Positions 1 to 64,000 of a stretch of DNA of 64,000 nt are shown in pieces. Position numbers and translations under genes: made by a program. The notes beneath the pieces are model-generated. The model was not told where the DNA came from. It did no database searches and saw only the letters and a program-made list of their open reading frames with translations. The stretch comes from Zygnema cylindricum. Taxonomy: Eukaryota; Streptophyta; Zygnematophyceae; Zygnematales; Zygnemataceae. Each line of letters opens with the position of its first letter. The stretch's first letter is position 1. The stretch spans positions 402,020-466,019 of the forward strand of contig JBBHKE010002445.1 of assembly GCA_037447655.1 (NCBI GenBank). The letters are read 5' to 3'.

Positions 1-3000
1 ATGTGGGAGGATGTAAACATGGTTTCCAAAAACTTCATTCTGAGGCACCTCACTCAAGCTTTGGCCACTCCTCATCTTCATATTTAGAAGGTCGAGGAGT
101 TGTGGGTGAGTTTGGTGGAGATTTATAGAGCTGGAACTATTCAGGAGCTTCAGTTGGCTGAGCAAAAGCTAGTGAGTTACACTTACAAAGGAGGAAAGAT
201 GTTAGATTACTGTAATGATCTTTCTTGTTTGTATATGGAGATGGAAAGTGCCGGATGGACAGGTACGATGAAAATGAAAGTTAACACCCTTATCATGAAG
301 TTACCAGATGAGTACGAGAACAGTGTGTACCGAGTACATAAAATGGCAAATAGTTCATGGAAATAGAACACAGTGGTCAGGATGATACTTGTGCAAAAAA
401 ACACAATGGAGATTAGAAGAGGATGAAAGAGCATTCAAGCTCTAGCAGCAAGAGGGGACCGATGGGGGAAGGACCCGAAGAAACCGTACAAAGGGGAAAG
501 AGATCATTCTGGAGGACCAATCCCCCCAAAGGGTCTTTGTCATTTTTGCAAAAAGTCGGCACACTTCATCGCAGATTGTGTCAAGCTGTCGGAGCTGAGG
601 CTCCAAGAAAACCGTGGAGGGGATTCTTCTAGAGGCAAGAAAAAGGCACTTGTGGTTACAAAAGTGATAGGAGAAACCGAGGATGAGTCTTCCAAGGAGG
701 ATGGGGAGCTTCTTCTTGACGAGAATCTGGAGGAGAAGGAGATCCCTCGTAGACAGAAATGTGCCCTTGAAGCAATTCGGGAGGCTCCACAGGAAGAATG
801 GATCATCGACTCAGGTGCATCCATGCATATGTGTCGTGATAAGGAACTCTTCACTAAGCTAAGAAAGATCCCTACTGTAGAAATAGAGTACGGGGACGGG
901 AGAGTGGTTACTACACATCTAGTGGGATCGGTAGATCTAAAAATCTTAGTGGAGGGTAAGACTTCTATACTTACATTCTCAAATGTACTCTACATTCCTC
1001 AGCTGAGTAAAATTCTTGTCTCTACGTCTGTGTTAGATGACAAAGAGTTTGATACCTTCACTAGAAAGGGAGTCTTTACAGCTAAGTATGGGGATGAAGT
1101 TTACTTCATGGTAGATAAGGGTAGCTAAGGAATGTTTAGGCTTAACCTGAGTAATGAAAAGAAGAATGCTTACTATGTTGGTGTTCCTAAGTTGATGATT
1201 TGGCATAAGCGGTTGGGGCATGTACATTTTGATAGGTTGAGGGAAATGAAAAAGCTTAGGGTAGTAGAAGGCATTCAGTTTTGGGATAATGAAATGATGG
1301 ATGATTGTAGTGGCTTTGCTCAAGGTAAGGCTCACAGACTTCCCATTCCCAAAGCCGCCACATATAGAGGTGAGAAAGTATTAGATTTGGTCCACACAGA
1401 AATTTGGGGACCTGCAAAAGTACCTTCGGTTGGAGGAAAAAGGTTTATGATGACAATAACCGATGACTGGTCTAGATACTCTAGAGTCTACTTTCTAAAA
1501 ACAAAGTCTGAAGCATCAACTAACTTCAAATAATATAAAGCATGGAGTGAGAAGTTGCATGAAACCCCCATTAAGAGGATAAGGAGTGATAATGGGGGGG
1601 AATATACCCCTAACCAGTTTGAGGAATATCTGAAAGATGAGGGAGTAGAGCACTAGAAAAGTGTACCATATAACCGGGAACAAAATGGGGTAGCTGAGAG
1701 GTTGAATCGAACACTAGAAGATAGTGCATGTAGTATGTTGGCCAACAAGAAAATAGGAAAGAGATTTTGGGCAGAGGCAATAAACTATGCTAACTACATT
1801 AAGAATAGAGTCATTACCTTAGCTGTAAAGGGAGTGACACCTTATGAGAGATAGGCTGGAAGGAAACTAGATATTTCACACCTTAAAGTTTTTGGTAGCC
1901 AAGTTTACAGTCTTGACACGGATAGGAAAAATTGGAAACTAGATGCTAAGGGAAAACCCGGATACTTTGTGGGATATGATGAGGATGTTAAGGGGTATAG
2001 AGTTTATGACTTAGCAAAAAAGGATATCATCCTTGTCAAACACCTAGTTGTCATGGATGAAGGAAAGTCATTTGATTCCTTCAAATATACAAAGAAGATA
2101 AAAATCAGATTCGAGTCCGAAATTGAGGAGAACTCAGTCGTTCCCGAAAAGAACATGAGTGAAACCGTGATTGCAGATTCAGGGGAGATCTGAGATACAG
2201 AAGACTCACCGGAAACCTCACATACACCTATGGACCGCGAGGAGATAGAAGAAGTGGAACCAGAACCGGCTTCCATGGACAGGGGAGCCAACGAGCCAGT
2301 GAGAAAAAATCCAAGACTTCCATCCATTCTTGCTTCGGAGTTTGAGGGAGGAAGGAGGAGCAGCAAAAGGATACAAGAAAAACAGGTCGCTCATAAAGTA
2401 ACTAAGCTATCTCACCAAAATGAGCCTCAGTCTTACTGGGAGGAAGTGAATCGTTTAGAGATAGAAAGATGGATTAGAGCCATAAATGATGAGATGGCTT
2501 CTATCATGGAAGCAAATACTTGGGAACTAGCGGATTGTCCTCTAGACAGAAAACCTATTGGGTGTAAATGGGTATTTAAACTAAAACTGAACCTAGATAA
2601 TACCATTGAGAGATGTAAGGCTCGATTGGTAGCGAAGGGGTTCAACCAAAAGAGGGGATTGTTTATGAGGAGACCTTTGCTCCAGTTGTTCGGTTCCCAT
2701 CAGTAAGGATTCCCCTCAGTCACGCAGCAGCGGAAGACATGGAAATACACCTGATGGACATTAAAACTAATTTTCTTAATGGTGAGTTAGAGGAAGAAAT
2801 TTTCATGAGGCAACCCGAAGGGTTTGTGGAAGAAGGAGAAGAGAACAAAGTCTGCAGGCTCATAAAGTCCTTATATAGACTAAAGTAGGCTCCCCGACAG
2901 TGGAATAAGAAACTATATGAGTTTCTTACCGATCTAGGATATATTCGTATCAGCTCTGACAATTCTATCTATATGTTTGAAGATGAGAATGGTGTCATTT

Positions 3001-4013
3001 TTATTGCAATTTATGTGGATGATCTGCTTGTGTTGAGTAAATCCTTGGAAAAGATCAATAAATTAAAAACAGATCCTAGAAGCAGATTTGATATGAAGGA
3101 TTTAGGGGAGGCAAAATATATTTTGGGGATTCAAATGGAGAGAGATAGGGGGAAGAATATTAATAGACTTACTCAGAAAGAAGCAATAGGTAATATGCTT
3201 GAGAAATTCCAAATGGAAAATGCTAACAGTTGTACCACTCCTATGGACTTGAAAAAAAGTAAGTGATGGGAGTGTAGAAGAAGAGTGATGATCTTAGACG
3301 ATCAGATGAGTCCAGAGGAGAGAGAGTTCATGAAGTTTATTCCTTATAGACAGGTCGTAGGAAGTTTAACCTATTTTATGAACTGTACCAGGCCGGACAT
3401 AGCGGCGGCAGTTGGAGTACTCAGTAGAAGTGTTAATGATCGTAGGAAGAGAGACTGGGAGGCAGCCAAAAAATTCATGAGATATCTGGTTGGAACCAGA
3501 GAATTATGGTTGCATTTGGGAGTGGAGCACACTGATATCACCATTTGGAGTGATGCTAGTTATGGGGATGCACCTATGAGAAGATGCACATCTGGATATG
3601 TTTTGTATGTGGGAGAAGGTGCTTGCTGTTGGAGCAGTAAGCAACAAAAGGTGGTTGCTCAGTCTACTATGGAGGTTGAGTATATGGCGTCCTGTTCTGC
3701 TGTAAATTAACTAATGTGGGTGAAGTCATTGTTGCAAGAATTAGGATATATGAAGGAGGGAGTGCATGAAATCTTTTGCGATAATCAAGCTGCAATCGCA
3801 ATTGCAGCCAATCCAAAACACCATTTCAAAGCAAAACATATGGACATAAGATTAAGCTTCGTAAGAGAAAAAGTTGAAAATAAAATTTTAAATCTTGTGT
3901 ATAGACCTGATGAAGAAATGGTGGCTGACATGATGACCAAACCTGTGCCCTTTCCTAAATTAAAATATTGTCGGGAAAAATGCGGGTTGAAAGAAAAATT
4001 AAAATTAGTCTAG
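1..4013 (+). pseudogene. Degenerate Ty1/copia gag-pol (element 1, 5' end outside window)
   Basis: This is the decayed body of a Ty1/copia retrotransposon, entering the window inside gag. Pieces in several frames read, in order: UBN2-type gag; a CCHC zinc knuckle near 540-582 (its Gly-His changed); a retropepsin-like IDSGASMHM motif near 810; the GAG-pre-integrase WHKRLGHVHF motif near 1201; the integrase core (SDNGGEY near 1586 and REQNGVAER near 1675); reverse transcriptase with its YVDD box near 3013; and RNase H with SDASYGD near 3550 and a DNQAA segment near 3780. In-frame stops occur from the first 100 bases on (for example near 87 and 364), with several frame changes, so it cannot encode a polyprotein. 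The second Cys of the integrase zinc finger is Phe (CSGFAQGK against CSGCAQGK in a relative at 18.6 kb). The body ends just before a purine tract and the 3' LTR. Confidence 0.93.
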
Positions 4014-4026
4014 AAAATAAGGGGAG
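4014..4026 (+). promoter_or_regulatory. Polypurine tract of copia element 1
   Basis: A 13-base all-purine run apart from one T (AAAATAAGGGGAG) lies directly between the last RNase H stop codon and the TG that opens the 3' LTR. Its position and composition are those of a plus-strand priming polypurine tract. Confidence 0.75.
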
Positions 4027-5068
4027 TGTTGAAATTTATAGATTTCTAGAGTATTTTCTAGGTTTAAATATGTTAATATAAAAGGAAAAGAAAAAGACAG
4101 GCAGCCTGCCTCCACCTCCTCTCTCTAGCCCTATACTTGTTGTAGTTACTGAAGGATAGAGAGGGAGGTTGATCCATGGCTGCCTTAGTTCAAACAGGCA
4201 GTTATTTTTAGTAGGTTACTAAAAATACACCCGACGTACCCGAGATTTGATCCCGGTACCTGCGTCTTGTCAAGTTTGTCGATAGCGGTCAACTTTATCC
4301 TATTAGACTAGGACCAATGCTAAATGCTATAGTATGTGATAGATATATATATATATATTTAGGGAGGAACAAATCCATTTAACTAAAACTGTATATGGCA
4401 TGCTTAGATACAGTTTTATAAAAAGTACGAAGTACGGTACTATTTCAAAACGGATACCACGCATTTTTCTGACAGCGAAACAAATGTCGCGCAAGTATTT
4501 ATAACGGCTAAGATTACATCTCGCTGCAAATCCAAAGGCGCACATCATCGCCGAAATCACGGAGTGGTCACTTTGGCGTTTTGTGACGTCGCATGACCTA
4601 GAGCCACGTGGAGGGATGACATTCGGTCATGAGAATTCCGAGGAATGTACGGACGAGTGAAATGTAGACACGTGTCCGCTAAATAGCCTTGTCGTACATA
4701 GGTCATACAAAAGGTACACCGACATTAGTACTTTTTGGTACGGTACAGTAATCTGATTGGTCCGTACTTCAGTAGATAGAAGTTATTAGAGGGAATCAAG
4801 ACTTAGAAACTTTTTGGTAGGTAGTCACCTCTCCCTTTGAGAGTTTGTACAAATTGGCATTTTTACTGCCTCATAACTTATTGGCTGGTTGGCCGTTTTC
4901 ATTGATTCTTTTTGCCACGGACTCAAGGGAGTCCAGGCTGCATAGGGGTACAGTCAAACTGTCATTTTGCCTTCCTGGACAGCAATGGTTGTGGCTTGAA
5001 GTGGGTTAGTTAAATACTATCGAGAGGCTTCTTATATTCTGTGGTCCAATAGAGGACATAGAATTGCA
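4027..5068 (+). repeat. 3' LTR of copia element 1 (LTR A)
   Basis: This is a 1,042-bp LTR opening TGTTGAAATT and closing GAATTGCA. It aligns along its length with LTR B at 6857-7906. Homology stops exactly at the terminal CA, after which the two copies have unrelated sequence. The TATA box intact in LTR B (TATAAAT) is changed here to TACAAAT near 4848, so this LTR has probably lost promoter function. The last 20 bases correspond to the gag start region of this family, and the ATG is ATA in this copy. Confidence 0.92.
4219..4315 (-). other. tRNA-like module, antisense, inside copia LTR A
   Basis: On the minus strand the LTR contains an A-box-like stretch (TAGTCTAATAGGATAAAG, near 4292-4309). 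About 45 bases later comes a T-arm that can pair over 5 bp around an ATCAAAT loop (4240-4256), followed by a TTTTT run near 4221. These are the marks of a tRNA-derived Pol III unit; the A box looks closest by eye to the tRNA-Arg class. No acceptor stem can be drawn, so it is not a working tRNA. The same module is in LTR B. Confidence 0.5.
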
Positions 5069-5154
5069 TTAGCTTTGTCCGTTAAGTCTAGGACTAGAGT
5101 TATTATACATAGGGCTTGATAAATATTTAAATAGTCACAGGTAAACTAAATTTT

Positions 5155-5640
5155 TTAACAGGAAAAATATACGTATTGCATCGATACAGTTTTATATAGT
5201 ACTGAGTACGGTACGGTGACGAAACGAATACTGCGCATTTGTTTCGATAACGAAACAAATACCGCGCATCAATTTTTGACGGCTATAATTAAATGATGGT
5301 TCTGATCAGACACCCACGATAGATGCCGAGATTGCAGAATAGGTTTTTGGCGGTTTACGGTCACAACCACGTCAATTAACACGTGGCACATCCACATTCC
5401 GTACAAAAGGTACACCGACACCTGCACCTTTATGTAGTATACAGTACTAAAATTGTTTTGTACCTCACTAATAGAGGGTTTAGAGAGGAGTTTTAGGACC
5501 TGGAATATTTTGGTAGGTAGCCACCTCTCTCCCAGAGAGCATCTGTATAAATCGGCAAACTTTGACATTTAATATCAACTCATTTAGTTGACCATTTTCA
5601 GTGATTCTTTTTGATGCGGACTCATGGCTATATGATCAGA
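5155..5640 (+). repeat. Diverged copia LTR fragment, same family, sense
   Basis: This stretch repeats the middle of the copia LTR with many changes. It has a CAGTTTTATA-like start, the CGAAACAAATACCGCGCA segment, an ACACGTGGC block, a GTACACCGACA block, TATAAAT near 5546, and the GTGATTCTTTTT...GCGGACTCA block near 5604. It lacks both LTR ends. It is read as an old truncated LTR next to LTR A. Confidence 0.7.
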
Positions 5641-5929
5641 TTTTTTGCTTGCTAGAATGGCGACATTTCTAAGAGAAAGTCAAAGTGGAGGAATGTGTCC
5701 AAATACTCATAGTCTAGCTTTGCATTCTGAGGGGGAGCTGAGCACACAAAAAGTCTTCTATCAGAATGATGATGTTGTATTGGAGTTATGAGTGTTAGGG
5801 TGTCTGTCATTTGGGATTTTTTGGAACAGACTGCGATTTTGTGTCCTTCATTGGACTACAGAATTCAGGAAGCCTTTAGATAGATTTTAGCTAGCACACT
5901 TTCAGCCACAACCAATGCTGCCCAAGAGG

Positions 5930-6330
5930 AAAAATTGACAGTCTAACTGCACCTCTGTGCAGTTTTGACTCTCTAGAGTCCGTAGCAAAAAAAATCACTG
6001 AAAAAGGCAAATCAACCGATTAATTATGAGGTGGCAAAGATGCCAATTTATACAAAACTCTCAAAGGGAGAGGTGACTGTCTAAAAATATGTTAAGTCAT
6101 ACTTCTCTCTCACAACCCCAATTTACTACAATAACTGTAAAGTACAGAAAGGTACTACGGTCGATGTCCTTTCATTACAGCCTGTGTATGACAAGGCCGC
6201 TGAGTGGACGTGTGTCAACCTTTAACTCGTTCGTACGCTCCTCGGAATTCCTATGACCAAATGTTATCCCTCCACATGGCGCCAAGTCATGCCACTTCCA
6301 CAAACGCTAAAGTGATCGTTCCGGGATCCC
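5930..6330 (-). repeat. Diverged copia LTR fragment, antisense
   Basis: Read on the minus strand, this is a further truncated copy of the same LTR family. It carries the GCGCCATGTGGAGGGA region, the GGAATTCC-GAG-GAGCGTACG block, the promoter with TATAAAT (plus 6046-6052) and the AGTGATTTTTTTTGC-TACGGACTC block near 5983. With 5155-5640 it forms a head-to-head pair of LTR scraps. Confidence 0.7.
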
Positions 6331-6505
6331 AGCAATATATATATGCCCTAGGATTAAATCCGACATTGAATGTAAGCCGTCGAAACAAATGTTGGAATCA
6401 TTTTTTTCGTGCGAAATGAAGTTCGCACAGAAATATTTACAAGTTATATGTTCTTTCGTTCATAATTTAGTTAATTGGTTTCAAGACTATATCACAGTTT
6501 AAATA

Positions 6506-6856
6506 TGTAACAGTAATAGCGGATCGAAATTGTTCGTGAAGTGGTATTAAAGTATTATAATTATAGAGCACTAAATTTGGTAGACGTCCGCGAAAGAATC
6601 ACGCGATTTGGAGTTATATATCAAAAGTTATAGCGATGGGTGTATTTAGACGATAGTGCGGGGTCTAAATAACAAGCAGGTATCATTGAAACACGTTAAG
6701 GGTCAAATTAGTACCGAAATTTCGCGTGCACGTTTCATAAAGTTCTAATGAAACGTTTGGTACGCACGATGGTTCGTTTCATACAATTTTTAGTACGAAA
6801 CGTCACTTTCAGTTTATGGAATTTCGTAGTAAGTTTCGCGTTCGAAATTTGAAACG
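6506..6856 (+). repeat. 5' part of gypsy LTR, interrupted by copia insertion
   Basis: These 351 bases start TGTAACAGTAATAGCGG and match the first third of the complete gypsy LTR at 14,900-15,861. The match stops at 6856 where copia LTR B begins. In the intact LTR the sequence continues through the equivalent point, so LTR B inserted into this gypsy LTR. The rest of the gypsy LTR is missing downstream. Confidence 0.88.
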
Positions 6857-7051
6857 TGTTGAAATTTATAGATTTCTAGAGTATTTTCTAGGTTTAAATA
6901 TGTTTTTATAAAAGGAAAAAGAAAAGGACGGACAGCCTGCCTCCACCTCCGCTCTCTAGCCCCCATACTTGCTGTAGTCACTGAAGGAAAGAGAGAGAGG
7001 TTGATCCATGGCTGCCTTAGTTCAACAGACAACTATTTTTAGTAGGTTACT

Positions 7052-7145
7052 AAAAATATACTTGACGGACCAGAGATTTGATCTCGGTACCTGCGGTTCG
7101 TCAAATCGACCGGTAGCGGTCAGCTTTATCCTAATAGACTAGGAC
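7052..7145 (-). other. tRNA-like module, antisense, inside copia LTR B
   Basis: This is the counterpart of the module at 4219-4315. It has an A-box-like block near 7121-7145 on the minus strand, a T-arm-like hairpin around 7070-7087, and TTTTT near 7052 as a possible Pol III stop. It differs from the LTR A copy by scattered substitutions but keeps the pairing of the T-arm. Confidence 0.48.
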
Positions 7146-7685
7146 CAGTGCTAAGTGCTATGGTATGTGATAGATATATATTTAGTTCGAAGGGATAAAG
7201 TTCATTTAACCAAAACTGTTTACGGCGTACATATATACAGTTTTATAAAGTACGTCGTACGACGCTAATTCAAAACGGATACCACGCATTTTATTTCTAC
7301 ATCGGAACAAATATCGCGCAAGTATTTATTCCGGCCAAGATTACGTTTTGCATATAATCCAACGGCGCACATCATCGCCGAAATCCCGGAGTGGTCATTT
7401 CGGCATTTAGTTACGTGGCATGACTTGGCGCCACGTGGGAAGACATCATTCGGTCGCGGGAATTCCGAGGAACGTACGGACGAGTGGAAAGTGGACACGC
7501 GTCCACTTAATGGCCTTGTCGTACAGAGGCCGTACACAAAGTACATCGGCAGTAGTACTTTCTAGTACTATACAGTTTTGTGATTGGTTCGTACAGGCAG
7601 TAGATAGGAGCTGTGAGAGGGAATTAGGAAAAACTAGGACTTAGGAAAATTTAGGTAGATAGTCCTCTCTCTCTCAGAGAGTTTG

Positions 7686-7692
7686 TATAAAT
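7686..7692 (+). promoter_or_regulatory. LTR B TATA box
   Basis: TATAAAT sits behind a CTCTCTCTCTCAG tract. The same position is TATAAAT in the LTR scraps at 5546 and (minus strand) 6046, but mutated in LTR A. It is the probable Pol II promoter of the copia family. Confidence 0.65.
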
Positions 7693-7886
7693 TGGCATCT
7701 TTGCCACCCTATAACTTATCACCTGGTTGGCCGTTTTCAGTGATTCTTTTTTCTACGGACTCAGGGGAGTCCAGGCTACACAGGGGTGCAGTCAAATTGT
7801 CAGTTTTCCTTCTTGGGCAGCAGTGGTTGTGGCTTAAAGTGGGTTAGTTAAATACTATCTAGAGGCTTCCTGTATTATGTGGTCGA

Positions 7887-10028
7887 ATGGAGGACACAGA
7901 ATTGCAGGTTATGGGCCCACCCTCTAGGGTGCCCACCTTCAATGGATCTGGGTTCATCTATTGGGAAGCCATGATGATGGGAGCTTTGTGTGAAAAACGA
8001 TACTGGGGTATCGTCAATGGACAAGTGAAACGTCCACCTTCAGGAACTCCACCAGGATTTGGGGGAGTAAGGTTTCCTGCAACAACGGTTGCCTCGGCGG
8101 AGGAGGCAGATGATGGGGACAGGAGTGTGTCCGAAAAGGGGAAAGGGACGGAGACACCCCTTACTCCTATTGCCACAGTATCGGGAGCGGCAATCGTGAA
8201 GACCGTGGAGAACGATACTCAAATGTGGGAGGATGTAAACATGGCTGCCAAGAACTTCATTCTGAGGCACCTCACTCAAGGTTTGGCCACTCCTCATCTT
8301 CACATTTACAAGGCCGAGGAGTTGTGGGTGAGTTTGGTGGAAATTTATAGAGCTGGAACTATTCAGGAGCTCCAGTTGGCTGAGCAAAAGCTATTGAGTT
8401 ACACTTACAAAGGAGGAAAGATGTTAGATTACTGTAATGATCTTTCTTGTTTGTATACAGAAATGGAAAGTGCCGGGTGGATAGGTACAATGAAAATGAA
8501 AGTTAACACCCTTATCATGAAATTACCAAATGAGTTCGAAAATTTAGTGTACCGAGTACAGGGAATGCCTGATAGTTCATGGAAATGGAACACAGTAGTC
8601 AGGATGATACTTGTGCAGGAAAACACAATGGAGATTAGGAGAGGAGGAAAGAGCATTCAAGCTCTAGCAGTAGGAGGGGACCGATGGGGAAAGGACCCGA
8701 AGAAACCTTATAGAGGGGAAAGAGATCATTCAGGGGGACAAAGGCCCCCAAAGGGTCTTTGTCATTTTTGCAAAAAGCCGGGGCACTTTATTGCAGATTG
8801 TGTCAAGCTATCAGAGCTGAGGCTCCAAGAGAACCGTGGAGGGGGTTCTTCCGGAGGGAAGAAAAAGGCACTTGTGGTTACAAAGGTGTCAGGAGAAACC
8901 GAGGATGAGTCCTCTGAGGAGGATGGGGAGCTTCTTCTTGACGAGAGTTTGGAGGAGAAGGAGATTCGTCGGAGGCAGAAGTGTGCCCTTGGAGCCATCC
9001 GGGAAGCTCCACAGGAAGGATGGATCATCGACTCAGGTGCATCCATGCATATGTGTCGTGATAAAGAACTCTTCACTAAGTTAAGAAAGATTCCTACTGT
9101 AGAGATAGAGTATGGGGATGGGAGAGTGGTTACTACAGATCTAGTGGGATCAGTAGATCTGAAAGTCTTAGTGGAGGGTAAGACTTCTATACTTACATTC
9201 TCAGATGTACTTTACATTCCACAGCTGAGTAAAAACCTTGTCTCTACGTCTGTGTTAGATGACAAAGAGTTTGATACCTTCACCAGAAAGGGAGTGACAC
9301 CTTATGAGAGATGGGTTGGAAGGAAACCAGATATCTCACACCTTAAAGTATTTGGTAGCCAAGTTTACAGTCTTGACACGGATAGGAAAAACTGGAAACT
9401 AGATGCTAAGGGAAAACCTGGATACTTTGTGGGATATGATGAGGATGTTAAGGGATATAGAGTCTATGACTTAGCAAAGAAAGATATCATTGTGGTCAAA
9501 CACTTAGTTGTCATGGATGAAGGGAAGTCATTTGACCCCTTCAAATATACAAAGAAGATAAGGATCAGATTTGAGTCCGAAAGTGAGGAGAACTCAGTCG
9601 TTCCCGAAAAAGACATGAGTGAAACTGTGATTACAGATTCAGGGGAGATCGAAGATACAGGAGACTCACCGGAAACCTCACATACTCCTATGGACTTCGA
9701 GGAGATGGAAGAAGCGGGACAAGATACGGTTTTTATGGACAGGGGAGCCGATGAGACAGTGAGAAGAAATCCAAGACTTCCATCCATTCCAGCTTCGGAG
9801 TTTGAGGGAGGAAGGAGGAGCAGCAAAAGGATACAGGAAAAACAAGCTGCACATAAGGTAACTAAGCTATCTCACCCAGATGAGCCTCAGTCTTACTTGG
9901 AGGAAGTGAATAGTCCCGAGAAAGAAAGATGGATTAGAGCCATAAATGATGAGATGGCTTCTATAATGGAAGCAAATACTTGGGAACTAGCGGATTGTCC
10001 TCCAGAACAGAAAACCTATTGGGTGTAA
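7887..10028 (+). CDS. Copia gag-protease-partial integrase ORF with internal deletion (element 2)
   Basis: This is a 713-residue open frame. Gag occupies about residues 1-250, with a CCHC knuckle (CHFCKKPGHFIADC) near residue 293. A protease-type IDSGASMHM follows near residue 382. Then, abruptly, comes the post-core integrase region (TPYERWVGRKPD), a Lys/Glu-rich linker, and the start of reverse transcriptase. Against element 1 an in-frame 762-bp segment is missing between two AAAGGGAGT copies; it removed the GAG-pre-integrase region, the integrase zinc finger and the DDE core. The frame closes at 10,028 because of a one-base insertion in the stretch ahead of GAAAACCTATTGGGTG relative to element 1. 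The start at 7887 is the conserved ATG inside the LTR. It cannot integrate by itself, but Gag and protease look intact and could package or act in trans. Confidence 0.85.
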   Translation: MEDTELQVMGPPSRVPTFNGSGFIYWEAMMMGALCEKRYWGIVNGQVKRPPSGTPPGFGGVRFPATTVASAEEADDGDRSVSEKGKGTETPLTPIATVSGAAIVKTVENDTQMWEDVNMAAKNFILRHLTQGLATPHLHIYKAEELWVSLVEIYRAGTIQELQLAEQKLLSYTYKGGKMLDYCNDLSCLYTEMESAGWIGTMKMKVNTLIMKLPNEFENLVYRVQGMPDSSWKWNTVVRMILVQENTMEIRRGGKSIQALAVGGDRWGKDPKKPYRGERDHSGGQRPPKGLCHFCKKPGHFIADCVKLSELRLQENRGGGSSGGKKKALVVTKVSGETEDESSEEDGELLLDESLEEKEIRRRQKCALGAIREAPQEGWIIDSGASMHMCRDKELFTKLRKIPTVEIEYGDGRVVTTDLVGSVDLKVLVEGKTSILTFSDVLYIPQLSKNLVSTSVLDDKEFDTFTRKGVTPYERWVGRKPDISHLKVFGSQVYSLDTDRKNWKLDAKGKPGYFVGYDEDVKGYRVYDLAKKDIIVVKHLVVMDEGKSFDPFKYTKKIRIRFESESEENSVVPEKDMSETVITDSGEIEDTGDSPETSHTPMDFEEMEEAGQDTVFMDRGADETVRRNPRLPSIPASEFEGGRRSSKRIQEKQAAHKVTKLSHPDEPQSYLEEVNSPEKERWIRAINDEMASIMEANTWELADCPPEQKTYWV
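7907..7921 (+). promoter_or_regulatory. Primer-binding site for a half tRNA (initiator Met anticodon arm)
   Basis: The 15 bases directly after the LTR, GGTTATGGGCCCACC, are the exact reverse complement of the anticodon stem-loop region of plant initiator tRNA-Met as I remember that tRNA (GGTGGGCCCATAACC). Drosophila copia and yeast Ty5 prime from this internal tRNA region rather than from the CCA end. No TGG-type site for a tRNA 3' end follows the LTR. The site is also gag coding sequence (codons for Val-Met-Gly-Pro). The antisense relative has 14 of the 15 bases at 25,596-25,610, and element 3 has the first 11 at 16,828-16,838. Confidence 0.8.
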
Positions 10029-10355
10029 ATGGGTATTTAAACTTGAACTCAACACAGATAATACCATTGAGAGATATAAGGCTCGATTAGTAGAGATGGG
10101 GTTCACCCAAAAGGAGGGGATTGTTTATGAGGAGACCTTTGCTCCAGTTGTTCGGTTCCCAACAGTAAGGATTCTCCTCAGTTTGGCAGCAGCGGAAGAC
10201 ATGGAAATACACAAGATGGACATTAAGACAACTTTTCTTAATGGTGAGTTAGGGGAAATAAAATTCATGAGGCAACCCGAGGGGTTTGTGGAAGAAGGAG
10301 AAGAGAGCAAAGTCTGCAGGCTCATAAAGTCTTTATATGGACTGAAGCAGGCTCC
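10029..10355 (+). pseudogene. Copia reverse transcriptase 5' part, frameshifted and truncated
   Basis: This continues element 2 in another frame. It reads the palm region with ETFAPVVRF, MDIKTTFLNGEL and the SLYGLKQAP block, ending exactly there. The rest of reverse transcriptase (YVDD box), RNase H and the 3' LTR are absent, because the next base belongs to gypsy gag. In the track of open frames the copia and gypsy pieces are read through as one 136-residue frame (10,096-10,506), which is an artificial chimera. Confidence 0.85.
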
Positions 10356-11219
10356 TTTTAAAAACGCGATCAAATTGCGTTTCTTGTCTATCACTTTTAA
10401 ATTTAGAATGGAAGAAAAGTGGTTGAAATGTAAGCAGACTGGATCTGTGAAAGATTATATTGTGGAATTTGACTCATCTAGCATTTCATGTTATAGGTTT
10501 CACTGATGAAATAGCTAGGTTGCATTTCTTGAACTATATGAATCCTATACTGAAATCAGAACTGAAACATCAAAAATTTATTAATTTGAACGAATTACAA
10601 GATAAGTCATTGGAATTAGAGGATCAGTTGGGGTTTAATCGTGAAACTCGATCACTCGAGGAAATTTCAATGAAGTATCAGAGTGGGGTGGGGAGGAATT
10701 TGAGGAACAAGGTATGAATGCAGGTATGGTTAATAGGCAGAATTTCTTCAAGGGAAATCAAAGAGGTGGACAGAGTGTTAATGCAAGAAATAAATTTCAA
10801 AATAATGGGGGCTACATTAAGAGTCCTAAACCGAACATTAATGCTCAAAAACCTAATTTTACCATTCCTACATGCACTATTTGTCAGAAAAAAGAGGTCA
10901 TAGGGCACCTGAATGTGCACAAGTGAAGAAATTAATTGTTATAACTGTGGAGAGGAGGGACATTTCAGCAGAGAATGCACAAAACCGAAAAAGAAAGTCA
11001 CTTGTTTTAAATGCAGAGGAGGGACATTTCAGCAGAGAATGCACAAAACCGAAAAAGAAAGTCACTTGTTTTAAATGCGGAGGTCCAGATCATTACGCAA
11101 AGGACGGTACAGATAAGGGATCTCTTAAAACAGTTGATTTCAATGAAGGTTTTCAAGAAGATATGGCATTATATTTAGCTGAGCAGGAAGCCCAAGAGCA
11201 GGGAAACGGAAAGGACTAG
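10356..11219 (+). pseudogene. Ty3/gypsy gag, 5'-truncated and frameshifted
   Basis: A retrotransposon gag domain starts mid-protein at 10,356 (KLRFLSITFKFRMEEKW, then TGSVKDYIVEFD). It continues in another frame through FTDEIARLHFLNYM and LNELQDKSLELEDQ to an Asn/Gln-rich spacer and CCHC knuckles (CYNCGEEGHFSREC near 10,940-10,978). A perfect 64-bp duplication inside the knuckle region shifts the frame. The N-terminus and the leader were lost in the deletion that joined it to copia element 2. Confidence 0.85.
10951..11078 (+). repeat. Perfect 64-bp tandem duplication in gypsy zinc-knuckle region
   Basis: The 64 bases from 10,951 (AGAGGAGGGACATTTCAGCA...) to 11,014 are repeated without any mismatch at 11,015-11,078. 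Because 64 is not a multiple of three, the duplication breaks the gag frame. Perfect identity beside decayed sequence points to a recent event. Confidence 0.9.
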
Positions 11220-11379
11220 TTGAAAGTCCTGAGTTAAGTGGATCACATCTAGAGGTCAAGGAGTTAAATCTAGAGGGCAAGCTAATGAATGGAAAAGCTA
11301 GGATAGCTGAATTTATTATGATGCTAACTACACTCCATAGTTTGAACAATCTTCTGATGAAACTCTTAACAACAGACCT

Positions 11380-11910
11380 ATGTTAAGACAGTTAAGTAAC
11401 GATGAGTCTAGACACAGTTTGATCAGATTTGAGTTTTTAGTGGAAGGAAAACCATTGAGAGTTATGGTAGATTTTGGTGCTACACATAATTTTATTTCAC
11501 ATAAGTTTGTTGAGGAAAATAAAATTCCTACAGTCATAAGGGAAAAACCTTTACATGTTCAAGTGGCAAATGGTAATAAGTCCACATTAGATTTACAAAC
11601 TAACACAATAAAAGTTGATATCCAAAGTCATAAAATAAAAGTTGTGTGTGAAATAATAAATTTGGGTATTGAGGAGCTAATATTGGGAAAGCCTTGGTTA
11701 AGTGAACATAACCCTCAAATAAATTGGGAAACTAAAACCTTGAGAGTGAAGTCTGAAAACGTTTGGAAGGTTTTGCAAGCATTACCTTCTAAAAAGTTGT
11801 ATAATAATCATATAAATAACATAACCAAGTTGGGAGTGGGAGGTTTGATTTCCGCTAAACAATTTAAAAAGCACTTAAAAGATAAACAAATCATGCTTTC
11901 TTGTTATTAG
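11380..11910 (+). pseudogene. Gypsy aspartic protease region
   Basis: This 176-residue frame has the retropepsin-like core. VDFGATHNFIS stands in place of the usual D-T/S-G-A motif (Asp kept, Thr replaced by Phe), and GIEELILGKPWLSEHNPQINW is the typical C-terminal flap/active-site region of plant gypsy proteases. It precedes reverse transcriptase in gypsy order. It is separated from gag by stops at 11,218 and beyond. Confidence 0.82.
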
Positions 11911-12006
11911 TAACTGAGGCAGTTACTGATGAAGGGGGGGGAGAAAACACTAACATTGATGTCATTCTTAAATCAGACACCACCAAAACTCTTGAAAAAC
12001 AAAAAT

Positions 12007-12132
12007 CAGGGGTGCAGTCAAATTGTCAGTTTGCCTTCTTGGGCAGCAGTGGTTGTGGCTTAAAGTGGGTTAGTTAAATACTATCTAGAGGCTTCCTGTA
12101 TTCTGTGGTCTAATGGAGGACACAGAATTGCA
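12007..12132 (+). repeat. 126-bp copia LTR 3'-end fragment inside gypsy pol
   Basis: These 126 bases match 7781-7906, the 3' end of copia LTR B, with only three substitutions. They stop at the exact LTR-terminal CA. They lie between the gypsy protease linker and the start of reverse transcriptase (PPFRDAEHV), replacing a short piece of gypsy coding sequence. The copia gag ATG and six codons are included. No target duplication is visible. Confidence 0.9.
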
Positions 12133-13689
12133 CCTTTTCGAGATGCGGAACATGTTATTAACCTTGGACATGGATGTAATCCTCCTATCACGGGAATTTA
12201 TAAGCATAGCTTCTTTGAGCACGAGGAGTTAAAAAAACAAATCAATGAGTTTTTGGAAAATAGACACATTCAGCCCAGCAAATCATCGTATGGAGCACCA
12301 GTTGTCTTCATAAAAAAAGAAGGACGCAACGTTGAGAATGTGTGTGATCTATCGTAGTCTGAACAAGATTACCGTGAAGGATAAGTATAGGTTACCTTTA
12401 ATTTCTGATTTGATAGATCGTTTGAAAGGTGCTAAATTATTATTTTTGATTGATCTGCGTAGTGGCTTTAATCACGTGCCAATTAGAACTGAAGATGTCG
12501 ATAAAATTGCTTTCACGATTAGGGTGGGTCATTTTGGATAGATAGTGATGCCATTCGGCTTAAAGAATGCACCGCCTACTTACCAAAGATAAATGAACCA
12601 AACCTTTTCAGATTACATAGATGATTTTGTTCAAGTGTTTATAGATGATATTCTAATTTACAGTGAATCTCAAGAGCATCATGTAATTCATTTAAGAAAA
12701 GTGTTGGAAAGGTAAAGGGAAAGAAAATTATATGGAAAATTGTCAAAATCCACTTTTCTTAAAAGTGAACAATTATTTTTGGGACACATAGTTAGTGGGG
12801 AAGGTGTTAAAAAAGATCCATCTAAAATCACTGCTATCCGAAATTGGAAGCAACCTAATAATGTCACGGAAGTTAGATCATTTTTGGGATTGGCCACTTA
12901 TTACAGGAAATTTATCACGAACTTCACTATGATCGCCGCACCTTTGACGGATCTACTACGGGATAATGAGACATTTGTATGGGGAGCTCATCAGGAGAGA
13001 GCATTCGTAGAACTGAAAGCGAAGTTGACCTCTGCCCCTAGACTGGTGTATCTTGATCCTACTGGGGAATTTGAAGTTTTGATCACTACAGATGCATCTG
13101 ATAATGGTCTAGGTGCAGTAATAAGTCAAAAAGTTGGTAAACACTTTCATCCTATTGTTTTTGAGTCCAGAAAATTGAATGATGCTGAAAAGAACTAGCC
13201 ATCTCGTTAAAGGAATTACTTGCAATTGTTCATGCATTAGTGAAATGGCGTTGTTATTTGCATAATAAATAATTTTCAGTTCATTGTGATAATAAGGCAC
13301 TCTCCTATCTACAAAGATTAAGTGATGCACAGATTATGACTGGTAGACAAGTTAGGTGGATGCAAAAATTGGCATATTTCAAATTTAATGTCAAACATAT
13401 TCTTAGAAAGACAAATGTAGTCGCATATCCTTTAAGTAGATGTTTTGAAATAAGTGTTATGGATCAGGATGAAATGTTTTTAGATGCTGTTAGAAATGAT
13501 TATGATAAAGATCCTTATTTTGTTGTGATTTGCAAGAATATTTCGGGAGGGGATTCTAACTCATTGAATGAGAGGCATGTCAAAAACTTTAGAATAGAAG
13601 ATTGTTTACTCTATTTGCGAACAGGGGATAGGTTATGCATTCCTGAAATAGGAGACTTAAGAAAAAAAAAATTTACAGGAAGCCCATGA
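12133..13689 (+). pseudogene. Gypsy reverse transcriptase and RNase H, broken
   Basis: Reverse transcriptase motifs appear in order: YGAPVVFIKKE, MRMCVIYRSLNKIT, LIDLRSGFNHVPI, the catalytic VFIDDILIYS near 12,637, FLGHIVSGEGV, and the VRSFLGLATYYRKFI thumb. RNase H follows with TTDASDNGLGAVIS near 13,086. Stops and small frame changes interrupt it, for example at 12,539, 12,713 and 13,197. The order protease-RT-RNase H-integrase is that of Ty3/gypsy, unlike the copia elements around it. Confidence 0.9.
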
Positions 13690-14862
13690 GCATTTAGGAC
13701 ATCTAGGTCGAGATAAAACTCTTAGTCGGTTGCAGAGTAGATTGTTTTGGCCATGACTGGGAAATGAGGTGTCAACACACGTGGAAAGTTGTGTCATTTG
13801 CCATCAGAGTTAACCTAGTAACTAACGAGTCTCTTAAAACAAATCCCGAAAACCATAGAATCTGTCAGTATGATTTTATTGTCAGTTACCAACTATCGGC
13901 ATGACAATCTCATAGTGGTAGTCGATGGTTGATAAAATGGCAATCTTTATCCCTTATACACATTCAGTTGTAAATGTGCTGGTTATATTTTGAAATTCAG
14001 ACATCATGAGTTCCCTATCTATAGTCAGTGATGGGTTCAAATTTACGTTTGCGTTTGGAAAAAAATGCACAAAATTTGGGCGAATTGAATGATTTCTTAT
14101 CATCGGAGGAGTCGGGCGGAAAAGATGAACCGTTACATAAGAAAATGCTTGGGACATTTGCATTGGTTCATACTTAGGAATTGCCATTAATGGACTTTTT
14201 TTAAATTCATATGAAAAAATACACTTTATTTTGAATTCGTACTATACCATGGGAAGCAAATTAACATCGCAAGGTCACTCAAGAGAATAGGGGTTCTGCA
14301 ACGGAATCTTGGGAATACATTCAAACGGTTTGGAAAACAGTCCGAGATGCATTAGGAAAGGCACAAAGAAGGCGCGAAATAAATGTTGACCGGAAACGGG
14401 GTGATTGGATAGTAAGCACAGGCGACAAGGTTTAGCTTTCAAGAACTCTTTACAGGTGCAAAATCGAGGGACAAGCCAATCCTACTGGGAAATTTGCACC
14501 TAAGTACATCGGACCATTTACTATAATCGAGATGATATCGTCAATTGCAGCCAAAATTGGACTTTCCGCCTTCAACAAAAATTTATCTAGTGATACACAT
14601 AAGCCAGTTAAAACCAACAAATCTTCGACCAACTGAAGAAGAATTGGAATTGGATCCCATAATAATTATAGAAACTGAGGTTCACAGATGGGTAATAGAT
14701 TGGGTTGGTCAACGGATTAAGGTCGCCAATACTATATGCTGGCAAGTGCATTATCTACGAAGGCCAGAAGATGAGTTTACTTCAAAAGATAAAATTTTTG
14801 AGCTTTTGCAAAGGTATTGGAGGGATAATAATATAGAAGTTCCGTCTTCAAAATAAAATGTG
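13690..14862 (+). pseudogene. Gypsy integrase remnant and C-terminal tail
   Basis: The integrase zinc finger survives partly (HEHLGHLGRD near 13,687, then a Trp-Pro block and CHQS-like remains). The catalytic core is shredded by stops. The C-terminal part is recognisable (GDKV, PTGKFAPKYIGPFTI, HISQLKPTN), followed by a frame of about 70 residues (LDPIIIIETEVHRWV... to 14,856) that could be a decayed chromodomain-like tail. The gypsy LTR starts 40 bases on, after AAAAATAAAGAGGG. Confidence 0.78.
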
Positions 14863-14899
14863 TTTTAACCGTGGTTAGTTAAAAATAAAGAGGGTATGA

Positions 14900-15861
14900 T
14901 GTAACAGTAATAGCGGAGCGAACTTGTTTGTAAAGGGGTATAAAGGTGTTATGATTATAGAGTACTAAATTTGGTAGACATCCACGAAAGAATCACCCGA
15001 TTTTTGGAGTTATATATCAAAACTTATAGTGAGGGGTGTATTTAGGCGACAGCACGAGGTTTAAATAACAAGCGGGTATTTTTGAAACAGGTTAAGGGTC
15101 AGTACCGAAATTTCGCGTGCACGTTTCATAAAGTTCTAATGAAACGTTTGGTACGCACCATGGTTCGTTTCGTACAATTTTTTGTACAAAACGTCACTTT
15201 CAATTTATGGAATTTCGTAGGAAGTTTCGCGTTCAACATTTGCGTCGCACGCTCGTGCGAAGTCGCGTTTCGTTTGTCGCGCGTTTTTGCACGTAAATGT
15301 TACGTAGTGAAACGTAGCGTTTGATTGGTTAAAAATGCTACGTAGTCAGTAAGAGATTTCGCACGTTTTTGCATTGGTTAGTTTGAGTCTTTGGTGATCA
15401 ATGATTGGCCCAGGTAAAACCTGTTCAACGGAGCGTTCACTCTGGCCTGGCGAGTCGAAGGCGATGATGGATAAATAGTGAAGTCTAAGAGGAGAGTGAG
15501 CATCTTTTTCATTGGAAAAAATTGTGGAAATTCTGACTAATCTTGGTCCTGAGCGATTAAAACCAAATTGGAGCATTGGTATTTTGGCATTAAATTCTCT
15601 TACAAACTAAGTAGTGTTTTAGTAGTTAAGAGATAGAATTATTAAGGGTTGACAGTAGAGGAAAACACTTTAATAAGAAGGGTTTAGCCACGAGGGCAAG
15701 AGACCAAGCTAATGTTATGTGGACAAAAGCTTCTTCTAATTTAAAGTTTATCCTTATGTGAGTGTTTTCCAATGTGGATGTGTATTTTCCAATGTGTGGA
15801 ATGTGTGGTTGAAATTGATTGAAGTAATGGGATTTTTTAAGAGGTAGGAGATCCTATTACA
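14900..15861 (+). repeat. Complete gypsy LTR
   Basis: This 962-bp LTR has TGTAA...TTACA termini. A purine tract (AAAAATAAAGAGGG) sits just upstream, so it is the 3' LTR of the gypsy body to its left. It is also followed two bases later by a tRNA-type primer-binding site, so it has served as the 5' LTR of another copy. Such shared LTRs arise by recombination between tandem elements. The first third matches 6506-6856. The sequence is unusually rich in CGT/ACG trinucleotides. Confidence 0.88.
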
Positions 15862-15863
15862 TA

Positions 15864-15875
15864 TGGTATCAGAGC
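15864..15875 (+). promoter_or_regulatory. Gypsy primer-binding site, initiator tRNA-Met 3' end
   Basis: TGGTATCAGAGC, two bases after the LTR, is the standard plant LTR-retrotransposon primer site complementary to the 3' acceptor end of initiator tRNA-Met. It contrasts with the internal-tRNA site used by the copia elements in the same window. Confidence 0.88.
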
Positions 15876-16800
15876 TTTCGTTAGAAACCAAGGAGAAGTT
15901 TGCTCACTCGAATATCGACTGTCGTGACCGGTGAGGGTGCTCTAACCTGTGTCGGTGGAACCACAATGTGGATCTTAACGGACTTCTACGACAGACTGGT
16001 TGAGCTGACGGCTACGCCGGGCTCTGTCGGTCGGAGGTTCGAGTCCTGCTGGACTCAACCTTTTGTTGAGAGTGACTTAAGTCACTCTTTAGTCTTGTCT
16101 AAGGAGCTGAAGTAGTCATTGTTGTCTTTTTGGAAAGCTTTCAGTCTCAGAGCAGCGCAGCTGCTTTACAGACAAAGCAGCGCAGCTGATATACAGACAG
16201 AGCAGCGCAGCTGCTATACAACAGAGCAGCGCAGCTGCTATACAGCAGAGAAGCGCACCAGCAGAGCAGCGCAGCAGCGAAGCTGTAGCACAGACAGGAC
16301 AAAGCAACCACGATTATATTTGATATTGTCCGTACGGACAACGCAACGTCTGATATTCTTAATGTGATTCTGTACAGGATAGAGCAACTGCAAGAGATAC
16401 GATTCTAGTCAACTTAGTGGGTAGCTCAGTGGTAGCTCAATGGTAGCTTAGTATTAGCTTGGCAGCTTGACTTACCTCTCAGGTACAGTGGTATTGCCGG
16501 TACAGCACTAATATAAGACTTAGGACTCATAACACATGATGTATCCAGACTTCCTAGTAGTAAAACTGCAGACAGTTTTTGGGAAACTTCTCAGTATTAT
16601 ATCTTGAGTGTTTTCGGGTCAATTGTGCTATAACTTTGGGAGTTATCAATGTTTATGCTACTCTATATTCTGATAGAGTTTTATGAGGTTTGGATGCTTG
16701 TATAAGAATTGGTGAGCACTTAAGAGCAGCTGTTTGGTAGGATTCTTGATAGCTTCTGAGAGTGTATCATATCTACTTCTACTACTACTGTTGCTCCTCC
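15876..16800 (+). other. Retroelement leader region between gypsy primer site and copia gag
   Basis: No long coding frame is visible. It should contain gypsy 5' leader, then presumably the LTR of copia element 3, whose end would be the CA at 16,827. I could not place the boundary between the two. It carries a GC-rich tandem array (16,147-16,296) and a stretch of near-repeats GGTAGCTCAGTGGTAG / GGTAGCTCAATGG at 16,420-16,460. Confidence 0.55.
16147..16296 (+). repeat. Imperfect 27-30 bp tandem repeats (AGCAGCGCAGCTG)
   Basis: Five or six degenerate units built on AGCAGCGCAGCTGCTATACAG follow each other. The core GCAGCGCAGCTGC is nearly self-complementary, so single units can form hairpins. 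It lies in a retroelement leader. Confidence 0.8.
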
Positions 16801-16810
16801 ACCTGCACCG

Positions 16811-17596
16811 GTGGTTGTAGAACAACAGGTTATGGGCCTGTCATCAAGAATTCCTATCTTTTCCGGGGATAAGTATGTTTACTGGGCGGATATGGTGGAA
16901 ACACATTTTGAAAATGTCAATCTTTTGGATATATTCGATGGTTCGCTGGATGAATCTGATCCGTCATGGTCTAAGAAAAATACGCAAGCTCGTTCTATTC
17001 TGAAATTTTGTATATCTGAGGACTTAGCTATGTCTCGGATAAAAATGAAAAAAGCAATTGATATCTGGAAATCTCTTAAGAGTGATTATGAAAAGGCCAA
17101 TGTCCAAGAAGGGCTTCTATTGGCTGGAAAAATTTGGGACTATAAGTACACTGGCGGTACAATGGCTGAATATTCTAACAAATTTCGTATCTTTGTAGAT
17201 GCACATGCTTGTGCAGGTGGGGTGTTTCCTCCTTTTCAACAGGCGGCATTGCTCATGAGGGGTCTCCCTCGTAGTATGAAAGGAGCATCTGACATGCTCA
17301 AACAGAAAGATAAAGCTAGCTGGACTTTACAGTTAGCCATCAATATTTTACTAGAGGAGGAAGCTACATCTAATATTCTCAATGTTGGGCGAGTAGAGGC
17401 TTTTACTTCAGACTTTGAGAGAAAAGGACAGTTTAATCAGCAAAGGAATCAGTTTAATCAGTTCAGACATTTTAATCAAAGTGGAAATAGACAATCCAAC
17501 AATGCATGCTTTTATTGTAGTGAGAGAGGTCATGGATACAAATTTTGTCCTAAGCTTAAAAAAGCTAACGATACACTTTTATACCGGCCGGGGTGA
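16811..17596 (+). CDS. Copia gag of element 3 (different subfamily)
   Basis: This frame of about 261 residues is a UBN2-type copia Gag. It opens with QQVMGLSSRIPIFSGDKYVYW, has the FQQAALLMRGLP and KASWTLQLAINILLEEE helices, an Asn/Gln/Phe-rich linker, and a CCHC knuckle (CFYCSERGHGYKFC) near residue 234. The frame is open upstream to a stop at 16,757 but has no ATG before the Met in the primer-site segment, so the true start is uncertain. Its primer-site-like GGTTATGGGCC overlaps the N-terminal codons, as in element 2. Confidence 0.78.
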   Translation: MVVEQQVMGLSSRIPIFSGDKYVYWADMVETHFENVNLLDIFDGSLDESDPSWSKKNTQARSILKFCISEDLAMSRIKMKKAIDIWKSLKSDYEKANVQEGLLLAGKIWDYKYTGGTMAEYSNKFRIFVDAHACAGGVFPPFQQAALLMRGLPRSMKGASDMLKQKDKASWTLQLAINILLEEEATSNILNVGRVEAFTSDFERKGQFNQQRNQFNQFRHFNQSGNRQSNNACFYCSERGHGYKFCPKLKKANDTLLYRPG

Positions 17597-18268
17597 CAAC
17601 AAAGCCAGTTTTACAAAGGCTTCACGCGGACTACACCTCGTGGAAATGCACTTTTTTCGGCTTCTTCGTCTTTCCAAGACGAGAATTTGACGGTTTCTAC
17701 GGAGGACGATACGGATCTATTCGCTATGGCGGCTGCAATGGAGGGCGCGAAGGACCCCGGATGGATAATGGATACAGGAGCTTCAGCCCACATGTGCTGG
17801 AACAAGGCCATCTTCAAAAATCTGAAAGCAACGCCGGAGAAAAATATTTATTATACTTGAGGAATGAGTGTCCAAACTCGTGCTGTGGGTGATGTGTCAT
17901 TACTGGTTGATGTAGAAGGACAGGCAATTGAAAGGACTCTTCACAATGTCTTATTTGTGCCTGACTTTAAGAAAAATCTGTTTTCTACGTTGTTGGTAGA
18001 GAGCAAGGCTTTGAGGTTAATTTGAAAAATGGTCGGCAAGTTGTTAGCAAGAATGGCAAGGTTGCGGTTAGAGGTACTAGAGATAGTAGCAAGATGTATC
18101 GAATGGATATGGCTAATACCAAAGAGAATGATGTTTTGTACTCTGGTGTTTTGCACTCAGATGAGTTGTGGCATAAAAGATTAGGCCATGTAAATTATGA
18201 TAGTTTGAGGAAAATGGTCATTGTTGGAAAAATAGAGGGTGTCTCAATCACAGATGGGCCGGTCAAAT
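17597..18268 (+). pseudogene. Element 3 protease and GAG-pre-integrase remnant
   Basis: Frame-broken coding sequence continues gag. WIMDTGASAHMCWN (protease) lies near 17,764, then TLHNVLFVPDFKKNLFST near 17,938. A GAG-pre-integrase block (ELWHKRLGHVNYDSLRKM) ends at about 18,268. There the sequence jumps back to an upstream protease-end segment of the other copia subfamily. Confidence 0.82.
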
Positions 18269-19594
18269 GAGAGTCTTGGTTGAAGGTAAGACATCCATAG
18301 TTGCATTTTCGGATGTACTTTTTATTCCAGAGTTGAACAAAACCTTATCTCTGCGTTGGTCTTAGATAATAATGGTTTTGGGATTACTACTAAGTAAGGA
18401 GTCTTTGTTGCTAGTTATGAGGATGAGATATATTTCAGAGCTGAAAAGGGTAGCCAATGAATGTTTAGGCTGAATTTGAGTAATGGAAAGACAAGAGTTT
18501 ACTATGCCGGTGTAAGTGACTTGATGATTTGGCATAAGAGATTGGGGCATGTGCATTTAGATAGACTGAAAAAAATGAAGAAAATGGGAGTAATTGAGGA
18601 AATTCATTTTGGGGATGATGAGATCTTGGATGATTGTAGTGGATGTGCTCAAGGTAAGGCCCATAGATAACCTTTTCCAAATACCGCTACCTATAAAGGT
18701 TAAAAAGTCCTAGATCTAGTTCACACTGATATATAAGGACCGGCCAAAGTACCGTTGGTCGGAGGAAAAAGGTTTATGCTTACCATTATCGATGATTGGT
18801 CTAGATACTCTAGAGTCTACTTCTTGAGAAATAAATCTGAGGCATCGGCTTACTTCAAAGAGTATAAAGCATGGAGTGAGAACCTCTATGAGACACCTAT
18901 AAAGAGAGTGAGGAGTGATAATGGGGGGGAATACACCTTTAATCAATTTGAGGATTATTTGAAAAAGGGACGGATTCATCACCAAAAGACTGTTCCAAAG
19001 AATCCAGAACAAAACGGTGTAGCCAAAAGACTAAATAGGACACTAAGTGATAGTGCCCGGAGTATGCTATCGTACAATAAGATAAGAAAATGCTTTTGGG
19101 CAGAAGTTATGAATTGTGCTAATTATCTTAAGAATAGAGTCCTTACCTCGACGGTGAAAGGTAAAACCTCTTTTGAAAGATGGATCGGACGAAGGTCGGA
19201 TATCTCTAACTTAAAGGTGTTCGGAAGTCAATTTTTTAGTCTAAACTCAGAAAAATCTGATTGGAAGTTAGATGCAAGGGGAAAGTCGCGGTACTTACTT
19301 GGACATGATGAAAATGTAAAGGGATATAGAGTCTATGATCTCGGGAAGGAGGATATCATTCTAGTAAAACACTTAGTAGATATGGATGAAGGAAAGTCAG
19401 TGGATCCATTGAAATACACCAAACGGGTCAGAATTTAAATTGAATCGGAAAGTGAGGTAGATTCAGATTCTTCTAACGGAACTCCTGCTCAGCCAGCTCT
19501 TGCAGATGAAGAAGAAAAACTGACTGAGAGTGACTCTTTGTTGGAGGAACACTTTCCGGCTCAACCGAGGAAGAGGACGAGGAAAGGCCGGAAA
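18269..19594 (+). pseudogene. Copia protease end to integrase segment (element 1/2 subfamily)
   Basis: From about 18,269 the sequence follows the element 1/2 subfamily: VLVEGKTSIVAFSDVLF, a second WHKRLGHVHLDRL block at 18,529, the integrase zinc finger with an intact CSGCAQGKAHR, then a 227-residue frame (18,755-19,438) with TIIDDWSRYS, RSDNGGEYTF, NPEQNGVAKRLNRT and the RYLLGHDENVKGYRVYDL tail. It ends in the Glu/Ser-rich linker at 19,594, where it meets antisense copia sequence. Several stops lie before 18,755. Confidence 0.88.
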
Positions 19595-20599
19595 TGCACC
19601 ATTTTGTTCACGAATATTTGGAACTATCTTTTGATGTTGTACTCCATCTTCTCTCACAAAATCCTCAAACTGATTTTCCATTATCACTCCTCACTCCCTT
19701 GATTGGGGTTTCATGGAGTTTCTCACTCCATGCCTTGTATTGCTTAAAATACTCTAACGCACGGCACTCTTGCCGGTCCCCAGATATCTGTGTGTACCAA
19801 ATCTATAACTTTTTCTCCTTTATAAGTGGATTCTTTTGGGAAGGGTAACATGTGTGCCTTACTTTGAGCACATCCACTACAGTCACTCAGATTCTCCCTT
19901 TCTCCAGATTGAATTTCTTTCACTACGCCCATAAATGCACATGTCCAAGCCTCTTATGCCACAACATTATATCATGAACACCATCATAACAAAATTTCTT
20001 CTTTTCATTGCTTAAAATCAGCCTAAACATCTCTTGGCTACCTTTTTCAGCAATGAAATATATTTCTTCCTCAAAACTAACAGTGAAAACTCCTTTCATA
20101 GTGATGGTTTCAAAACCCTTATCATCTAACACTGATGTTGAGATGGGATTTTTTGTTACCTCAGGAATAAACAACACATTGGAGAATATAACTATGGATG
20201 TTTTTCCTTCCACTAATACTTTGAGATCTATCGATCCTACCAATGTAGAAGTGACTACCCTCCCATCCCCATACTCTATCTCTACGGTGGGAATCTTTCT
20301 CATTTTAGTGAACATGTGTTTATCCTTACGCATGTGAATAGAAGCACCTATCAATTCCTCGAAGGCACATTTCTGTTTTCGTGGACTTTTGACCTCGGTC
20401 TTCACCTCCATCTCCTCACCCAACAAGAGCTAATCGTCTTCGGATTCCTCCTCATGTACCTGTGTCATAAAAGCTTTCTTCTTTCTTTTCGGAGGCCAGT
20501 TTGCCCATCTTTTATCTGTCTTTTATCTAGAGTTCAGTTAGTCAAAGCACTTCGCCATATAGTGCCTGGTTTCTTACAATAGTGACATAGCCCATTTGA
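19595..20599 (-). pseudogene. Antisense copia: zinc knuckle to integrase
   Basis: On the minus strand this reads CHYCKKPG (zinc knuckle near 20,575), a Glu-rich linker, a protease block missing its Asp (ELIGASIHMRKDK), MRKIPTVEIEYGDGRVV, LVEGKTSIVIFSNVLF, LWHKRLGHVHL, CSGCAQSKAHM, an integrase piece with an internal deletion, and finally EQNGA at the inversion junction. It is the downstream half of the copia element whose gag and LTR lie at 24,746-26,165. Confidence 0.88.
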
Positions 20600-20796
20600 A
20601 ACACTGTCGTGCATGAGAGACTAGAAAGAGCGAACATGCATCCCAACCAGCAAAGTCATGCTCCAAACATATATACAAACGAAAATGAATGAGATGGGCA
20701 AAAGGTATATACAACATGCAAAAGAATAAATGTGAAGATGACCAAAAGAATAAGAAGGGAAGAATACTCCCCTAGCAAGAAGTGAATCCTATAATT

Positions 20797-21808
20797 TACT
20801 CAGCCACAAGGTAGCCACTAGGCTCTTGGGTCTTCAACGTATTCTTTACAAGAGTTATCTCGTACGAAAGCAACGAAGCAAAATAAATAATTCCAACCAA
20901 AAACAAGGAAAACTCAAAATTCGGCCAAAATCCACCTTCCATTCCCAACCGAAAATACAAACAACACAAAACAAACACCCAAACCGTCTAGTTGTTCGTG
21001 GGAAGGGCAGTCGGATCCGGATGCTTCTCCACACGAACTCCAATCCACCACTTCCCAAAAATGACACAAGTTGGAGGGAAACCTTCCGGACTTGGCTTTG
21101 AGCCGCGTGGATTAAAAGCGTGGGCAAAATTACAAAGGAGAATGTACGTAAACTATCTAGCCTCTACAGCTAGCTAGCAAAAGAAAGGAGGAAACTTGAG
21201 CAATCAGTGAGAGAGAGAGCAAGAGAAAGCTCCACCGCCAAGAGAAAATTCTTGTCCAAAAGCTAGAAATTCTAAGTCTGAAAATAGACTAAGTATTAGC
21301 TACGCTACGCCTACGCAAACCCTAACCTAAGTCTAGGCTAGTTCACATGAAAGAACTACTTAGAATGTTGGCCAATAGGCAGCCAACATTGTTTGCCGCA
21401 CATTCCGCATAATCCACTGTCCGAGGGTAAAAACCCTCCCTAACTACATGTATGCGCGAACCTACATGGGTTCGCGACTTAAATAAACATATGTATCGAA
21501 GCGTCGCCCGGAAATCGCGATACGCCTCCAAACGATACTTCACGTCGATACTCCCAAAATCGCGTGCGTACACACGAAACGAAACATATTGCACGAAATA
21601 TATAGTATCGCACGAAATACTTGAAAAATGTGTACCTGCGCATGAAACGACATGGTACCACGCACGAAATTAGTATTTGTTCTATTAGACGTGTACGCGA
21701 ATCGCGTACACATCAAACATAAATAAATCGCGGTCGCACGTGCGACCGAAAATCATACACGCACGCCGAAATATCGTGCGTGCAAGAATGATATCGTGCG
21801 CGCGTGAA
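20797..21808 (+). repeat. Direct repeat, left copy of 4.1-kb insertion
   Basis: This runs from ACTCAGCCACAAGGTAGCC to GATATCGTGCGCGCGTGAA and matches 23,530-24,540 at very high identity. Sampled differences include TCCACCTTCC against TCACCCTTAC and GCTACGC against GTTACGC. It contains a plain CGCACGAAATA-rich half toward its right end. Confidence 0.85.
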
Positions 21809-22928
21809 GGATGGGTCGGTTGTGCCAAAGCTGGGCTGGCAGGGAACCTACGAGTGTGAGGAATAGGAAAGGTTTCCTCCGGGAAGACTTATTCGGTCCC
21901 CTCTAGGTATGACCTAGATGAAACCGAGGACAGCGATGACGTAGATGTGAGACCAGACCGCACTGACGGCGATCGGCGATTCGCAATTGGATCGGATGTG
22001 GTCCACGATTCGGGAAAATCCGAAGGATTTAGCTGCGGAGGACGATAGAGTGTACCTCCTCGGGTGGACCCGGATAAATATTGAAGGTTATCCCAATTTG
22101 TGGGCATAAACAAAGGGGAAAACCCTGACTACAATAATGAAATGTTTCGCACGACCTAACCGAGATGCAACACGTGTCAGACCAATCCACTCACCCAGTC
22201 AACACACTCAGTCAGTATCAAGACCCGATGGTCATATCTAGCAAGAAGCCGGTTTACCAAAACCTCTACCCTACAAACAGTTGGCAAGGCCAAAGGGCCA
22301 GATCTATAAAAACAAGAAAATGGCTATCCAGGCACCTTTGGGTGGAGATCTACAACAACACAGTCGGGAAAAGGTCTACACAGTGCCACCCACGGCAAGA
22401 TCTAGGAAGAAATCCCACTCCTGATAGTCACACGAAAATCCAAGGCCACTTAGGGCCAGATACCATGCAGGGAAAGCAGGAAAATGCCAATGCTCAATAA
22501 GAAAGGTTCACAATGGAACCAATCCACACCGCTTCCCTACACGCGTGTCTACACGAAATCGGAACGCTCCTGCACCCGCAAGGCATCGACACTATACAGA
22601 CACCTTTATTACTCTGGTGAGCACTAAGGGTGAACCGAACTTGTTCGAAGCAAGTCGGGTTTTGCAAAGCTCCCGGGGATAAAATTTGCTCCACGAAATT
22701 CGCTCCACGTAACGTCTCCCAAAATAACCCTACGTATGGTGAAGATGTACGCCGTGGAATGTTAGGGAACCAATGGAATGGAAAAAAATAACGTTGGGTT
22801 GATGAAAAATAACCAATAAGAAGCACAAAGGTGATAGATAGGAAAAGGGTGTTAGAATAAAGTCGTAGGCCGCTCAAACTCTAGATATACAGCCAATCTG
22901 GTGACCACAATACTCCAAAGCCGGCAGC

Positions 22929-23190
22929 AAACCCTAATTCCACTTGAAAAATCTTAATTCCACTTGAAAAATCCTAATTCCAAAGCCAAACCCTAATTCT
23001 AGACGGCTAAAACTCAAAATCTGCAGCCAAGGAATAGAAGGATACCGTCCTAAGGACTAGAATCAAAAGGAATAAACCCTAAATCTGCTGCAACCCTAAT
23101 TCTGCAGCCAAAACCCTAATTCTGCCTCCAAACCCTAATTCTGCAGATTAACCCTAATTCTGCAGATTAACCCTAAATTTGATACAAAAT
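22929..23190 (+). repeat. Telomere-like AACCCTAATTCTGCAG tandem cluster
   Basis: About ten degenerate units of AAACCCTAATTC(T/C)..., spaced 16-25 bases apart, lie in the middle of the 4.1-kb insertion. The core AACCCTAA is the plant telomere/telo-box word, but the unit is longer than the telomeric heptamer. Confidence 0.75.
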
Positions 23191-23529
23191 TTAGGTTTAA
23201 CACTAAAGCCAAGAAATATAGTGGTGACAGAATAAGAGACAAAGATTAAAAGAAAGAAATAGCGGAAACAAAAACAATATGTTTTTTTTTTCTTTTTTCT
23301 TTTTTTTTATAAAATAAAATTTATAAAATTAATTAATTTTGTAATATTTTTATTTCAAAGCAAAACTGAACACGAACTGTAATTTGGAAAGAAAATAGAA
23401 GAGACCAAGCTATGAATTAAAACTGAAAATGAAAGGTGATATTTTTTTCTTTTATAAAATAAATTTGATATTTTTAATAATTTAATTCAAATAAAAGCTT
23501 TTGAAATGCGAAGTCTTTTGGACAAGAAT

Positions 23530-24540
23530 ACTCAGCCACAAGGTAGCCACTAGGCTCTTGGGTCTTCAACGTATTCTTTACAAGAGTTATCTCGTACGAA
23601 AGCAACGAAGCAAAATAAATAATTCCAACCAAAAACAAGGAAAACTCAAAATTCGGCCAAAATTCACCCTTACATTCCCAACCGAAAATACAAACAACAC
23701 AAAACAAACACCCAAACCGTCTAGTTGTCCGTGGGAAGGGCAGCCGGATCCGGATGCTTCTCCACACGAACTCCAATCCACCACTTCCCAAAAATGACAC
23801 AAGTTGGAGGGAAACCTTCCGGACTTGGCTTTGAGCCGCGTGGATTAAAAGCGTGGGCAAAATTACAAAGGAGAATGTACGTAAACTATCTAGCCTCTAC
23901 AGCTAGCTAGCAAAAGAAAGGAGGAAACTTGAGCAATCGGTGAGAGAGAGAGCAAGAGAAAGCTCCACCGCCAAGAGAAAATTCTTGTCCAAAAGCTAGA
24001 AATTCTAAGTCTGAAAATAGACTAAGTATTAGCTACGTTACGCCTACGCAAACCCTAACCTAAGTCTAGGCTAGTTCACATGAAAGAACTACTTAGAATG
24101 TTGGCCAATAGGCGGCCAATATTGTCTGCCGCACGTTCCGCATAATCCACTGTCCGAGGGTAAAAACCCTCCCTAACTACATGTATGCGCAAACCTACAT
24201 GGGTTCGCGACTTAAATAAACATATGTATCGAAGCGTCGCCCGGAAATCGCGATACGCCTCCAAACGATACTTCACGTCGATACTCCCAAAATCGCGTGC
24301 ATACACACGAAACGAAACATATCGCACGAAATATATAGTATCCCACGAGATACTTGAAAAATGTGTACCTGCGCATGAAACGACATGGTACCACGCACGA
24401 AATTAGTATTTGTTCTATTAGACGTGTATGCGAATCGCGTACACATCAAACATAAATAAATCGCGGTCGCACGTGCGACCGAAAATCATACACGCACGCT
24501 GAAATATCGTGCGTGCGAGAATGATATCCTGCGCGCGTGA
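23530..24540 (+). repeat. Direct repeat, right copy of 4.1-kb insertion
   Basis: This is the second copy of the 20,797-21,808 repeat. Here the repeat runs on into an 18-bp-periodic array that reaches the element end, whereas the left copy switches to unrelated sequence. High identity suggests a fairly young insertion. Confidence 0.85.
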
Positions 24541-24722
24541 ATGAAATCACGCGCACGCCGAATATCGTGAACGCGTGCACGATATCGTGCGCGTGGACAC
24601 AATATTGCCCGTGCGTGCACCGTATTGTGCACGCATGCAGAATATCACGCGCGCGAGCACAATATTGTGTGTGCGTGCACGATATCGTGTACGCATGCAA
24701 AATGTTGTGCGCGCATGCGTCC
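24470..24722. repeat. 18-bp periodic CpG-rich array (CACGATATCGTGCGCGCG-like)
   Basis: Words such as CGATATCGTGCGCG, ACAATATTGTGTG and GTGCACGATATCG recur about every 18 bases. In translation this gives a His/Thr/Ile pattern every six residues. Each unit is close to palindromic. It fills the right end of the 4.1-kb insertion. Confidence 0.78.
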
Positions 24723-24745
24723 GATACCATGCGGCATGACAACAC

Positions 24746-25610
24746 TCGGTCCGGACTTATCAGACTGATTTTTTTGTCTATCCCTTTATACCCTCGAAAT
24801 GGTTTCCTCGGATCCTTGTTTCTCTAATCGGTCTCGACTGCTAAGACTTGTCCGTTCTTTCCTCCGCTTCGGATCTTTATCGTATTATCTAGAACGAGAA
24901 TCATCCCTACCACAAAGTTCTTGGTCCACCTGGAATCTGGTAGATCTTGTACGCGGTTTACTATATTCTCATAATTATCGTGTAACTTCATGAGTAGACA
25001 GTTAACCTTCATCTTTTCCGTTTCTACTTGTCTATCACTCTCTTACTCTATAAAAAGTGTCACAAGCTCATTACACAAATCTAGCATTTTCCCTCCTTTG
25101 AATTCATAAGCATCAATTTTCTAATCTACCAGCTGTTGTTGCTCAATTGTACCACTTTAGTACAGTTCTATAAATGCCACCTAAAAGTCGGATGCCTTTT
25201 CTACTTCCAAATGAGGAGATGCAAGCCCTTGAGTGAGATGGCGGAGGATGAAGTGCTTTGGCGCCATATTATTATAGTCCCATGTGTCAATATCATTCTC
25301 CTCGTTCCTTCGAATAGGTGACATGAATGCTGACCCAGTTGCTATCGAAGTGATTATCTCTTTTTCTTTCTTTTTTTCCATCTCAATGCTTTCCCCATCC
25401 TTACTCTCCTGCAGTGGAGCTAGATCTGCATTTTTGGTAAACCAAGTCCTAGCAAACCCTGGAGGAATGTCCAAGCTGGATGGACCCCACACTCGACCAC
25501 TTACTATCCCCCAAAATCTTTTCTCGCACAGAGCTCCTGTCATCATAATCTCCCAAAATATGAAGCAAGTTTCGTTAAATATGGGCACCCTAGAGGGTGG
25601 GCCGATAACC
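24746..25610 (-). pseudogene. Antisense copia gag
   Basis: On the minus strand gag starts at an ATG near 25,630 (MATTKLQVIGPPSRVPIFN), inside or at the end of the LTR. It continues through ALCEKRFWGIVSGRV, MAPKHFILRHLTQGL (to about 25,181) and, after stops, MKVNCLLMKLHDNYENIV and KDPRKPFRGYKG before the insertion at 24,741. Part of the knuckle region and all downstream parts lie beyond the insertion at 19.6-20.6 kb. The primer-site-like segment is at 25,596-25,610 with one mismatch. Confidence 0.86.
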
Positions 25611-26165
25611 TGCAATTTTGTGGTCGCCATTGACCCACAAAATGGGCAGCCTATGTAAAGCCTCGAGGATAATTTATGCCCCTTACTCTTTCCCAAAGAA
25701 TAAGTGCAACCCTAGCACACAAGTATTCTGACCACCCTCACCTCTGTGAGGACCCGACTCCCTTGAACCAAATGCAAAAAGAATCACTGAAATTGCTCCC
25801 CTGAGTAGTAAGTTATGACTGGTCAAAGATGGCTTTTATAGTTACAAGCTCTCTTAGAGAGAGGTACCTAAATTTCACTAAGTCCTGGTCTGCCTACTCA
25901 CAACTACCTACTACTAAACCCTAGTCAAATAGGAACACTGTATAGTACTATAAGGTATAGTGGCCGAAGTACTTATTATACGGAATTCGTACGACATGGC
26001 CTTCAAGGTGACGCCTGTCAAATCGAGAGCCATGGTTCCTCCTCCCATCTTCTGTGATTTCCAATAATGTGGTGCCATGTGGCATCGCGTAACGTTATCT
26101 TCAAAAGGGCACCAAAAGCTCATTCTGAGTGGCGGCTGAAGTGAGGGTCGTCCGATCAAATATAT
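25611..26165 (-). repeat. 5' LTR of the antisense copia (3' two-fifths only)
   Basis: On the minus strand this aligns with the 3' half of LTR B. It has a CGTACGAATTCCGTA block, a GTAGTAGGTAG...GGACTTAG block, CTCTCTCTAAGAGAG, a TATAAAAG box (plus 25,833-25,840), GTGATTCTTTTTG and an end of AAAATTGCA. Homology fades at about 26,165, so the U3 region is truncated. Confidence 0.75.
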
Positions 26166-27760
26166 ATTTACACTGTTCGGATTCGCGTCCGTGCATGAAT
26201 TGTTTTATATGCACATCGTTTTCAGTTTGGGGTGAATTAGCGGTTGCGTCATTGTTTATTTATTTAACAATTCTGATAAGTATATCATTTCTTTAACGAC
26301 TTAATGGATAAGGAGTCAGATTATATGGGATTCCCAAGATCTAAGATCGATTCTTCGCTAGGGCGTCATTTTGGTAAAACGCCATCTACTTCAATCTGCC
26401 ACATTCTGAATAAGGCGGCAGCCATGGCCTGTCTTTGATCGTCTCTCTCTCTCCTTTTAGAGTCTCACTAAAATTGAGAAGTGAACCATTAATTACCTCT
26501 TCTTTTGGCCTAGAAAATACCGAAAGAAAACCATTAATTTCTACAAAAAACAATCAAGTTATGATTACCAATGTGGTTTATCGTTGGTAAATCGTTAAAA
26601 CAATGGTAAAACTTCCAACATATCTATTCTAGTAAATAACAATGCTTCAAGTAAGGCGATTAACGTTGATGGTGGTAGATGTCACAGTGTATTAATTTAC
26701 TATTGGTAAACAATTTTTTTGGGAATAACTATTTTTTGTTGGGTCTTGAGAATTGTTGTTATCGATTATGTTATGGAAAGACGATATGATGTAGTGTGCT
26801 TGTAATAATGATACATGTAACCTGTATATTGCTTCACCATTTCATATCGTGAATTTTCATTGTTTTCATATGTGTCAAAGTGTCTTGTATTATATACGAT
26901 ACTTATTACGTTGGAAAAGCTGGTATACACAGTTGTCGCTATAGTATATATTTTTTTAATGTATTAATTAGGAGGTAACTTCACTCGCTAATTAAATCGT
27001 TGTTGCGTTTTTTTTTTTAGTTGTTGCCCGCTTTTAAGTAAACGGGCATTGATGTAAACGAGAAATGCTAAGACAATGGGGGTACCGAAATGTCTTTTTT
27101 TCTACAATAGGTTGTAGATTTTAACTCGGTTTTGTTTGTGATTTTTGTGTGTCTTGCAATATCGATGTTACATATGCATTGGTATATGATATGATATGTT
27201 GAAATAGTGTTTATCGTCCAGTTCAATGAAACAATGATTTAAAAATTGGAAGTTTTTTTATGAGAGAGATATTAGGAGTAAAGAAATAGAATGATGGTTG
27301 GAAAAAATGGGAAGAGGGGGGAACAAGGAGTGAGAGGGGAGATGAGAGGAGGGGGGAGAAAGGGAGAAAAAATGTAAAAAATATATAAGATATATCTTTG
27401 AACCGATTCATCGGCGATATACTACACCGCCAATCCCTATTAACGTAGAAGTTTCTTTAGCGTATACGAATAATTAGCGTGGTTTACGCAAATTGGGAAT
27501 TTGGAAATTTTCGAAGAAATCGTCTACTCTAATTAAGTATTAGGGTTTTTTTAAATAGTATGGATAATTCTATTTGAGAATAAAATAAAATAAAAGCGGG
27601 ACAGAATTAGCGTACACTACGCTAATAGTGATTGTCGGTGAAGTCGATACACGACGAACCCCCAAACTGAGCGAAAACCTGTCCTATGGTTAGTATAAGA
27701 CTTATTAGAAACCGCCGGTACGATTACAATACACAGCACTAAAATTTCTCCCGATTCTTG
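26166..27760. other. Gene-free A/T-rich DNA
   Basis: No convincing exon, RNA gene or transposon end was found here. A GA-rich purine stretch lies at about 27,250-27,370, and a T run near 27,007. Short minus-strand frames in the purine stretch are low complexity. Confidence 0.6.
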
Positions 27761-28698
27761 GCCTTTTTGCCTAGTTGTTCAAATTGCGCGATTTTTTCAT
27801 TTTTTCCAGTTTCTACGTATTGTACGTGACTTTTGAAAAAATCGAAAAAAAATGTCTACAGTAAACTGAAACTGTCAATTACAGAAAACCTATTGACAAA
27901 TTACAGTAACTGTACTGTTTTTTACTAAAATCGTACGCAAGTTGATGAAAAGATATGATGCATGTATCGGTAGTTTCTGTTCTGTAATCTGAACAGAGTG
28001 TTCACGAATATGTACGGAATTTTATTGTACATCTACCGACAATTTCAAAAAGAGACTTTGCAACGTCACACTATTTGCGCGCCGTAAGTTAAAAATGTAA
28101 ACGGACGTCAATTTTCTGAAAAGAAGGCGCCATGAAAAAATCAATAGTTGAAAGCGAATCTTGAAAAAAGACGCCATTACTGACGCCATGGAGACTGACA
28201 CACAATATTATTCTGACAAAATTGAGGCATTGACCAGAATTTGAACCCGGACCTACAGATTGACTCAACGCTATAAGAGCTAGTCGTTTGTCACTAGTTG
28301 ACGTAGATGTTCCGTTGTGCACAATGGGTGTGTTAATGTTTTATATAATCAAATTTTGGGAAGTGATGATGGCAGTGACTGTTTTGGTTGCGCACTGCAC
28401 TTACGTCATTTTGTCAAACAATGTACTTTTGAAGTAGACATTGCTACAAGTAAAGTACTGTTTGAGTCTAAATTTGATGGTCAATCGGTTGGACAACTTT
28501 GACTTTTGAAATATTGTTTCAACAGCTTAAACTTTTGCCGCGCTTGCGAATGTCGACCGTCATAATAAAATTTGCAATTCACACGGCCGACAAATGTTTA
28601 CGGTAACAAAACTGCGCCAGCCACATGTAAATAAAAGTGTTGCAAACAGTCACTTTTTGTCGTTACATGAGCTTCACGGTGAGAGCACGTTGGATATT

Positions 28699-29093
28699 AA
28701 CTTAGCAGCAAAATTAAAATATAGTCGTTTAAGGGTTACATTGAACTTAGACGCAAATTAAAATGAAACATCTTTAAATTGAAAGTACTGTAAGTCTTGT
28801 ACAAAAATTTTAAAACGCACGAAACGAAATTTTGTTGTCGTGTTAAAATGTTGATTCGTACATAGTGTGGCTCGATTTCATCGCGCTTGACGACGCGCAT
28901 TTTTTTCATTTAATTTCAATTGATATTTTTACGCTGATTCGTTTTATTATAGTGTACAAAGTTTATTTCGTTTCGTGTGTTTTAATATTTTCGTACAAGA
29001 CTTACAATACTTTCGGTTTAAAGAAGTTTCGTTTCAATTTACGTCTAAGTTTAATGTAACGCTTAGACGACTAGATTTCAATTTTGCGGCTAA
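28699..29093. repeat. Foldback (inverted repeat) element inside M1
   Basis: The arms at 28,699-28,840 and 28,960-29,093 are reverse complements with scattered mismatches (for example AAGTCTTGTACAAAAATTTT against AATATTTTCGTACAAGACTT, and CTTAGACGCAAATT against AATTTACGTCTAAG). The spacer is about 120 bases and A/T-rich. There is no coding sequence. Confidence 0.75.
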
Positions 29094-29873
29094 GGGTGCG
29101 TCTCCATGTGCCAAAGTAAGGGTTTTTTTTTGTCGTTTTCCTGTAAAACTTAGAGCCGTACCGCGTAAGTTTCAACCATACAAAAAAATAGAAAAAATGA
29201 GAAGTACATTTTGCGTTATCATCGAATTTAGGATGTACTACATGTTGTCGTCTTGTGTTCTTCGACCCACAGCCACGCCAAAAAATGTCATCTTCAAACT
29301 TTTCTTTAAAAAATAAGGACGATGTGTTTTAAAACAAAATATTTTCGAAAAACAAATAGGAACACGTATTATCAAGTGTAAAAAAAAATTACAAAATTTT
29401 CAAAGAAATTCAAGTGACGCGATAGGTACATTATTCGTTATATTTTGTCCATTTGCGTTCACGTATGACGAGGCAAAGTACACAATTTGTTAATTTTTGT
29501 CCGTTTGCGCCGCGTACGGATTTTATTTTGCCAGGGGTCTCAAGATTCCGATGCCATTTCACGTCGACCGGACAGGCAACGCAAAGGCAAAGTGCATCTT
29601 CTTCAACTGTGAAAGGGCACAAGCTGGAAGGCGGTACGTCTACAATGTCACGAAAACTCATGCGACGTCACAAGCAGTTACAAAAAATAACGTGTGTCGT
29701 CACAGATTGTAGACGCTGTCACTTGTCACGGGTATTGTCATCCTATACAATCGTCACACGCTTAAGTAACTATGTCGTTGTTACATATAGGGACAACCGA
29801 AATCCGGGTCCGCCGGATCTGCGCTAAAAAACAAAGTTATTTCTCTAAGTTTCAAGTACATGGAGACGCATCC
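29094..29873. mobile_element. PIF/Harbinger-like MITE H1 with TAA duplication
   Basis: The termini GGGTGCGTCTCCATGTG and ACATGGAGACGCATCC are inverted repeats, flanked by TAA on both sides (29,091-29,093 and 29,874-29,876). GGG-type ends with a TAA/TTA 3-bp duplication fit the PIF/Harbinger group. The 780-bp interior is non-coding. It shares a subterminal TGTCGTTTTCCT word with H2 at 42.6 kb. Confidence 0.75.
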
Positions 29874-30248
29874 TAAAAAATATATGAAACAATATTTTGA
29901 GAGTCAAAGTTGTCCAACTGATTGACTTTCAAATTTAAGCTCAACGGTACTTTACTTGTACCAATGTGTAATTCAAAAGTACAATTTTTGACAAAATGAC
30001 GTAAGTGACTGTGTGCAACCAAAACAGTCGTTGCCATGATCAATTCCCTTAAAAAAAATTACCGCTCATTTAACGGAAAGTTTACAAACTGCGGTACATG
30101 TTCAATTCAATTTTTTTAACATGTACGAAATTGTATGGAGATTTTTACGATTTTTTCAAATCGACCTCTCCATTTTTTACGGATTGTACGTGCGTTTGAA
30201 TCATGCGTAAAATGCGTTTTGAACAACTATGCCTTTTTGACAATAATG

Positions 30249-31233
30249 CATAGTTGTTCAAAACTCATTTTACGCATGATTCGAACGTGCGTACATTACG
30301 TAGAAACTGAAGAGGTCGATTTGAAAAAATCGTCAAAAACATTAACGATTTTTTTTTCCGTACAAATCCGTACATGTTAAAAAAATTGAATTGATAATGT
30401 ACCGCAGTTTGTACGCTTTCCGTCAAATGAGCGGTAAAAAATAAAACATGGATTCAAATAATTATCACACCTTACGTACGCATCGGAACATCTACATCAA
30501 CTGGTTACGGTCAATCCCGTCAGGGGATAGTAAGGGCGTATGTTGTCACAGGTTCAACTCCTGCGAAACACTCATTTTTTGTCAGAATAAATTTGTCAGT
30601 CGTTCACAAACAGGCAGCCATGGCCTTCTCTCTCTACCTTCCCGAGAGCATGCAACTTAAAAAAAACAAAGTATAGGCCATATGCAGATTCCATTTTTCA
30701 TCATTCAACATTGCACGACGTAATCCTCGAACTCTAAGCATGGCTGCTTTTTTGGAGGTCCGTGACTTCTTCGTCAACGGCTTCAACGGCAGTTTACTAA
30801 CTATTGCCGTGGCGTCGGTAATGGCGTCTTCCTTGAATTTTCACTTTCAACTGTTGAAGTATTTATGGCGGCTTCTTTTCGAAAATTTAAAGAAGACGCC
30901 CGTACACATTTTCAACTTACGACGCTCAAATAGTGTGACGCCGCAACGTCTCTTTTTGGAAATGTCCGTAGACGTGACGATTTATTTCCGTCTATTTCTG
31001 TGTACATTCTGATCAGTTTACTGAACAGAAAGTACCGATACGTGCATCGAATCTTTTTGTCAATTTTCGTACGGTTCCGTAAATATTCAAACAGATACCG
31101 TAATTTTTCTATAGGTCGCCGTAAATTTACAGTTCCAGTTCACAGTAGACGTTTTTTTGCTATTTTTTGAAAAGTCACATACAATACGTAGAAACTGGAA
31201 AAAAGGAAAAAATCGCGCGTATTGAACAACTAA
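30249..31233 (+). mobile_element. MULE-like non-autonomous element M2
   Basis: It starts CATAGTTGTTCAAAAC and ends ATTGAACAACTAA. The flanks ACAATAATG and GCAATAATG (30,240-30,248 and 31,234-31,242) are an 8-of-9 duplication. It is colinear with M4 at 46 kb and lies head-to-head with M1, ten bases from M1's duplication. It has a tRNA-like block (30,490-30,580) with a T-arm CAGG/CCTG around TTCAACT and a T6 run. Its right end is 145 bp upstream of the Psb27-type start codon. Confidence 0.82.
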
Positions 31234-31378
31234 GCAATAATGTATCGATAAAGGAAGTACAGTACTTGCAGTAAAATACGCGAAAAAACCATTTAGAAAA
31301 GTCAAACTTCCCTTCCGTACCACATACGTGGCAGAGGTGTACACCTTCTATCGCATAGCGATACACGGCGTAGTTACA

Positions 31379-34300
31379 ATGGCTGCCTTAGAGGCTAAGG
31401 TGGTGCAGGCTGACGTCAGCTTGCTCGGAATTTCTTTTCCGCAAAGGAATGTGAATGTGACACCTGGCGGCTGTTTGAGATTTTTTGGGAGGAGGAGCTA
31501 TGGCGGATGCCGGAGGACTGGACAGAGCGATGGAGAGGACAATAGTGTAAATCTCCAATGGCGTTCCCCTGTGGAGCCGCTATGTTCACGCAGGTACAGG
31601 AAAGGTGAGAAAGGATACAAGTGGACGTACAGGAAAAACTAAATAAGGGAATAAGAGGAGGATGTTTAGGAAAAACTTTGCACCAGACATTAGGGGAGAA
31701 ATGAAAATAAGATAAATGTAAGTTTAGCTGAAGATAACGACAAGGTGAAGGAAAAGGATTTCAAGAAATTAACCAATGACAGGAAGGAATGAAGCAACAT
31801 CAACTTTTAAGAGAAGGATGTACAAGTCTAAGGAAGCATGGAACATAGCATTAAGAAATAACAAGGGCAAGGATGAAAAGAATGATAGGATCAAGGAAAG
31901 GAATAAAGAAAGCAGTAAATAGCCATAGTCAGAACAATTAGTGTGAAGCTTTTTACTGTGTTTGTTATGTTTTAAAAATGTATTTTGTCTCCAATATCTT
32001 AGAGTACTTCGGACTTCTTCACCTGGATTCTTATAATGATTTTGATTCTCCTGTTGCTCTAAGTTTTTTCACCTGGTTGCTATCCTCTGTCATTCCTTCA
32101 ATTTTTGTCATTTTGCTTTGCTCGTCGATGTTATTGTTGTCAATGTTATTATACTTGCCCAGGCAAGGCCATGGCCATCTATCACATCCGTGTTCATAGA
32201 AAAGCCTCTCAAGTGTGTTGATCATTTATCCTATTACGACTAATGGTATGGAAAATTTTGCCTTAGACATTGGATGAAACTTGAATGATGACTTTTAAGG
32301 ATATCATGAATGTGGATAAGGCTGTTTTCGTGACCGTTAGTTTTCTTTAGACAACGTGTTATTGCTAATTGAAAAGCGACTTATGAATATATTGGAAGGC
32401 ATGTATAAAATATAGTATCCTACCAAAGCTTTTGCACATGAAGTTGTTTGAACACTTGTTGGCCTTCACGAAAGCTTGAACATTTGCTGGTGACCCTCTT
32501 GACGGATGGTTCACAAGGTCCTTTTATTCGGTATTGAATGTGAATTTTTAAACTGGATCAAGTGGAGGATGTTTGCTCTGCAGTCCTTCGTATTTCTTGT
32601 GCACAATGTACCTGTTGTAAACAAATTTCACAAACTTCTATCTAAATTGGAAATTCATACAGTTGTCATAGATCTCTTTGTTTTTTAGTATCCATAGATG
32701 CAGGGTATAATCCGTTTATGTGATTGTCATCAAGCGCTGCCAGGGATATGGTAGCGTAAGGCACCGTCACCCTGGAGCATTCCCTTTGAGTACAAGCTTA
32801 CACAGTCAAGCCTTTATCTGTTAAAATTTGTTCTTGATGCTGGTGTCTTTTCAATCTCTCAACCATGTAGTATGCATCGCTGTTTCAAAAGCTGGCATTT
32901 AATAAAGCAGGTTTTTGAGTTTTGGTTGTTCCTCTTTCAGGCAGGAGCTTGTTGCGACCGTGTGCGACAGCTTATCAAAAGGATTCTGGCCTAGGTTTGA
33001 ATTTTTTTTTTCCATCCTCTTCATCCTGTTCTCGGCCCGTTGTCACATCTTTGAGTCATGGCAATTCAGACTTCCCTCCATGCACGGCCACCTCTAGAGA
33101 CACTCACACTCGTAGAGAGCAATTGATGGGACTGTTATCAATTGCCTCAACCACTTGGGCCTGCGAATTGGTAAGCAGTGGTTGGCTTGGCCTATCTGAA
33201 GCTCGGGCAGATGGAGGAGAAAGTGTAAATGCCACCAAAGAAGCAAGTCCACTGCAAAATTTGTTGTCAGTCTTTGATTCGTATGAAGAGACGCAATCGG
33301 GAAGGAAGCTTCCAAAGGCTTACCTGAAGTCTGCGCGGGAAGTTGTTCGCACTCTGAAAGAGGCCCTGATGGAGGAATCGTCTCAAGGGTCGAAGTATCG
33401 CAGAGCTACGGAATCAGCTAAGGAAGCGATTCGGGAGTATTTGGGTGCTTGGAAAAATGTTTCAACAGTAATGGCTGAGGTGAGATCTTGACTTCATGTA
33501 ACGAATCAAATTTTTTGAATGGGACCGTGGGTTTAACGACACCTAAAAGACGATTTTGGAAATGAACAATTTCTTTATACGTTCAAGCATTTGGACCCAA
33601 GTTTAAGAGGGGCAACAATCTTATCTTGGATGGTAAGTTAATTTAATATTGTTGACGGTTGGAAGTGAGTTATGTATAGTACTTACGATCTTTGGGATTG
33701 TTCCTCATTATGGTGAAACTCATTTTTGTCATCCGTGGATTATTGTTTCAAGTAGTAAGATGCTTTCAGGCGGGAGGATGAGAACAACATTGTGTAATCT
33801 GCTCTAGGAAAGTCTTGAAACGAATGCTGTTAAGACATTACACGAAGTGAAATGTCTGAGTATATAAAAATTCATGATTTTTTTATTAACTTACATTTTG
33901 CTGCTTTTTTTTACATGGTGTTTAACGGTTTTCCCTCTGTCTTCTCTGCATCTGGCGTGTATGTCAAGCTTTCATTGGTATGCAATTACATGTCAAATTT
34001 TGAAGGTATAGAGACATTTTTGTTTGCAGAACATCATGGGAGTTGTGGTGTCTGGAATCTTGTTTACTAATCCAAAACTAAGTTTTTGAAAGAATGATCG
34101 GGAATGAAGATCTTTAGGAGTTCAAGCTAAGAAATGGAGGCACTAAACGAGACTACAAATGGAGAGGCAATGTTTTGTCGTTTCATATCCACGGAATTTG
34201 TTGATTATGAGACACTCTTGTTGAAATGCTCTAATCCCAAATAGTAATGTAAAACGGTTAGTACTGGGCGTCAGAATCAAATGGATACTTGTCCCAACCC

Positions 34301-34589
34301 TGTCTCTATACCTTTTGCACAAATGACTTTCTGGCAAGCTGTTAAGGAGTTTGGTATCAATAGTAGAAGATTTTATTTTATAACTCGCTGGGTAAACCAT
34401 CATGATTGAAAGGAGAAAGTTTTGACAACCGTTAAAGTTGTGGAATTACAGGAATCATACATGGAGCTGGAAGTAGCACTAAGGGAGCTCTCAGCCTTTT
34501 ATATTAAAGGAGGTCCTCGCGCAGTGATGCCCCAAAATGTTAAGGATCGTATTCTTTCGTTTCTCGATAGTGCCCAAGCATCTCTTTGA
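31379..34589 (+). CDS. Psb27 family photosystem II assembly factor, LPA19/Psb27-H2-like (3 exons)
   Basis: I join exons 31,379-31,604, 32,941-33,479 and 34,452-34,589. The donors are AAAG/GTGAGA and GAG/GTGAGA, the acceptors TTTCAG/G and TTACAG/G, and the phases match (1, then 0). The product is 300 residues. The N-terminus is a Ser/Arg-rich plastid transit region. A twin-arginine lumen signal (TRREQLMG, Arg 133-134) with a hydrophobic stretch ends at ARA near residue 165. The mature part (about 135 residues) is a Psb27 helical bundle: LPKAYLKSAREVVRTLKEAL, KYRRATESAKEAIREYL, ESYMELEVALRELSAFY, GGPRAVMPQNVKDRIL. In the family these lumenal proteins help D1 C-terminal processing and PSII assembly or repair. 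The LPKAY/REVVRTL style recalls LPA19 (Psb27-H2) more than Psb27-H1, from memory. Exon 1 supplies the only plausible ATG. No frame breaks. Confidence 0.83.
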
Positions 34590-36233
34590 TCAGTCACTTC
34601 GTCAGTGCCCCCTTATTTTTTCTTTTTTTGGAGCCTCAGGGCTTAATCTTTATTATGGTCGGTTTACCTCTTAGCCAATGGCAGTCAACTATATTTTAGA
34701 ATTGCTGAGGTGGAAATTCAGGAAACTAACCCTTTTTGGTACCCTTTTTTGTAGCGAAGTTGTAAAAAAAGTAGTCTGAGTCGGAAACATAGAGAATTGT
34801 TCCGTGGGCAAAATTCGTCTGCGAGTTATTCAAATTGAATTGTTTAGAAAGTAATTAATTGCTGTTGAACGTCTCTTCTTGGAGGAAATTATGATATGCT
34901 CTTTTTCACGATTAGGGAGGCAAAGAAGGATTCATTAAGGCTCACAGGGGGCTCACTGAAAATTGCTAGCTTAACCGGTGACATTCTAATTGACAACCTA
35001 ATTGACAGTCCCAGCCAACATTTTTGTACCATTCAGTAGCCGGAGATTTGAGAGGAAGGCATAAGCTATTTTTTCGACCTACTCCGATAATTTGACGTGT
35101 TTTTTTTTTTTCTCGGGGAGTTGCCATGGTGAGGGTGTTTACTTCGATTGGCATAGCAGACAGCCGGAACAGGGTAGGGATTTATTATCTGCACTTTAAT
35201 TAAACATTTGTGGCAATAATTGTAATGCAAGAATATAAGTAAGAATGGTGGCAAAAGGTTGAGGACGGAAGTATGGCTTTTAATTTTCCTGCTGGATTGT
35301 GTTCCAGCCTGTGCATTTATATTTATGTACGACATCTATCAGGTTCTGTGCCATATCTGCGATACCATTAAAGTAGTATGTTTTTGTGTAATAAGAACAT
35401 AAGGCCAGGCGCTGTTTGCATCAGCATGTCAGTATTTGCAGGAGATTTTAATTCGACCTTAATTTTTCAAAGGTATACAGAAATATGGGCTTGTACATCT
35501 GCTCTATTCAAGGGACATGTAACTTTTAGACTAATTCTGAAGAAGATATTAACCATCAGAATGTTTGAGAATTCATTTTGATGGTTTTTTTGTTGCAAAC
35601 GAAGCAGAAAGGATAGACTGCCTATCACCTGTTATTTTATAGCCAAAGGTATTTTGATATAACCACTAATTTTATGTGTAGCCTCTAAGCATAGCATTTT
35701 TGTTCAGCATAGGTTTTCAAGTCAATTCTGGAAACAAGACTGTCTACCACTGATGCTTTGTAGTTTATTCCAATCGCTATTTTGGCAATATTAATGTGAT
35801 CCACACAAGATTCAAGATTGTGTATACAGTAAGATTAAGATTATACACACTAGATTCAGTGTTAATGTGAGTCACGCTACACCATGAATCGTAATTAGCG
35901 TTAATAATTTTTGCGCCACTGAAAACATCTTTTCTCCGTACACATTTGTCCAATTTTCAATTTAAGACTGCCATTCGTAAGCTGAGAATATTACCTTTCA
36001 ATCGCAACCGTCAGATCCACAATCCGACATGTGTGTATGAGAAAATATATTTTAAGAGACAAAAAAAAACATCAACACTAATTACGATGCACGGTACTGT
36101 ACCTTATACACCAATGATTATTTTACTCTCTAAGCGATAGTCTGTTTAGTGAACGAGCTATAGTGAATGCATCGATTTTGGCGGAGCTGAACACTCAAGA
36201 GTTACAGTTCAAATGTGTGAAAACACTTGGAGC
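34590..36233. other. Downstream of the Psb27-type gene; no gene seen
   Basis: The first several hundred bases presumably include the 3' UTR of the Psb27-type gene. I see no further exon, RNA gene or transposon end. T-rich and A/T-rich stretches are common. Confidence 0.55.
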
Positions 36234-36720
36234 CATAGTTGTTCAAACCGTATTTTACTCACGATTCAATCGAGCGAATTATACGTAAGTAACGCATTGA
36301 ACGATTTTAAAAAATTGTTAAAATTGTTAATGATTTTGTATCCGTACTATTCCATACATGTAAACAAAATCCGTACGATCGTACATAATTCAAACTTACC
36401 GCGCGCAAATGGTGCAACACTGCAACGTCTCTTTTTGTAAAGTCCGTACATTTTCGGTAAATTTTCGTACATTTCCGTCAAATGCCGTACATTTTACGTA
36501 AAATTTCTGTTCAATTTAACGGACAGAAAGTACTTAGAAGTGCAACGTATCTTTTTGTCAAAGTCCGTACATTTCCCGTGATATACCGTACATTCCCGTA
36601 AATTTTCCGTTCAGTTTACCGGACAGAAAGTACTCCGCGGTTTTTTGCAATTTTTTCAAAAGTCACGAATTATACGTAGAAATCGAAAATAATAAAAACT
36701 CGCACGATTTGAACAACAAC
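36234..36720 (+). mobile_element. MULE-like short element M3, degenerate right end
   Basis: It begins CATAGTTGTTCAAACCG and ends CGATTTGAACAACAAC, so the right terminus has lost the CTA. The flanks ACTTGGAGC and GATTGGAAC agree at 6 of 9. The interior contains two tandem copies (36,421-36,535 and 36,540-36,640) of a block with TCTTTTTGT, AGTCCGTACATTT and GGACAGAAAGTACT, also found in M2 and M4. Confidence 0.72.
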
Positions 36721-37320
36721 GATTGGAACGGATAAATAAGGTGATCCTGTAATGTACGCGTTTAGTATGAGATTACCGAGTATAGCGTTTCCATTTGTCT
36801 TCACACGTCTGAACTATGTTTTATTGGAGTGGTGGTTCGAGTACAAAGCTTGCTTTTAATAACTTTTAAGGTTCGTTTGTAATAAACATGTCCTTGGGCT
36901 AAGTAAGAAGGATTTGAGTTTAGATCACTCAATCATCCTCCCTCCTTATTGAAAAAACAATTGTCTCAATTTTGCTTCTAACCATTTTAATATCTTTAAC
37001 TATGTGCCTGGAGGAATTTATCCTCGAAGATTTTTTTTGACACCATAATTATCGTGTAAGGTACCTGATAGATTGTAATTGTATCGTGATAAATTCCATT
37101 TCTTTAGGGTTTACACATGCAAAAGTTGGGTAAAAGTAACCTTTCCTTCCAATTCCATCAAAGCTGCCACTTGCTACTTACTTTTGACTTCAAGGAAACA
37201 TATCATTAAAACCTTTGTTTTATTGCATACCTTTTTTATGTGAACAAGAAAAGGTGGACCAAAAGAAAAGCATCATTTTCTTTTTTCCTTCTCATTCTTT
37301 TCCTTCTTCCTCTTCCTTTT

Positions 37321-37392
37321 CATCATCATCATTGCCATCATCATCATCATCATCACCACCACCACCATTATCATCACCACCATCACTATAAT
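37321..37392 (+). repeat. CAT/CAC trinucleotide microsatellite
   Basis: About 20 CAT, CAC and ATC triplets follow each other. A plus-strand frame through it encodes poly-His, but it has no other coding character. Confidence 0.85.
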
Positions 37393-38500
37393 CATTCGAG
37401 ATTCATAGTCATAAGAAAATCCAGGAAATAGGTAAAATAAAAAAAGCGAGTAAGTCTAGAGTAATTGGCGAAGGCCAGTCTATGAAACAAACCCGCTAGG
37501 AAAATCGCCGCTTATGTTCGCTACAGGCTACGTGACAAACGACTACAGTACGATGCTATGTTCAATATATTATTATGCTGTCCCATTATCCATTTATCCG
37601 CCTCCCGTATCTTTATTACGCCTGCTTTCACTAAAGTCACTTTATGGCTTTTGCTTATCTAGTGGAGATTTGGCAGGTGGCTGACTAGACAACACGTATG
37701 CAAGATCTGATCCGTACGGAGATCGGACGGTTGCACGGCTAGTGTACAATCTACAAGCGCACGACGGACGCGGGAGTTTTTGTGACATCACGGCGCCCGT
37801 CGGAGGCGCAACTGCGTGACGGCGCTGCACTGCCGGCAGAGAAGCCGGCAATTACCCTCGCATTGTTCTTTGACGGCCGTCAGAAAGACCAGCAGCACGG
37901 CGTCACACTTGTGGCACTGCAAAATGCACAAAGGAGCCGTCAACGTCAGCATATCAGCATCGGAGTCTATAATCCGTACAGTACGGTCCTACACTGTATT
38001 AATTATCAAATATGTTAGGAGATACTGTTGTGGAACTCTGCAAGTAAACTTCTGTAGTATTATGTGTATCCTCTTGTTTCAACTTTTTGCTTTGGAGTAA
38101 TAATTTTGATTGTTTTAGTTTCTAGGTATTGTTTATTTTCGAATAATGACAGTTTGGAAGTAACAACAAAATCCCAAAGAAAAAACTAAAAATCAATCAA
38201 ACTCTAGAGACACATTCAGAGAAAATCATACTATTTTCAAAATGTAGAATAAAATCAATCAAAAGCTCAGAAATTATGTCTTTATTAATGCTCAAAAACA
38301 TAAAAAGTCCAAGAAACGAACCACAAAAGTGACGATTTGTGGAGAAAAAAAAAGGAATTCAACATTAATTCACCGGAAGGACGTTGAAGATAAGCGCCTC
38401 AAATATAATACACTAAAAAACTTTACCATAAAAATATAAAAAATGCGTTCCCATAAAATAAAATAAAATAAAAAACAAAACAAAACAAAAAGTTTCTCAC

Positions 38501-40216
38501 CGTAATGACTTGGGGGGAGCAATCTCCTGAATCCTCATATTGCTTCATATTTTCATTCATTTCCACATTTTTTACCGATTTGGCGTTTAGTGAAAAATAA
38601 TCGTTTTCCATTCGTAGCGGGGATCCGGAAGACGAATCCCATCGTTTCCGACCTTCCGCTTCATTCACCGAATTTAGTCGGCCACTTTTACCGGTCGGCA
38701 AAGGCGGCAACCGGCTACCGGCTGCTTCGGGACTGGAACACACCAGCGGCGGCCGGGCTCCAAGCTGACGTGGCACCGTCATCGCCGTTGAAATATCCGT
38801 ACCGTCTCCTTGTCGTTTATCAAATAGAAAATCGTCCGTACACATTATTTGTTCATCCATATTTAGCGTGTCCGCCTCTCCCGTTATTTTGTCGTCTTCC
38901 GCAGAAAATCCCTCCGCTTCCGTGCCGCTTAAACCAATCGCCATCGTTCCCTCTCTTTTTTCCGCACGTGTCTCATTTTCGCTCATTTTTTCCGGGAATT
39001 CGGAATAAATACTCTCCTCCTCCTCTCTCTCCTCTTTGTCCTCTTCTTCCTCTCTTTTACATTCTCCCTCCTCCCCTTCCCTCTGGCTATCCTCCCCTTC
39101 GTCAAATCCACTCTTCCACGTCACCAGCTTTACTCCCCTTCTCCCCTCTTCCCTACCGTACGTACTATTTTCCGTACCGTCCGTACAATCCGTGCAATCC
39201 GGGGGAAAATTCCCCTGTTTCTTCGCCTCCGGGGCTTTCACCTCTTTCTCTCCCTTCTTGCTTTCCTTCCCTCCTCCGTACCTACCTCCACTCCCACTTG
39301 AGGCCCCAGATTTTTTAGACCCAAAAAAATCTCCTTTCGTTGTACCCCTTTTGTACCCATTTAAATTAATTTCCGCCCGACTCGCGATAATTCTCGACAC
39401 CCATTGGGTCCCTCGACTTCGCACGTGCTCTCTCCCTAACGTCGAAGCCCTCGTAAATCTCGTCTCCAATTTAAGAAAATCGTTCTCTCTCTCCTTCTCT
39501 CTCTCCCCCTCTTTCTCTCTCACCTTCTCTCTCTCTTTCTCCTTCTCTCTTTCCCTCCCTTTCTCCCTCTCCCTCTCCTTCTCCGTCTCCGTCTCCCTCT
39601 TCTTCCACTGGCTCCACTCTCTCCCTTCCTTCGAACCTCCATTCTTACCAGACCCAGAAAAAGAATTCTCTTTTTTGTCGTTTTCCTCATTTGTCGTTTT
39701 CTGAACATCCCCATGTTCCATGTTTCCATTGTCCGTTTCCGTTGTTTTGAGCGTCGACTTCCCCGACCTCCCTCGCCACTCCAGCCTCGAACCCGACGTC
39801 GGAGACTTTCTATGCGACGAGTCTCTCCGTTCCGTAATCTCCGACGGAACGGAGGGAACTCCGGAGTCGTCGCGAAAATTAGAATAATTAGTTTTTTGTT
39901 TTCTGAGCACGGTGGGAAAATGGGGAATTTGGGTCACCACATTATTTTCTGTGGGCCATGGGGAAACGGTACTCCGTTGACCGGAAATTACGGAACGGAA
40001 CAGAAGGGATCTATGTGACGAAGAAAATGTCGACTCGGAGGGTTCTTTTTGTTGCTTTTTCTCTTTTGTCTGTTTTCCGAGACGTGACAAACTGTCTCGT
40101 ACGGATGTTATTCCTCCCTTCTCTCTCTCTCTCTCCTGCTTGGCTCCTCTCGACGAAACGGATTCGTCTTCGTACATATCGGACCACGCCATATTTGGCC
40201 CTTCCACAGGAGCCAT
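38501..40216 (-). CDS. First coding exon of an unrecognised, highly charged protein
   Basis: This is a 572-codon stop-free exon on the minus strand. I start it at the Met in AAAATGGCTCC (40,216), nine codons into a 605-codon frame, because the upstream Met lies in low-complexity GA repeat. It should end at ATTACG/GTGAGAAA (38,501/38,500). The hydrophilic reading past that point into a poly-Phe/Tyr tail looks intronic. The protein has an N-terminal WSDMYEDE segment, a Lys/Arg/Glu helix of about 60 residues near the middle, Gly/Ser and Glu-rich acidic stretches, and a Cys pair (CTDCTD). There is no membrane segment and no domain that I recognise. Later exons are not established. An acceptor at 37,916 followed by CHKCDAVLL is in phase but unproven. 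It is probably a nuclear or cytoplasmic disordered protein. Confidence 0.6.
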
Positions 40217-40640
40217 TTTCTCTCCCTCTCTCTTTCTCACTCACTTCCACTCTCTCCTTCTTTGTCTCCCTCTCTCTCCCTCTCACTCTCTGTCTCTCTC
40301 TTTGACTCTCTCCCTTTCCCTCTCCCTCTCTCTCTAATGCGGGTCTGTATATCTGTCTGCCTATCTTCTTGTCCTTCAAAAATTCCCACTGTTATCCTTC
40401 ACCTCTCTCTCTTCCTCACTCTCTCTTCCTCTCTCTCTCGCTCTCTCTCCCTCTTCCTCTCCACCTTTCTTTCTACTGTTCTTTGCTTTTCCAGTCCTAC
40501 TCCTGCCTCTCTGCGACGTTTTCTGTTCCCTTTATGCCTTCCTGGCCCGCCTCCAATTTTGTCGTTTTCTCCCGCTTTTTTCTGTCTCTCCCTCCCTCTC
40601 CCTCCCTCCCTAACCACTCCCTTTCTGTCTCTTATGCGCC
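40217..40640 (-). repeat. GA/CT microsatellite in the presumed 5' leader
   Basis: Long CTCTCT and TCCCTC runs (plus strand) cover most of this stretch, directly upstream of the charged-protein start codon. Frames on both strands here are low complexity (Ser/Leu/Pro on plus, Arg/Glu on minus) and are not called as genes. Confidence 0.75.
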
Positions 40641-40974
40641 TCTCCGATCGCCCGCGGGTCCAGGAAATAGGCCCACATTGGCTCGAGTGCGATTTCGGTC
40701 GTCACGTCACTCTCCTACGTGGCATCGACGCTCGCGCGGTCAACTTGTCTAGTGAACCAACGTTTGTCGTCTTCTGCGAGCCAGTTGGAGGCTTCGACCG
40801 GCAGTCGCCCAAGTGGGCGCGATTCAAATGTCGGCGGCGTGCGGTGATTGGCCGGTTCCATGCGACGGGCGTTTCCGAAATGTGGGGCGGGGTGGAAAGG
40901 GGCGCCAGGAGAAACGGCCGGCGAATCTGGCAGAGATTTGGGGAATAACGGCAGGTGTGCACCTGGACGGTATA

Positions 40975-41015
40975 TAGAGTGAAGTGATAAATATATATTA
41001 TATATATATTGATTA
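40975..41015 (-). promoter_or_regulatory. Possible promoter of the charged-protein gene
   Basis: On the minus strand an A/T block (ATATATATAATATATATT) is followed by CTATATACC, a good TATA match (plus 40,971-40,979), ahead of the G/C-rich region 40,660-40,950 that would be the transcribed leader. This is inferred from position only. Confidence 0.4.
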
Positions 41016-42641
41016 CCGTGCGCAAAAAAGTTAAAAAGGTCTCGTTGGGTTACGTAACGTGGAATGTAATTTGCGTAGGTGGTGAGCTGGACGCACGAAT
41101 TCGCGTGTTGTGTTCGCACGTATTGTATCGAAACTAATTTTAGGGGAAGGAGTGAAGGTACATAAACCGTACAGGATTGTACAGAAAAGTTTGAAAAAGT
41201 GTGATGCTGCAGGGTACAAAAGCCAGAAAAGTTTTGTTTTTAGCGGTTGGGGGCACTTGCGGGGTGAATGTACCATCTTTTGGATGTGGCCAGATGGCAT
41301 TCAAGAAGTGTACGAACGTCACGCTATTTGAGTGACGTCCGTGAAAATAACTGTTTCGGGGAGCTACTTATTATGATAATGACGTAAGAATAATTGTTAT
41401 ACGTGACATCTGTGCAATATAATGTACGGCTTATCCACTTATTTTTTGGTTTTTCTAAACCGACTCCTCAATGCCACTGAAATTATGTCATTTGTTACGT
41501 TACTTCATTTAGTTCGACATCCAAAAATATTATTGACGCTTCGCCTCTTCGGTGCGATTTCGCCGGCAAAAAATAAATAACGATTTCACAGGGCTTTTTT
41601 GGTACAACTTGTGTGTGATTTAATTTTAATCGAGCGTTCCTACTGAATTTATGTGATTGGTTGTGGTGATGTGATGATTGGTTGTCGTACCTAGGATGAT
41701 GTCCATACTAAATAAAGAAGCATACCGTACGCCAGGTATTCCTACATTTATTAGCGCGATTCGGAGGGTTGACGACTTGGCGGTTGGTTAATCGTGCGGA
41801 TTCCAGTCGACGGTGAGGCGGCAACTTCAACAAAGGTGGGCGGTTGCTGACCGGCCACTTCAAAACATGTCCGTACAAAAACCGAATACTACCAGTTTTC
41901 TGAAAAGTTTAGGCTAAAATTTAGGGTTAAAATTCACATCAATGAATAGAGAATTAAAGCCCATATTTAAGTATGTGACTTTTCGAAAAATAGCCTCTAT
42001 TTTGCGGGGATCTTTCTAGATCTGACGGACTACCTCACGCGTAACCAAATTGAATGGAGAATTGTACGCCGACAACAACCGTAGTAAATATTTCGTCCTA
42101 AAGATTGCCTCGGATTCTCCGCAAACCAATAGAACCGCATGACGCTGAGATTTACGCACTCTCGACGTTAAACAGGTTCACGCCAGAAATTTGGTGGGCC
42201 TGACCACAACAATAAATGCGTATGTAGTTTTGTTCGAACAGAACTACCCGTACAGTAATGTTCGCACATTAAACCTACGGCCTAAAATAGCGTATCGGTT
42301 AGAGACGAATTTCAATCGCCAGTCGGCCATTCGCTTCGAGTCCTTTGACGGTACGGTACTGTAACTCGTCGTGACTTTTTGCCGATGATTGACAATTGAC
42401 CACGTCAAATCTTTGGTCAGCTTAAGCAGATTTCAGTACTATAGTTCACATGCATGGTAGATCGCCGTGCGTTCGTACTGTACTAATAAAAACTGGAAAT
42501 GTTCTTATGGTACTTCCTGGCGTTTCGTTAGCAGACCGTACAGAAGAAGGTGAATACTGGTGAGCAGTCAACTGTAAGTCACGTCTTCTGTAGCCCAGTA
42601 AACGGGGTAAACACTGACGAGAACCGCTGCGCTCACCCTTA
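41016..42641. other. Intergenic, no gene seen
   Basis: Short frames only (up to 89 residues). No splice-consistent exon set and no recognisable domain. CGTAC words are frequent, as elsewhere in the non-coding DNA of this window. Confidence 0.5.
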
Positions 42642-43588
42642 GGGCACTTTCCCATGTGCAAAAGTTAGTTATTTTCTGTCGTTTTCCTCTATAACTTGGA
42701 AAAAAACGAGAAAATAAGCAGCCGTACCAAAAAAATGAAATTACCAACGTACAAGTTACGTTACCTTGAAACTTTAACTGTACTGCAGTTTGTCGTCTAG
42801 CGCGATGCAGTTTGTCGTTTAGCGCGTTTCGACCCACTTTCGCGTCCTTCCGGCTCATCTTCTCGCGAGGTGATTTTAAACAAAGTTCCACGACGTGGGC
42901 GGATATGCATATGATTTCGCTAGCGACGGAAGTTTTTGACAATTTTTGTGCTTGGAGTACCAACAAAAAAAACCTACTGCATGTTTCCAGCCTGTGCGAG
43001 ACTTTTTTCCGTGCGCTTTTTGTCGTACAGTAACCGTGGAGGGGGTCTCGACCAACGGACGCCATTTAGCAAAAGCGAAGTCCGTGAAAGCGCCTCTCTC
43101 TCTCTCTCTCCCTCTCCCACTACCGCGTATATCTCACAATTCTTGCAATGAAAAAAGGCAAGAAAGGTATCAAATGAAAGAACTCTAAAAAATATTTCTT
43201 TTGGCTATCTTTTAGCTTATTTTGATGGCAAGTAGAGTGAGAACGGACAATAAAAAAAATTCGGGAAACCATGGTGGAATGTTTTAGATTCAGTGACGTC
43301 GACGCTATCATAAGTGAGCATGACGTCAAAATGTCACAAACCCTAAACATCTACAATGTCACAAGTAGCTAGACGTCTACAAACGTCGCTATTTTGTAAA
43401 CGTCATCAATTTTCGCGAGTTTTATAATCGTCTACAAACCGTCACAAATTACACCCACGTCTACAGCCGTCACGATCTAAAGTAACGATTTGATTTTTTT
43501 ACATACGAATGCTTTGAAAGTATTACGGAGAATCTTCGCTAAAAACAAAGTTACAAGACTAAAGTTTCAGTTACATGGGAAAGTGCCC
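42642..43588. mobile_element. PIF/Harbinger-like MITE H2 with TTA duplication
   Basis: GGGCACTTTCCCATGTG and ACATGGGAAAGTGCCC are 16-bp inverted termini, flanked by TTA on both sides (42,639-42,641 and 43,589-43,591). The subterminal GTCGTTTTCCT block matches H1. No transposase frame is visible. A CT microsatellite lies near 43,095. Confidence 0.8.
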
Positions 43589-44229
43589 TTAGATTCGGTG
43601 TAATTTGCTTACAAAACCGAATCTATGTTTCGTATATTACCGGTGAACCACAACTGCCTTTCGTAAAATTAACAGTCGTCAATGTCACACAGTTAGTTTT
43701 GGGTTAGCGTACGAGTAAATTCATCACAGTGCTCTGTTGCTTCAGTTAAGGGTTTTTGTCTAAGATCCAGTTTGAATAGAATTATCGTGATGCCAATTGC
43801 GACGTCATAAATGACCGCTGTATCTCTATGGTAGTTAGCGGTTGGTAAACTATGTACCTATTTCTCGTTGTAAAACCCTCTTCTGCCTTCACGCTCACTT
43901 CAGTCAAATAATTCTTGGGTTCACTTCCTGCTCCTTGTTTGTCCATCAGCGCAAACCTGGTATCGCAACCTAGTCCAACCATGAAATTCATGTCAAGAAT
44001 TTCTCCATGGAGGGGTCGTCACGACATCAAAGAGATGTTGGTAACCACGCAAAGCACATAGCTCGATTTTGACAAGATAAAGAAATTCATAAGGATCTTC
44101 AAGAGGAGATTGTGTGGTTAAAGAATGGAGTGCATGAAAGATTGTAGCCACTAGTTGTAGCAAATTGTCACGAGAACAATTGCATCACATGATGGGATCG
44201 ATTTTCCATTGAAAATCATTTGGAGGATG

Positions 44230-44430
44230 CATGTTTTACCCCGTAGGCAAAGAGCGTTGATTCGGTATCAATTTTTCAATCGAGGTATGTGTTGGCTAAC
44301 CGTCATTTAGTTGGACGGCAAAGAGGTGTCGATTGTATAAATACTCTAAATTTTCCAAGAGACCATCCTATCAGCTATCTCTTTTTATGGGGATTTGTGC
44401 AACATGCTTTATGTTTGTCACAACCTTCGT
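44230..44430 (+). pseudogene. Possible DDE transposase relic
   Basis: A short frame reads LVGRQRGVDCINTL and then PRDHPISYLFLWGFVQ. It resembles the PRSPDL-x-FFLWGYVK block near the third catalytic residue of Tc1/mariner-type transposases of the kind scattered in eukaryotic genomes. The surrounding sequence is too decayed to extend the match. Weak call. Confidence 0.35.
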
Positions 44431-45687
44431 CATCGATTTGTGGCGACGAGCAATGGGACGACCAAGGTGATAAAAATCAGTTGTTTCCTTTATGAATCGC
44501 ATGATAAAACCATCGTTGATGAGTTTCTATATCGAAATTATGAATTCACAATTAAGGTGTAAGGTGAAAATAAAACAAAAAAAATGCTAAGAGGATACAT
44601 GAGTTTGTTTGAAGAAAAGTTGTCTTAAGACACTTAGTCCAAAAATTAATATTTTTTTAATAATGCTTGGGGATCAACCACTATCGGTCGAGCAATAAGG
44701 ATTTTCAATTTAGGGGTATATAAATCGATCTTGTGTTTCTGCATGGAGAGAAAAGACCATTAAATGATAAAGTTATTGCAAACATTTCGTGGTCCTATAT
44801 TCCCTCACGCGCAACATTACATGTTAGTGTCTCGGCTCGAGATGATGCAGTCTTTAAAGGATGTAGCTATGCGTGTTGAGATCCAACAAAAAACTCATTA
44901 GCATTTGCTTTAAATTGTTAAGTTATTTAGGCTCATTGTTCACGATTTTTTTGCGTGATTGCGCTGAACAATATTTAGAACCTAAAGGACCTCACAACCT
45001 TTATCGAATTCTCACGTCGACTTTCACTGGCCATCAAATCCACTCCACACTTCAACGCTTATAAGCTTTGACTATTACATGATAGAGCACGGTTGTGAAT
45101 GATGTTTGCGGTTCGTGAGGCTTGCCACCGCACCACCAAGGGCATGTTCCCAATTCATATAACACTTGGGATTTGAGTAAACAAACATTGAGTACTTTTT
45201 AGTGCTCGTTGTATTTTGCATTTGTTTTAGTTTCTTTGTTTTTATTGCTTTTTATTTCAATGTTTTGTGTTGTTTAGTGCTAGTTGTGTTTTTAATCCGT
45301 AAGGGTTTCATCTTTTACCCTCAACGATTCTACTTAGATAATTTGAGCATCCCCTATTTGGATATAAAATCTTCTTTTTGTAATTAAGGACTCAAATTGG
45401 TTGAAGAAAAATATTCCTCTTTAGAATTTCCTATCAAACATGCGTAGGATTGTCGGACAAGAAATCTATTAGGGGCATGTGGTTCGATGAAGACGATTCA
45501 TTGGGAGACTTGATAGGAGATTATCAAATCATTTAAAAAGTTGTAGAATGTGAGATTGCGCCATTTTTTTTGGCAAAGGACTAAAAGCTGCTACATTGTG
45601 CTTACGACAACATGGACACAATTTGTAACGTTTTTCACGATAGAGGTTATTATTACAAACATGTGACAAATTCAATAAGTTTAACGT

Positions 45688-45894
45688 ATGTTTGACACGA
45701 CAATTTCAACTTTCAGTGACGAACATTACAAGTATGAGAGAGTACATAAAAAGCAGAGACAGGAATTTATCAAACAACTAAAATCGACAATTTACTCAAT
45801 GAAGTTTGAGTCAAATAATCGCATTTTTTTTTTAAATGGGGAGCGGTGTCCGACATGTAGTATTTGGGTTAGCATAGACTCGAATTTAATTTAG
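45688..45894 (+). pseudogene. Possible transposon-associated fragment
   Basis: This 68-residue frame has the layout HKKQRQEFIKQLKSTI then IFFLNGERCPTC. It is reminiscent of a short module with a LNGxxVC core that precedes some eukaryotic DDE transposases. No flanking support was found. Confidence 0.25.
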
Positions 45895-46254
45895 TTTTAA
45901 ATCACGAGTTCAAAGTTTAAGATCCTTGTTTGAGTTTGAATTCTACCGAAGACAATAGACAACTTCATACGACCATTGGGTCTCATGGTAATTAGTAAGG
46001 ACAAAATTTTCCAAGTTGTCGATGCGCTGCTGTCCTACACAGTACGTACTGCTCGCACTTTCGACAAAAGCTAAATTTCTTAGAAACTGAAATGGCTGTG
46101 GTTCAATCCCGTTAAATCCACCAAGAAAAACTTTTGCGTCTAAATCATAGTTCAAAAGTAGGTGAAAGTAGGCCCATACAATATGCCTATTGTACGCAAA
46201 ACATACAATATGACCTTAAGACCCATATTGTATTGGTCGCAAAATGAAAAAAAC

Positions 46255-46944
46255 CATAGTTGTTCAAAACGCATTTTACGCACGATTCAAACGCGCGTAC
46301 AATACGTAGAAACTGGAGAGGTCGATTTGAAAAAATCGTAAAAATTGTTAATGAATTTTTGTCCGTACAATTTTGTACATGTAAAAAAAATTGAATCGAA
46401 CATGTACCGCGGGTTGCAAGTAGTCTACTATTGTATCTCGTAGGCCCAGATTCGAATCCTCGCTAACGCTGTTTTTTTGTCAGAGTTAGAGCTTCGACAA
46501 CGGCTTGAACGGCAGTTTCACTGTCTACTTCCGTGGCGTTACTAATGGCAGCTTCCTTTAAGATCCGTTTTCATGGCAGCTTCTTTGAAAAAAAATTAAA
46601 GAAGACGATCGTACACATTTTGAACTTACGGCGCGCAAATAGTGTGACGCTGAAACGTCTCTTTTTGAAATTGTCCGTACATGTACGATAAAATTTCGTA
46701 CACATCCGTGCACATTCCGTTTCAGTTTACAGAATAGAAAGTACCAATTTGTGTATCGTATCTTTTCGTAAACTTCCGTACGATCACCGTAAAAAACCGT
46801 TCAATTACCGTAATTTGTTTATAGGTTTTCCGTAAATTCCAGTTTCAGTTTACAGTAGACGTTTTTTTGCGATTTTTTCAAAAGTCACGTACAATTACGT
46901 AGAAACTGGAAAAAATGAAAAAATCGCGCGATTTGAACAACTAG
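46255..46944 (+). mobile_element. MULE-like non-autonomous element M4 with perfect 9-bp duplication
   Basis: It starts CATAGTTGTTCAAAACGC and ends CGCGATTTGAACAACTAG. GAAAAAAAC occurs on both sides without mismatch (46,246-46,254 and 46,945-46,953). It shares with M2 the order: GAGGTCGATTTGAAAAAATCG block, TACCGC block, tRNA B-box-like AGATTCGAATCC followed by a T7 run (46,445-46,480), GTGTGACGC...CGTCTCTTTTTG block, and AACTGGAAAAA end block. Non-coding. Confidence 0.85.
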
Positions 46945-47860
46945 GAAAAAAACAGTTACAGGGTTGAGTTGCACATCGATCAATAGAGAATTAAACGTCA
47001 CGTCTAAATTTTGAAAAACGTTCGGACAAAAAAATATTTTTGTGTGAGTTTTGAGGTATTTGTTATTTAAACCGTCAGATTTAGGCGATCGGACCGTCGC
47101 TGATCATAGTATCGATCTAAGAAGACATCATCCGTACACCATACTAATTATACATTATTGTACTTTCGGTCTTGACGCTATTTTGTACGGAACCTCAATT
47201 ATAGTCAAGGAAAAATTAAAATCACGTATACTATTTTGGGAAAAAAATCAAAATTTTAAGAACCCAAATTAGTGTCGTTTACACTAATAACGATGCGCGG
47301 TGTATGTTTTTGACGCTTTGCACGTTTAATGCGACGCAATCCTAATAGATTTCGTAACGTGTGAAATAGCGCAAATATGTATTTTTTAATGGTCGACACG
47401 TGGCAAACTTAAAAGTAAGCCACATACCATCAATGTCAAAGCCAATGACAAGTGTCTTCATTTGAATAGTCCCATATCTTGTCTAAGTTCGTAAGACATC
47501 TGTGCTGTCAATACCGCGTGTTGAACACGCGCCCGCTGATTCCTCAAATTAACTGACCAAATCGTACTTTCAAGTACAGTACGGTATGCTGTTTAGACTT
47601 TAGACTTTAGAGGGTTTCAAAATACCTCGTACATTTTTCGTACTCTAAACTTCAACTAAAAGCAATTGTACTGTACCGCTCGTTGACACGCAAACCCTAA
47701 TTTTGCCGAAGTTTCCTCACTTCCAAAACATTCAGCATCCCAATTGACTTTCTTCTCATCTTGATAATATTCTCACCTAGATAATATTCTTACGTATTTT
47801 ATTTTCGTTTTTCAAACTCTCGTTTTTTTTTTTTTTTTTTAAAGTTTACGGGAGATTACT

Positions 47861-50800
47861 ATGGCGAGCCTTCAATGGATTATCTGTGCTCTTTTGGCCG
47901 CCGGGGAAGCCATTTTACTTTTGGCTCTCTCAATTCCTAGTTATCACGCGATTCGAAAAAAAACTATTCCTTTTATGCAAAGATTGTTACAGCCACTCCT
48001 TGTGGTTGTTCCGTTCAGTATATTCCAGCTTCTCGGTAAGTTTTTGTTTTGGTTTTGCTTTTGGTGTTTGTTTTTGTTTTTGTTTTGCTTTTGGTGTTTG
48101 TTTTTGTTTTGGATCTTCTTGGTTTCTTGTTTTTTGTTTCTTTTTTGTTTTTGTTTTAGTTTTGGTTTTGGTGCTGGTTTTTGTTTCTGGCTTTTGTTTC
48201 TGGTTTTGGTTCTGATTCTGATTCTGTTTTTTTTTTGGTATTGCTTTTGGCCTCTGTTTTGGTTTCTTTGTTTTTGGGTTTTGGTTCTGGTTTTCCTTTG
48301 GTTTGTGTTTGTTTTTGTTTATGTTTTCTTTGTTTTTCTTTTCTTTAGTTTTTATGATTTTCAAGATGGTTTATGATTGATCAACTTGAGAACTTTTGAT
48401 TTCATTAAATTATGCAACAATGAATGAAGCAGTTTTTTTTCTTATAAATTTATGCCAACTTCATGGGTCTGAAGTTTGTCAATTTCTGATGATTTAGAGT
48501 ATATGACTTTGTAAAAAATCTTATGATCTTTTGCTGTTTTTAAATTTATCACTAATCTAGTTTTTTGGTATGTTATTGGTTATCTTTTCGAATAGTAATA
48601 TTTTTGGTATGTTGTTATTACTCTTATCTTTCTGGTTCGTTCTTAAAAGTTTTTTTTGGTCTGTTATTAGAAATATATGGTATAGGTTTCTTATTAATAA
48701 TCTTATTACTACGAAAACGTCGCATTTCTTCTAAACTGAAATGTATTCAATTTTGAACTTTCCTGGCTTCAGTTTGAAGCAGTTGCTTACCACGCTATAA
48801 AAAAATAAATAGAAAAATGAATAGAAATCGATGTAATTTGTCTTCAAAGGGGTACTTGCGCTCAAGGAATTACGAGTTAAGTTCAATCTACTCCAGACGT
48901 ATATTAGTTTTTATTTTTTGCGGACTCGATGTTTTGATTTTTTCAGTGATCCATCTCCTATTTATGTTTCCTACTGAAGTGAATAATTGATGGTGATACC
49001 CATTTGATTTGTCCATCCATCATGTAGAAGTCATTCAATATACTTGTGATTTTGTGGTCTTTGATTTATGTTTTAATAATGTTGACTTATGATCTTTGGT
49101 TTGTGATTAACGTCTATAATAATGTTTATAATGTTTGTTATCCTTGATTTATAGTTGCAACTTTATTTTCACATCTTCTCATGTGATTAATCTAAACCGT
49201 AACATTTGGTGTCGTTTTTTGGAACTCGTACATCGATTAATGCGAACCTTAGTGATTACTGAAAAAATAATGGCACCAAATAGAAGAAAGAAGTGCAGAA
49301 AAATTGGGAAATTCACAGAGGTTACATAGACTACCTTTTTTTTTTTGTAGGCGTGCCATGGATCATACTGTTTGCCCATCTACACTAAAAGTCCGTCCCG
49401 GTTCTTTCTAGTTTTTCTTAGAGTTGCATTTTCATCTATTCCCTCTCTCTCTTTCTCTTTTTCTCTCTCGTGCTCTCTCCCTCCCTCCCGCCTCCCTCTC
49501 TCCCTCTCTCCCTCCGCGCCTGCTTCCCTTCCCTTGTTTACGAATCTTTTTTTTTTCCTTAACTTCTATGTTGGAAAAGTGCAGATGTTTATTGGAAGAT
49601 GGAGCATCGTATGTCATGCGGCGATCAGGGCCAATTTTGCACCCAGGCTGACCGAGACCGCTCGGCAAAGTCGGTACGTGAATATTTTTTTGTTAAGAAA
49701 TACTTTTTCTATTCGGAATTTCATTTTCTGCATGTAATATGTTTTTGTGTCTTGTTCTGTAAGCTTCATCACGCCTTTCATCGGTACTAAAGTTAAGTGA
49801 ATAATTTGCAGTTGAGACGTGTTAGTATTAAGAGCAGTACATTGTGAAGTGCTGTTAGTGGTAAGCAATATATAATGTGGGTTTTTCTTTAGTTTTAGTG
49901 TTTTTAAACTTAATTTATGTCTGAGCTCCGCAGATGATTATCAACAGCTTACCAAATAATTGTTAAAAAAATGTGATTAGTACGATAAACGATATTTTAT
50001 TTCAGGAGTCAAAAAAATCCGGCAGTGTATTAATGTTTCTAACACTAATAGTGATTCACAGTTTTCTTTTATGGTTGGAGAGCGTGGCACATTTTGAGCC
50101 ACTTTTCAAATCGTGTTATTTTCACGACACTGTGGATCGCCGTTAGCATCAGGAAACATTGCTGTTTACTTTATTTATTGTTATTATATTTTAAAGTATT
50201 TCAAGATTTAGTGGTGATAGTTCTATTTGAGTTCAATTAATGTGGACGACTCTGAACCGGAAAAAAAAATAGCGTTAAGGAAAAAAACATATTGTATTGA
50301 CAACTTTATTGTGTTCAGAGGGCAAAAAAATGTGAGATGGAAATAGTGTTATGAATGTTAATAGCGATTTACGGTGTAGCTTATGATGTTGGGCCAAAAA
50401 TCTGCGACCTCATGAAAATTTGCGGTATAAAGTTAATAGTGAAGAAAGTTATACTGAAGCAGTAATAGACTTATATTTTGACCGTCTGATTTTTTTTCTT
50501 TATGATTTAGCTGTATAAACTATCACAGTTGTTCAATTTGGTTCTTACAGTGTTTTTTGTGATAAAGGTGCCTCTTGTATTCTCCTTGTTTTGTCCTTGA
50601 TCAACAGTTATTCTTAATTGGTTTAAATTGTAAGTTCCACTTTGACCACGTGGCAAATTGCCGGTATTCTCGTTTTTTATAACTTTTTTGGTGGTTTGAA
50701 AATGTGAAGGCTATCAAGAACCAGCGAAATCTTCTATTGGCCGTGTCGACTTTGTTCCTCTATTGGTGAGTCGTTTACCTTTAAAGCCTTGTTAGAGACG

Positions 50801-51836
50801 TGTTTTTTTTTTCTCCATCAGTTACCGTTTTTTGAGCCTGAGTTTCCTGACGACCATCCTATTTGAAAAATGCACTTTACTGCTTACCACAATTATTAGA
50901 GTTAATACACTGATTCTTGTATGTGGTTTTAGACCCACAATCATAAATTAGAGTTAGTAACACTATTTTGTTAAAGTGGCCCATAATGAAATCAGGTGAA
51001 CAAACACATTATAGTGTAGTAGTTACTAATGTCCGCTTTAACGCTTCACTGTGAGTTGCTATTAGCGTTAAGAAATAGTAAGTACGAGGACTGTTTTAGC
51101 GTCAATAATACTATTTCCGATCCAAATGATTTAGACGATTATGAACCGCAAACCAGAAGTAGTGTTAAGAAAAAAAAACAATTAGTATTGATAACGCTAT
51201 TTTGTGTTTTTCGGATAGAAAAAACTGGGATGTTAACGCTAACAGCGATTTATGGTGTATTACTTCACGACTGTGAATCGTTATTAGAGTCGAGAAATTG
51301 TTAGTGTGAGGTTTATATTAGACCTATTGCTATTGATTTTAAATCGAATTTAAATTTCTGAACCCTTCAAAAAGAATTAGCTTTAAGAAAAAAACAATTA
51401 ATGTTGCTTATGCCTTTTTAGGTTTGAGGGGTAAAATTTTAGGAGCACACTAATATAGGGTCATTGACGCTAATATAAATACATGGTACACTCTAATAGC
51501 ATTGTGAGGTGTAGATGTTTACTACTATTGTAGGATGGTAATTTTTTTTTGTTTGTTTTGCAATTTTTTTCTTTCTTTATATATATATATGTATTTTTTA
51601 ACGGTTCGCTGTTAATCCTACACACCAAGCTTGTGTTGAGATATTTTTAGAAAATGGGGCTAAATGGGTGGGATGTACTTGTTTTTAGGGTTTTTTAATG
51701 GTTTTTCAGGGTTTTCTTAGGGTATTTTTAACCAGTGTAGCGGTACTATTTTGGCAGGATGATGTACCGCTTTGTAGCCCTCCATGCCAATATTTTACGG
51801 ATGGAGAGTGAGATTAAGAAGCTCAAGGATGCCTAA
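47861..51836 (+). CDS. BAP31-like ER membrane protein, plant short form (4 exons)
   Basis: I join exons 47,861-48,035, 49,585-49,673, 50,710-50,765 and 51,758-51,836. The donors are CTCG/GTAAGT, TCG/GTACGT and TTG/GTGAGT, and the acceptors TGCAG, TGAAG and GGCAG. The phases agree throughout (1, 0, 2), giving 132 residues. Residues 1-25 and about 40-58 are hydrophobic helices. The loop WKMEHRMSCGDQGQFCTQADRDRSAKS and the third helix QRNLLLAVSTFLLYW match the arrangement of plant B-cell receptor-associated 31-like proteins, which are about 130 residues and lack the long coiled-coil tail of animal BAP31. The short Lys-rich C-terminus (ESEIKKLKDA) faces the cytosol. The family works in ER protein sorting and quality control. 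Start: first ATG, after a T20 tract. Exon 3's acceptor lacks a good pyrimidine tract, so its left edge is the least certain. Confidence 0.82.
48036..48345 (+). repeat. TTTTGG/TTTTTG pyrimidine-rich repeat in BAP31-like intron 1
   Basis: Directly after the donor site the intron is made of TTTTGGTTTTGCTTTTGGTGTTTG-type units for 300 bases. It is open in several frames (poly Phe/Trp/Leu on plus, Lys/Gln on minus) but has no real coding character. Confidence 0.8.
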
Positions 51837-52265
51837 AGAGAGAGTGAGGGAAGGACAAAAAAAAGGAATGGAAGAAGAAGAAAGAAAGGGAGGAAGGAAC
51901 GAAAGAACGGAAGAAAAGGAATAAGTTCTCTTCCTCTGTTACCTTAACAATTGTATGAGGGAGAGAGGGAGAGGGGGAGGGAGAGACTGGTTGGCTGTTG
52001 ATAAAGAAACTCGGAGGATGTGTAGAGGTAATGACAGAAGGACAAAGAAAAAGAAAAAGGAAAGACAAGAAAGGGAGAAAGAGGGAGAGAGAGAGAGAGA
52101 AAAAAAAGAGGAAAGCAAGAAAGAAAGACAGAGAGAGAGGGAAGGAAGAAAGAAAGCAGCTCTCTCCCTCTTCCTCTATTTCCTTCAAAAGAAATTAGGA
52201 GATGGAATGAGGGAGAGAGGGGGAAGAGAGGAAGGGAAAGAGAGAGATTGGTTAACTGTTCATCA
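51837..52265 (+). repeat. GA-rich tract in the BAP31-like 3' flank
   Basis: GGGAGAGAGGG, AAAGAAAGGGAGG and similar purine words dominate, with one CTCTCCCTCTTCCTC interruption near 52,160. The block 51,955-51,990 recurs at 52,208-52,256, so it is partly a duplication. It may lie in the 3' UTR. Confidence 0.7.
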
Positions 52266-54280
52266 ACAGTATATAGGCCGGATTCGGGCTGAAACAGCCT
52301 GTAATTGTTATGTGTACATACTAATTTTACAATTTTCACCCTCGATATGGTACTGTTTCACTTGCCTGTTTCCTTGTTGGGTTATGAATGTCTTGTCACC
52401 ATGGTCCTCATTATTTTAAGTTATTTATGTTTGACTTTTTTTTATTTTTTTGACTTTTTCTTTTATCATTTTCACCTTTTGAAATTATTTTGACTTTTTA
52501 AAATTATTTTGAGGTTTTTTTTATTCTTTTGACCTCTTTTAAGTGTTTTTTATGTCGACTTTTGAACTTAATTTGACTTTCTCAGAGTTTTGTTGACTTC
52601 GAAAGCGATTCTGACGACTTGGGGAAATGTTTTGTTAATGATTTAACTCTTACATAACCGTTTTTTAAGGGAAATATAAAAATGCATAAAATGTTTTGTG
52701 GTTGATTTTATGGTTTTTGTGATGTGTAACGGTTTTCGAGGGTACAATAAAAGTTTTTTTTTTATACTGTCATGTCACATTTACACATTTTCAAACGATT
52801 TGTTTGTTTTTTCTATCTTGAGTTATTATTATACGTGTTGAAAGCAATAATAAACCCCAATAATAATATTTCAGCGACTATCTTTTATCAATTTGTGCTA
52901 AGTACTTACCTCTTAGATTATAATTGTTATGCAATATAATACCCGTTTTTTGTGAAAAGCCCGGAAAGCGTTTCTATGTTATTGGTATATGTCATTTGTG
53001 CACACCAAAACATGTGTTGATGTTTAAAGTCGGTGTTTTATGTCATATTTTTTAAATTGACTTTTCTACATACACATTTATCGAGTTTTTTTTTTTGGAG
53101 GTCACGTAACGTACGTTTATAATAACAGCGGTCGGATAAAAAATGCTACAGTTCTGTAGTTCCAAAAGTGTGCACAAAGAAAGGGAGGTGAAAGGAAAAA
53201 AAAAAAACAGTCTTTCAGGCATATACCGCAAAACCCAGTATCGATTTAATTTGAGTGAAGAGTATAAACTACTCTAATTGTTCACAAAACTGATACCGGT
53301 GACTAGCCTGCAGAAATTCATAAAAAAATAGATTTCTTTTTCCCAGGAAAGGTGACGCTTGGACGTATGTCTTCAATTTATTGGTAGAAAGGAACCCTAA
53401 GAAAACCTAAATAATTACAAAAGATCTTACTTGATTGATTGTTTGATCTTGACGGCACGTGACATCTGTCACACATTGTCAAGTTTCTAAAACATCTTGC
53501 ATAGGAAGAAAAGATGGTGACAATAAAACACGTGATGTCTCCCTCTCCCTCTTCGCGTCCTCCCTCTGCCTTTGCCTCTCCCTTTCCCTCTCCCTCTCCC
53601 TTTCCCTCTCTTTCTCCCTCTTGTGAAGTGGAGAGACATATTAGTACATGCCTTTGCTGATTTTGCCAATGGTTTACCGTCGCAATTTCTTAATTGAGAG
53701 TTTAATTTCTTTATTGGCTGTATAATTACTGCATGAATTAACAAAACTCCGGTGCAAAAAAAGAACTGGCTGAACCGGGCTCAACAAGGAAAAAAATAAA
53801 TAGCGGAAAGGGGGGGAGACGAGAGAGAGAGATAAAGGGAAAAGGAGGAAGAAAGAAAGGAGAAATAAATATTTGAGGAGGATCGTGCAAATCATTTCAT
53901 CATTGGCTTATCAAAAAAGCGTCCATCAGATCGGGTAGCCGGCAAAAATGAAACAATGCCGGGGAAGAAACGTCGATCGCAATGAATAAAAAATCGTAAA
54001 CATGGGCACACTACATGTCGGGGGAAGAAACAAAAATGATAAGCAAGGCAAAATCAACGAATATACGAAAAGATGGCGGATAAACAGAAAACACCCAAAG
54101 AAGCAAAAAACAACAAATGAAGCATAAAAGGAAAGAGCTAACACCTATCGACAAAACCCCAACATAACTAAAATCTAAGCAAAGCAACCACGTAAGTCCC
54201 CGAACCCCGGAGGAGCACGAGGAGGGAGTTCCGGGACACGTCAACGATCCATAGCCGCAATAGACGATCCAAGGATGATA
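52266..54280. other. Intergenic, A/T-rich, no gene seen
   Basis: Degenerate TTTGACTTTTT repeats lie at 52,420-52,600, a CT/CCCTCTCCC tract at 53,535-53,620 and a GA tract at 53,820-53,865. No exon or RNA gene was found. Confidence 0.5.
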
Positions 54281-54291
54281 GAAGCATGCAC

Positions 54292-54640
54292 TCATTGTAG
54301 GGCCACCGATAAACGTTGACGGTAAAAAGAAGTAAGTATTGAAACAGAAGGGCTCCCAGGTCCCCGCGGCTCAAACAAACACCGGCCACAAGCATGGAGG
54401 AACTCGTCCAAAGCCACACCCAAACAACCAAAGATCTTGACCGCCATCGGAATGAAACCATTCATAGCATCGCGATGGGCATAATCACGCTCCTTCCTCC
54501 TAGCCACGTCACGTGCGACCACACCCACATGTCGAGCTGCCTAGGTGAAAACTATATTAGAGGTAGGGTTCGCCAAAACAACGTCACCAAATGTACGACA
54601 CGCACCATCAGGTAATACAATGTCAATCCGACGGGAAGGA
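54292..54640 (-). pseudogene. Retroelement C-terminal fragment (LINE-like nuclease region)
   Basis: On the minus strand the sequence reads RIDIVLPDG, FGDVVLANPT, then after one stop AARHVGVVARDVARRKERDY, a FIPMAVKIFGCLGVALDEFL block and FYRQRLSVALQ. This order (DG...DV.I.NP..., A...K...Y, F.P.A.E..G, YRQR.S.ALQ) is the C-terminal nuclease-like part seen in many plant and algal LINE-type reverse transcriptase proteins. The rest of the element is absent. Confidence 0.55.
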
Positions 54641-54744
54641 ATAATGTGGGAAAGTTCCCGAAGGACAAAATATCCCCCCTCGGAAGCGATAGTAGCAATG
54701 GTATCTCTAATCGTGTCGTGCTCCCCCCCGTGGGAGCGAATACA

Positions 54745-55738
54745 ACGCTTCCGATAAATGCAAAATTTAGAGATGAGTCATGGATTGTTATTGAAAGAGG
54801 AGTGATTCTTTTGAGGCCTTTTATGGTGGCTCAAAGAGTTTTGGAAAGAGAAAGTTATGTCACATTGAGTTGAGTTTCTATTATTATTAACTCACTTATT
54901 AAGGGTTTGAAGAACGTGGTTCATGACACCTCAATTGAAAATGATACCTCGATTGAAAATGATAGGAATTCGGCAATACTTAATTGCATCCGCAATGGTT
55001 TCAGATTTTGAAACCCGATTTCGCACTCTTGAGCTTGCGACTCTTCCAGGAAAATGTTTATCGCTTCATCATCCTAAGGCAAAACAACTTGCATTTTTGT
55101 CTTTTTTAATTTAGAATAATGTTTGGCAAGAAACACTATATGTTTTGTTGGAAAAGTTTGACGCGGAGGTGCTAAGTTCTCAACTTTCATACGTTGGTGC
55201 CGACGGTGGAATTTTGGAAAGTGAAAAATACGTCCATCGTGAAATGGGTGGCTCCTGCGAATGAAGATGATGATAATATATTCTCGACGTTAAAAACATA
55301 TTTACCGATGTCTTCGACGTCCAAAATTGAAGGTCCTCCTACAAATTCTGATCATGACCTCATTCGAGATGATTTCAAGAACCACTTGCTCCATGAAATC
55401 CAACTCTTCAAATGGCGTCAAACTTGAGAGCATTGCGTGTATGAGCTCGGGAACCTTTTAAAATGGTGGGCCAAATAATGTCACTTTTTTTCCGGCAATA
55501 AGCAATTTAGCTCGAATAGTTTTAGCTATACTCGCTACTTCGGCTCCTTCGGAGCGGGTATTTTCAGTTGCCGGTCAAATTGGAACGGCGAAACGGAACC
55601 GGTTTTGTCTGGAGTCCGTTGAAAATCTTGTTTTTCTACAAGGATCTTGAAAAGCGAGCGAGTCCCTCATAAATGTTCGTGATGAAAAAGGGAAGGCGAT
55701 TGCAAAGGAAAGAAGTAAAAATGTACTTAAAAAAAAAA
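54745..55738 (+). pseudogene. hAT transposase fragment, sense arm of inverted repeat
   Basis: This is a frame-broken copy of the second half of the hAT transposase found on the minus strand just downstream. It has INAKFRDESWIVIERG, RPFMVAQRVL, then the hAT C-terminal dimerisation region LARIVLAILATSAPSERVFS with AGQI and KRNR. It carries many stops. It is the mirror of 55,755-56,815, with about 100 bp missing near the hinge. Confidence 0.82.
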
Positions 55739-55754
55739 TTACCACTAAATTTTT

Positions 55755-57857
55755 TTTTTTTTTATGTACATTTCCACCAATCTCCAAGTACTTTTCCCGA
55801 TTCCCTTGGTCGTTTTCCACTACGAAATACCTTATTTCCCGCATTATCATCGTTACTTATTTCCCTTGCAATCGCCTTCCTTCTTTCATCACGAATATTT
55901 ATGAGGGACTCGGTCGCTTTCCAAGATATTTTTAGAAAAACCAGAATTTCAACGGACTCCGGACGAAGTCGGTTCCGTTTCACCGTTGCAATTTGACCGG
56001 TAACTGAAAATACCTGTTCCGAAGGAGCCGAAGTAGCGAGTATAGCTAAAACTATTCGAGCTAAAGAGCTCAATGCCGAAAAAATGTGACATTTTCCGGC
56101 ACACCATTTCAAAGGGTTCTCGGGCTCATTCACGGAATGCTCTAAAAATTTGACGCCCTTTAAAGAGCTCGATTTCATGAAGCAAGTGGTCCTATAACTC
56201 ATTTCGAATGAGGTCATGATCAGAATTTGTAGGAGGACCTTCCATTCCGGACGTCGAAAACATCAGTATATCTATTTTTAACGTCAAGAAAATATCATCA
56301 TTATTTTCATTCTCGAAGCCACCCAATTCACGATAGACGTATTTTCACTTTCCAAAATTTCACTTTCGGCACCAACCTTTGAAGGTTGAGAACTTAGCAC
56401 CTCCGCGTCAAACTTTTCCAACAAGACATAGAGTATTTCTTGCCAAACTTTATCTTGTTTTAAAAGAGACAAAAATGCAAGTTGTTTCGCTTTAAGATCC
56501 AATGCTGAAGCAATAAACATTTTTATGGAAAGAGTCGCAAGCTCAAGAGTGTCGAATTGGGTTTCAAAATCGGAAACCATTGCGGATTTAATTAAGTGAA
56601 TTGCCGAATTCCTATCATTTTCAATTGAGGTGTCATGAACCACTTTCTTCAAACCCTTAAGAGGTGAGTTAATAAAAATAGGAACCCAACTCAATGTGAC
56701 ATAACTTTCTCTTTTCAAAACTCTTTGAGCCACCATAAAAGGCCTCAAAAGAGTCACTTCTCTTTCAATAACAATCCATGACTCATCGCTAAATTTTGCA
56801 TCTATCGGAATTGCTGTATTCATCAAAGCACATAATGGTTCTTTCAAATATAAAATTGAAGCAAGCATAGAATAAGTAGACCACCACCAAGTTGCTACAT
56901 CAAGCACCAAGGACTCCACTTAATTCCTAATTGATTGGTAAAACTTTTGAGTATGTCATTTGCTCACGGGGAGCTCCTAAAAAACCCAACTAGATTCTTG
57001 ACAGTTTTCATGTGTGCTAACACACCTGGACCTGCAAAGAATTTCCCCGTGACCAACTCTAAGAGGTGGTCAACACACCTGTGCCAATCACTCGACATAG
57101 CTTTACCCGCATTTTTCATGGTAGCCGCAGTGTCAGTCACACAAACTGCCACCGCACTTTCAAAAATGTTGTACCTTGCCAGCATGTCCTTAAATTTTTC
57201 TGTTATGGCTTCTGCTGTATGACTCTCGGGAAAGGGGAACCCCCTCAGCATACATTTAAGAGATCCCATTCTAAATTGATGAAATGGGCAGTTATTGAAC
57301 AGTAAGACTCATTAGACATTGAAGTTCATGTGTCTAGAGTTACACTAAGGGTCTTCCTTCAACTAATTTTGCTAAACTTAAATGAACCCTCCACGCTCGT
57401 TGCCACACTTAGCGGTTGCTAATCCAAAACTATCCAACGAATAAACTTGTCTTTAAAGGAGCCGGCAACTTATGTTTAAAAGAGCTGGCAGGTCCCTTAT
57501 TGACGAAGTCCTCGAGTGCTCCTGGTTTCTCTTCAATCTCTTTCAGTTTCTCGGCTGCAAATAGAATTTTGTGTTTATGCTTCAGGTGAGACTAAATTTG
57601 AAAGGCTCAGTGATTTCCCTCTAGCCACAGGCGTGATTACAAAATGCCTTATCTGAATGCCTGCCATCGTGCAACACCTTAAAATGCTGCCATACTTTTG
57701 ATACTGCTCCTTTCGGAATGCCTTTTTTAGAATGTTTGCATTCCTACTTATTTTTTTGTAAGTTCTCTAATTCTTTGACATTTTGAATATTTTCTACCTC
57801 CTTATCAAAAATCTGTGTCCCATCCTCCTCTCCTCCTACAATTTGTTGATAATCCAT
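55755..57857 (-). pseudogene. hAT-superfamily transposase pseudogene
   Basis: Read on the minus strand from an ATG at about 57,857: a BED-type zinc finger region (SKVWQHFKV...FCNHACG, near 57,650), a broken stretch, then a 101-residue frame with the catalytic-type VCVTDTAATMKNAG and the CVDHLLELV motif. A 211-residue frame follows (WWWSTYSMLASILYLKEPL, DESWIVIEREVTLLRPF), then the hAT C-terminal domain (LARIVLAILATSAPSEQVFS...KRNRLRPESVEILVFLK). At least three frame breaks and several stops make it inactive. I could not find element termini. It lies between the BAP31-like gene and the NPH3-WD40 gene. Confidence 0.86.
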
Positions 57858-58657
57858 TAAATGAATAAATATGTAATTTTAGTTTTTTACTATTTCATAC
57901 AAAACTATTTTTTCCTCAAATACGTGCTGCCTGGTTAAAGTAGGTTCAAAAATATGGTGGCTGTAAATGGCGGCAGTCTGAGAGATGTGTTCGCCTGTAC
58001 ATCTGTTCGTCTTTTTAGAAAAATGTTTGATTCACAAATTTTACAATGTATTTTATTTTTCTCGTTTCGGTAGTATAGTTTTAGAACTATAAAGTATTTT
58101 TTTAAATTTGTCTACGTTTTATGTGCTGCGCTGCCCGTAATATTTTCCAGTTAAATAGTCACGGAATAGATTTTTATACGTGGCATGCCATGCTATATAA
58201 TGTGCATAGTATAATACAGTATAAAATAAAGTTGTTTTACCGATACACAACACTTCTGATAACGATTCATTGTGTACTTTAATTTACTTGCACGACATCA
58301 TGGCAAACTGACCTGAAATTACTGCCAGGAAAAGTTTCCGTACAAATACTCGGCAACTCCTCTCTCTCTCTCTCTCTCTCCTGCTTTCTCTTCCGGCCAT
58401 GGCTTCCATGTGTCGTTCATCCCCTTGGTAGCCACTACTCTCGTCTTCAATCCTTAGTGACGTCATAGTGGTTATTGCAGATTCCCTGGAAAAGATTTTT
58501 TCGATGCTCCACTACTCAAAAATGCACTGGCAATACCGTAAGTAGTGTGGAACATAACCACTCCTTTCGGCTGCATAGGTTTCCGTTTGTTGCAAGAAGC
58601 AGTCTCTTTTAATAGAAATTTGAACAAGTAAGCGATGTTTGCCACGTCTTGTTTCAG

Positions 58658-61600
58658 TTTCCATTGGTCATTATGCCAGGTGGCAATCGTACATTCAAAG
58701 AAATCGCTGACTTTTGTTACAGTTTATCGCCACATTTGACTGTGGAAAATGTGATGGACATTATCGCTGCAGCTGAAAATCTCGGTATGACTGAAGAATA
58801 TTCCGCAAATAATTTGATCAAATTTTGTGAAGATTTTTTGAAAACGGAAGTGTATCGAGCTGAGAAAGCTTTCTCTCTATCCTAGAAAATGCTAAAGAAA
58901 CAACTGCGGATATACGTGATGATGTTTTGACAAAATGCCAACAAGTTGTATTAGGTGAGTTCAAAAGCATATCGACTTTAGTTAAATTTTACAAATGTGC
59001 AATGTTTATCAACATGGTTTACACGATATCTTTGTGTGACAGAAAAAAATCTCAAAAAAGTAGAATTGTTGCCCAAAGTGGTGTTGTAAGTGTGGCTGAA
59101 ATGTGAAACTCCTCTGCTTGAACTTCTGCAAAATCCATAAAAGTTGGTATAAGCTCTCCCTAAAAAAAACACAACAGTATTTGCTGAAATAACGGAGCTG
59201 CAATTCTTAAGCAGATTGACTTCTTTCAGCTAACAATGAATGTTTTGGTTATCTCGTTAGATGAAGAGCAGAATTTTGTTTCAGTATGTTTCTTTGTCTC
59301 CTTGTGTCTATACCGTTGAAGGCATAGTTATGCTCTTGATACCTCATCAGTTAAACAAGAGAATTTGGTCAATTTTGTTTCTTTGATGTTTTGCTTTATG
59401 CTGTCGAAGGTTTCCAAAGTTATGCTTGCTGTGTCATAAGTCAAACAAGAGAATCTTTTTTTATTCTACTTATTTTCCTTTTTATTTTCTACTGTTGAAG
59501 CAATCCAGAGGTATGCTTTGCTAGGTTGTACGAAGCACAAGAGACTCTAGTTCAATTTGATTCTTAGTCTTCTTGCTTTATGCCGTTAAAATTATGCACT
59601 AGTTCTATTTCGTTGATATTATGCATTAGTTATACTTCGCTATATCGCAGGTGAACCAAGAGAATGTTGTTTGATTTTATCTGTCGTCTCGCTTTTTACT
59701 GTCGAATGTATGCCTAGGTATTCGTTGCTGTGTAGTAAGTTAAAACAGGAGAGTTTTGTTTTATTTTGTTTCTTTGTCATGCTGTTGGAGGTTGTTGTTG
59801 AAGGTTGTTTCCACGAAATTCATTGCAGCATTGATGGAGGAATGTTTGCTATTAAGCATTTAGTTTGTACACACTAACGCCAAACGGATTTGGGGGACAA
59901 TCTTGGCTTGCAGAGTATGCTTCAGTATTGAATGAAAAGGAACCAGAGTCCACAGTTTTTGCAGTGGAGGCTTTATTCAGGAGGCTTGTAGCCCTATCAC
60001 CGAGTATACTTAAAGAATTCTTACAAGGTCTTCGAAGCAAGAAATTGAGCTTTGTCCGCATCGGAAATTATCTTGCTAAGAAAAACTACACTATGGCACT
60101 CCCGGATCAATGTCTTATGCCGTCTCAAGTTTCTGAAATGGAAAATTTTGTTCATCAAATAATCCTGCTGATAATGCTACACAACTTAACAAACGTTCAA
60201 TTTTGGAATTCCTTGTTGAATCTTTGGGGTTTTCCATCAATGGATATAAATGCGAGAATAAGCAAGTTCACACCTCGTATGTGGTGACACTTTTAAAATA
60301 TTGTCACAAATTGAAAAGCAAGTATGAAATTGTACTGCGAGAGTTTCTGAGCACAAAACTGGACAGCTGTTCTTTGGCGGATTTGCAGGCCTTGGAATTA
60401 AACACAGTGGTTTCTCTAATCACCGATCATTTTTCAACTGAAAAAGTCGAAGACACGGGCAAAGTTACTTCTTTGGAAGATGGGAAAAAAAATTCTATCG
60501 GGACTTTGATTGACGGCTATATCTTTTGGGCAGCCTCTCATTGTGAAGGATTTCGTCTTTTGGACCTTCATATTCTGGTGGAGGTTTTGCCTAGTTCATT
60601 TCGGGAAAACTGTGATTTGTTATTTGACGGGATTGATGTCTTTTTGGAGAGAAACCCAGATGTAAATGGCAACGATGTCCTACTTTTGTGTGAAGCTTTA
60701 GATCCTTTCAAGTTATCTGAAGCCAAAACTGAGATGGCTGTTCAGAATTCTCGAACTCCACTGCAACCGAGCTTTACCGAGCTTTTTCACAACTTTGTAT
60801 TTGGCGCGAAACAAGGAATTGAAAAGTCAAAAGAACCTTGTATCGACTTTGCAAGCAAAGGTGGAGGGTCTTCAATCTGAGGTGGAGGGTCTTCATGGAG
60901 ATTTGAAAATCAAAGATAATCAAATTGTAAGTTTGTTGTTAAAGAAGTGAGTCGTCTTCACAGTTCACCACAATTCTTGCGGTACAGTTTGATATGATGC
61001 GATTCTTTTTAACTTCTTCAAGTTTAATCCCTGAAATTTGTCTGTTGAGAACTAGAAAAGGTCTGGTATTTTTTCAGACTGACCTGACACCGGGTGTTGG
61101 GCCAATAGGTCAATGTTTTCTTAAATAAATTTCTGATATGGCTTGTCTATCTAACAATGTGTCAATGTAACCTTTGTTTTAGCCGAACTTTCATAAACTT
61201 GCAAAGTTGACTTGTCTGTATACAATCATTTCAGTAATTCTTTTTTAAAGCATTAAAGGCTCTCAATGGTTTTAAAAAACATCTGGAAATCTGATAGAGC
61301 ACTTTAAAGGTATTAAAACATGTCAAGTTTTTATTTAGTCTGAATATTCTAGATATGGTGTGAAAACCAGCTATTAGATCCGGTAGGTGAAAGCATTTGA
61401 AATATTACAGATGTTACTCTAACATCAGAATTTTCATTCTTTCCTTTAGGAATAGGTCTGTGCAGATAAAACTACCATTATATACTTTATGAGTTCGCAA
61501 TGACACGTATTTTAAATATTTCTCCATCTCTGTTAGTCCTAAGCCTGTTATGTTGTCCTTTTTATTACCTTGTTGAACATACAGGCTCAGCCGAGTTCAG

Positions 61601-62484
61601 TTTCGCTTGTTCAAGTGCCTTCATTCGAAGTTTTTTGTCAGTTTCCTGTCTTGTGTCTAGCTGTGGTTCCTGACGGATCTATTTGGGTCGGAGGCGATAC
61701 GCTTTCCCATTGGAAAGAAGAAAAATGTCTATGGACGTCCAGTCCCCAGTATTCTAATATTCGGAGTTTATCTTTCAATGGAGGGCTTTTATGGGCTGGT
61801 TGTCAACACGGTACAATTTTATTGGTTGAGGATTTTAAAGTGATAGGAGAAGTCAAAGGCCACGTCGACCTCGTACGAGCATTGTGGGCAACATCCAACA
61901 AATGTTGTTTCTCGGGTGGTTTTGATAACAAAGTTAAAGAGTGGATTTGGGATGGAACCTCTATTTCTTGTGTGTGGGCGTCCCCAAATGAAATAGGTCA
62001 CAAAGGATCCATTACCGCTTTTTGTGAAGATGTGACTGGAAAATTGTGGTCGGCCGGTGCGGACGTGACAATCAAATGTTGGGAAAATGGGAAGTGTTTA
62101 AGGACTTTGAGTGGAAATTCTGTGCTTGTGGGAGCTCTTGCCATAGGTCAGTTTCTGTTTTCGGGACATGCTGATGGAATAATCAACTGTTGGACTTTAG
62201 ACGGTAATCTCGTGAAAAGGCTTGATGGAAAGAGTCCGATTAAGGCCTTGGTTATTGATAAAGATGGACTTTTGTGGTCTGGATCTAATGACCATTTTAT
62301 TCGAGGATGGAAAGGACCGTGGGAAAATGGTGCCTGTATTGCCGTTTTCGAAGGTCACGAGGCTTCGGTAAACACATTAGCAATATCTTCGGAAAATAGC
62401 CTTTCTCTGGGAGTAGTGACGGTACAGTAATAAAGTGGAAGGCGGGTGAAAGGCGGATTTTCCTTCCGATTGGTTTCACTTCTG
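58658..62484 (+). pseudogene. NPH3 domain - coiled coil - WD40 gene, with four frame breaks and no BTB exon
   Basis: Exons 58,658-58,954, 59,914-60,926 and 61,585-62,484 have good splice sites (TTTCAG; TTAG/GTGAGT; TTGCAG; ATT/GTAAGT; ACATACAG; TCTG/GTGAGT) and matching phases once indels are allowed for. Exon 1 encodes the BTB end and NPH3 start (MPGGNRTFKEIADFCYSL, AAENLGMTEEYSANNLI). Exon 2 carries the NPH3 domain (FLVESLGFSI, TLIDGYIFWAASHCEG, EVLPSSFRENCDLLFDGIDV, RNPDVNGNDVLLLCEALD) and a short coiled coil. Exon 3 encodes seven WD40-type blades. NPH3 proteins are CUL3 adaptor-like phototropin-signalling factors. Single-base indels near 58,871 (missing T), 60,138 (missing A), 60,830 (extra A) and 62,403 (missing T) all fall in short homopolymers. 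Either it is a young pseudogene or these are base-calling errors. A BTB exon was not found upstream. Confidence 0.78.
59265..59810 (+). repeat. Degenerate ~110-bp tandem repeats in NPH3-WD40 intron 1
   Basis: About five units share AAGAGAATTTTGTT(T)...TTTCTTTGT...CTGTCGAAGG...TATGCTTGCTGTGT...AAGTTAAACAAGAGA. Unit lengths vary and identity is moderate, so the array is old. Confidence 0.65.
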
Positions 62485-64000
62485 GTGAGTTCTGTAATCT
62501 TGGGAATGGTTTAGTTTGAGATTTATGCTTTGAGTCATGCACGGGTTATAAGTGGTTTTTGTTAAATAATTCAGCTCTATTAATGACCCTATTGTGGTGT
62601 TTACACTAGGATTGCATGCCAATATAAGATATACCTTTTAACTTACTAGTGTACGGAAGCTCTTTTTGTTTTTTTTGTTTGGTTTCAGATGTATTATGTT
62701 CTTGTTCCCCATGACTGTCTTATTACCTTCTTATCGTTACTTTGTACTTATCTTAGTTTTATCATTGTCTTGATCTTTTTGTTTATCTTTAGCTTATTAG
62801 TATTCTTTGAGCACGAAAATGATCTAGAGGCAACCGTTTGTTCGGACGAATCCGTCTCTCCGCCTGTAGTGTGATGGGAATGGGAAAAATTTGCAACTAA
62901 AGTAATTCGATTTTTTCTGGTTCAATCTACCTTTTGAAAAACAACAATTCTATGACAATCTGAGTGGTATGAACTCACATGACATGTTAGTGACTTATGT
63001 TTCTATTGTATCATGACATTTTTCAATTTTTTGTCCCTTTTATTATGGTTGCAGGAATATTCACTTCCTCTCCGTGAATACTTTGATTAATTTTGGTTAT
63101 TTTTCTTATTTTTCTTCCTCCTGCGTATTTCCGATTAACTGATTAACTTTTATGTTTTTTTTCCCTGACCAATTCTGTTTTGTGTAAATCACTCCTACAA
63201 GTTAATAAGCTTCGATATTTTGGAATATTTGAAGGATTTTAGAGAATTGGAATTTAACAGAAAGGCGTCCCTTTTGTCAGTTTGTAAATAGTTCTACGGA
63301 TTCGAAGGAAAAGGTTTTTAAGGATATTGGGGAGACAGGATATGGTGTTGGTAGATCCAGATGCTCAATAGCTCCTTTTGTGGAGAATTTTGTGACATTA
63401 TGTAGAGTATTTTGTCAAATTGAAGTACAGGAGTAGATGAAAGAGAAAACTGGGGGTGGAAGGATACTAACAATTGGTGAGGGATTCTTAGTGAATGGAG
63501 AGACATAAGAAGCAATGAGGATAGGGAAAGCCGATAAGGTAGATTTAATTAAATCAGAGAAATAAGGTAGCTTTAAATAAATAAGAGAATAAGGTAGTTT
63601 TAAATAAATCAGAGAAATAAGGCAGTTTTAAATAAATCAGAGAAATAAGGTACTTCTGAAAAAAATCTCAAAAATGTATCGAGAAAAGCAGTGTATGTAA
63701 CAACTTAATGTTTTAATAAACTCGTGAAAAGTTACTCAATTATGAAGATTCATAATCCATCGACCTTGACAAAAATTAGAGTTGAAAGATTGTAAAATTG
63801 TTTTTTTTTCATAATTTCACCTTCTTTTCTTAGAAACAACCTGTTTTTTTTTTCCCCCTTTAAATTTTTACAGAAATTTGTAGAATCCTATGCAACTTTG
63901 AAAACTGTCACACAAATTTTAATAACTATAAAAAAAAAAACTTATGATCTTTAAAAAACCCTAAAAACCCCTAAAACTTCCTAAAACAAATCATTCATTG
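62485..64000. other. Downstream of the WD40 exon; no further exon identified
   Basis: A GTGAGT donor at 62,485 predicts at least one more exon, but no acceptor with convincing coding sequence was found before the window end. The region is A/T-rich. The window ends in ACCCTAAAAACCCCTAAAAC, a telomere-like scrap. Confidence 0.5.
63537..63656 (+). repeat. ~31-bp tandem repeat (GGTAGTTTTAAATAAATCAGAGAAATAA)
   Basis: Four to five consecutive units of about 28-31 bases differ by single substitutions (GGTAGA/GGTAGC/GGTAGT/GGCAGT/GGTACT at the unit start). Confidence 0.85.

Follow-up and report, generated by a model that had tools for sequence, protein, structure and literature searches.

A highly amplified plant Ty1/copia family, copies of which lie in the window (the whole 64-kb stretch of DNA analyzed here), is very probably primed by the 5′ half of initiator tRNA-Met (tRNA-iMet), and misdirected strand transfers appear to have left chimeras of LTR and tRNA sequence in the genome. 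The site, its border with the LTR, its match to the tRNA of the host, its abundance, and the chimeric sequences are all observed on the DNA. The family is a newly found case of the half-tRNA-Met copia priming already published for plants, with the use of the primer read here from the DNA.

The sequence GGTTATGGGCCCACC is located at 7907–7921, directly 3′ of an LTR with a terminal CA, and has no mismatches to the expected site (Table 1). The first-pass annotation had ended the LTR with CA at 7906 and put the 15-base site next to it, and this was confirmed, since other LTR copies share the same end. LTR copies in the window end at 5068, 7906, and 12132 on the forward strand and at 5832 on the reverse strand. 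A related copy outside the window, E2 (C46), has a GATTC target duplication, which fixes the border between LTR and site with zero gap; the 3′ LTR of this copy ends with TA, not CA. Thus, the LTR copies and the E2 duplication place the border directly before the site.

Table 1. Positions of the copia element and its neighbors in the window, and tRNA parts of the LTR–tRNA chimeras.
Feature	Position or locus	Strand	Remarks
5′ LTR, copia element (TGTTGAAATT...GAATTGCA; TGTTG...TTGCA)	6857..7906	+	82% match to 4026-5068
In-frame ATG in last 20 nt of LTR; possible gag start	7887..7889	+	ORF 7863-10028
Primer-binding site	7907..7921	+	complement of tRNA-iMet linear nt 25-39
ATG within primer-binding site, gag frame	7911..7913	+	pairs with tRNA anticodon CAU
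Open frame across LTR end and site	7863..10028	+	Retrotran_gag_2, Pol_BBD, SH3 domains
3′ LTR of related upstream copy	4027..5068	+	polypurine tract AATAAGGGGAG directly before
LTR 3′-end fragment, same family, 126 bp	12007..12132	+	97.6% to 7781-7906
Primer site of third copy	25596..25610	-	14/15 match
Primer site, second copia family	16828..16842	+	11 Watson-Crick matches, 3 G.U-pairable changes, 1 match
Conventional tRNA-iMet 3′-end type site TGGTATCAGAGC	15864..15875	+	two bases after ...TTACA (...TTACATA)
tRNA part 39 nt	L058, L059
tRNA part 32 nt	L060, L070
tRNA part 28-29 nt	L061-L065, L068, L069, L071, L072, L074		10/18 events
tRNA part 26-27 nt	L066, L067, L073
tRNA part 23 nt	L075, L076
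tRNA part 21 nt	L077, L078

The Ty1/copia assignment follows from both domains and structure. The Pfam domains Retrotran_gag_2, Pol_BBD, SH3_retrovirus, and rve are spread over several window copies and do not occur together in one intact copy, and the structural features are LTRs of the form TG...CA, the polypurine tract, and a 5-bp target duplication (GATTC in E2). Decay is evident in the copy at 7907, which has lost its integrase part and in which the RT is cut at about 10358, where gypsy-type sequence follows. Its open frame does not contain the integrase-core stretch present in the copy at 1–2893, and the zinc knuckle in this frame is weak, below the Pfam cut-off. The LTR fragment at 12007–12132 also lies within gypsy-type sequence, without the remainder of its LTR.

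The query for the host tRNA was a plant tRNA-iMet, and the target was the assembly from which the window comes (352,776,454 bases). There were 12 matches in the whole assembly. Six distinct loci are predicted as tRNA-Met by ARAGORN, each with the exact complement of the site, and they have three types of 5′ end, ATCAGAG, ATCAAAG, and ATCGGAG. Hence, the exact match to the anticodon arm of initiator tRNA-Met, which had been claimed earlier, holds for the host's own tRNA-iMet genes. Since ARAGORN places the anticodon at 33 in most predictions, linear nt 25–39 of the site correspond to canonical 26–40. Canonical nt 40 of tRNA-iMet is the hemivirus priming position, according to the accessible text of the source (PMC1181622). 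A search of the 64-kb window itself for tRNA genes and Rfam families gave no match.

Two further sites in the window, which had been noted as matching at 14 of 15 and at 11 bases, were found at 25596–25610 on the reverse strand and at 16828–16842. At the latter, the first 11 bases match and there are 3 mismatches in 15. All three differences can form U.G or G.U pairs, which leaves the tRNA able to pair over the full 15 positions. In this second copia family (16828–16842, and L028 at 9763–9777), GGTTATGGGCC is kept, and positions 12–14 of the site are T/G/T or T/T/T. These changes are mostly wobble-pairable, and the gag there has Leu, not Pro.

Shuffling gave a mean of 0.55 such sites, and 4 of 100 shuffles gave three or more, so the window count by itself is only modestly unusual. 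The reality of the site is settled by its position and its count in the genome. In the 352.8-Mb assembly, the exact 15-mer is found 5,974 times, compared with 6 for the reversed control; when up to two mismatches are allowed, the numbers are 12,945 and 123. These counts contain the few tRNA genes. For the conventional site TGGTATCAGAGCC, the exact 13-mer gave 103 places in the assembly, compared with 1 for the control, a count that is too low for conventional sites because the sequence varies with the isodecoder, and the conventional site in the window ends with ...GCT. The half-tRNA site is far commoner than the single conventional form searched. The element with the conventional site at 15864 is likely gypsy, as judged from adjacent gypsy-type pieces. 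Another conventional tRNA-iMet 3′-end site, TGGTATCGGAGCCAG, follows ...CTAACA in L011 (1601–1615) and fits the ATCGGAG isodecoder. From these two sites, both uses of tRNA-iMet seem to coexist.

Is the site conserved as a primer site or as code? In 36 distinct copies with the exact site, the two bases before it are CA in 31, TA in 3, and CT in 2, and base 16 after the border is either C (25 copies) or A (11 copies). An in-frame ATG upstream in the LTR, with the frame open through the site, is found in 28 of the 36. Because the gag frame is open from the LTR ATG, translation may start in the LTR and the site may be read as code, and because the site is inside the gag frame, coding constraint acts on it too. 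The 15 bases might then be conserved mainly as gag code (V-M-G-P-P, the gag N-terminus), with the tRNA match incidental, and VMG(P/L)xSR does recur across families. The 36 copies are conditioned on the exact site, whereas a gag-anchored set (264 kb) was chosen independently of it; of the 17 sites in this set, 11 are exact, and one, three, and five mismatches are found in 2 sites each. In 14 gag1-type rows of this set, synonymous third positions within the site, those of Gly and Pro, vary in 0 of 28 cases, but in 11 of 40 just behind the site (Fisher p = 0.002, with relatedness ignored). This invariance, the exact match to the host tRNA, the roughly 20 places at which the match extends into the tRNA past the 15 bases, and the junctions of LTR with tRNA nt 1–39 all argue against conservation as code, which we consider very improbable as the main explanation.

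The extended matches are the second line of evidence for half-tRNA priming. Three of the 12 tRNA matches are short (nt 1–39, 1–39, and 8–39), and in each of them nt 39 abuts LTR or LTR-like sequence. When a 25-mer was searched and up to 3 mismatches were allowed, 31 places were found, compared with 1 for the control: 9 are genes or gene-like, and the other 22 were all inspected. The latter are preceded by CA (16), TA (3), or neither (3). The upstream side of 11 of the 22 aligns to within 2 bases of the LTR|site border of another copy, and that of L060 aligns to its own LTR copies; the upstream sides of L068 and L078 resemble each other only. No upstream relative was found among the copies compared for L062, L069, L074, and L079, of which L062 and L069 are also exact-18-mer chimeras. 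Three places on C1208 are near-copies of one event, as are two on C37. With these merged and L079 left out as doubtful, 18 distinct chimera events remain of the 22 places. At about 20 places, an LTR or LTR-like end is followed by a match that is longer than 15 nt and reaches further into the 5′ half of tRNA-iMet.

The tRNA parts, several of which have one or two mismatches, end at nt 1 in two chimeras and at nt 8 in two, while nt 12/11 is the commonest end; lengths such as 29 may include one base that matches by chance. Since the 25-mer search is biased to matches of at least 25 nt, a plain exact 18-mer was searched as well. It gave 19 places, compared with 0 for the control: 7 tRNA genes or gene-like sequences, 10 chimeras, and 2 short and doubtful places. 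The latter, L038 (C23) and L081 (C2520), match over only 18 and 19 nt, look like ordinary or unclear sites, and were rejected as chimeras. The ten chimeras have tRNA parts of 21, 21, 28, 28, 28, 28, 32, 32, 39, and 39 nt; the probability that ten uniform ends over 18–39 fall on no more than four values is 0.0002. Furthermore, nt 1–39 of L058 and L059 agree at every base with the gene for the ATCGGAG isodecoder in L052.

The joints behind the tRNA parts are of several kinds, and at some of them a few bases are common to both sides. In L058, 39 nt of tRNA stand in place of 37 nt of the element, with the joint at GAT, after which gag resumes; in L059, late gag resumes behind the tRNA part. The L058 element is integrated, with two LTRs of 1,236 bp that are 96.0% identical and a polypurine tract, and its flanks, AGCTG and AGCCG, are a target duplication at 4 of 5 bases. 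The tRNA part is followed by forward internal pieces in L063, L071, L072, and L075/L076, by a piece of forward LTR in L077, and by LTR or pol pieces in inverted orientation in L061, L065–L067, and L070. In L073 and L078, the sequence behind it belongs to another repeat family (L011 type). Directly behind L062, L068, L069, L074, and L079, there was no match among the sequences compared. L065–L067 (C1208:14654–16996) contain three junctions of LTR, tRNA (26–28 nt), and inverted RT at a spacing of about 1,024 bp, apparently a local tandem of a single aberrant junction. Head-to-head LTRs at or near the copied half-tRNA are seen in L060 (C1109), L061 (C1564), and L070 (C1940), possibly from cDNA self-integration or end joining.

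Could the RNA instead prime itself by folding back (GGGC..ACCC TCTA GGGTGCCC), with no tRNA used? A hairpin over part of the site is predicted, with −13.9 kcal/mol for 7907–7945. Its 3′ arm varies between copies, and fold-back cannot yield tRNA nt 1–24 behind the site, so the half-tRNA chimeras contradict it. On these two grounds, we rejected fold-back priming and give it almost no chance.

In the mechanism that we propose, reverse transcription would start at the 3′ end of the 5′ half of tRNA-iMet (linear nt 1–39, canonical 1–40), the anticodon arm of which would anneal to the 15 bases that adjoin the 5′ LTR. Part of the half-tRNA would subsequently be copied into plus-strand strong-stop DNA, with a usual stop near linear nt 25 (canonical 26), and the resulting 15 nt or so would usually be retained as the next site. 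Copying may sometimes continue as far as nt 12, 8, or 1. The extra 3′ tail would then have no complement on the minus strand at the usual position, and the second-strand transfer could stray at short shared bases. If the chimeras are such failed second-strand transfers after primer copying, the primer is the 39-nt 5′ half-tRNA. These enzymatic steps, the mode of tRNA cleavage, and the present-day use of the same primer are what we infer from the observations above.

The primer might instead be full-length or nicked tRNA-iMet with its anticodon arm annealed, either cut in place at nt 39/40 or with the 3′ half still paired through the acceptor stem. The ends at nt 8 (32 nt; L060 and L070, two events only) fall on the acceptor-stem border, as if nt 1–7 were still paired in some primers, but in L058 and L059 the copy extends all the way to nt 1. 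The timing of the cut is unreadable from the genome. We regard a full-length or nicked primer as unlikely and prefer the free 5′ half.

Eukaryotic tRNA-iMet is methylated at canonical positions 26, 10, and 9. We suggest, tentatively and with more doubt than conviction, that the LTR–tRNA junctions are a fossil record of the primer, in which RT stops at about nt 25 normally and then at nt 19, 12/11, 8, and 1, and that they could record tRNA modifications or the fold of the half-tRNA at transposition. In HIV-1, tRNA modifications halt plus-strand strong-stop DNA after 18 nt, as stated in the available part of the report (PMC13191261). The main stop in the chimeras, nt 12, is one base earlier than predicted from position 10, and the proposed model leaves nt 12/11 as the commonest end unexplained. 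The chimeras raise the question of why the enzyme stops on the tRNA at nt 25 and at nt 12. We also considered the tRNA-Gly insertions in HIV as a parallel and rejected it, because the available text describes another tRNA and another mechanism (PMC12220202).

If the junctions are such a fossil record, the primer identity of any half-tRNA element could be read from assemblies alone. The chimeras are a second, independent line beside complementarity, as they allow both ends of the primer (5′ at nt 1, 3′ at nt 39) and its isodecoder to be read from the genome. Any assembly can be searched in this way, so that every proposed half-tRNA lineage could be tested.

How does the family compare with known systems? 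Ty1 of yeast (genus Pseudovirus), like this family, belongs to the Copia superfamily, and its gag frame likewise begins in the LTR and continues through the primer site. Ty1 is said not to inherit primer sequence, and the interest of the LTR–tRNA chimeras is that they are inherited accidents. Kikuchi reportedly found in 1986 that the primer of Drosophila copia is 39 nt long; the gag of that element starts further downstream than the primer site, whereas here gag starts in or before the site, and the host is a plant. Two members of the genus Hemivirus, copia of Drosophila and Ty5 of yeast, use canonical nt 40 in the anticodon stem-loop of tRNA-iMet, as this family would, in the portion of the source available (PMC1181622). 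According to the accessible text of another paper, Ty1, unlike this family, primes from the native 3′ end of the tRNA, and the tRNA cut for Ty5 is ascribed to host RNase P (PMC5371799). Bianca (half-tRNA-Ile) and the fungal Helenus TRIMs (anticodon-loop sites) are described, in the text available, with a 3′-truncated tRNA primer as here, but they differ in the tRNA or in being another, non-autonomous element type.

The first-pass annotation had proposed that this plant lineage hosts a hemivirus-type copia family. The half-tRNA-Met site stands, with the host tRNA match, the abundance, and the chimeras, whereas its novelty was overstated, because half-tRNA-Met sites have been published for copia lineages of plants (Osser, Bryco, and some of Gymco-II), as far as the accessible text goes (Neumann 2019, PMC6317226). 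In that text, half-tRNA sites occur in about 2% of the plant elements analyzed, and the priming was assigned by sequence complementarity at the site. These lineages and the present family are both copia-type, with the half-tRNA-Met site and mostly 5-bp target duplications (PMC6317226). What makes the family interesting is its inherited primer junctions: tRNA–LTR chimeras are seen in this family, whereas none are mentioned for Bryco, Osser, or Gymco-II in the available portion of that paper, and a weak literature search, largely of titles, found no published reports of genomic half-tRNA|LTR junctions.

The RT tree does not track primer type, according to the part of the source at hand (PMC1181622). 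The RT piece of L013 matched 2,530 proteins at E ≤ 1e-10, and the best 120 of the 2,530 bear PF07727. A tree of 35 rows was made from 4 own RT pieces and 31 of the best 120 matches, with no labeled Bryco or half-tRNA row among them. The 4 own pieces group in a single clade (100/100). Their nearest neighbors in the tree (support 93/89) are unnamed proteins from metagenome and protist databases, and the named angiosperm rows are elsewhere in the tree.

Elsewhere in the window, an NPH3 gene is located at about 60 kb, which suggests that the host is a streptophyte; a protein search with a WD40 gene turned up a single unnamed relative. Nested inverted-repeat arms, 86–93% complementary with gaps of 124–1,666 bp, are found at 54738–56821, near ORFs of unknown type.
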